36,341 nucleotides of DNA from Pseudomonadales bacterium (GTDB lineage Bacteria; Pseudomonadota; Gammaproteobacteria; Pseudomonadales; JAHRWD01), in assembly GCA_016763075.1 (NCBI GenBank), contig JAESUM010000083.1, positions 1-36,341 of the forward strand. The letters are read 5' to 3'. The translations under genes were made by a program, and so were the position numbers. The notes beneath the pieces were generated by a model. It was not told the origin of the DNA and searched no databases. It saw only the letters and a list, made by a program, of their open reading frames with translations. Of the stretch, positions 1 through 36,341 are shown in pieces (positions within the stretch are counted from its first letter, which is position 1; each line of letters starts with the position of its first letter).

Positions 1-772
1 CTGTGTCTACCAACCATGGCATTAGAGAAGCGTTTTCTACTGGGTCCCAAAACCACCAGCCGCCCCAGCCTAATTCGTAATAGGCCCACCAACTGCCTAA
101 GGTGATGCCAAGGGTTAAAAACACCCACGCAATGTTGGTCCATGGGCGCGACCAACGAGCCCACGAGGCATCGAGCCGGCCACTTAATAAAGCAGCGATC
201 GCAAAACTAAAGGCAACCGAAAACCCAACGTAACCTGCATATAGCATGGGTGGATGAACAATGAGCCCAAAGTCTTGTAGTAGCGGGTTGAGATCGTTGC
301 CATCTAAAGGGAAGTCGGGAAGAAACCGCAAAAATGGATTGGATGAATCCAGCAAAAATAGCTGAAACCCAACGCTGATCAAACCCATGACCGACAGCAC
401 CATAGCGCGAATATCGTTGGGTAAATTACGGCTAAAGCAGCTCACCGCAAAAGCCCACCCCGAAAGAATAAGCGCCCAAAGCAGCAACGAGCCTTCGTGT
501 GCGCCCCAAACCGCGGTGATTTTATACACCATAGGTAAAGAGCGATTAGAGTTACTGGCGACGTAAACCACTGAAAAGTCATCGACTGCAAAGGACCAGG
601 CCAGTGCTCCAAAGCTAATGGAGATAAACAGTAATTGCGCCGTGACTAATGGTTTTGCTAACCAAAGCAATAAATCGTTATTTCTATACACCCCGAGCAT
701 GGGTAAAACACCCAGGGCCACGCTAAAACAAAAAGATAAGATTAGAGCAAAATGCCCGAGCTCTGGAATCAT
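1..772 (-). CDS. ccmF: Cytochrome c maturation protein CcmF, N-terminal part (cut by window edge)
   Basis: CcmF is the membrane subunit of the haem lyase that ligates haem from holo-CcmE to apocytochrome c in the periplasm. About 257 codons are present, starting at an ATG at 772 ([14 protein letters not shown]...) and running off the left edge without a stop. The tryptophan-rich haem-handling motif of the CcmC/CcmF family, [18 protein letters not shown], is readable close to the edge at about 15-70, preceded by several hydrophobic membrane segments. The start overlaps the ccmE stop by four bases (ATGA), which indicates translational coupling. The gene is sixth in a ccmABCDEF order, so the family call is secure. 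Only the completeness of the gene is unknown. Confidence 0.96.
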
Positions 773-1224
773 GGTTTGGAATACGCTCCGGTGCGACTTA
801 CACCCTCTTTTTCAAGCATATCTGCAACCTCTGGTGGCATGTACTTTTCATCGTGTTTTGCGAGTACTTCAGATGCTTGAAAGTGCCCGTGCTGGTTTAG
901 TTTACCGGTAGCTACAATGCCTTGACCTTCACGAAACAAGTCTGGCAATACTCGGTCATAATGCACCACCAAGCTGTGCTTAAAGTTGGTGACTGTAAAT
1001 TGTACTTTAAGCGAGTCTGCTTCACGCTGTACGCTACCCACGGCAACCATTCCGCCAACCCGGATACGTTTATTGACGGGGGCTTCTCCTGCGGCAACTT
1101 GGCTGGGTGAATAAAACAGATTAATGTTTTCATTAAGCGCATAGATCACCAGCGCCGCAGCGGCTGAAAAAACCGTCACGCCTAACAAGACAATAATTAA
1201 ACGTTTCTTATGAACTGAATTCAT
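769..1224 (-). CDS. ccmE: Haem chaperone CcmE
   Basis: Periplasmic haem chaperone that binds haem covalently and passes it to the CcmF/H lyase. The protein has 151 residues, the usual size. An N-terminal membrane anchor lies at about residues 8-30 and is followed by an OB-fold domain. The haem-attachment histidine is visible as H124 in [13 protein letters not shown], with the haem-stabilising tyrosine Y128 four residues on. It overlaps ccmF by four bases and shares one base with ccmD (TAATG junction), so it lies in the middle of one transcriptional unit. Nothing is unusual. Confidence 0.97.
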
Positions 1225-1415
1225 TACTTTGGTGTTCTCTTACGTTGTTGTTCGCGGCGTAGTTTGGCGCGTTGCTTGGCCATCACACTGCGCTTATTTA
1301 AAACCGGTAACAATAGATTTAACGACAAAACCAATATGCCAATGGCATAGGCACTCCAGACATAAAGACCGTGGGTGCCCATGGCTATAAATGCTTCAAA
1401 GCTTTCAAAATACAT
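1224..1415 (-). CDS. ccmD: Haem exporter small subunit CcmD
   Basis: CcmD is a small single-span inner-membrane protein needed to release holo-CcmE from the CcmABC complex. The 63-residue product shows the family pattern: a short N-terminal segment ([16 protein letters not shown]), one hydrophobic helix at about residues 18-38, then a strongly basic cytoplasmic tail rich in Lys, Arg and Gln. Its position between ccmC and ccmE is diagnostic. The stop shares a base with the ccmE start, and ccmC ends five bases upstream. Confidence 0.93.
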
Positions 1416-1420
1416 GGGTA

Positions 1421-2215
1421 TTACTGACCGCTCCCGTTGTGACCTGCTGGGGTGCCGGTATTGCTAGAGTTTGTACTGCCGGATGCTTCAACCAGTTTGC
1501 GCACCCAATTGGTCTTGTGTTCGCGCACTAAGATCTCGTTACGGGTTCGCATGATTAACACCACGGTAAAAATAAGATAAAACGCCAATACCATAATGAG
1601 CAGAGGTAACCACATCTCTACCGGCATGGCGGGTTTTTCGGTTAGCGTAAACGTGGCGGGTTGGTGCAATGTGTTCCACCATTCCACAGAGTATTTAATG
1701 ATAGGAATGTTCACTACGCCAACTAACGCAAGCAGTGCGCCGGCACGTGCAGCTCCGCTTGGGTTAGCAATCGCGGCCTGCAAAGCAATGACGCCAAAAT
1801 AAAGAAACAGCAAAATAAGCATAGAAGTACTGCGAGCATCCCATACCCACCAAGTACCCCAGGTTGGATAACCCCAAATACCGCCGGTTACTAGCGCTAG
1901 AAATGTCACGGAAGCACCAAAGGGCGCAATACACTTGAGCACCATTTCAGCCAGTTTTATGCGCCAAATGAGCACCACAGCCCCAGCCACTGACATCGAC
2001 ATATAGCAAGACTGGGCCAAAATAGCCGCAGGCACATGAATATACATAATGCGAAAGCTATTGCCCTGCTGGTAATCTGCCGGAGCAAAAGCCAGCCCCA
2101 TGACCAAACCTGTGGTTAAAAAGCAGGCGGCAGCAGCGGCTATCCATGGCAGCCACCGGCCACTGATTTGGTAAAACCATTTTGGCGAAGAGAGTTTATG
2201 AAACCAGGTCCACAT
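1421..2215 (-). CDS. ccmC: Haem transporter/handling protein CcmC
   Basis: CcmC presents haem to CcmE at the periplasmic face of the inner membrane. The 264-residue protein has about six hydrophobic segments and the family tryptophan-rich WWD-type motif ([15 protein letters not shown]), with a second conserved segment [12 protein letters not shown] polar Ser/Gly/Asn-rich C-terminal tail (about residues 240-264) extends the usual core and probably has no catalytic role. It sits directly before ccmD, and 101 bases separate it from ccmB upstream. Confidence 0.96.
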
Positions 2216-2316
2216 AAATTGTTGAATCTACGTCCGTTTTATACCAAGTACCGGTGCGGCATTTGCGCCACCGGCCACTAAATTGAAATACTAGCTTGCA
2301 ATACTAAGTATTAATT

Positions 2317-2997
2317 CTAATTGTTAATGCTGATTTTTAAAGCCGCTGCGGTAGCTATTGGTGTAACCAACAACGCAATTAATAACATTGCAGAGAGCAT
2401 GGCCAGCTGTCCGTTGTATTGCATGGCCAATGTTGCAGCTTCAATTGCGCCGGTGCCAAACACCAATATAGGTATAAAGAGTGGCAACACAATCAGCGAA
2501 AGCAACACACCACCGCGGTGCAACCCAACGGTTAAGGCCGCGCCTATTGCACCTATTAAGCTAATAATTGGCGTACCCAGCAACAGGGTTAATAGCAGTG
2601 CTCTGTAGCCTTCTGCGGGTAGTTGCAGCATAGCCCCAAGCAGCGGCGCGAGCAGTATAATCGGAAAAACAGTGGTAAACCAATGGGTCAATACCTTTAC
2701 TAAAATCAGCACTGCTAATGGTGATGGAGTTATCAAAAGCTGCGCAAGCGAGCCGTCGTCAAAATCGTTTTTGAACAATGAGTCAAGTGACAGCATCATC
2801 GCTAATAGTGCAGCGATCCATATCACCGGGCCTGCTATTTTTGCTAAAAACTCAGGCTCAGGGCTAATACCCAGCGGAAACAACGTCACCACCATCAAAA
2901 AAAACACCAGCGGGTTGAGCACTTCAGCGGGATAACGCGCTGCAATGAGTAGCTCGCGCCCGATCATGGTTTTTATGCTGTACCAATACAAACTCAA
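2317..2997 (-). CDS. ccmB: Haem exporter ABC permease CcmB
   Basis: Membrane subunit of the CcmABC transporter, which drives release of haem-loaded CcmE. The 226-residue length is standard, with about six transmembrane helices. The sequence begins with a cytoplasmic stretch (MIGRELLIAARYPAEVLNP), characteristic of CcmB. Unlike many ccm operons, ccmA and ccmB do not overlap; 73 bases lie between the ccmA stop and the ccmB start. Assignment is by sequence and position. Confidence 0.95.
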   Translation of the reverse strand: MSLYWYSIKTMIGRELLIAARYPAEVLNPLVFFLMVVTLFPLGISPEPEFLAKIAGPVIWIAALLAMMLSLDSLFKNDFDDGSLAQLLITPSPLAVLILVKVLTHWFTTVFPIILLAPLLGAMLQLPAEGYRALLLTLLLGTPIISLIGAIGAALTVGLHRGGVLLSLIVLPLFIPILVFGTGAIEAATLAMQYNGQLAMLSAMLLIALLVTPIATAAALKISINN

Positions 2998-3070
2998 AAT
3001 TCCTTATTTCCTAATCATCAGAAGCTAAAAAAAAGCGCTGTAATAGTTGTTCGCTACGGTTGTTCAATGC

Positions 3071-3709
3071 CTAACCCAATACAATCCGTTGGGTTGGAAC
3101 AGTGAGCTGCATTTCTTGATGGGTTGTAATCATCACCATACCACCGCGCTGCGCATGCTTATTAATAGTCGCTTCAAGTGCTGCAACGCCGCTTTTATCA
3201 ATAGCCGTGAAGGGTTCGTCCAGTATCCAAAGCTTCTCGGCCGTTTGATGGTTGTCATCGTTTATCAGTAAACGCGCCAAACCTACCCGGCGTTTTTGCC
3301 CAGCCGAAAGGTGGCCACAAGGGATATCTTCAAAACCAGCCAAATTCGACGCGGCCAACGCTTCTTCAATTTGACCCACATCGCGCAAGCCTTTTAGGCT
3401 CATTAACCATTTTAGGTTTTCCCGCGCACTGAGGCTGTCTTTAATACCCGATTGGTGGCCTTGATACAGCATGGCTTGCTGATAAGTGCGTGCGCCACGG
3501 TTAATGGGTTTGTCTTGCCAGTAAACCTGTCCTTCTATTGGGTCAATTAGGCCAGATAGAATCTTTAACAACGTGGTTTTACCCGAGCCATTGGGCCCTT
3601 CGATATACACCACTTCGCCCGGCATAACAGAAAAACTCAGCTGTTCGAACAATAACAAGTCGTCATATTCAAACCGTAAATTTTCTGCCCGCAGTAGCGC
3701 TTGTGGCAA
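3071..3709 (-). CDS. ccmA: Haem exporter ATP-binding protein CcmA
   Basis: ATPase of the CcmABC complex. All ABC motifs are visible in the 212-residue protein: Walker A GPNGSGKTT at residues 38-46, signature LSAGQ at 134-138, Walker B LWILDEP at about 160-166, and an H-loop TTH near the C terminus. The chosen start is a TTG at 3709, because a good ribosome binding site (AAGAGGG) lies seven bases upstream and no ATG fits. This is the first gene of the ccm operon and is divergent from the FliK-like gene. Confidence 0.95.
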   Translation of the reverse strand: MPQALLRAENLRFEYDDLLLFEQLSFSVMPGEVVYIEGPNGSGKTTLLKILSGLIDPIEGQVYWQDKPINRGARTYQQAMLYQGHQSGIKDSLSARENLKWLMSLKGLRDVGQIEEALAASNLAGFEDIPCGHLSAGQKRRVGLARLLINDDNHQTAEKLWILDEPFTAIDKSGVAALEATINKHAQRGGMVMITTHQEMQLTVPTQRIVLG

Positions 3710-3767
3710 GATTAAACCCTCTTGAGAAACCAGTTGTCTGAAAAGCGCTGGAGCAATCGATCAAAAC

Positions 3768-3848
3768 GACCGGTTTAACCTGCGAAACGCTATAATTAAG
3801 TTTCACCATTATATAGATAGAACATAAGAGATAGAACCAACCCAACCG
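3768..3848. promoter_or_regulatory. Divergent promoter region between ccmA and the FliK-like gene
   Basis: The 139-base gap between the divergent starts contains a TATAAT on the plus strand at 3791-3796 and a TATAAT on the minus strand at 3808-3813. Each is oriented toward its own gene. Neither has a strong -35 match at normal spacing, so these are candidate -10 elements only. Confidence 0.35.
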
Positions 3849-5471
3849 ATGTCTAGCACTATTCCGCCAAGTAGTAGCCCTACCAACGCCCAAACGGTTA
3901 ATCCCGTTGTTCAGGCAGCTAAGGGCGTTTTGCCGAATCTTAAAACCGGTTCTATCTTGCTGGCACAGGTGGTGCGCACTGAAGCGCCCAACCCGGCGCA
4001 GTTAAAACAAGGCCTACAACGCATACAATTAAGGTTAGAGCGCCAGCTTATTTCTGTCAGCAGCAGTAAACCCATGCAGCCCGGCAGCACCGTGCGACTG
4101 CAAGTCACCGGCCCCAACCAATGGGCGCTGCTCCCTAACCTGGGTGCAGCAAAAACCACGCCTAATGACCTAAACGCATGGATGCAGGCACAACGGCAAT
4201 CACTGCCTACGCAAACCAAACTAGGCTCGGTAATTCGTAGCCTGCTTGCCCAGTCGTCTAATCTTGCTAACACCGCGCAAAACAGCGCGCTGAACCCATT
4301 GGCCAAAATACTGCTGGCCAGCAACCGTGAGCTACTTGCCTCGGTTTTGTCTAAACAAGATTTAAGCGACCCGGCCAAAATACTCAAAGCCATTAAAAAC
4401 AGCGGCCTAACCTTTGAGTCAAAAATATTAAAAGGTCATGCGCAAAGCGGTTCTAATGCCAACAAAACCTCAACGGCTGCAACCAATACGGCCCAGCAAC
4501 CAAGTGCCGCTACCCGTGGCGACCTTAAATCTATTTTGCTTAAAACCATTGCCCAATTGGAGCAAATAAAACCTGCTCAAGCCAAAGCACTTGCGGCTAC
4601 TCAGCAAAACCCTACGGCCAATAAAGCCGCGCAAGGTTCGGCTCATGCGACCCATGCCAAAAAAGGTACCGGGGCTTCTAAAAATGTGACCTCCAGTGTT
4701 GTAACGTCTAACACAGTGGCTAGAAACAAGAATGCAGAAGCGCCCGCGGCAAACCGGCCAGCAGCTGCCCAACCGCGCAGCGCAAATTTGGCACCGCTGG
4801 TGGCCACAAACACGGCCCCCAAAACGCCTGCTGCACCACAAGCGACTAGTTCAATGGCGGCCAGCATTAAGGCATCCGTAGCGGCGACGCAAACCATCAC
4901 CAACCAAGAAACCAAAAACTTGGCCGCTGGTAAAAACAGCCTTGAACAAGGCAATGCCGCCCAACCAGCACGAGCATCCGCTGAGCTACTAGACCTTGTG
5001 CTTAAACAACTGAACGGCGGCTTGGCCAAAATCCTGCTTCAGCAGCTTCAAACCATTGGGGCTCAACATCAATGGAGCACCCTGCCCAATATTCAAAACA
5101 GCTGGGTGCTAGATTTACCCGTGCTAAACAATCCCCATGTAGACTCATTCAATATTCGGGTAGACCAAGAAGAACCACAGCACAACCAAGAAAACAGCCA
5201 AACAGAAACCGGCTGGGTGGTTACCCTGCGGTTCGACTTAGACAAACTAGGCCCCATATCGGTAAAAGCACGCTTAGTAGGCTTACAGGTAAGCATGGAT
5301 ATTTGGTCACAACGACCGGCTGTATTAAGCATGATACAAAAAGAATTCAACCAACTTGAACACGCGTTAGTTGCAAAAGGCTTGGATGTTAAATCATTGA
5401 AATGCCATTCCGGAGAGTTAAAAGAACCCCGGCCAATTGTCGAGCGCTCGTTATTGCACATAGAAACCTGA
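3849..5471 (+). CDS. FliK-like protein with flagellar hook-length control C-terminal domain
   Basis: The 540-residue protein has the FliK/Flg_hook layout. A variable N-terminal half is followed by a long low-complexity linker rich in Ala, Thr, Asn, Gln and Lys (about residues 200-380), then a compact C-terminal domain (about 400-520). That domain contains WVVTLRFDLDKLGPISVKA and a helical segment VLSMIQKEFNQLEHALVAKGL, typical of the domain that interacts with FlhB in export substrate switching. No other flagellar gene is nearby. The gene next to ccmA in Pseudomonas-type genomes is a similar FliK-like protein distinct from the main FliK, and it is paired with a small FlhB-C-like protein as here. 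The domain call is firm; a role in hook length is not established. Confidence 0.85.
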   Translation: MSSTIPPSSSPTNAQTVNPVVQAAKGVLPNLKTGSILLAQVVRTEAPNPAQLKQGLQRIQLRLERQLISVSSSKPMQPGSTVRLQVTGPNQWALLPNLGAAKTTPNDLNAWMQAQRQSLPTQTKLGSVIRSLLAQSSNLANTAQNSALNPLAKILLASNRELLASVLSKQDLSDPAKILKAIKNSGLTFESKILKGHAQSGSNANKTSTAATNTAQQPSAATRGDLKSILLKTIAQLEQIKPAQAKALAATQQNPTANKAAQGSAHATHAKKGTGASKNVTSSVVTSNTVARNKNAEAPAANRPAAAQPRSANLAPLVATNTAPKTPAAPQATSSMAASIKASVAATQTITNQETKNLAAGKNSLEQGNAAQPARASAELLDLVLKQLNGGLAKILLQQLQTIGAQHQWSTLPNIQNSWVLDLPVLNNPHVDSFNIRVDQEEPQHNQENSQTETGWVVTLRFDLDKLGPISVKARLVGLQVSMDIWSQRPAVLSMIQKEFNQLEHALVAKGLDVKSLKCHSGELKEPRPIVERSLLHIET

Positions 5472-5502
5472 TTCACTGATAGGATTCCAACCCTAAGCAC
5501 GC

Positions 5503-5832
5503 ATGAAGAAAAAAGCTCCCAACAAAACAGCAAACCAAGCCAGCGCATTAAGTTACGACGGCAACAATGCGCCTATAATAAGCGCAGCAGGAATAGACGC
5601 CACCGCCGAACAAATAATAGAAATAGCAAAATTTCATGAAATCCCTATTTACCAAAACCCAGAGCTTGCAAAGCTACTGGCACAAATAGAAATTGGCGAC
5701 GAAATACCCGAAATGCTCTATCTCATCATTGCCGAAATACTCGCACTGGCCTACCGCCTGCAAGACAAAGTACCCGACGGCTGGCAACCACCCGATGATG
5801 AAATAAAAATAATAGAAGGACCTGCCAGTTGA
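5503..5832 (+). CDS. FlhB C-terminal-domain homologue (FhlB/EscU-like, no membrane part)
   Basis: This 109-residue soluble protein corresponds only to the cytoplasmic C-terminal domain of FlhB/YscU-family export switch proteins. It has the recognisable stretch APIISAAGIDATAEQIIEIA, then IPIYQNPELAKLLAQIEIGD and EIPEMLYLIIAEILALAYRL. The four membrane helices of FlhB are absent, and so is the NPTH autocleavage motif: the sequence around residues 18-22 reads ALSYDGNNAP where the region after NPTH would be. It lies 31 bases after the FliK-like gene in the same direction, so the two are probably co-transcribed. Such paralogues are known, but their function is poorly defined. It may substitute for or compete with the cleaved FlhB fragment. 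Confidence 0.85.
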   Translation: MKKKAPNKTANQASALSYDGNNAPIISAAGIDATAEQIIEIAKFHEIPIYQNPELAKLLAQIEIGDEIPEMLYLIIAEILALAYRLQDKVPDGWQPPDDEIKIIEGPAS

Positions 5833-5860
5833 AACCCAGCACCAAATCGAAAATAATCAT

Positions 5861-5891
5861 GCGAATAAAAATACACAATAGGGATATTCGC
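5861..5891 (+). promoter_or_regulatory. Inverted repeat enclosing the ribosome binding site of the GalT-like gene
   Basis: The arms GCGAATA (5861-5867) and TATTCGC (5885-5891) are perfect complements. They flank a 17-base loop that contains the likely Shine-Dalgarno (AGGGA), and they end one base before the ATG at 5893. The hairpin could mask or present the start, or the repeat could be an operator. It is a structural observation only. Confidence 0.35.
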
Positions 5892-5892
5892 C

Positions 5893-6945
5893 ATGACCTT
5901 GCCAATCCAATATCGCAAAGACAAAAAACACACCGAATTTCTTGACCCCCGTAACGAATACAAACTCTCCGAAGTAGAAACCGAAATACGCTACGACCCA
6001 CTCACGGGTAACAGCAGCCGAATTTGCCATTTCTCGCGGGACAAAATGGACCCGCCCGATCTTACCGAAATGGTAAAAGCCTCCACCGGGTTTTGCCCAT
6101 TCTGCCCAGAACATATCGATACCGTTACACCCAAATACCCAGAAAGCTTCCTTGAAGGCGGCCGCCTTTCACTGGGCGATGCAAAATTATTCCCCAACCT
6201 GTTCCCCTATGACGACGTATCCGCGCTAGCCATCATTAGCAGCCAGCACTACCTGCCAATGGACAACATGCCCATACAAGCATTGACCGACGGCATCGGC
6301 ATTGCCCGCGAATTCTTCCTTAAAAAAGACAACAGCCAAACTCAAGGAAAAGAGTTTTACAGCATGGTGACCTGGAACTACATGCCACCGGCGGGTAGCT
6401 CGCTCATCCACCCTCACCTGCAAGTGCTGCACACCAGCAACCCCGGCAATGCGCTACGCCGAGAAATAGAGGCTGAAAACGCCTACTACGCAGAACACCA
6501 AAGCAACTACATGCAAGACCTGATCAAATCCGAACAACAATCCGACGAGCGCTGGGTAGGCAGCCACGGTGCCGCGCAGTGGTTTGTACCCTTCTCCCCA
6601 ACAGGAATAATTGGTGATGTGATTGCCGCCTTCCCCGGCAAAGCCACACTGGCCGACCTAAGCACAGACGACATTCACGAATTCGCCGAAGGCATGAACA
6701 ACATCCTAAAAACATTCAGCGAATATGGTTTATGGAGCTACAACTTTGGCTTCTTCCCAGCAGCGGACGGCAGCGACTCAGAAAAACATACACTCTACGC
6801 ACGAATTGTCCCGCGTATATTTGTAAACCCCATGACCAATGCCGGTGATGCATCCTATATGCAGTTTTTAATTGAGGAGCGCGTGGCGATGGTTTATCCG
6901 GAGGTTACAGCACAGCGGTTACGTGATGGGTGGAAGTTTGATTAG
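5893..6945 (+). CDS. HIT-superfamily hexose-1-phosphate nucleotidylyltransferase (GalT-like)
   Basis: The 350-residue protein resembles galactose-1-phosphate uridylyltransferase and related HIT-fold nucleotidyltransferases. A CPFC motif at residues 68-71 matches the GalT zinc-site pattern, NLFPY lies at 102-106, and the catalytic histidine motif reads SSLIHPHLQV with H163-P-H165-L-Q167. Canonical GalT has HPHGQ, so the residue after the active histidine differs. A further SEKHTLYARIVPRI segment lies near residue 295. No galK, galE or galM is nearby, so it is more likely a distinct sugar-phosphate uridylyl/adenylyl transferase or phosphorylase than a Leloir enzyme. Spacing (60 bases) allows read-through from the FlhB-like gene. 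Confidence 0.75.
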   Translation: MTLPIQYRKDKKHTEFLDPRNEYKLSEVETEIRYDPLTGNSSRICHFSRDKMDPPDLTEMVKASTGFCPFCPEHIDTVTPKYPESFLEGGRLSLGDAKLFPNLFPYDDVSALAIISSQHYLPMDNMPIQALTDGIGIAREFFLKKDNSQTQGKEFYSMVTWNYMPPAGSSLIHPHLQVLHTSNPGNALRREIEAENAYYAEHQSNYMQDLIKSEQQSDERWVGSHGAAQWFVPFSPTGIIGDVIAAFPGKATLADLSTDDIHEFAEGMNNILKTFSEYGLWSYNFGFFPAADGSDSEKHTLYARIVPRIFVNPMTNAGDASYMQFLIEERVAMVYPEVTAQRLRDGWKFD

Positions 6946-6980
6946 ATGTATTTTTTTGTAAACCGGCGCAAAATATCGAT

Positions 6981-7001
6981 CAATGAAGTCTGACCCCATT
7001 G
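6981..7001. repeat. RAYT-type end palindrome (imperfect, 21 bp)
   Basis: The 21-bp stretch is an imperfect palindrome: arm CAATGAAGTC (6981-6990), one central base, arm GACCCCATTG (6992-7001), with two mismatches. The GTCTGACCCC core resembles palindromes often found at the edges of RAYT/IS200-like transposase genes. Here it abuts directly on the truncated transposase remnant, so it probably marks its left end. Confidence 0.5.
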
Positions 7002-7464
7002 ATTGTCAATCATACCTACCAACGCACCGGCACACTCTGGGAAGGCCGTTACAAAGCGACACTGATTGATTCCGAACGTTACTTGCTGACCTGCTATCGA
7101 TATATTGAGCTCAACCCGGTTCGTGCTGAGGGTATGGTAGATCACCTGTCCAAGTACCCATGGTCTAGTTATCGGTACAATGCTATCGGGGAGCCAAACC
7201 CGTTGGTGAGCCCACACCCCGAATATTTAACGCTTGGGAAAACCCCGGAAGAGCGGCAAGGTGCCTACAGAGCACTATTCAAGGCCCGAATTGCCGAGAA
7301 GACGTTGGTGGAAATACGAGAATCCATTAATAAAAGGTTGGGTGTTGGGAAGTAGTCATTTCAAAGATAAGATAGCGCGAAAATTAAAATGCCCTGTCTC
7401 TCCGAGAGCAAGAGGTGGAGACCGTAAGTCGGAGAATTATAAACGCAAGACTGACATCAATTAA
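6999..7464 (+). pseudogene. REP-associated (RAYT/IS200-like) transposase remnant, N-truncated and frameshifted
   Basis: The first frame encodes the C-terminal half of a Y1-type REP-associated transposase, with the characteristic run QRTGTLWEGRYKATLIDSE, then YLLTCYRYIELNPVRAEGM and YPWSSYRYNAIGEPNPL. The N-terminal HUH motif that should precede this is absent, and only a palindrome and a stop lie immediately upstream. Near 7332-7335 an AAAA run shifts the frame. Removing one A joins ESINK to GWVLGSSHFKDKIARKLKCP, the expected family C terminus, ending at a TAA at 7462-7464. It is therefore an inactive remnant with two independent lesions. Confidence 0.85.
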
Positions 7465-7466
7465 AA

Positions 7467-8693
7467 TGTAGTAGCTCAAACCTGAGCTGATAGTTAGCCG
7501 TTCTATGTTGGCGCGTGTCAGTTTAGAATTGAGCTGAATTTTTCACCGCCCAAATCGATTTACCATCCAGTAAAGTATCCATTGGCGCTCTGGTGCAACA
7601 CATCTTGCCTTGATGAATTCTTTCATAGTTATAGTATCCATCCATGCGCACCCACGCACTTCGTGGGGCAGGCTCTCTAGATTTTTTTACAGCGCCTCTA
7701 GCTTTCATCATAGTTTTTTTCAGAATGCCACCTGATAAAATTCGTTCAATATTGTTTTGTGGAAACGCTCGCAGACGCCATTGGTCTGTAGTGACATCGC
7801 TTTTGTTTTGGTGTGAGCAATGTCATTTATCGGCAGGTAAAACTGATCATCATATTGGCCTACCCGATCACAAACTCCGTTCCACGGTCCATCAGAATAC
7901 GAAGTATGGGTAATGGTTGCTGCTCGAAAAAAGGCAATACTTTATCGTTGAGCACATAAGCGGCTGTGATGGGCATCTTGGCCAAATAGAGTGTACACAA
8001 GGCTATTTTGCTGTAGGTATCGACAAAGGTATGTTGATAAATACGCCCAACACTCTTGAGCCCCCCCCTAAAAAGGTCTCTTGAGAGCCCAGATACCCAG
8101 CGTGTGCAGTTTCAATCTCGCCACAAGCCTCATCGCCTTGCTTCTTTTTCTCAAAAAAAGCCACTTGAGCATCGCTGAGGATAATGCTGTTACAGGCCAC
8201 CTTGGCTTCTAGGCCCATCAGCCGCTTTTTAAAATCCTCCAGATTGTGGCGAACCCAGATTGAACGAACACCGCTGCCGGATACAAATACACCAACCTTA
8301 CGCAGCGCATGGCCGGTACGGTGCTGGCCATGCGCGGGCTAATCTACCGCATACAGCGACAATAGCCTGCTCTGTCGCCTCATCGGCGCCCACCCTGCCC
8401 TTAGGTTTGGCGCTCTACGGCTATTGTTGATGAGCGTATCAATATCCCATTTTGTACAAGCTCTTGATCCCTGTAAAACGTACCACGAGAAACGTCCATA
8501 ATTTTACAGGCCTTCAATACATTGCTCAGTTCTTCTGCCAGGTTAAGCAAGCCTGCTTTGTGTTTGATGATTGGATTGCTAGTATGGATCATGAGAGTTA
8601 CCTTTTTGCTTTGATTTAAGACTCGATGCCTTTATTACAATGGGTAACTTTCTCTTTTTAAAAGAGGTGTCAGATTAAACCGGAACGAATACA
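7467..8693 (-). mobile_element. Degenerate IS481-family insertion sequence
   Basis: The element is about 1.23 kb. The proposed left end begins TGTAGTAGCTC at 7467. The right end finishes GAACGAATACA at 8693. Read inward to outward, the two ends align imperfectly over about 26 bases (7467-7492 and 8668-8693, TATCAG versus TGTCAG at their inner edges) and both terminate in TACA, matching the TGT...ACA ends of IS481 elements. No clear target duplication is visible. The left end lies two bases after the RAYT remnant stop, so the IS inserted at or beside that remnant. Confidence 0.7.
7523..8592 (-). pseudogene. IS481-family DDE transposase, multiply frameshifted
   Basis: Read on the minus strand, the gene starts at an ATG at 8592 with a helix-turn-helix region (NPIIKHKAGLLNLAEELSNV then SRGTFYRDQELV). 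It continues in shifted frames with QGDEACGEIETAHAGYLGSQ (about 8130-8090), a VDTYSKIA segment (about 8020), LMDRGTEF (about 7890), QTNGVCERFHKTILNEFYQ (about 7780-7725), and a C terminus YNYERIHQGKMCCTRAPMDT ending at 7523. All three DDE-type acidic residues can still be found, but in different frames. The ORF is broken at several places, so it is non-functional. Confidence 0.9.
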
Positions 8694-8921
8694 ACATAGT
8701 TGCTGGTTGCCGATGTTAAACACCGACCCCACAAATTTTCATCGTAAATATCACAAACCTATAAACATTTTGATTCATTGAACGAGTGCCCTTTAGGCTT
8801 AGTCATAATTGAAATTCTTATTCAAACTATTAATCGAAAAGCTGGTTCTTTTTAACTACTTTGGCGTAACCAAAACAATGCGAAAGCACATCGTCGCAAA
8901 CAACCCAGGCCACAACCGCCA

Positions 8922-10232
8922 ATGATCCAGCATTCAAACGATATAAAACTTAAGTTCCACGGGCTGGGTTTGATATCGCTCGTGCTTTATGGATTTCTTG
9001 CCTGGTGTTCGGTTGATTTATCACGCATGACGTTAGATGTTTTCTATGCGGTGGTGATCGCTTTGGGTGGGATCATTTTGCTTCTATCAAGGGATAAATG
9101 GCATTTCAACAGCAGTATTTCATTGCCAGAAATTATATTGTGGGCAGCGGCATTCCGGCTGATGGGCATATTAGGTGACCCAATATTTGAAGATGATTTT
9201 TATCGTTATTTGTGGGATGGGTATCAGTTTGCAACTATAGGAGACCCTTTCTCGCTTGCCCCAAGTGCATTTTTTACCGATGAAACAATACCGCAAACGT
9301 TCCAAAAGTTATTAGACGGAATCAATTACCCAGACATTCCGACAATCTATGGGCCTTCGTTGCAATACAGCTTTTTACTTGCACATTGGCTTACACCGGG
9401 AGATGTACTTGGCTTACAAGTTATTTATGCGCTGGTAGATTTAGCACTCATTGTTGTATTGAGTAAATTAACTCAAAACCGATGGTGGGTATTTTTATAC
9501 GCATGGAACCCATTGGTGATAAAAGAAATCGCCTTCACAGCTCACCCAGATGGTTTTGGGGTGTTCTTTCTAATCTTGGCTTGCCTGTATGCCGGTCGGC
9601 AACAACATGGCGGAGCCGTAACCACTTTGGCTATCAGTATTTGTGCAAAACCCTTTGGCTGCTTTATTGCACCCTTTATTCTGTGGAAGATGCCACGGGT
9701 GTACTGGCTGGTGTTTGTGGTTTGTATTGTCGGGTTGTATTTACCCTTTGTTTTGCAATCAAACAGCGTGGTTACTGGTTTATTCGCCTTTGGAAAAGAG
9801 TGGCAATTCAACTCATTCATCTACGGATTAATCATTAATATTGCTCCCGCGCCATTTGCCAAGTTAATCAGTATTGGTAGCTTTTTATTGGTTTATTGCG
9901 GCTATTTGTTATATTTCACTCGCAACCCAAATAAACCAATTAGGTATGACTGGATACTCGCTGCATTATTGTTCTGCTCGCCAGTATTTAACCCTTGGTA
10001 TTGGTTATGGGTATTACCTTTTGGTGTACTGTTTGCTAGCCGCTGGTTGTGGGTTACATCCTTCGCAGTGCTCTTGGCGTATATGACAGGGATTAATACC
10101 AACAACGATGAACTCAGTGCATACGAATTACCCAACTGGGTGCTGATATTGGAATATGGAATTATAGTTTCAGTTATTATTTTTGATTTTTCATCTAAGA
10201 AATTTAATACTAAAATACACCATGAAATTTAG
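8922..10232 (+). CDS. GT-C fold membrane glycosyltransferase (PIG-M/GT87-like mannosyltransferase family)
   Basis: A polytopic membrane protein of 436 residues with roughly ten hydrophobic segments. The first periplasmic loop carries an acidic motif typical of lipid-phosphate-sugar dependent GT-C enzymes: EDDFYRYLWDG at residues 90-100, with D91/D92 as candidate catalytic residues. Other family-like patches are PDIPTIYGPSLQYSF, FLYAWNPLVIKEIAFTAHPD and SPVFNPWYWLWVLPFG. Such enzymes transfer a sugar from a polyprenyl-phosphate donor on the outer face of the inner membrane. The acceptor is unknown and no glycan cluster surrounds the gene. It stands alone just downstream of the decayed IS, in visibly AT-rich sequence, which suggests acquisition by transfer. 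Confidence 0.7.
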   Translation: MIQHSNDIKLKFHGLGLISLVLYGFLAWCSVDLSRMTLDVFYAVVIALGGIILLLSRDKWHFNSSISLPEIILWAAAFRLMGILGDPIFEDDFYRYLWDGYQFATIGDPFSLAPSAFFTDETIPQTFQKLLDGINYPDIPTIYGPSLQYSFLLAHWLTPGDVLGLQVIYALVDLALIVVLSKLTQNRWWVFLYAWNPLVIKEIAFTAHPDGFGVFFLILACLYAGRQQHGGAVTTLAISICAKPFGCFIAPFILWKMPRVYWLVFVVCIVGLYLPFVLQSNSVVTGLFAFGKEWQFNSFIYGLIINIAPAPFAKLISIGSFLLVYCGYLLYFTRNPNKPIRYDWILAALLFCSPVFNPWYWLWVLPFGVLFASRWLWVTSFAVLLAYMTGINTNNDELSAYELPNWVLILEYGIIVSVIIFDFSSKKFNTKIHHEI

Positions 10233-10389
10233 CATTAACTTCGCATACAGGTGCTGATATTTGACACAAAAGTTAACTGCACATAAACCAATTGGCGCAA
10301 CTATTTTAGAGAAAAATATTTTATACGTAAATTATCCAAAGAACACTGGGCAGTTGTTCCTACGATAATTCAATGAACAGAAATATCTA

Positions 10390-10563
10390 ATGATAGGAAA
10401 CACAAAAACAGAACGGCGGCGACGGATTAGGGAAAGAGAAAGAGAAAGAGAAAGAGAAAGAGAAAGAGAAATCAAGAACATATTCACCTACGTTGAGCAA
10501 AGGCTTGTTCCGGCTTCCAGCCAAAAAAGCCTGCTCAACTATGTAGGGTTTTGCGAAGTCTAG
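10390..10563 (+). CDS. Small hypothetical ORF with (Arg-Glu)n run
   Basis: A 57-codon frame starts with an ATG at 10390 and ends with a TAG at 10561-10563. After MIGNTKTERRRRI it encodes seven Arg-Glu pairs from the hexamer microsatellite, then IKNIFTYVEQRLVPASSQKS and a short tail LLNYVGFCEV. I recognise no family. It has no clear ribosome binding site and its stop abuts the 3' end of the porin. Because the repeat unit is six bases, copy-number changes would keep the frame. It could be a real small protein, a remnant or chance. Confidence 0.25.
   Translation: MIGNTKTERRRRIREREREREREREREIKNIFTYVEQRLVPASSQKSLLNYVGFCEV
10432..10470. repeat. Hexanucleotide microsatellite, 6.5 copies of GAAAGA
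   Basis: A perfect tandem array of GAAAGA spans 39 bases. It lies inside the small ORF at 10390-10563, where it encodes alternating Glu and Arg. Pure short tandem repeats of this length are prone to slippage. Confidence 0.97.
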
Positions 10564-11530
10564 CTACTTAACCGCGAACTTATGGCTAACACCAACCGCA
10601 ATGGTGCTTCTATCGGTACCCGCACTGACATCACTGTATAGCGCATACACATTAGTTTTCTTTAACACCTGATGAAAGATACCAAGGTTAATGCCATCGC
10701 CATCGACTGCCGTACTGACATCATCAACACTGCCATACGAAGCGGCTACTTTGGTCTTGTCCGACAACATATAAGTTCCTGAAAGATACAGGTAACTTTG
10801 TTTACTGCCTGCTGATGGATCAATCGATTCAATAGATCCACCTACACTCCATGGGCCTGCACCATATTTCGCATGAAAACGAATGGCGCTGCTATTAGCG
10901 GTACTTTTTGCAATAACTCCTGCCGCGCCGACATCAAGATATTGCACACCTGCAACCAAAGAGCCCTGCGTCACGGTGACGCCTAAATTCATATCGTGTT
11001 TATCTGCTGCGCTATCATCAAGATACATTGAGCCATTAATACTGATCTTCCCAAGCTTTTTACTGTACGCCAATGAGTTGTCGGTCCACGCATTGGTCAA
11101 ACCACTTAGCCCGTAGGTTGCACCGCCAAGCCCAGCACCTGCGGAGGTATCATAAAATGGATCAAGCTTTAGCCCTGCCATTTTGTATGGGGTTGAGGTT
11201 CTGCCATACACAATTTTTCCGAAGCCACCTTTAACGCCGGCAAAGAAAAACCGCTGAGTAATGGCATCACCTGCACCATCGGTATCGATACTCGCCCCTG
11301 CCTGAAGATGGTAAAAAGCACTGATGCCTTCTTCTTTATCGGTTGTGCCTTTTAACCCCACACGCGAAGCATTGCTTTGACCACTGAGTACACTACCGGC
11401 GCCGGCACCTGCATCAATACCGTTAAGTGAGTAACGAAAGTCCCCATAAAGCGTATTTGAACCGGCTAACAAAGGTGGTTGGCAATGTCATTGAAGCTAC
11501 AATGAGTAGCCCTTTATGCATCAATTTCAT
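10564..11530 (-). pseudogene. Gram-negative general porin, frameshifted inside the signal peptide
   Basis: The main frame (11472 to 10564) encodes a 16-strand-type outer-membrane porin. It starts TLYGDFRYSLN, continues SRVGLKGTTDKEEGISAFYH and FFFAGVKGGFGKIVYGRTST, and ends VGVSHKFAVK. It lacks a normal start and a signal peptide. Upstream, in another frame, an ATG at 11530 begins MKLMHKGLLIVASMTLPTT, a typical signal peptide. Removing one T from the TTT at 11473-11471 (AAA on the plus strand) joins it as PTT-LLA-GSNTLYGD, giving a 321-residue porin with a plausible AxA-like cleavage site. As written, the protein would not be exported. The cause may be recent mutation, slipped-strand variation or a base-calling error. 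Confidence 0.88.
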
Positions 11531-12040
11531 CGATTTAAGCCCTATCTAATTTGAAAATTTGGATACTGCTAAATTGGGTATAGCAGAGCATTCCGGTATC
11601 TTCAAATTAGAAAGATCTTAAGCCATAAATAATGATGCCTTAGGTGTTAAATCTCTCAGGCAAGCTTCTTTGTAGCGGGGTATGAAAGGACTCTCGTCCA
11701 ATCATAGGCAGTCTAATTGCCACTCTATTGTAGATGCTGTTTCTTTAGTCTCTGCTTACTAGGGTTTCGCGAACACTTTTCAGTTTTGCTTCCTAGAATG
11801 TTGCCCTAAACCGCACGACTTCAACCACGGCACACACTGCTTCTTTAGAGATACTTATACCTCGATGACTTATCGCTTTTTAACAAAACCTTCACGCCAC
11901 CTTACCTCCTGCTGCCACCTCACTGCGTTCTACTGGTTTAGAATTTTTAAAGTACTAGCTAGCAATACCTTTACAGGTTTTCGATGCAGACAAATACACG
12001 CATGTGTGTGCCATTGATCCGTGATGACTTAAAATAGGCC
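11531..12040. other. 510-base stretch without a recognised gene
   Basis: No convincing protein is seen on either strand. The right part adjoins the end of the frameshifted methyltransferase (12041). Around 11649-11692 is a plus-strand string resembling part of a glycine riboswitch (AATCTCTCAGGCAA then AAAGGACT), with no gene that it could control downstream on that strand. The porin promoter should lie in the left end, but I cannot place it with confidence. Confidence 0.5.
11649..11692 (+). promoter_or_regulatory. Possible glycine-riboswitch remnant
   Basis: AATCTCTCAGGCAA and AAAGGACT match the conserved 3' half of glycine aptamers, but they are separated by about 21 extra bases. The matching GAGAG arm and the GCCGAAGG core are not clearly present upstream. 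No glycine-related gene follows on the plus strand. A covariance-model search (Rfam RF00504) would decide. It may be a decayed aptamer or a chance match. Confidence 0.2.
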
Positions 12041-12714
12041 TTATTCACCAAACTGGTACACCGATACTTGGCTGTATTCACCGGTATTGTCCAAATCTGG
12101 ACAAGTGGCCGCTTGCTGTTGAAACAATAATTTTTGAGCAGGCTCATTAAATTCACTGAAACGAGAATCCGCTACTAATCCTGATTAGCTGCTTGCATAA
12201 ACTGAGTCAGTAACGGCAGATTTTTACTGTCGTACAATAAGTCTGCTGCGAAAATTAGATCAAATTGTTGTTCGGCCCACTCAATACTCGTTACCGGTTT
12301 AATCATGCCAGGTTCAACGGCATTGAGTGTTGCGTTTTCTTCTATCGCAATAATTGCATCAAGGTCACAATCACAAGCAAGTACGCTGTTTGCTCCTGCC
12401 ATTGCAGCTGCAATGGCAACCACGCCGGATCCTGCGCCAAAATCGACAACGTGTTTACCCGCCACAACCTGTGGGTTATCCAAAATATAGCGCGCTAATA
12501 CCTGGCCTCCGGCCCAGCATAATGCCCAATAAGGCGGGCTTTCCATCAGTTGTGCAATGTTATTTTGAATGGGCTGGCTATCTGGAGTTTGGCTTGAGAC
12601 TAAGTAGAGCAAGATCTCTGGGCAAAGTGGCAATTGCGTTGCAACCATGGTCTCTCCGGGCATCGAGGCTGCAATGCGCCGACTAAGAAATGGATGCGGA
12701 ACGTCGTTGAACAT
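12041..12714 (-). pseudogene. Class I SAM-dependent methyltransferase (Methyltransf_16/ETFB lysine methyltransferase-like), single frameshift
   Basis: The 179-residue open part (12714 to 12175) has a SAM-binding motif VVDFGAGSGVVAIAAAMAG and motifs PPYWALCWAGGQVLARYI and FDLIFAADLLYD, as in small protein-lysine methyltransferases. It stops early at TAGTAG. In the next frame the expected C terminus continues as VADSRFSEFNEPAQKLLFQQ and PDLDNTGEYSQVSVYQFGE, ending at TAA (12041-12043). One missing T near 12176-12179 (GATTAG for GATTTAG) accounts for it. Restored, the protein would be 224 residues, the normal family length. It is divergent from the Bax-like gene. The substrate is unknown. Confidence 0.85.
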
Positions 12715-12795
12715 ACGGGTGAACCACTAAAAAATTTTGGCAGGCTAACATCCTTTGCTATCATCAGCGCCCCTTATTTGTCAGTGCATTCAATT

Positions 12796-13656
12796 ATGAC
12801 CCGATTTGAACAAGTTATTGTCGCCATTATCAGTGTAAGTGTGGTTTGCGGTTTTGTAATCAGCAACCAATCTGAACACGCTCAAACGCATTCAGAATCG
12901 TCTGAAAGTCAGGCTGCGGCTGCACAACCTGCAACCGTTAAAACTGCACCTCAAGACGCAGGCATCGCAAAGACAGCTAAGAAACCTGCTTATATTGCAC
13001 CCAGCAAAAAGCAGTTTTACCAAAGCTTACTGCCATTTATCGAGCGTGAGAACAACGCGATTACTGCATTGCGTAGTGATTTAAAAAAAATTCACACTCA
13101 ATTGGGAGCGGGCAACCAAGTATCTGATCAGCAAAGTGCGCTATTGCTCACCCTGAGTAAAACCTACCGGGTCAAACCAAACAAAACCCCAGCATCACAA
13201 ACCGTAAACTCAGATCAAATCACGGTTGAGAAACTGTTGGTTAAAATCGACCATATTCCGGCATCACTGGTGTTATCCCAAAGCGCAAACGAAAGCGCTT
13301 GGGGCCGTTCGCGTTTCGCAACGGAAGCCAATAACTATTTTGGGATTTGGTGCTTTAAGCCAGGCTGCGGGGTTGTTCCAAGTGGCCGGCCAGCAAAAGC
13401 CACCTATGAGGTGACTCGGTATCAGTCGGTTTCGCACTCGGTAACAGCGTATTTTAGAAATATTAACAGTCACCCAGCGTACAGCCAGCTTCGTGAAATT
13501 AGGGCAGAATTGCGCCATAAAGACGAACCCATCACCGGTGCTGCATTAGCCGGTGGTTTAGAGCATTACTCGGCTCGTGGTGATGCTTATATTGAAGAAT
13601 TACGTGCAATGATCCGTTACAACAAGCTTGAAGGTATTACCCTCCAAAGCCTGTAA
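12796..13656 (+). CDS. Bax-like glucosaminidase-domain protein
   Basis: The probable product is 286 residues from the ATG at 12796. The frame stays open upstream to 12634, but that part overlaps the divergent methyltransferase start and has no conserved features. The N terminus is a signal anchor (residues 5-22). After a polar linker, the C-terminal half is a Bax/glucosaminidase domain with the catalytic glutamate E166 in QSANESAWGRSRFA, then NNYFGIWCF and the YFRNINSHPAY segment. Such proteins are periplasmic peptidoglycan hydrolases related to E. coli Bax and phage lysozyme-like folds. The protein is convergent with the polysaccharide deacetylase. Confidence 0.85.
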   Translation: MTRFEQVIVAIISVSVVCGFVISNQSEHAQTHSESSESQAAAAQPATVKTAPQDAGIAKTAKKPAYIAPSKKQFYQSLLPFIERENNAITALRSDLKKIHTQLGAGNQVSDQQSALLLTLSKTYRVKPNKTPASQTVNSDQITVEKLLVKIDHIPASLVLSQSANESAWGRSRFATEANNYFGIWCFKPGCGVVPSGRPAKATYEVTRYQSVSHSVTAYFRNINSHPAYSQLREIRAELRHKDEPITGAALAGGLEHYSARGDAYIEELRAMIRYNKLEGITLQSL

Positions 13657-13667
13657 CGTTTTGATTT

Positions 13668-13688
13668 GAGGGTTGCGCTAGCGCCCTC
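13668..13688. terminator. Candidate bidirectional hairpin between convergent genes
   Basis: GAGGG and GCGC pair with GCGC and CCTC around a tight turn, with a two-base bulge, 12 bases after the Bax-like stop and before the deacetylase 3' end. A short AATTAATTAA run follows, not a true T tract, so termination strength is doubtful. Confidence 0.35.
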
Positions 13689-13767
13689 AATTAATTAAAC
13701 GAGCAACTAAGTTAACAACACACCGATTCAGCCACCCTCATTCTTGCACGGCCACTACTGTGCAATT

Positions 13768-15042
13768 TTATTCTTTGATCCATTGTTCGCCTTTAGCCAT
13801 TCGGTACCAAAAGGCAGAAAACCAATAGTAACGCCGCTCTGTTACATGAGGTGCAGTGCAGTTATAGCGCGAACGGCCGGTAATAATTGGCTTGTCTGAG
13901 CGCACTTCAACCAGCCTAAACGGCGTTTTCTGCGCGCTACTATTTACACTTGTTCCTACACTTTCTCCTACACTATTCGTTGCTTTACTTGTGGTGTGCT
14001 CGCCACCTGACATCAGATCAGCAGCGCCATTTTCTAGTGTTGGTGAAGGCACAGTTGGTTTGCTGACCTTAGCGGTAATTCGCCCATGTTCACTTGCATA
14101 ACAGGCCAACTCGCCAAGCCGATAATGCCCTTTATCGAGTTTAAGGGTTAGCTGTGGCTGCAGCTCAGCATGCGCCACTATGGGTTCATGAAGGTACTGC
14201 TCCGATATAGGAAACGGCAAGGTCTGAAGCTTAGTACGCATTGGTTTTAGGCTACTGTATACCCCAGACATTGGAAAGCGCGGTAAAAATGAAAAATCTG
14301 AATATTCGCCAATAGGCCCGGAATGCTGACCTAAACCTACAAAACCCAGTTTTGTAATCAGGTTTCGTATGTCGGTATTGGCCTCGCCATATGGGTACGC
14401 AAAATAGCGGGCATCGGTGCCTGTGTGCTCGATAATCTCGGCCTGCATGGCAGTTACTTCTTGCTCAATTCGGCCTAACCACTGCTCTTTAGTTTCTAAT
14501 TGCCCATCTACCGTGCGCTTACGCAGCATGTGGCCGTGATCTGGCGTGTGGTTAGCGATGGTTGCGCCGTTTTGTGCCATCTCTTTTAAGCGCTCCCAGC
14601 CCAAATAAATGCGGCGGTTTCGGTGCGTTTGGGTGCTGTTTACAAATACCGTAAACGGCCAGCCTTTTTCTTTAAGCAGCGGATACGCATTTTTGTACAT
14701 CGATTGATAGGCATCATCAAAGGTAATGACAACGGTTTTATCCGGGAGCATTTGTTTGTTGGGCTGCTTCGAGCGCAGCGCCGTTATGACCTCATCAAGA
14801 GACTTTATTTGATAGTCATTGCTGGCCAAGTATTCCATATGCTGCGCAAAGCGTTCTACGCTAATACTGGTTGAGCGCGGTGTTTTACTGCTGACATGGT
14901 GGTATTGCAAAATCACCGCATGATTTGGAAGGGTATTTTCACTCGCCATGCCAAAACTCGATACCACACACAAACACAAGGTGGAGAACCAAGCCGCTAT
15001 TCTATTAATCATTATATTTATCAAAGGGTTACCGTTTAACAT
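13768..15042 (-). CDS. Secreted polysaccharide deacetylase (NodB/CE4 family)
   Basis: A 424-residue exported protein. A hydrophobic signal peptide lies at about residues 11-32; the ATG at 15012 (MINRIAAWFSTLCL) is an alternative start. The NodB domain shows motif 1 VITFDDAYQSM, motif 2 as NHTPDHGH (metal-binding histidines) and motif 3 in RYFAYPYGEAN. Family members remove acetyl groups from chitin-like or peptidoglycan sugars, using a divalent metal. About 180 residues follow, including a Ser/Thr/Gly-rich linker and a C-terminal domain of unknown role. The gene is divergent from mfd, an arrangement seen in related gammaproteobacteria. The true substrate is not predictable. Confidence 0.88.
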   Translation of the reverse strand: MLNGNPLINIMINRIAAWFSTLCLCVVSSFGMASENTLPNHAVILQYHHVSSKTPRSTSISVERFAQHMEYLASNDYQIKSLDEVITALRSKQPNKQMLPDKTVVITFDDAYQSMYKNAYPLLKEKGWPFTVFVNSTQTHRNRRIYLGWERLKEMAQNGATIANHTPDHGHMLRKRTVDGQLETKEQWLGRIEQEVTAMQAEIIEHTGTDARYFAYPYGEANTDIRNLITKLGFVGLGQHSGPIGEYSDFSFLPRFPMSGVYSSLKPMRTKLQTLPFPISEQYLHEPIVAHAELQPQLTLKLDKGHYRLGELACYASEHGRITAKVSKPTVPSPTLENGAADLMSGGEHTTSKATNSVGESVGTSVNSSAQKTPFRLVEVRSDKPIITGRSRYNCTAPHVTERRYYWFSAFWYRMAKGEQWIKE

Positions 15043-15151
15043 TCCATTACTATTTACAGGTAAAAGCAGCCATTTTTTGTTCTAAACATAAATACGCTTT
15101 ACGCCCAGCCAACCAACACCTGATAAATTTTAGCGGTTCAGCTTGTTTTGA

Positions 15152-15179
15152 TTGAACCCGTCGCTAGTAGGGGTAAAAT
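15152..15179 (+). promoter_or_regulatory. Candidate sigma-70 promoter for mfd
   Basis: TTGAAC (15152-15157) and TAAAAT (15174-15179) are separated by 16 bases and lie 47 bases before the mfd start. The elements are reasonable but not perfect matches to consensus. Confidence 0.4.
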
Positions 15180-15226
15180 TGCCGCCTTTAGATAAAGCAG
15201 TAACTTACCCAGCGTGACTTTTATAG

Positions 15227-18200
15227 ATGCCTAGCCAACCATTATCGCCTTTCAGCCCTCCTCAAATCCAGTCGGAAAAACATCAAAATTGGTGTGGCCT
15301 CGAGGGGGCCAGTCGCAGCTTAGCCTTGGTCCAAACCGCTCAACAAAGCAATAAGCCCATGCTGGTGGTCACCACGGGCAGCCTTATGGCGCAGCAGCTA
15401 GAGGCAGAGTTGCAGTTTTTTGCGCAGGGCAAAGAACTACCGATATTCTATTTCCCTGATTGGGAAACCCTGCCCTACGATTTATTTTCGCCTCATCAAG
15501 ATATTATTTCGGACCGGCTGCAAACACTTCACAAATTAAGCCAGTTCGAACGCGGTATTTTATTGGTACCCATTGGTACTTTAATGCACCGGCTATTACC
15601 AAAAGAAGAGCTGTTTAAACGCAGTTTGATTTTAAATGTTGGTGATACATTAATTCCAGAACGCTTCCGCAACAATTTAGAAAGCGCAGGGTATCGGGCC
15701 GTAAGCACGGTGAGTGAACATGGCGAATTTACCCTGCGCGGCGGAATTTTAGACATATTCCCCATGGGCGTTGAGCAGCCATACCGTATTGAATTGTTCG
15801 ATACCGATATAGAAACCATCCGTACATTCAACCCAGAAACCCAGCGCTCTATTGAAAAAGTAGAGGGTATCTCGTTACTACCTGCCCGCGAAGTACCTAT
15901 CGATGCGCAATCAATCACAAATTTTCGTAACCGCTGGCACGACAGGTTTAGCGGCAACCCAACCGATAGCAGCGTATACCGTGATATCAGCCTGGGTATT
16001 TTCCCCGCCGGAATTGAATACTACCTGCCGATGTTTTACGAAAGCTGCGATACCTTATTTGATTACTTACCCGAACAAACATTAATCATAAAAGCGGCTG
16101 GTTTTGACCGAGCTGCAGAAACATTCTTTAACGAAGTAAAACAGCGTTTTGAGCAACTGCGGCATAACGTAGAACGGCCTATCGTGAACCCCGAAGAGCT
16201 GTTTTTATATCCTGATCAACTCTTTAACCGAATCAACCAACAACCCAATTGCAGCTTATTCAACAGCGCCGATGAACAGCCCTCGAAGCACCTTTGCAAT
16301 TTTTCAACCAAACCACTACCCGATATCGCAATTAATCACCGTGCACAACAACCTTTGGGCAATCTTGAAAAATTTCTGGGCCAAGCAAACCAGCGGGTAT
16401 TAATAGAAGCTGAATCCGCTGGGCGTAGAGAAATTTTACTCGAGCAATTTAGAAGCATCCAAGTTCACCCCGTTGAAGTGCCTGATTGGCAGAGTTTTGT
16501 AGACTCGGATACCCAAATTGCCATCACCATTGCTGAACCACAAAAAGGCTTTTATCTTCAGCAAGAGAACATCGCAGTTATTACTGAGTTAGACCTGTAC
16601 AACCGTAAAGTGATGCAACAGCGTCGCCGCGAACGCGATGAAAACAGCTCTGATTTGCTGGTAAAAAGCTTAACCGAGCTGAATATCGGCAGTGCCGTTG
16701 TGCATATTGAGCATGGCGTGGGTCGGTACCGTGGCTTACAAACGCTGCCTATCGATGGCGAAGAAACCGAATTTCTTGTGGTTGAATACGCCGAGTCCGC
16801 CAAGCTTTATGTACCGGTCGCATCACTTGATTTAATCAGCCGCTATGAAGGCGTCGACCCAGACGCTGCGCCGCTAAACAGGCTTGGCACGGATCAATGG
16901 CAAAAAGCACGCCGTAAAGCAGCTGAGAAAATACGTGATACTGCAGCAGAATTGCTAGAAATATATGCGCGCCGTGAAGCAAAAACCGGTTTTGCCATTG
17001 AGTTAGACGAAGACTCTTATCAGCAATTTTGTGCGCAATTTCCGTTTGAAGAAACGCCTGATCAACAACTCGCTATCGATGCAGTATTGAAAGATATGCT
17101 GTCCGAGCAAAGCATGGACCGCTTGGTTTGCGGTGATGTTGGTTTTGGTAAAACCGAAGTCGCTATGCGCGCTGCATTTTTAGCCGTGAATGATGGCCGC
17201 CAAGTGGCCGTATTGGTACCCACCACGCTACTAGCCCAACAACACTATCAAACCTTTAAAGACCGCTTTGCCGACTACCCGATAAAAGTTGAGGTGTTGT
17301 CGCGCTTTCGTTCGTCAAAGCAGCAAACTGAGGTGATGAAGGAGCTAGAAAACGGCCAGGTCGATATCTTGATTGGCACCCATAAAATCATCGGAAAAGA
17401 CCTTATATACAAAAACCTTGGGTTGGTCGTCATTGATGAAGAGCACCGTTTTGGTGTCCGTCAAAAAGAGTATTTGAAATCTATACGTTCGCAAGTCGAT
17501 ATTCTTACGCTCACCGCAACGCCTATTCCTCGAACGTTGAATATGGCAATGGCAGGTATTCGAGACCTTTCGATCATTGCATCGCCGCCGGCAAAACGTT
17601 TATCAATAAAAACATTTGTTACGGAGATGCAACAATCCATCGTTGAAGAAGCCATTACCCGCGAAGTGTTGCGCGGCGGCCAGGTTTATTATCTTCACAA
17701 TGAAGTAAAGAGCATTGAAAAAACAGCAGCCGACTTACGGCAAATGTTGCCTAATGTTCGGGTTGGCGTAGGCCATGGTCAGCTTCGCGAACGTGAGCTT
17801 GAACAGGTGATGTCGGACTTTTACCACAAGCAATATGACGTGCTGGTTTGCACCACTATTATTGAGACCGGTATTGATGTACCCAACGCCAACACCATTA
17901 TTATGGAGCGCGCCGATAAACTTGGGTTGGCACAGTTGCATCAAATTCGTGGCCGGGTTGGCCGCTCGCATCACCAAGCGTACGCCTATTTAATTACCCC
18001 TCCAGCAAAACTAATAAGCGCAGATGCAAAAAAACGACTTGAAGCCATCGAGGCAACCCAAGAGCTCGGCGCAGGCTTCACATTAGCCTCACACGATATG
18101 GAAATTCGTGGTGCCGGCGCGTTACTTGGGGACGATCAAAGCGGGCAGATTCACAGCATTGGCTTTTCGTTGTACATGGAAATGCTCGAAAAAGCCGTCG

Positions 18201-18691
18201 AAGCGATGAAGCAAGGAAAGATACCTGATATTGAAAATACCCAAAGTGATTTGACCGAGGTGAATTTACACATCCCTGTATTAATTCCCGACGATTACCT
18301 TGGTGATGTGCAGGAGCGTTTAGTGCTTTATAAACGTATCGCAAATGGTAAAACTGACCGGCAATTAGAGCAGCTTCAAATAGAGATGATTGACCGTTTT
18401 GGATTGCTTCCAGATCCCGTTAAAAACCTATTTGCGGTTACTGCTCTAAAATTACGCGGGCAAGCCTTAGGTATTAAAAAGCTTGAAGCTAGCGCTCAAA
18501 GAGGCCGAATAGATTTTAATAAGGAACCTAAAGTTGACCCAATGAAAATTATTAATCTTATTCAGCAACGACCACAAGAATTTACCCTTAGCGGTTCTGA
18601 AAAACTATCGTTTAAATTAGAAATGGAAGATGCAGAACAACGCATTGGGCAGGTAGGACAAGTACTTGAGTTGCTCTCTGGCGGGACGTAA
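15227..18691 (+). CDS. mfd: Transcription-repair coupling factor Mfd
   Basis: Mfd is a DNA translocase that displaces RNA polymerase stalled at lesions and recruits UvrA. The 1154-residue length is normal. Domains in order are a degenerate UvrB-like N-terminal module (1-350), the RNAP-interacting domain near residues 480-550 (SAVVHIEHGVGRYRGLQTLP), a RecG-like helicase core with Walker A VCGDVGFGKTEVAMRA at about 635-645, Walker B as IDEEHRFGVRQ near 736, and the translocation motif region HQIRGRVGRSHHQAYAYL near 905. The C-terminal TRCF domain follows. All hallmark motifs are intact. No partner gene is coupled; it is transcribed alone. Confidence 0.98.
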   Translation: MPSQPLSPFSPPQIQSEKHQNWCGLEGASRSLALVQTAQQSNKPMLVVTTGSLMAQQLEAELQFFAQGKELPIFYFPDWETLPYDLFSPHQDIISDRLQTLHKLSQFERGILLVPIGTLMHRLLPKEELFKRSLILNVGDTLIPERFRNNLESAGYRAVSTVSEHGEFTLRGGILDIFPMGVEQPYRIELFDTDIETIRTFNPETQRSIEKVEGISLLPAREVPIDAQSITNFRNRWHDRFSGNPTDSSVYRDISLGIFPAGIEYYLPMFYESCDTLFDYLPEQTLIIKAAGFDRAAETFFNEVKQRFEQLRHNVERPIVNPEELFLYPDQLFNRINQQPNCSLFNSADEQPSKHLCNFSTKPLPDIAINHRAQQPLGNLEKFLGQANQRVLIEAESAGRREILLEQFRSIQVHPVEVPDWQSFVDSDTQIAITIAEPQKGFYLQQENIAVITELDLYNRKVMQQRRRERDENSSDLLVKSLTELNIGSAVVHIEHGVGRYRGLQTLPIDGEETEFLVVEYAESAKLYVPVASLDLISRYEGVDPDAAPLNRLGTDQWQKARRKAAEKIRDTAAELLEIYARREAKTGFAIELDEDSYQQFCAQFPFEETPDQQLAIDAVLKDMLSEQSMDRLVCGDVGFGKTEVAMRAAFLAVNDGRQVAVLVPTTLLAQQHYQTFKDRFADYPIKVEVLSRFRSSKQQTEVMKELENGQVDILIGTHKIIGKDLIYKNLGLVVIDEEHRFGVRQKEYLKSIRSQVDILTLTATPIPRTLNMAMAGIRDLSIIASPPAKRLSIKTFVTEMQQSIVEEAITREVLRGGQVYYLHNEVKSIEKTAADLRQMLPNVRVGVGHGQLRERELEQVMSDFYHKQYDVLVCTTIIETGIDVPNANTIIMERADKLGLAQLHQIRGRVGRSHHQAYAYLITPPAKLISADAKKRLEAIEATQELGAGFTLASHDMEIRGAGALLGDDQSGQIHSIGFSLYMEMLEKAVEAMKQGKIPDIENTQSDLTEVNLHIPVLIPDDYLGDVQERLVLYKRIANGKTDRQLEQLQIEMIDRFGLLPDPVKNLFAVTALKLRGQALGIKKLEASAQRGRIDFNKEPKVDPMKIINLIQQRPQEFTLSGSEKLSFKLEMEDAEQRIGQVGQVLELLSGGT

Positions 18692-18737
18692 CTATTAGCA
18701 AGTAGAAATAAAAAACGTTTTGGGCGCGAGTTCAATC

Positions 18738-18760
18738 GGTGAAGTTTAGCGAATTTCACC
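18738..18760. terminator. Hairpin downstream of mfd
   Basis: GGTGAA (18738-18743) and TTCACC (18755-18760) form the base of a hairpin, extended by TT/AA after one mismatch. It lies 46 bases after the mfd stop. No T tract follows on the plus strand, so it may be a processing or pause structure and not a classical terminator. Confidence 0.3.
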
Positions 18761-18855
18761 CGCAGCCATTACTGTTATCAGTATGAGTTATATACCATCA
18801 CAGCGGTTGTATAGTGATACACAAATGATGCACAAGCCCTCCTCATACCAAAAAA

Positions 18856-19449
18856 TTAGGCATCATTTTTTTTAACTTTTACCCACTTCCAGCCGGTGAA
18901 CATGGGTTTGATCAAATTTTCTTTTTTCCAAATCAGATAAAATAATACCGCCCCTACATGCAAGGCTACCAACACCAAAATAATTTTGGCGTTAAGGTGA
19001 TGCCACCAGGTTAACCACCCAATGGTTTCATCGGATACATATGATGCTAGCGGAGCCGATTCATAAAAGTCATCCGACTCTATAAATAAACCCGTAACCG
19101 CTTGTGCAGAAATAAAAACTATCATCAACAGCACAGATATTGACCCAACAGGGTTGTGCCCCGGTGTGCCACTGGGTTCTCTACGGTTCATGATTTTTAA
19201 ATAGCTAAAAATATCTGCCGGCGACATTAGCAGTGTTTTAAACCGAACGGGCGATGGCCCCAAAAACCCCCAAAGCAATCGAAACCCCACTAAACCCAAC
19301 ATGAGGTAGCCGGCATAAAAATGCCAGTCAATAGTGTCGAACTCCATGTATTCACCCAACCACCAACTAAAACTTAGGGTGATGGCCAAAACCCAATGCC
19401 ACAACCGCGACACTGGATCCCATATCTTCTTTAACTGGTAGCCTTTCAA
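18856..19449 (-). CDS. Cytochrome b561-type membrane protein
   Basis: A 197-residue four-helix di-haem b-type cytochrome of the Ni/Fe-hydrogenase/b561 group. It opens IWDPVSRLWHWVLAITLSF, with a haem-ligand histidine in helix 1. Further histidines occur in DWHFYAGY, LTWWHHLNAKI and LVALHVGAVLFY. It would pass electrons between the quinone pool and a periplasmic c-type cytochrome. It directly follows the cytochrome c' gene, a common pairing. The start is a TTG at 19449, the only start before the conserved WDP motif, with a stop just upstream. The 12-base spacing suggests co-transcription and possibly coupled translation. Confidence 0.9.
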   Translation of the reverse strand: MKGYQLKKIWDPVSRLWHWVLAITLSFSWWLGEYMEFDTIDWHFYAGYLMLGLVGFRLLWGFLGPSPVRFKTLLMSPADIFSYLKIMNRREPSGTPGHNPVGSISVLLMIVFISAQAVTGLFIESDDFYESAPLASYVSDETIGWLTWWHHLNAKIILVLVALHVGAVLFYLIWKKENLIKPMFTGWKWVKVKKNDA

Positions 19450-19461
19450 TTCGAGTAATAA

Positions 19462-19936
19462 TTAGTGGCTGTGTTCATCTTGAAATTCGTCATGGCAGCC
19501 TTTACAAGATTTACCCAAAGCTCCCATTTTTGCGTTAAGGGCTTCCAAACCATTGCCCGCAACTTCGCTAAGCTCTGTAACTGCGATGGCGTATTTTTTA
19601 CCGTATTTACCAATCTCAGGGTAAGTAGTCCAAAATTGCAGGTAATGCCGCTGTTTTGTTTGGGTAGCTTTTATTGTCTGATCCCGGAGGCCAATGTTGG
19701 CTGGTATCAAGGTCAAGCAATAATTTCAGGTTGCCAATTAACGTCTGGGCTTGCTTGGCATCGTATGCAATTTTACCTTTAGCCATCGCAAACAATGGCC
19801 CAACGTTTAATGCCCTAATCGCCATCTCGCCTTGGCGGGCTTTTATGGCGCTAACGTTCGGATCTTTAGCTGCAAAACTTGATGCAGCCGCGCTGATTCC
19901 CACAGCAATTAAACAAATGTTCCATACCATTTTCAT
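19462..19936 (-). pseudogene. Cytochrome c', single frameshift
   Basis: Two overlapping frames together make a complete cytochrome c'. The first (from the ATG at 19936) carries a signal peptide MKMVWNICLIAVGISAAASS, then RQGEMAIRALNVGPLFAMAK and WPPGSDNKSYPNKTAALPAI. The second continues WTTYPEIGKYGKKYAIAV and ends GKSCKGCHDEFQDEHSH, with the CxxCH haem site. Removing one T from a TTTT run (AAAA at 19632-19635 on the plus strand) joins them as ALPAI-WTTYP, giving a normal 157-residue precursor. Such proteins bind NO or O2-related ligands or carry electrons in the periplasm. The precise one-base lesion suggests a recent event or a sequencing error. Confidence 0.9.
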
Positions 19937-20111
19937 AATATTTTCCTTTCCATTTTTATAGTTTTCTCAATATACGTACATTCAACATGCAGGTAAAATC
20001 TAATCTTAATATTTTAAAGCGCTGTAAAATCGAGAGCTTTATTTTGAGTCGGGTTATACTCTTAAACTATGTATTTCCCAGCCATCTATCACACCAAATC
20101 TTGTTCATAAT

Positions 20112-21155
20112 ATGTGTTTTTTACCACGCTCTTACTTTATAACCATGCTCATTGCATTGTGCTTAGTGAGCACATCACAGGCCCTCGCTAAACCCAACAC
20201 CACTAATGGCACCCATTCAGAAACCGAGCAATGGTACCAAGTGAATTTACTGGTCTTTCAACATTTAAAAGGCAAAACCACAGGCGAATTTTCAGAACAG
20301 TGGCCTACGGAGGTTGAGCTGGCTTACCCCAAACAAACCACATCGTTGCATCCGCTACTAAAGCCTAACTACAACCCATTGGTTCAGCCGTTGCCAAACT
20401 ATAGCCTTATGGTGGATGCAGATGCTGGGTTTGAAAAGGAGAAAGGTAACATCCGGCGCTCTGCTGGGTTCAGAACCTTATTTTATAAACAGTGGTACCA
20501 AAAACTTGGTAAAGGTGTAACTGGGCAGGCCGTCGCCATTCAAGGTGGAAAATCAACCGAAAAGCATCAACAACTTGAGGGTTGGGTGCGCTTCAGTCAG
20601 AAGCGTTATCTGCACCTTGAAGTAGATTTATGGCTGCATGACTTTGACGCATCTGGACAGCTAAACGGCGTTCAAACGTCGACACTGCCCGTACCTATTC
20701 CTGAGCCCGATCGGTTATTCAGCCAATTATTTGATTTGGGTCTGCCAGAAATTGCTAGATGGCATGCATCGCACCGCGTTTCTGCTGATAGTTCTACTTC
20801 CGCTATCAGCGGCGAGCCCGCCGTGGGGGCGCCAGCACAGCCCGGATCAGAAGCATGGTCTACTCCGGCAATGTTAGCGTTATTTAAACTATCGCAAGCA
20901 GATACCGAACGAGGTACAACAACGCCGTTTTATATCCGCTCACCGAAACGAACCATCACTTATGTAATGCATCAAAAGCGACGTATGAAAAGTAAAACTC
21001 AGCATTATTTGGATCACCCGCTGCTCGGGGTTCTTGTTGAGGTCATTCCTTACGAACGCGAACAAATAGAACTGCTAGATAAAACCACTGCGCTTTGGCT
21101 GCGACCCAATGCATCGGCATTTCAAACTAACGCCGCACCAACAACAGAGCATTAG
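20112..21155 (+). CDS. csiV: CsiV-family periplasmic peptidoglycan-binding protein
   Basis: A 347-residue exported protein with a signal peptide (MLIALCLVSTSQALA at residues 12-26). It begins its mature part with the CsiV-like pattern WYQVNLLVFQH, followed by LLKPNYNPLVQPLPNYSLMV, FYKQWYQ and LEVDLWLHDF. CsiV in Vibrio cholerae binds peptidoglycan and supports PBP1A activity. The C-terminal part has an RSPKRTITYVMHQKRRMKSK basic stretch and an HPLLGVLVEVIPYE motif typical of the family. Synteny with mfd supports the call. Function here is by homology only. Confidence 0.75.
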   Translation: MCFLPRSYFITMLIALCLVSTSQALAKPNTTNGTHSETEQWYQVNLLVFQHLKGKTTGEFSEQWPTEVELAYPKQTTSLHPLLKPNYNPLVQPLPNYSLMVDADAGFEKEKGNIRRSAGFRTLFYKQWYQKLGKGVTGQAVAIQGGKSTEKHQQLEGWVRFSQKRYLHLEVDLWLHDFDASGQLNGVQTSTLPVPIPEPDRLFSQLFDLGLPEIARWHASHRVSADSSTSAISGEPAVGAPAQPGSEAWSTPAMLALFKLSQADTERGTTTPFYIRSPKRTITYVMHQKRRMKSKTQHYLDHPLLGVLVEVIPYEREQIELLDKTTALWLRPNASAFQTNAAPTTEH

Positions 21156-21205
21156 GCTTTAAATAACCCTGCGCTCAAAGTGTTTTAGTGCCTTGTTTAA
21201 TTGGC

Positions 21206-21952
21206 TTAATTGGCTATTGATACAACGGCTGCTTCAAGTAATTGAACAACCTGTAGCATTCCAACAGAAGCGACTTTTTCAACTTCGCTCATGCAGATGG
21301 GCCTATCGCTACGTCCAGCAGCTGGATTAACCACTAAACAGACCGAAGCGTAAGCCATACCCAATTCTCGGGCGAGTGCCGCCTCGGGCATTGCAGTCAT
21401 ACCTACAAGATCGCATCCATCTCGTTCTAGCCTGTTGATCTCGGCGGCAGTTTCTAACCGGGGGCCCTGAGTACAGCCGTATACCGCACCGTTGTGCGGT
21501 GATAGTTGGAGCTGTTGTGCGGCTTTTTGTAGGTGCTGACGAAGTGTTTGATCGAAGGGTTTTTCGAATTCGATGAATATTACGTTACCCTGATCAGAGT
21601 ACGTTGATGCCCTACCCCAGGTGTAATCGATAAGTTGGTCTGGGATTACAATTGACCCAGCTGGCATGCTCGGATGAATCCCACCAACGGTATTAACGGC
21701 CAGTATTTTTTCAACGCCCATTTTTTTTAGTGCAGCGATATTCGCTTGGTAATTAATTAGATGTGGTGGGGTTTGATAATCAGAGCCATGCCTTGCTAGA
21801 AAAGCGACTGGCTCTCCACCGAATTCGCCAATTTGAATATCTGAGGATGGTTTTCCGTAGCTGGTAGATATTGTATGGCTTTCTACCTGCCCTAGTTGCT
21901 CCAGACTAGTTAGACTGGAGCCCCCGATGATGGCTAGCTTTACATCTTGCAA
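21206..21952 (-). CDS. S-methyl-5'-thioinosine/thioadenosine phosphorylase (PNP family)
   Basis: A purine nucleoside phosphorylase-family enzyme that cleaves methylthioinosine or methylthioadenosine from polyamine and quorum-signal metabolism. It has LAIIGGSSL (phosphate-binding loop), FLARHGSDYQTPPHLINYQA, AVNTVGGIHPSM, YGCTQGPRLETAAEI and DLVGMTAMPEAALARELG. The best start is a TTG at 21952: GAGGAAGG lies five bases upstream. A longer frame back to a TTG at 21967 would overlap rfbA. This gives 248 residues, close to the Pseudomonas methylthioinosine phosphorylase. The gene is the last of a minus-strand run behind rfbA, an unusual partner. Confidence 0.9.
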   Translation of the reverse strand: MQDVKLAIIGGSSLTSLEQLGQVESHTISTSYGKPSSDIQIGEFGGEPVAFLARHGSDYQTPPHLINYQANIAALKKMGVEKILAVNTVGGIHPSMPAGSIVIPDQLIDYTWGRASTYSDQGNVIFIEFEKPFDQTLRQHLQKAAQQLQLSPHNGAVYGCTQGPRLETAAEINRLERDGCDLVGMTAMPEAALARELGMAYASVCLVVNPAAGRSDRPICMSEVEKVASVGMLQVVQLLEAAVVSIAN

Positions 21953-21963
21953 TACGGCCTTCC

Positions 21964-22842
21964 TCAAATGAATTTTTTATCCAAAATATTCAATAGGTAT
22001 TGGCCGTACCCATTTTTTTTCAGTGGTTCTGCCAATCTTTCCAACTGTTCCGCTGAGATATAATTCATCTGGTAGGCAATTTCTTCAATGCAGGCAACCT
22101 TCAAACCTTGGCGTTTTTCAATGGTCTGAATGAATTGACCGGCTTCTAATAAAGAATCGTGGGTGCCTGTATCAAGCCAAGCGGTACCACGGCCCATGGT
22201 TTGAACATCTAACTGGTCCATTTTAAGGTACTGATTATTAACCTCAGTTATCTCAAGTTCGCCTCTTTCTGACGGCTTTACAGCCTTAGCAATATCAACG
22301 ACCTGGTTGTCGTAAAAATACAGCCCAGTTACGGCATAATTAGATTTTGGAACCAGTGGTTTTTCTTCTAAGGTTTTTGCTTTTCCCTTGGCATCGAACT
22401 CAACAACACCGTATCGCTCGGGGTCACTCACAGGATAAGCAAATACGGTAGCACCTGCAGTCTGCAACGAAGCGGTTTTCAAGTTCTCTGCCAGATCAAA
22501 CCCAAAAAACAGGTTATCACCCAATATTAGGGTAGAAGGGTCGTTGCCTAAAAAGTCTTCTCCGATGATAAAGGCTTGAGCCAAACCATCTGGCGATGGC
22601 TGAACGGCATATTCGATGTTCATGCCCCATTGGCTGCCATCTCTGAGTAACTGCTCAAAACGTGGCGTATCTTCAGGGGTCGAAATAACCAAAACATCTT
22701 TGATACCTGCTTGCATCAGTATGCTTAACGGATAATAAATCATTGGCTTGTCGTAAATCGGCAATAATTGCTTAGAGACGGTTTGGGTAATTGGGTATAA
22801 CCGAGTGCCGGACCCTCCCGCCAAAATAATGCCTTTTCTCAT
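21964..22842 (-). CDS. rfbA: Glucose-1-phosphate thymidylyltransferase RfbA
   Basis: Makes dTDP-glucose from glucose 1-phosphate and dTTP, the first step to dTDP-rhamnose and other deoxysugars. The 292-residue length is standard. The nucleotide-binding signature GGSGTRLYP is at residues 9-17, and [20 protein letters not shown] and ITEVNNQYL are present. The start ATG at 22842 has AAGGA seven bases upstream. rfbB, rfbC and rfbD are not in the window. ugd lies 36 bases upstream in the same direction. The gene therefore belongs to a sugar-nucleotide supply group. Confidence 0.97.
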
Positions 22843-22878
22843 TGATATTTCCTTGTCTAACTTTTTTAAAAACTAGTG

Positions 22879-24183
22879 TTAACGTCCGATCGCAGTGTAC
22901 ACAAATCCTTTAGATTCAATCTGCTCGCGATCATAAACATTACGAAGATCAATGAATTGATCTCCGTTCATGATTTGTTTCACATGAGCCAAATCAAGGC
23001 CTCTATAGGCATTCCATTCGGTCAAAATAACAAGAGCATCGGTTTCCGCCATTGCTGAATAAGCATCATCAAAATACTGCACTTCAGGCGGCAAAAGTTC
23101 TTTTGCCTCGGCCATCCCCTGAGGGTCATGAGCGTGAATAATAGCGCCTTTTTCTACCAAAGCAGGCAAAATTGAAAGCGACGGTGCATCACGCATGTCG
23201 TCGGTTTCTGGCTTGAAGGTTAAGCCCAATACGCTAATTTTCTTACCTGCAACATCGTTGCCTAAGGCTGCCCGAATTTTCTTAATCATACGCGCTTTTT
23301 GTCCGGCGTTAACTTCGATAACAGCCTCAACAATTCGACACGGAGATTCGTTTTCTTGCGCCATACGAACCAGAGCTTGGGTGTCCTTAGGGAAACAAGA
23401 ACCTCCGTAACCAGGGCCTGCGTGCAAAAATTTCCGGCCAATTCGGCCATCCATACCCATGCCTTTGGCAACGGCTTGTACATCGGCCCCTACGGCTTCG
23501 CATAACCCAGACATCTCATTGATAAAACTTATTTTCGTCGCCAAAAAAGCATTCGCTGCATATTTTATCAGCTCAGCGCTTTCTAAATCTGTTGCCAGGA
23601 TTGGGGTTTCGATTAAATTTAGCGGCCGATACAGCTCCCGTAAGCTTTTCTCTGCTCGTTCTGTCTCGACACCAATTACAACGCGATCCGGTCGAGTGAA
23701 GTCTGATATTGCGGCTCCTTCTCGTAAGAACTCCGGGTTAGAGGCCACATCAAAATCTGCATCTGGGTTGTGCTCTTCGATAATCCGTTTGACGTTTCGA
23801 GCGGTTCCAACCGGTACCGTCGATTTATCAACAATGACCGTATAACCCTTAAGGTGCTTTGCAACTTCTTTCGCGGCTTCGTATACATAGGTTAAATCCG
23901 CGAACCCATCGCCTCGCCGAGACGGCGTACCTACTGCAATAAATACAAGGTCTGCATTACCCACACCTTCTGAAAAATCAGTCGTGAAGGTTAAACGCCC
24001 CGTTGCCGCATTTTTTTGAACCAACGCTTCAAGACCAGGCTCATATATTGGGATCTGACCATTGTTTAATTTATCGACCTTTGATTGATCGATATCTATA
24101 CAGGTTACATTGGCCCCAAACTCAGAAAAACAGGTGCCTGAGACTAGCCCGACATAACCTGTTCCGATCATCGCTACATTCAT
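22879..24183 (-). CDS. ugd: UDP-glucose 6-dehydrogenase
   Basis: Oxidises UDP-glucose to UDP-glucuronate with two NAD+, supplying uronic acids for exopolysaccharide or LPS. The 434-residue protein has the Rossmann NAD site GTGYVG at residues 7-12. The catalytic cysteine C263 lies in GPGYGGSCFPKDT. Other family motifs include PEFLREGAAISDF, the KYAANAFLATKISFINE helix and LGLTFKPETDDMRDAPS. The start has AGGAAA about nine bases upstream. It sits between cysC and rfbA in one direction. Confidence 0.97.
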   Translation of the reverse strand: MNVAMIGTGYVGLVSGTCFSEFGANVTCIDIDQSKVDKLNNGQIPIYEPGLEALVQKNAATGRLTFTTDFSEGVGNADLVFIAVGTPSRRGDGFADLTYVYEAAKEVAKHLKGYTVIVDKSTVPVGTARNVKRIIEEHNPDADFDVASNPEFLREGAAISDFTRPDRVVIGVETERAEKSLRELYRPLNLIETPILATDLESAELIKYAANAFLATKISFINEMSGLCEAVGADVQAVAKGMGMDGRIGRKFLHAGPGYGGSCFPKDTQALVRMAQENESPCRIVEAVIEVNAGQKARMIKKIRAALGNDVAGKKISVLGLTFKPETDDMRDAPSLSILPALVEKGAIIHAHDPQGMAEAKELLPPEVQYFDDAYSAMAETDALVILTEWNAYRGLDLAHVKQIMNGDQFIDLRNVYDREQIESKGFVYTAIGR

Positions 24184-24229
24184 TGTTTCTATTTCCTAGT
24201 GGTTCATCTGTCCGGTGCAGTACTGTCAT

Positions 24230-24249
24230 CGCAAACCTGTAGGTTGGCG
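24230..24249. other. Imperfect hairpin between cysC and ugd
   Basis: CGCAAACCT (24230-24238) and AGGTTGGCG (24241-24249) pair with one mismatch around a GT turn. It lies in the cysC-ugd gap, 46 bases before the ugd start. There is no T tract, so it could be an mRNA processing or attenuation structure. Confidence 0.3.
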
Positions 24250-24283
24250 ACTCAAGCCCAGCGCTGCATCTGTAAATTACTGC

Positions 24284-24880
24284 TTATAAGATATTGTGGG
24301 ACCGCAAATATTCCATCACTTGTTCAACACATTGGTCGAAATCAGCTTCATCGGGATTGATCGTTATTTCGGGGCTTTCTGGAGATTCATACGGTGAATC
24401 AATGCCTGTAAAGTGTTTAATTTCACCCTTTCGCGCTTTTTTATAGAGGCCTTTAGGGTCTCGCCGCTCGCAAGTTTCTAAAGAGGCATCCATAAACACT
24501 TCGATAAACTCACTTTCTTCAAACAACCCTCTGACCATCTCGCGGTCTTCTCGAAAGGGTGATATAAAAGCTGAAAGCACGATCAACCCAGCATCTACAA
24601 ACAACTTAGAGGCCTCACCGATTCGGCGGATATTCTCTACGCGGTCGGCGTCGGTAAAACCAAGGTCGCGGTTAAGGCCATGACGAACGTTATCGCCGTC
24701 GAGCAAATATACGTGACGATTCAGTGCGAACAGTTTTTCTTCTAAGGCCCCAGCAAGCGTTGATTTCCCAGAACCACTAAGACCGGTAAACCACAGCAAA
24801 CATGGCTTTTGCTTTTTTTGGTTTGCACGGTCAAGTTTTTTAATGTTGTGCGGATGCCAAACAATATTGTCATTGCTCAT
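24284..24880 (-). CDS. cysC: Adenylylsulfate kinase (APS kinase)
   Basis: Phosphorylates APS to PAPS, the sulfate donor. The preferred ATG at 24880 gives 198 residues beginning [15 protein letters not shown], matching E. coli CysC. A longer TTG start at 24910 is less likely. The P-loop GLSGSGKS is at residues 33-40, followed by [48 protein letters not shown] and FTGIDSPYE. It stands without cysD, cysN, cysH or other assimilation genes, next to ugd and rfbA. The context hints that PAPS is used for polysaccharide or lipid sulfation as well as for assimilation. Confidence 0.95.
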
Positions 24881-25025
24881 ATTTTTAGTCTGCGTGTAAT
24901 TAAATTCCAAAACCTACTTGCCATTATTTATTGTGTTTCGAAGGCAATCTATTAAGTGTAGGTGATGATAAAACTCGGAACAAACTATTCGCTGAATTCA
25001 ATGACGCAGAACCGAAGAAAAGGTG

Positions 25026-25259
25026 CTACCTCCCTTTTCTAATACGGTAATAGAAGCGTTTATCCGCTTCTCGTTCTTCGAGTAATTCATGATCTAAAAA
25101 TGCGCAAAATTTGGGTATATCCCTTTGCGTAGATGGGTCTGTTGCAATCACTTCTATGATATCACCAACATTGACTTCGTCGATTTTGTTATGTAACAGC
25201 ATAACGGGTTCAGGACAAAACAAACCACATGTATCCAGCGAAAGAACAACATCGCTCAT
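25026..25259 (-). CDS. tusA: TusA-family sulfurtransferase
   Basis: A 77-residue sulfur carrier protein. The active cysteine is C15 in LDTCGLFCPEPVMLL, the DxxGLxCPxP hallmark of the TusA family. The remaining fold, VGDIIEVIATDPSTQRDIPK then FCAFLDHELLEE, matches TusA. In E. coli TusA relays sulfur from IscS to TusBCD for tRNA 2-thiouridine and also supports molybdenum cofactor sulfur transfer. It sits between cysC and prpC; the 115-base gap to cysC means a shared transcript is possible but unproven. Confidence 0.93.
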   Translation of the reverse strand: MSDVVLSLDTCGLFCPEPVMLLHNKIDEVNVGDIIEVIATDPSTQRDIPKFCAFLDHELLEEREADKRFYYRIRKGR

Positions 25260-25356
25260 GTCAGATTACTCAACAAATGATGATTGGGCTGGAAGCGTAG
25301 CGCGGCGCTCATAGTTGCCACAGGTAGGTAAGGATCGGAGAGCATAATGCCAGGAA

Positions 25357-25382
25357 CTCTCTGCCCCAACTTAGGCAGAGAG
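25357..25382. terminator. Strong hairpin after prpC
   Basis: CTCTCTGCC (25357-25365) and GGCAGAGAG (25374-25382) form a perfect 9-bp stem with an eight-base loop, 16 bases after the prpC stop. On the minus strand no T tract follows. It may therefore protect or process the prpBC mRNA, or act as a weak terminator. Confidence 0.45.
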
Positions 25383-25398
25383 CACACAGCGGTAGAAA

Positions 25399-26523
25399 CT
25401 AGCGCGAAGCTATTGCAGTCACTTTACGTAACTCAACACCGACATATTCAGCGCTTGGCCGAATAATACGGTTGTCAGCACGTTGCTCCATAACATGTGC
25501 AGCCCAACCCACTAGGCGAGAGCATACGAATAATGGTGTGAACAGTTTGGTAGGAATACCCATGAAGTGATAGGTCGATGCGTGGAAGAAATCTGCGTTA
25601 CAAAACAGTTTCTTTTCGCGCCACATGACTTCTTCACAGCGTACAGATACCGGATAAAGAACTGTGTCACCAACGGTTTCTGCAAGCTTTTTGCTCCACT
25701 CTTTGATGATGACATTACGGGGGTCAGATTCGCTGTAAATCGCGTGACCGAAGCCCATAATTTTGTCTTTACGTGCCAGCATACCCATGATTTCAGCTTC
25801 AGCGTGATCCGCATCTTTAAAGCCTTCGATCATATCCATCGCTGCTTCGTTGGCTCCACCGTGTAGTGGGCCTCGTAGCGTACCGATTGCACCGGTGACG
25901 CATGAATGCATATCAGAAAGAGTTGATGCACAAACCCGCGCAGTAAAGGTCGAGGCATTAAATTCGTGCTCGGCATAAAGAATCAGCGATACATCGAGTA
26001 CCCGTGTATGCAGCTCACTGGGCTTTTCGCCGTGCAACATATGCAGAAAGTGGGCGCTTATTTGCTCATCATCGGTTTCGGTTTCGATCCGCACACCATC
26101 GTGCGAAAACTTGTACCAATAGGCTATGATCGATGGAAACAGCGCTAATAATCGATCCGCTGAATCTTGCTGCTGGTCAAAATCAGCTTCGGTTTCAAGG
26201 TTACCGAGCATTGAACAACCTGTGCGCATCACGTCCATCGGGTGTGCATCAGCCGGAATTCGCTCCAGTACTTCTTTAAGAGCATCGGGTAAACCACGAA
26301 GTCCTTTTAGCTTTTTCTTGTAATCATCAAACTGAGACTGATTCGGCAGTTCGCCATTAAAAATCAGGTACGCGGTTTCTTCAAAGGTTGCGTTGTCCGC
26401 AAGATCTTTAACATCATAACCACAGTATGTCAGGCCAGAGCCCGCTGTACCGACGGTAGACAGTGCTGTTTTACCGGCTACCTGGCCACGTAGGCCTGCT
26501 CCACTAAGTGCTTTTTTTGTCAT
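25399..26523 (-). CDS. prpC: 2-methylcitrate synthase
   Basis: Condenses propionyl-CoA with oxaloacetate in the 2-methylcitrate cycle. The 374-residue length fits the short bacterial citrate synthase type. The three catalytic residues are visible as H221 in [15 protein letters not shown]260 in [10 protein letters not shown] and D311 in [17 protein letters not shown]. The N terminus [15 protein letters not shown] and [12 protein letters not shown] match methylcitrate synthases, in contrast to the larger GltA. The start overlaps the prpB stop by four bases (ATGA), so the pair is translationally coupled. Confidence 0.95.
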
Positions 26524-27410
26524 TTTCCTTGCTCCTGAGCAAATAATGCGTCCAATTTGTCTTCGTAATCGTGATAATTCAAGAAATCATATAATTCGTT
26601 TCGAGTCTGCATCGTATCAACAACCGCTTCTTGGCAGCCAGTGTCCATCAATGTTTGATACACGTTTAATGCCGCTTTATTCATAGCTCGTGCAGCGCTT
26701 AATGGGTATAACACCATCGCAACACCGGATTCTGCCAATTCAACTTTATTGAATAATGGTGTTTGACCAAATTCTGTAATATTGGCCAATACTGGTACTT
26801 TAATTATTTTGGTTAACGTCTTGTACTGCTCAAGCTCTGTTAATGCTTCAGGGAAAATTGCATCTGCGCCGGCTTCAACACAAGCAGCCGCTCGGTCAAT
26901 AGCGGAGTTCATTCCTTCAACCGCAAGCGCATCCGTACGAGCCATAATTACAAAGCTGTCGTCTGTACGTGCATCTACTGCTGCTTTAACGCGGTCAACC
27001 ATCTCTTGTTGTGTCACAATCGCTTTATTGGGGCGATGGCCACAACGTTTAGCTGCCACTTGGTCTTCGATATGAACCGCTGCTGCACCGGCCTTGGTCA
27101 TATCTTTAATTGAACGAGCGATGTTGAATGCACTGCCCCAACCGGTATCGATATCAACCAATAACGGCACAGAAGTCGCCCCGGTAATACGACGTACATC
27201 TTCGAGTACATCGTTGAGTGATGTAATACCCAAGTCAGGTAAACCATAGGATGCGTTCGCTACACCAGCACCGGACAAATAAATTGCTTGATGCCCAACC
27301 CGCTCTGCCATTAACGCAGTGTAAGCGTTTATAGTGCCGACTACCTGCAGAGGGTTATTATCGATTAAGGCCTGGCGAAATCGTGCGCCGGCTGTTGGCT
27401 CTGAACTCAT
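26520..27410 (-). CDS. prpB: 2-methylisocitrate lyase
   Basis: Cleaves 2-methylisocitrate to pyruvate and succinate, the last step of propionate oxidation. The 296-residue protein has the metal-binding VDIDTGWG (D86, D88) and the catalytic cysteine C123 in KRCGHRPNK, the KKCGH motif of the PEP mutase/isocitrate lyase superfamily. [19 protein letters not shown] is also typical. It is the first gene of a prpB-prpC pair. No prpR, prpD, acnD or prpF lies in the window, so dehydration of methylcitrate must be encoded elsewhere. An 8-bp inverted repeat lies about 120 bases upstream. Confidence 0.95.
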
Positions 27411-27463
27411 GATGCTTTACCCTTACAATTCGTGCGCTGCTTCGGAATGTGCAGCGCGATAAG

Positions 27464-27489
27464 AAGACCGTCTGATAAGACCGTCTGAT
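27464..27489. repeat. 13-bp tandem duplication
   Basis: AAGACCGTCTGAT occurs twice in perfect tandem at 27464-27476 and 27477-27489, in the prpB leader. It may be a replication slip or a doubled binding site. Confidence 0.9.
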
Positions 27490-27526
27490 AATGTTCGACA
27501 ATACGCCGTACCGATTGAGCTAGACC

Positions 27527-27549
27527 TGTTGCACAAAACATGTGCAACA
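27527..27549. promoter_or_regulatory. Perfect inverted repeat, candidate operator of prpBC/pabB
   Basis: TGTTGCAC (27527-27534) and GTGCAACA (27542-27549) are perfect complements with a seven-base spacer. Position and dyad symmetry fit a dimeric repressor site. No regulator gene is adjacent, so the factor cannot be named. Confidence 0.45.
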
Positions 27550-27729
27550 AACCAAGCCTAAAAACCAGCTATTTATACAATAGTAAAAAGACCGGATCTA
27601 GACTGTAAAAATCGCCGCTGAGTCTAATATTTAGCGCTAGATGTGTCAAATTTCAGCCCTACCCGAAACACTTAATCAATACCTACATAATCGCCCTATC
27701 TGTTTGATTTGGAATGTTATTTTAGCTCG

Positions 27730-29085
27730 ATGCAATCACCCTTAATTGAATCTTTACCTTACCTGCATGACTCCACCTGCTACTTAGCCAAAGTACGCAG
27801 CTTGGGGAAAGCGGTATATATTGATAGCTGCGCAAACCTTGCCGATGGTGGCCGATATGACATCATCAGTGCTGCACCCGCATTTACGATTACGCATAAC
27901 TGCGGTTCAAAAACCGCCAAAATACAAAGCAGTTCTTTTATCTTGGTAAGAGAACAACTTATAAAATTCAATCATTTAGAAGAATTACCTCTTAACTTAC
28001 CTTTCATTGGCGGATTTATTGGCTACCTTGGTTATGAAGCAGGTATGGAGCTCGAAAACGTAACGCCCACCGCAGATTCAGCAATCCAGCTCGCGGACAT
28101 TGAACTCGGCTGGTATGAATGGGCCATCGTCAACGACCACCAAGAGAAACAGTGCTACCTAGTAGCCCTACCAGGGTTTGATCAAAAAAAATTTATTGCA
28201 ATCAAAGCATCTATCGAAGGCGTGTTACCGGCAAACCATCAACATGCGCCATTCAAACTAAACCACGCGTTTGAATCTAATACGTCCTTCGATCAATACA
28301 AAACGGCTTTCGATAAAATCATTCGCTACATTCACGCGGGTGACTGTTACCAAGTCAACTTGTCTCAACAATTTTCAACTACATATACCGGTGATACCTG
28401 GGATGCCTATCAGCAGCTAAGAGCCGCTACACCATCGCCCTATTCTGCTTATATGGAACTTGATAGCGGCGCATTGTTATCACTATCCCCTGAACAATTC
28501 ATCTCATTAAAACAGCGACAAGTTGCCACACACCCCATCAAGGGCACGCGCCCACGGGGCGAAACGGCGCACGAAGACCAAGCACTCGCACATGCATTAG
28601 AAAACAGCACCAAAGACCGTGCAGAAAACCTGATGATTGTTGATTTGCTTCGCAACGACCTGGGAAAGAGCTGCGTCCCCGGAAGCATCACGGTACCCGA
28701 ACTATTCAAGCTTCAATCATTTTCTAATGTCCATCACTTAGTTAGCTCGATAACCGGAACAGTACGCGATGATGCAGACTCGATAGAGCTGCTAACCGGC
28801 TGCTTTCCCGGCGGATCAATAACTGGCGCGCCCAAAAAACGCGCCATGGAAATCATCGCCGAGCTAGAACCCCACAGCCGATCCATCTACTGCGGGTCAA
28901 TCGGTTATATTGGCGCAAATGGCGACATGAATTTGAACATCGCTATCCGAACGCTACTTTGCGAGGACGACAAAATTTACTGCTGGGGCGGTGGCGGAAT
29001 CGTCGCTGACTCAGAAGTCGAGATGGAATATCAAGAATCCTTTGATAAGATAGATCGCTTGATCAACTGTTTGCCCCTGTCCTAG
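27730..29085 (+). CDS. pabB: Aminodeoxychorismate synthase component I
   Basis: Converts chorismate and ammonia to 4-amino-4-deoxychorismate in folate synthesis, with the glutaminase PabA encoded elsewhere. The preferred ATG at 27730 gives 451 residues (MQSPLIESLPYLHDS); the frame extends to a TTG at 27709 with no added family sequence. Chorismate-binding motifs include IHAGDCYQVNLSQQF, HPIKGTRPRGET, ENLMIVDLLRNDLGK and the catalytic-site GSITGAPKKRAMEIIAELEP. The KAxAGT-like lysine site here reads PIKGT, as in PabB proteins. It precedes a NudL-type NUDIX gene by 33 bases, as in E. coli. Confidence 0.95.
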   Translation: MQSPLIESLPYLHDSTCYLAKVRSLGKAVYIDSCANLADGGRYDIISAAPAFTITHNCGSKTAKIQSSSFILVREQLIKFNHLEELPLNLPFIGGFIGYLGYEAGMELENVTPTADSAIQLADIELGWYEWAIVNDHQEKQCYLVALPGFDQKKFIAIKASIEGVLPANHQHAPFKLNHAFESNTSFDQYKTAFDKIIRYIHAGDCYQVNLSQQFSTTYTGDTWDAYQQLRAATPSPYSAYMELDSGALLSLSPEQFISLKQRQVATHPIKGTRPRGETAHEDQALAHALENSTKDRAENLMIVDLLRNDLGKSCVPGSITVPELFKLQSFSNVHHLVSSITGTVRDDADSIELLTGCFPGGSITGAPKKRAMEIIAELEPHSRSIYCGSIGYIGANGDMNLNIAIRTLLCEDDKIYCWGGGGIVADSEVEMEYQESFDKIDRLINCLPLS

Positions 29086-29118
29086 CCCTTTGCATACTCA
29101 CGGAAAAACCTTCAATCC

Positions 29119-29802
29119 ATGAACATCGAAATTGATCTACCGCGTATTCGTCCCACCCTTGATTCAGTACTCGAATATTTCGGAACACACGCAGAGAAAG
29201 ACCCGGAACCCATGCTTAACCCGGACGATATCACCGCTGGTGTGATTTCAACCACTGGAAAAAAAGACTCCGCCGTACTGATTCCACTTTATAAAAAAGA
29301 TGGCGAGCTAAGGATTATGCTCAACTGGCGTAGCGCCAACTTGAGAAGCCATGCCGGCCAAATTTGCTTTCCTGGTGGAAGGGTAGATCAGAGTGACGCA
29401 GACTGTTTTGAAACAGCCCTTAGAGAAACCCATGAAGAAGTTGGGCTGAACCCAGCGAACGTTAGAATATTGGGGAAACTGGGTAAGTATTACACCCAAA
29501 GTGGATACTCCATTACCCCAGTTGTGGGCTACATAGAAGCTCCGGGCGAGCTGCAACCCAACCCAGATGAAGTAGCCGCCATACTGGAACCACCACTGGA
29601 TTTTTTTACCGACTCATCCGTTTATGAAATTCACCGAAGAACTGTTGGCGAATTAGTTAGGTCTTATTATTCAGTCACTTACGATGGGTATGTTATTTGG
29701 GGGGCAACCTGCGCGATCATTGTAGACCTCTACAAGAGGCTGGCAAATCATCCCCCCACGGCAACCGACGGCAACCGACGGCAACCGACGGCAACCGCCT
29801 GA
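29119..29802 (+). CDS. nudL: NUDIX hydrolase, CoA pyrophosphatase (NudL-like)
   Basis: A 227-residue NUDIX enzyme of the CoA diphosphatase group. The NUDIX box is visible at about residues 86-110 as GGRVDQSDADCFETALRETH followed by EEVGL, preceded by the LRSHAGQICFPGG stretch typical of the NudL/CoAse subfamily. These enzymes hydrolyse CoA or its oxidised derivatives to 4'-phosphopantetheine and 3',5'-ADP. The 3' end of the gene is made of a 10-bp tandem repeat, so the last dozen residues (ATDGNRRQPTATA) are repeat-encoded and probably dispensable. Its stop immediately meets the convergent thrH stop. Confidence 0.9.
   Translation: MNIEIDLPRIRPTLDSVLEYFGTHAEKDPEPMLNPDDITAGVISTTGKKDSAVLIPLYKKDGELRIMLNWRSANLRSHAGQICFPGGRVDQSDADCFETALRETHEEVGLNPANVRILGKLGKYYTQSGYSITPVVGYIEAPGELQPNPDEVAAILEPPLDFFTDSSVYEIHRRTVGELVRSYYSVTYDGYVIWGATCAIIVDLYKRLANHPPTATDGNRRQPTATA
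29758..29797. repeat. 10-bp tandem repeat, four perfect copies, in the nudL 3' end
   Basis: ACGGCAACCG is repeated exactly four times. Because ten is not a multiple of three, each copy reads a different frame, and gain or loss of one copy would change the C terminus and could extend the frame into the convergent thrH gene. Confidence 0.97.
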
Positions 29803-30423
29803 TTAGGAAAGACTAATGTTGCGATTACTATTTTTTTCGATGGTTCGTTTTAGCTCTTCGTATGTTTTTGTTACCTCAAACTGCGGAAATTCTTCAATAA
29901 CATTCTGAGGCGCGTTAAACAAAATCCCTGCATCAGCTTCCGCTAGCATAGTGGTATCGTTGTATGAGTCACCAGCCGCGATAATTCGATAATTAAGGCT
30001 CTTCAGCGCGATGACTGATTTACGCTTTGGGTCTACTTGACGCAAATGATAATCCGATACGCTTCCATCAGCTTCAACACCTAGTTTGTGGCAAAACAAT
30101 GTTGGCCAACCCAGCTGACGCATCAATGGATTAGCGAACTCATAAAATGTATCCGACAGAATAATCACCTGGAATTGCTCACGCAGGCTGTCTAAAAACT
30201 CCCGCGCTCCCTCCATTGGGCCCATTCCATCTATCACCTTTTGGATATCTGGCAAACCAAGCCCGTTCTCTTTTAAAATTGAGAGCCGCTGAGTCATCAA
30301 CTCATCGTAATCCGGAATATCACGGGTCGTCGCTTTAAGCGCTTCAATACCAGTACGCTCGGCGAAATTGATCCATATTTCAGGAACCAACACTCCTTCA
30401 AGGTCAAGACATACAATTTCCAC
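29803..30423 (-). CDS. thrH: Phosphoserine phosphatase/homoserine phosphotransferase ThrH
   Basis: A HAD-superfamily enzyme that can move phosphate from phosphoserine to homoserine, linking serine and threonine pathways, as described in Pseudomonas. The probable start is a GTG at 30423, with GGAG eight bases upstream, giving 206 residues that begin VEIVCLDLEGVLVPEIW. A longer ATG start at 30459 would add 12 residues unmatched in the family. The nucleophile D7 and acid E9 lie in CLDLEGV, the second HAD motif in LSDTFYEFANPLMRQLGWP, and the third in AAGDSYNDTTMLAEADAGIL. It is convergent with nudL. Confidence 0.95.
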   Translation of the reverse strand: MEIVCLDLEGVLVPEIWINFAERTGIEALKATTRDIPDYDELMTQRLSILKENGLGLPDIQKVIDGMGPMEGAREFLDSLREQFQVIILSDTFYEFANPLMRQLGWPTLFCHKLGVEADGSVSDYHLRQVDPKRKSVIALKSLNYRIIAAGDSYNDTTMLAEADAGILFNAPQNVIEEFPQFEVTKTYEELKRTIEKNSNRNISLS

Positions 30424-30518
30424 GTACCATTCTCCAAGCAATTTTTTTCGGGGCGCCATTGTAACAAGGCATTTGTGACATGCGTATGGTTTGTCGTCGA
30501 TAATCTGAAAATTCAGAC

Positions 30519-30548
30519 AAAAAAAACCCGGCGATTAAGCCGGGTTTT
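30519..30548 (-). terminator. Intrinsic terminator of etfBA
   Basis: AAAACCCGGC (30523-30532) pairs perfectly with GCCGGGTTTT (30539-30548) around a six-base loop. On the minus strand the stem is followed by a run of T (A at 30519-30526 on the plus strand). It lies 26 bases after the etfA stop. Confidence 0.93.
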
Positions 30549-30574
30549 CATCAGCGTTTAAGCCAGAATCAAAA

Positions 30575-31504
30575 CTACAAAAGAGCTTCGAGTGCTGGAA
30601 CCGCTTCAAAAAGATCCGCAACCAGGCCAAAATCAGCAACCTGGAAGATTGGAGCTTCTTCGTCTTTGTTGATAGCAACAATGACTTTACTGTCTTTCAT
30701 ACCCGCCAAATGCTGAATAGCACCGGAGATACCGACCGCAATATACAGGTCTGGAGCAACGATCTTACCGGTTTGCCCTACTTGCATATCGTTAGCAACA
30801 AAACCTGCATCAACCGCAGCACGTGAAGCACCAATAGCAGCGCCTAGCTTGTCAGCTACGCCTTCAAGCAACTTGAAGTTTTCGCCATTTTGCATACCAC
30901 GACCACCAGAAATAACCACTTTAGCAGCGGTCAATTCAGGGCGATCAGATGCGGCAACTTGCTCACTTACAAATACCGAGATTCCTGCGTCAGTAACCAC
31001 GTCTACCGCTTCAATAGCAGCAGAACCGCCTTCAGCTGCAGCGCCATCGAAGCCAGTGCCTCGAACGGTGATAACTTTAACGGCATCCGAAGATTGAACA
31101 GTCGCCATTGCGTTACCGGCATAGATAGGACGAACAAATGTATCCGCACTGACTACAGCAGTGATTTCAGAAATTTGACCCACATCAAGAAGCGCCGCTA
31201 CACGAGGCAGAATGCCTTTGGCGTTTGCCATGGCTGGAGCTAGAATCGCACTGTAATCACTGGCAAGCTCAACGATCAGCGCAGAAGTGTTTTCCGCTAG
31301 CATGTTCGTGTAAGCAGCGTTATCAGCAACCAATACTTTAGCAACGCCAGCTACTTTAGCGGCTTGCTCAGCAACTGCTCCACAACCGGAACCAGCAACC
31401 AAAATAGTAACATCGCCGCCCATTTCAATAGCCGCAGTTACGGTGTTTAAAGTGGCTGATTTCAGCTCACTGTTATCATGTTCAGCTAATACTAATACGC
31501 TCAT
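30575..31504 (-). CDS. etfA: Electron transfer flavoprotein alpha subunit
   Basis: The ETF heterodimer takes electrons from acyl-CoA and other dehydrogenases and passes them to ETF-QO. The 309-residue product has the C-terminal FAD-binding region of Etf[71 protein letters not shown] and [19 protein letters not shown]. Its start shares one base with the etfB stop (TAATG), and a strong terminator follows. The partner ETF-QO is divergently encoded 431 bases upstream of etfB. Confidence 0.97.
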
Positions 31505-32253
31505 TAGATCACCTTCGCTACATTTTTCAGTTTATCAACAAGATCCTCAACGGTTTCAACAATGATACCGGCTGCACGTTCTGCAGGCGGCTCAACCTTA
31601 AGGGTTTTGATATTTGAAGTAACTTCTACTCCAAGATCTGCTGGCGTCAGCACATCCATAGGCTTTTTCTTAGCCTTCATAATGTTAGGCAATGAAGCGT
31701 AACGTGGCTCATTCAAACGCAAGTCAGCAGTAATAACCGCTGGCATGTTCAAAGTAAGCGTTTGCTCACCTGAGTCTGTTTCACGACTAACGGTCAATTT
31801 ATCGCCATCAATAGTGATCTCTGACGCAAATGCACCTTGCGCAAGACCAGCAAGCGCAGCAAACATTTGACCCGTTTGACCGTTGTCTTCATCAATAGAC
31901 TGCTTGCCAAATATAACCAGATCAGCGCTTTCTTTATCGCTAACTGCTTTTAGTAATTTTGCAATAGCAAGAGGCTGAAGCTCATCTTCAGTTTCAACCA
32001 AAATAGCTCGATCAGCACCCAATGCTAGGGCAGTTCGAAGCTGCTCTTGGCAAACTTTTGCACCAGCAGTTACGACGATGACTTCAGTAGCAACGCCTTT
32101 TTCTCTCAGTCGAATAGCTTCTTCAACGGCAATTTCACAAAATGGATTGATCGCCATTTTTACGTTATTCAAATCCACACCGGAGTTATCAGAAGCAACA
32201 CGTACTTGGACGTTTGCATCTACCACTCTTTTTACGGGAACAAGAACCTTCAT
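31504..32253 (-). CDS. etfB: Electron transfer flavoprotein beta subunit
   Basis: The 249-residue subunit binds AMP and docks with acyl-CoA dehydrogenases. Family motifs are visible: [19 protein letters not shown] at the N terminus, [18 protein letters not shown], and the C-terminal part [20 protein letters not shown] with the recognition-loop region. AGAGGA lies a few bases upstream of the ATG at 32253. It is the first gene of the etfBA operon. Confidence 0.97.
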
Positions 32254-32361
32254 AGAGTCCTCTTCATATCAAAGATTGTTCAAAAAAAAGCCCCGGTAGC
32301 AATGTTTGACATAAAGGCATACAGCCCGCTAGTCCGAGACCCACAATTAGCCGCGACATTC

Positions 32362-32385
32362 TGACCTTAAAGGCCTTTAAGGTCA
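32362..32385. promoter_or_regulatory. 24-bp perfect palindrome in the etfB leader, candidate operator
   Basis: The left arm TGACCTTAAAGG (32362-32373) is exactly complementary to the right arm CCTTTAAGGTCA (32374-32385). On the minus strand it overlaps a possible etfB promoter: a TTGACC whose last bases enter the palindrome, 17 bases, then CAGAAT. A repressor bound here would block the promoter. A hairpin in the transcript is the other option. Confidence 0.55.
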
Positions 32386-32476
32386 ATACCGCCAACGACG
32401 CCAACACCGCGGAAGAGTCTATAATCAGCGCACAGGTTGGACCTAAAACCAGCCGAGCCATGCTTGGTTAATCCAA

Positions 32477-32506
32477 TTGGCCATCAAGTTAGGTTTTTTA
32501 TATAAT
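32477..32506 (+). promoter_or_regulatory. Candidate sigma-70 promoter of ETF-QO
   Basis: TTGGCC (32477-32482), an 18-base spacer and a perfect TATAAT (32501-32506). Transcription from here would give a 5' leader of about 170 bases that includes the inverted repeat at 32550-32569. Confidence 0.5.
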
Positions 32507-32549
32507 CACTGACTGATTTTTTGCAAAAACGAAGCATTTTCGCCGGCTT

Positions 32550-32569
32550 GACCTGAGTTCAGTCAGGTC
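32550..32569. promoter_or_regulatory. 7-bp inverted repeat downstream of the ETF-QO promoter
   Basis: GACCTGA (32550-32556) and TCAGGTC (32563-32569) are perfect complements with a six-base spacer. They are about 40 bases past the proposed start of transcription, so this could be an operator or a leader hairpin. Confidence 0.4.
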
Positions 32570-32684
32570 CGATAGCCAGAAAGTACAAAACTAAAGTACA
32601 GCACTTTGTTTTTGCGCCCGCATAACGGCATAACGCCGACATAAAAAAACATAGTTTGGCATAGCCAAATGGAAGAGGAGAGCG

Positions 32685-34340
32685 ATGGTGGAACGGGAAT
32701 CGATGGAATTTGACGTAGTGGTCGTAGGCGGAGGCCCAGCTGGGCTTTCAACGGCTTGTAAAATTCGCCAGCTTGCAAAAGAAGCAGGGGAAGAAATTTC
32801 TGTCTGCCTGGTCGAAAAAGGCTCTGAAATTGGCGCTCACATCTTATCCGGTGCGGTTTTTGAAACCCATGCACTCGATGAGCTCTTTCCTGACTGGAAA
32901 GAAATGGGCGCACCGGTAAAGACTCCCGTCAAACGTGACGTCTTTCATTATATGTTGGGTGGCGAATCCGCCGTTAAAATCCCGAACATGCTCATTCCAA
33001 AACCGATGCACAACGATGACAACTACATTGTCAGCCTTGGTAACGTATGCCGCTGGTTGGGCGAACAAGCTGAAGCACTGGAAGTAGAAATCTTTCCTGG
33101 GTTTGCTGCCTCTGAAGTGCTGTATCACGAAGACGGCAGCGTTAAAGGGATCGCTACCGGCGACATGGGCGTCTCTAAAACTGGCGAACATAAAGGTTCG
33201 TATGTTGCTGGATATGAGCTTCACGCAAAATACACTGTGTTTTCTGAAGGTTGCCGAGGCCACCTTGGCAAGGAAATCATCGAGAAATTCGATTTAGCAA
33301 AAGATGCTGACGATGCGCATTACGGCATCGGTCTTAAAGAAATCTGGAAGATTGATCCTGCTAAACATGAAGAAGGTTTGGTTGTTCACACATTGGGTTG
33401 GCCAATGGATAACCACACCAAAGGCGGCGGATTTTTATACCACGCTGAAAACGGCGAAGTATTCCTTGGGTACATTGTGGCTCTAAACTACACCAACCCA
33501 CATTTAAGCCCATTCGATGAATTCCAACGCTGGAAACAACACCCCAAGATCAAAGCGTATCTTGAAGGTGGTGAGCGCTTAGTTTACGGCGCCCGCGCTA
33601 TGAACAAAGGTGGATATCAAGCGCTACCTAAAATGTCTTTCCCCGGTGGTCTGTTAGCAGGTTGTGAAGCTGGAACGCTTAACACCGCTAAAATCAAAGG
33701 CTCTCACACCGCGATGAAATCAGGCATGTTAGCCGCTGAAACGATTGTTGAAGCCATCCTTGCAGGTACAGAAGGTGGTAAAGATCTAACCGGCATTGAA
33801 GAGAAATTCAAAACCTCTTGGCTACATGACGAGTTATACACTTCTCGTAACTATGGCCCTGCTCTTCATAAGTTCGGCACCTTTTTGGGTGCGGCCTTCG
33901 TATTCGTTGATCAAAATATCTTTGGCGGCAAAATGCCCTTCACCTGGGCTAACAAAGGTATTGATGCTGATTCTCTTAAACCTGCGTCGGAATGTAAGAA
34001 AATTGACTACCCAAAACCAGATGGCGTTATCAGTTTTGATAAACTGTCTTCTGTATTCGTTTCGAACACCAGCCATGAAGAAGATCAGCCGGTTCACTTA
34101 ACCTTGGCTGATGCAGGAATCCCACTGTCGGTTAACTTACCTAAATTTGATGAACCTGCGCAGCGCTTCTGCCCTGCTGGCGTTTATGAAATTGTGGAAG
34201 AAGATGACGGAAGCAAGAGGTTTCAAATCAACGCTCAAAACTGCGTTCACTGTAAAACTTGTGATATTAAAGATCCCTCGCAAAACATCACTTGGGTTGT
34301 ACCCGAGGGCGGCGGCGGGCCAAACTACCCGAATATGTAA
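32685..34340 (+). CDS. Electron transfer flavoprotein-ubiquinone oxidoreductase
   Basis: ETF-QO moves electrons from reduced ETF through FAD and a [4Fe-4S] cluster to ubiquinone at the inner membrane. The 551-residue protein is full length. FAD is bound by VVVGGGPAGLSTA (about residues 12-24), and LVEKGSEIGAHILSGAVF is a family signature. The C-terminal ferredoxin-like cluster cysteines are visible in FCPAGVYEI and in NCVHCKTCDIKDPSQNITWV, followed by PEGGGGPNY. The ATG at 32685 has GAGGAG close upstream, and its N terminus (MVERESMEFD) matches the Pseudomonas type. An intrinsic terminator follows. The etfBA operon is divergent. Confidence 0.97.
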   Translation: MVERESMEFDVVVVGGGPAGLSTACKIRQLAKEAGEEISVCLVEKGSEIGAHILSGAVFETHALDELFPDWKEMGAPVKTPVKRDVFHYMLGGESAVKIPNMLIPKPMHNDDNYIVSLGNVCRWLGEQAEALEVEIFPGFAASEVLYHEDGSVKGIATGDMGVSKTGEHKGSYVAGYELHAKYTVFSEGCRGHLGKEIIEKFDLAKDADDAHYGIGLKEIWKIDPAKHEEGLVVHTLGWPMDNHTKGGGFLYHAENGEVFLGYIVALNYTNPHLSPFDEFQRWKQHPKIKAYLEGGERLVYGARAMNKGGYQALPKMSFPGGLLAGCEAGTLNTAKIKGSHTAMKSGMLAAETIVEAILAGTEGGKDLTGIEEKFKTSWLHDELYTSRNYGPALHKFGTFLGAAFVFVDQNIFGGKMPFTWANKGIDADSLKPASECKKIDYPKPDGVISFDKLSSVFVSNTSHEEDQPVHLTLADAGIPLSVNLPKFDEPAQRFCPAGVYEIVEEDDGSKRFQINAQNCVHCKTCDIKDPSQNITWVVPEGGGGPNYPNM

Positions 34341-34355
34341 TTGGGGAACTGCGTT

Positions 34356-34386
34356 AAAAAAGGAGCCTTAAAGGCTCCTTTTTTTT
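34356..34386 (+). terminator. Intrinsic terminator of ETF-QO
   Basis: GGAGCCTT (34362-34369) pairs with AAGGCTCC (34371-34378). A run of A precedes the stem and eight T follow (34379-34386). It lies 16 bases after the ETF-QO stop. Confidence 0.95.
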
Positions 34387-34564
34387 GCCTAGCGATACGT
34401 CAATATCTTCTTTAATTAGCCACTTGCTAAATCTTGTCAGTGTTAAGTACAATCGAGAAGCGATATTTCACCGAAGCCATCAATTTACATGCTTTCCGTG
34501 AAGACCAGACCACTTAAAAGATAACAATAAAAACAATTATATTTTGATTTTGGGGTACGCAAAT

Positions 34565-36208
34565 ATGGATATGCATTTCGCAACAATGTGGGAACAGGTA
34601 TCGGATACCGTCGGCGACCGAATCGCTTTGATTCACGGCGACAACAAAGTCACATGGAGCGACTTCGAAAGCCGCGCCGCACGAGTCGCCGGATTCCTTA
34701 CCAAACAAGGCCATGGAGTCGACAGCAAAGCCGCAATTTATGCCTACAATAGCAACGAACATATCGAAGCTGAATTTGGTATTTTCAAAGTGCGCGGCGG
34801 CCCCATCAACGTGAATTATCGTTATTTGGCGGATGAACTCGTTTACCTGCTCGATAACTCAGACTCTGAAGTTATTTTCTTTCAAGGTTGTTTTGCAGAG
34901 CGTATTGCAGAAATCAGAGCCAAATTGCCCAACCTAAAAACTCTCATTCAAATCGATGATAACTCTGGCAGCGCACTGCTTGATGGCGCCTTCGATTATG
35001 AAACCATCATTGCTGAATCAGGCCCTATGCCGCGCATCGAACGTAGTGCCGATGACGTGTACATGCTGTACACCGGCGGTACAACCGGAATGCCTAAAGG
35101 CGTGATGTATCACAACGGCGAATTTTGTGGCGGCATGTTAGCGGCATTTGAAGCCCGTGGAATCAGCCCTCCCCCCGCTACCTTGGAAGAAGCTGCACAG
35201 GCAACGTTAAAACTTGCAGCAGCAGATGCATTACCAGTAACCCTATCGGCTTGCCCACTGATGCATGGCACCGGCATGTGGCTCGGCGCATTCATGCCTC
35301 TGGGAATGGGTGGCACCGTTGTAACCATCGACAACTCCAGTTTTAAGGCAGATGAACTGTGGGAAACCGTCGATAAAAACAACGTAACCGACATCATTAT
35401 TGTTGGCGATGCCTTCGGTAACCCAATGTTAGATTCTTTAACTAAGGCGAAAGCTGAAAACCGCGAATACGATATTTCCTCGGTTCAATTCATCTCTTCA
35501 TCTGGCGTTATGTGGACTCAAGAAGTCAAAAAAGGCCTACTTGAATATGGCGATATGATTCTAAGCGATGCGCTTGGCTCAACCGAAGGTGGTATGGCCC
35601 GTAGCATTACTACTCGCGCAAATGCCGAAGGCACTGCAGAATTCGAGCTGATGGAAACTTCAAAAGTATTTGATGAAAACGACAAAGAGGTGGTTCCTGG
35701 TTCTAACGTAACCGGCATGGTTGCCAACGGTGGCCGAGTACCGATTGGATACTACAAAGATCCGGTTAAATCAGCTGCAACCTTTCGTGAAATCGATGGC
35801 CAGCGTTATTCATTCCCCGGCGATTTTGCGACAGTTGCGGCCGATGGCAAAATCAAGTTATTGGGTCGAGGCTCCATGTGTATTAACACCATGGGTGAAA
35901 AAGTATTTCCGGAAGAAGTCGAAGAGGCCATTAAAACCCACCCCGCGATATATGACTGCCTTGTCGCTGGTGTGAAAGACCCAAAGTTTGGCGAGCGAGT
36001 CACTGCGGTGGTTTCAACTCGGCCTGGAATGTCGGCAACTGAGGCTGATGTCGTCGAGCATGTTAAAACTCGACTGGCCGGTTACAAAAAACCCAAAAAC
36101 GTTTTCTTTGTCGAAGTGGTTCAACGCGCCACTAACGGTAAAGCCGACTATAAATGGGCCAAAGCTAAAGCAGCTGAAGAAGCCATAAAAGTTGGTGTTG
36201 GCGCGTAA
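34565..36208 (+). CDS. Acyl-CoA synthetase (ANL superfamily AMP-forming ligase)
   Basis: Activates a carboxylic acid to its acyl-CoA through an acyl-adenylate. The preferred ATG at 34565 gives 547 residues, with GGGG nine bases upstream; a TTG at 34544 would add seven. The ATP-binding loop is YTGGTTGMPKGV at about 169-180, the A5-type motif is SDALGSTEGG, and the hinge-side motif is YSFPGDFATVAADGKIKLLG with RGSMCINTMGEKVFPEEVEEA. The C-terminal catalytic lysine lies in RATNGKADYKW. It resembles long-chain or steroid-type FadD enzymes, but the substrate cannot be read. Beside ETF-QO, it fits a fatty acid or ring-acid oxidation role. Confidence 0.9.
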   Translation: MDMHFATMWEQVSDTVGDRIALIHGDNKVTWSDFESRAARVAGFLTKQGHGVDSKAAIYAYNSNEHIEAEFGIFKVRGGPINVNYRYLADELVYLLDNSDSEVIFFQGCFAERIAEIRAKLPNLKTLIQIDDNSGSALLDGAFDYETIIAESGPMPRIERSADDVYMLYTGGTTGMPKGVMYHNGEFCGGMLAAFEARGISPPPATLEEAAQATLKLAAADALPVTLSACPLMHGTGMWLGAFMPLGMGGTVVTIDNSSFKADELWETVDKNNVTDIIIVGDAFGNPMLDSLTKAKAENREYDISSVQFISSSGVMWTQEVKKGLLEYGDMILSDALGSTEGGMARSITTRANAEGTAEFELMETSKVFDENDKEVVPGSNVTGMVANGGRVPIGYYKDPVKSAATFREIDGQRYSFPGDFATVAADGKIKLLGRGSMCINTMGEKVFPEEVEEAIKTHPAIYDCLVAGVKDPKFGERVTAVVSTRPGMSATEADVVEHVKTRLAGYKKPKNVFFVEVVQRATNGKADYKWAKAKAAEEAIKVGVGA

Positions 36209-36231
36209 ACGCCACAGCATTACTGAAAAAC

Positions 36232-36272
36232 ACTGCGTACTGTTTGGGTTTAATCAAGCAGTACGCAGTTTA
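36232..36272 (+). terminator. Candidate terminator of the acyl-CoA synthetase
   Basis: ACTGCGTACTG (36232-36242) pairs perfectly with CAGTACGCAGT (36259-36269), forming an 11-bp stem with a 16-base loop, followed by a short TTAT. It is 24 bases after the stop. The long loop and weak T run make strength uncertain. Confidence 0.55.
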
Positions 36273-36341
36273 TCTAATCGCCATCTACCTTATCAAGCTT
36301 AAAGAATACACCGCTACTCCAAACACCAAACCAATCTACAC

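Follow-up and report, generated by a model that had tools for sequence, protein, structure and literature searches.

A perfect palindrome upstream of etfB in a member of the Pseudomonadales probably lies within a conserved core promoter

Results

The etf locus and its palindrome

The stretch of DNA analysed here, 36,341 nucleotides of a Pseudomonadales bacterium (hereafter the window), carries the genes of the electron transfer flavoprotein (ETF). The minus strand encodes the beta subunit, etfB (31504..32253; Pfam PF01012), and the alpha subunit, etfA (30575..31504; PF01012 and PF00766). Divergent from etfB, the gene of ETF-ubiquinone oxidoreductase (ETF-QO; PF05187 and PF21162) occupies 32685..34340 of the plus strand. 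Further genes lie in the vicinity. Downstream of ETF-QO, an AMP-binding enzyme, probably an acyl-CoA synthetase, is encoded at 34544-36208, and near the etf genes is found a member of the PEP-mutase/isocitrate-lyase family, possibly a methylisocitrate lyase (26520-27410), whose neighbour (within 25399-27410) appears citrate synthase-like by eye.

The divergent intergenic region between etfBA (minus) and ETF-QO (plus) contains a perfect palindrome of 24 bp, TGACCTTAAAGGCCTTTAAGGTCA (32362..32385, no strand), with 12-base arms that meet without a spacer, exactly where an earlier note on this DNA had reported it. The next pair outward breaks the symmetry (32361 C, 32386 A). Base composition alone leads one to expect 0.0023 such palindromes in a window and 0.16 in a genome as large as the own one, and to this extent the description of the element as exceptional by chance was justified. 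It does not stand up to comparison with other palindromes. A second perfect one, TGCCATTGCAGCTGCAATGGCA (22 bp, 11-base arms, 12397-12418), is present elsewhere in the window, and in the etf loci of 80 relatives (L002-L081; 434,265 bases) there are four with arms of at least 12 bases, measuring 13 to 15, three of which are terminator-like with A/T runs at their ends. The etfB palindrome is unusual, yet not exceptional. Titles and abstract beginnings of the limited literature searched yielded no etfB palindrome of such kind. TGCCATTGCAGCTGCAATGGCA itself falls within a minus-strand open frame (12175-12714; 179 aa) that is methyltransferase-like by eye.

The palindrome overlaps a putative etfB promoter conserved in the order

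On the minus strand the palindrome overlaps both elements of a predicted etfB promoter, a -35 element TTGACC (32381..32386) and a -10 element CAGAAT (32358..32363), which are 17 bp apart and together match the sigma70 consensus at 9 of 12 positions. The start codon of etfB follows 133 nt after the beginning of the -35 element. A promoter scan of 521 bases returned three promoter-like sites, compared to 0.4 in shuffled sequences. Adjoining the -10 element is a GC-rich discriminator and early leader, GTCGCGGCTAATTGTGGGTCTCGGAC (32332..32357, minus), 25 of whose 26 bases are the same in a congener.

For comparison, upstream regions of etfB were collected from 104 loci, the own locus included. Omission of exact duplicates, of upstream regions shorter than 220 nt and of one locus with a partial match (L105) left 97 rows, which are distinct by exact identity only and not independent, many of them belonging to Halieaceae. 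In 56 of these 97 distinct regions, the own one among them, the core TTGACC-N17-NANNNT (that is, TTGACC-N18-A-N3-T) is present no more than 220 nt from etfB, at positions -84 to -199 relative to the start codon; it is missing in 41. Neither reversed sequences nor reverse complements contained it (0/97 each), and 50 simulations gave a mean of 0.26 and a largest value of 2. Judged by this recurrence, TTGACC-N17-NANNNT is a predicted core promoter that many families of the order share, in agreement with the earlier proposal that the palindrome overlaps a plausible -35/-10 pair of etfB.

When 61 occurrences of TTGACC, from 58 of 100 distinct regions, were aligned on this hexamer, the consensus was gctaTTGACCT-N13-G[G/T]CAAnATA. 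The -35 element is kept as TTGACCT, with the final T in 72% of occurrences, and the -10 element reads CAAnAT in most aligned relatives. Before the -10, the logo has G (80%), G/T (55/34%) and C (88%), and a G+C-rich stretch follows the consensus -10 at positions 30-37 of the relatives' logo. G+C-rich stretches in this place are a feature of promoters under ppGpp control. With sigma70-type promoters (TTGACA-N16..18-TATAAT) the etfB site shares the TTGACC hexamer, the 17-bp spacer, A2 and T6 of the -10 element and a core that recurs at a similar place upstream of the gene, whereas it differs by C at -35 position 6 and at -10 position 1 and by the additional conserved G[GT] preceding the -10. Halopseudomonas laoshanensis possesses two etfB loci (L051, L076), and the TTGACC core is found within 220 nt in L076 only.

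Perfect symmetry is confined to one genome

Concerning the symmetry, the homologous 24-bp interval forms 2-8 of 12 pairs in 55 relatives and 12 of 12 in the own genome alone. Summed over 52 distinct relatives from other genera, the seven inner pairs yield 80 matches, compared to 82.4 (sd 7.0) when the halves are re-dealt, in rows that had been selected for TTGACC and two -10 bases. Thus the inner part is at shuffle level; the outer half-sites are kept in relatives, but coincide with promoter elements. The outer dyad TTGNC-N16-GNCAA has the best centre among 13 tested, the row selection favouring no other centre equally.

In the one congener compared (G001), TTGACCT-N12-AGGTCAGAAT is retained and pairing amounts to 8/12. 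The congener also keeps TTGACCT-N12-AGGTCAGAATG, the -10 element and most of the next 26 bases. Differences between the two are unevenly distributed, with four positions in the arm adjoining the -35 element and one in the other arm; of the four pairs gained relative to the congener, three can be explained by a change confined to the first arm, and one needs both arms. Such arm-biased differences would tend to result if one arm had been copied from the other, two genomes leaving the direction unfixed. Quasi-palindrome template-switch mutation, as described in the accessible parts of PMC7202029 and PMC8604942, resembles the present case in that 8/12 pairs in the congener correspond to 12/12 here with differences mostly in one arm, and departs from it in that polarity is unfixable from two genomes and one gained pair needs both arms. 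Since perfect symmetry is found in one genome only among the relatives compared, the palindrome is unlike a shared regulatory switch.

Searches for further copies and for a regulon

In the own genome (G000; 2.65 Mb, 95% complete) TGACCTTAAAGGCCTTTAAGGTCA is the sole copy of the full site at up to three mismatches. Of 293 genomes of the order, three contain the dyad TTGACCT-N12-AGGTCAA and five the reversed pattern that served as control. Two perfect dyads were rejected as regulon sites, one sitting between two converging open frames (L117) and the other inside an open frame of 796 aa (L118); a further one (L119) has letters identical to those of the Spongiibacter etfB site. Allowing one mismatch, TTGACCT-N12-AGGTCA was found in G000 five times forward and five times reverse at seven places including etfB (control 3 + 2) and in G001 3 + 2 times (control 2 + 4). 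The excess in G000 is largely due to symmetric sites being counted on both strands. Besides etfB, the two genomes have a single one-mismatch site in common. It falls near the start of a coding frame that is the same in both and was not retained; we take the protein to be ketol-acid reductoisomerase-like. The genome-wide search for half-sites near acyl-CoA genes that the earlier note had proposed does not support its operator: half-site dyads are hardly, if at all, more frequent than their controls, and none of the sites inspected lies at oxidation genes.

Searches with the promoter sequence led back to etfB. TTGACC-N15-GKCANNAT has 11 occurrences in 11 genomes (8 for the reversed control), six of the 11 being the etfB promoter. 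A promoter profile, built from 34 hand-picked rows of 54 distinct promoter rows, gave one match per genome with E < 0.01 in 7 of 12 genomes, each at etfB; the other five had no match with E < 0.01, and everything else was at E >= 0.1. As all seven etfB matches were members of the profile, only the absence of other matches is informative, with 150 of 799 first candidates scored in G000 and just 53 bases before etfB in G016. Apart from the plus-strand reading of the palindrome, the next match in G000 (L158, E 0.23) lies partly within a frame of 357 aa, at its 3' end, and was discarded. Between 32254 and 32684 there is no Rfam match even at E up to 1, and the sequence scan detected no terminator-like site at the palindrome. 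Altogether these sequence searches point to nothing convincing as a regulon besides etfB. The suggestion that the palindrome is the operator of a regulator of fatty acid or amino acid oxidation is not supported, as there is no second copy and the inner half is unconserved. Against an operator the note would have counted a lack of other copies before related genes together with a lack of conservation in relatives; other copies are indeed absent, but relatives do keep the outer arms, as part of the promoter.

PsrA-type sites at etfB

In Pseudomonas aeruginosa, PsrA directly represses etfBA and activates ETF-QO, its operator following the pattern G/C-AAAC-N2-4-GTTT-G/C (PMC13104628, accessible part). 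These are the same two transcription units as here, but the operator has another sequence, and no site of this type precedes etfB within 450 nt in either genome of the genus, the own one or the congener. Over all regions, S-AAAC-N2-4-GTTT-S upstream of etfB was found in 8 of 104 (reversed, 0 of 104), none of them from the own genus, so that the palindrome was correctly said not to look like a PsrA site. The eight regions carry CAAAC-N4-GTTT-G/C (L016, L061, L066, L072, L074, L093, L099, L104) and include Alcanivorax, Alloalcanivorax and others. In two Alcanivorax/Alloalcanivorax loci (L066 and L074) two PsrA-type sites each flank the TTGACCT core. As the core and the PsrA-type sites coexist there at separate places, they are distinct elements.

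Genome-wide, CAAAC-N4-GTTTG occurs eight times in G000 (control 7) and eight times in the congener G001 (reversed control 2). The latter count suggests that the genus may have a PsrA-like regulator, without such a site at etfB. Both PMC5343134 and PMC3223726 treat PsrA and LiuR, and PMC5343134 also FadP and LiuQ; within the main text of the two papers, to which this statement is limited, 'etf' is absent.

The ETF-QO promoter and a second dyad

A probable ETF-QO promoter, TTGGCC-18-TATAAT (32477..32506, plus; predicted -10 TATAAT at 32501-32506), forms part of a block that is also conserved in the congener. The second dyad that had been noticed by the ETF-QO promoter does exist, as TGACCT-N10-AGGTCC (32549..32570, no strand) downstream of the predicted -10. 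Its spacing is 10 instead of the 12 of the etfB element, and it is unconserved, being neither kept in the congener nor present, at up to one mismatch, in any other of the 97 regions.

Discussion

We consider it probable that the element is an ordinary, conserved sigma70-type promoter of etfB whose fortuitous symmetry was perfected in one lineage. The palindrome would represent the spacer region of the etfBA core promoter. RNA polymerase with the housekeeping sigma factor would recognise TTGACC and CAGAAT 17 bp apart, and transcription would start within or just past the GC-rich stretch after the -10. Conservation of the outer arms TTGACCT and (A)GGTCAGAAT would follow from their being the -35 element and the bases that lead up to or form the -10, and the inner half would be free sequence that is perfectly self-complementary in this lineage. 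Such symmetry may have arisen by chance substitutions or by copying from arm to arm through quasi-palindrome template switching. Promoter use, start site, sigma factor and origin of the symmetry are all points that we infer. Several observations do not sit easily with this reading. The G, G/T and C before the -10 go beyond what the usual TATAAT/TGn rules account for in full, CAGAAT is a weak match to the -10 consensus, and 41 of the 97 upstream regions are without the core. Moreover, six further perfect dyad pairs are improbable by chance at any one named site.

Alternatively, a dimeric repressor dedicated to etf might bind TTGAC(C) and G(T/G)CAA as outer half-sites separated by two helical turns. 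It would block RNA polymerase at the -35 and -10 elements, the perfect palindrome being a high-affinity version of its operator. In favour of such a protein, the centre of the outer dyad is conserved, and the bases before the -10 are better kept than a sigma70 site demands. Moreover, TGACCT-N12-AGGTCA with up to two mismatches is present in 26 of the 97 upstream regions, the own genus included, compared to one of 97 reversed, with other TGACCT/AGGTCA spacings from 8 to 14 yielding 1 to 4; the congener and Spongiibacter have it without a mismatch. Given the direct control of both transcription units by PsrA in Pseudomonas aeruginosa (PMC13104628, accessible part), regulation at this site is plausible. 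We nevertheless hold the repressor to be unlikely. It would be without a regulon, its site being unique at up to three mismatches and its perfect dyad no more frequent in the 293 genomes than the control; counted on both strands, one-mismatch matches number 10 in G000 (control 5) and 5 in G001 (control 6). The left arm is invariant through row selection and the right arm is often GGCAA, which is not symmetric to it; none of the 41 core-less regions has a TTGCC version, and the inner arms are unconstrained. Doubtful to a somewhat higher degree is the broader proposal that an undescribed etf-dedicated regulator of many Pseudomonadales acts on TTGAC-N16-G[TG]CAA over the -35 and -10 elements in place of the PsrA of Pseudomonas, with the perfect palindrome as its strongest version.

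A known regulator of fatty acid or branched-chain amino acid metabolism might also be considered, the palindrome then being a diverged operator of PsrA, LiuR, FadP or FadR. The role of PsrA at etfBA and ETF-QO in P. aeruginosa (PMC13104628, accessible part), the PsrA-type sites upstream of etfB in 8 of the 104 regions and the surplus of CAAAC-N4-GTTTG in the congener lend themselves to this explanation. It appears highly improbable, since the palindrome is devoid of CAAAC/GTTTG, neither genome of the genus has a PsrA-type site in the 450 nt before etfB, the motif count of G000 hardly differs from its control, and the two Alcanivorax/Alloalcanivorax loci have the TTGACCT core in addition to separate PsrA-type sites. 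We attach just as little probability to the palindrome serving as a DNA or RNA structure (a cruciform or a read-through hairpin) or as the site of a non-metabolic housekeeping DNA-binding protein. Spacer-less 12-base arms could extrude under supercoiling. The palindrome lies between the -35 and -10 elements, however, and therefore outside any transcript from the predicted etfB promoter; nor is it terminator-like or matched in Rfam, it has no second genomic copy, and its perfect symmetry is absent from the congener.

If the etfB promoter is indeed what is conserved, the case illustrates how a conspicuous perfect palindrome can mislead: relatives share the core promoter, and the symmetry is a matter of one lineage. 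The more useful observation would be that the core promoter of etfB is deeply conserved in many families, with bases beyond the sigma70 rules among those kept; it offers a defined target for testing what sets the supply of ETF in marine Pseudomonadales. On the opposite side of the intergenic region, about 50 bp around the ETF-QO promoter (window 32470-32530) are near-identical in the congener, exceeding most intergenic sequence in this respect.
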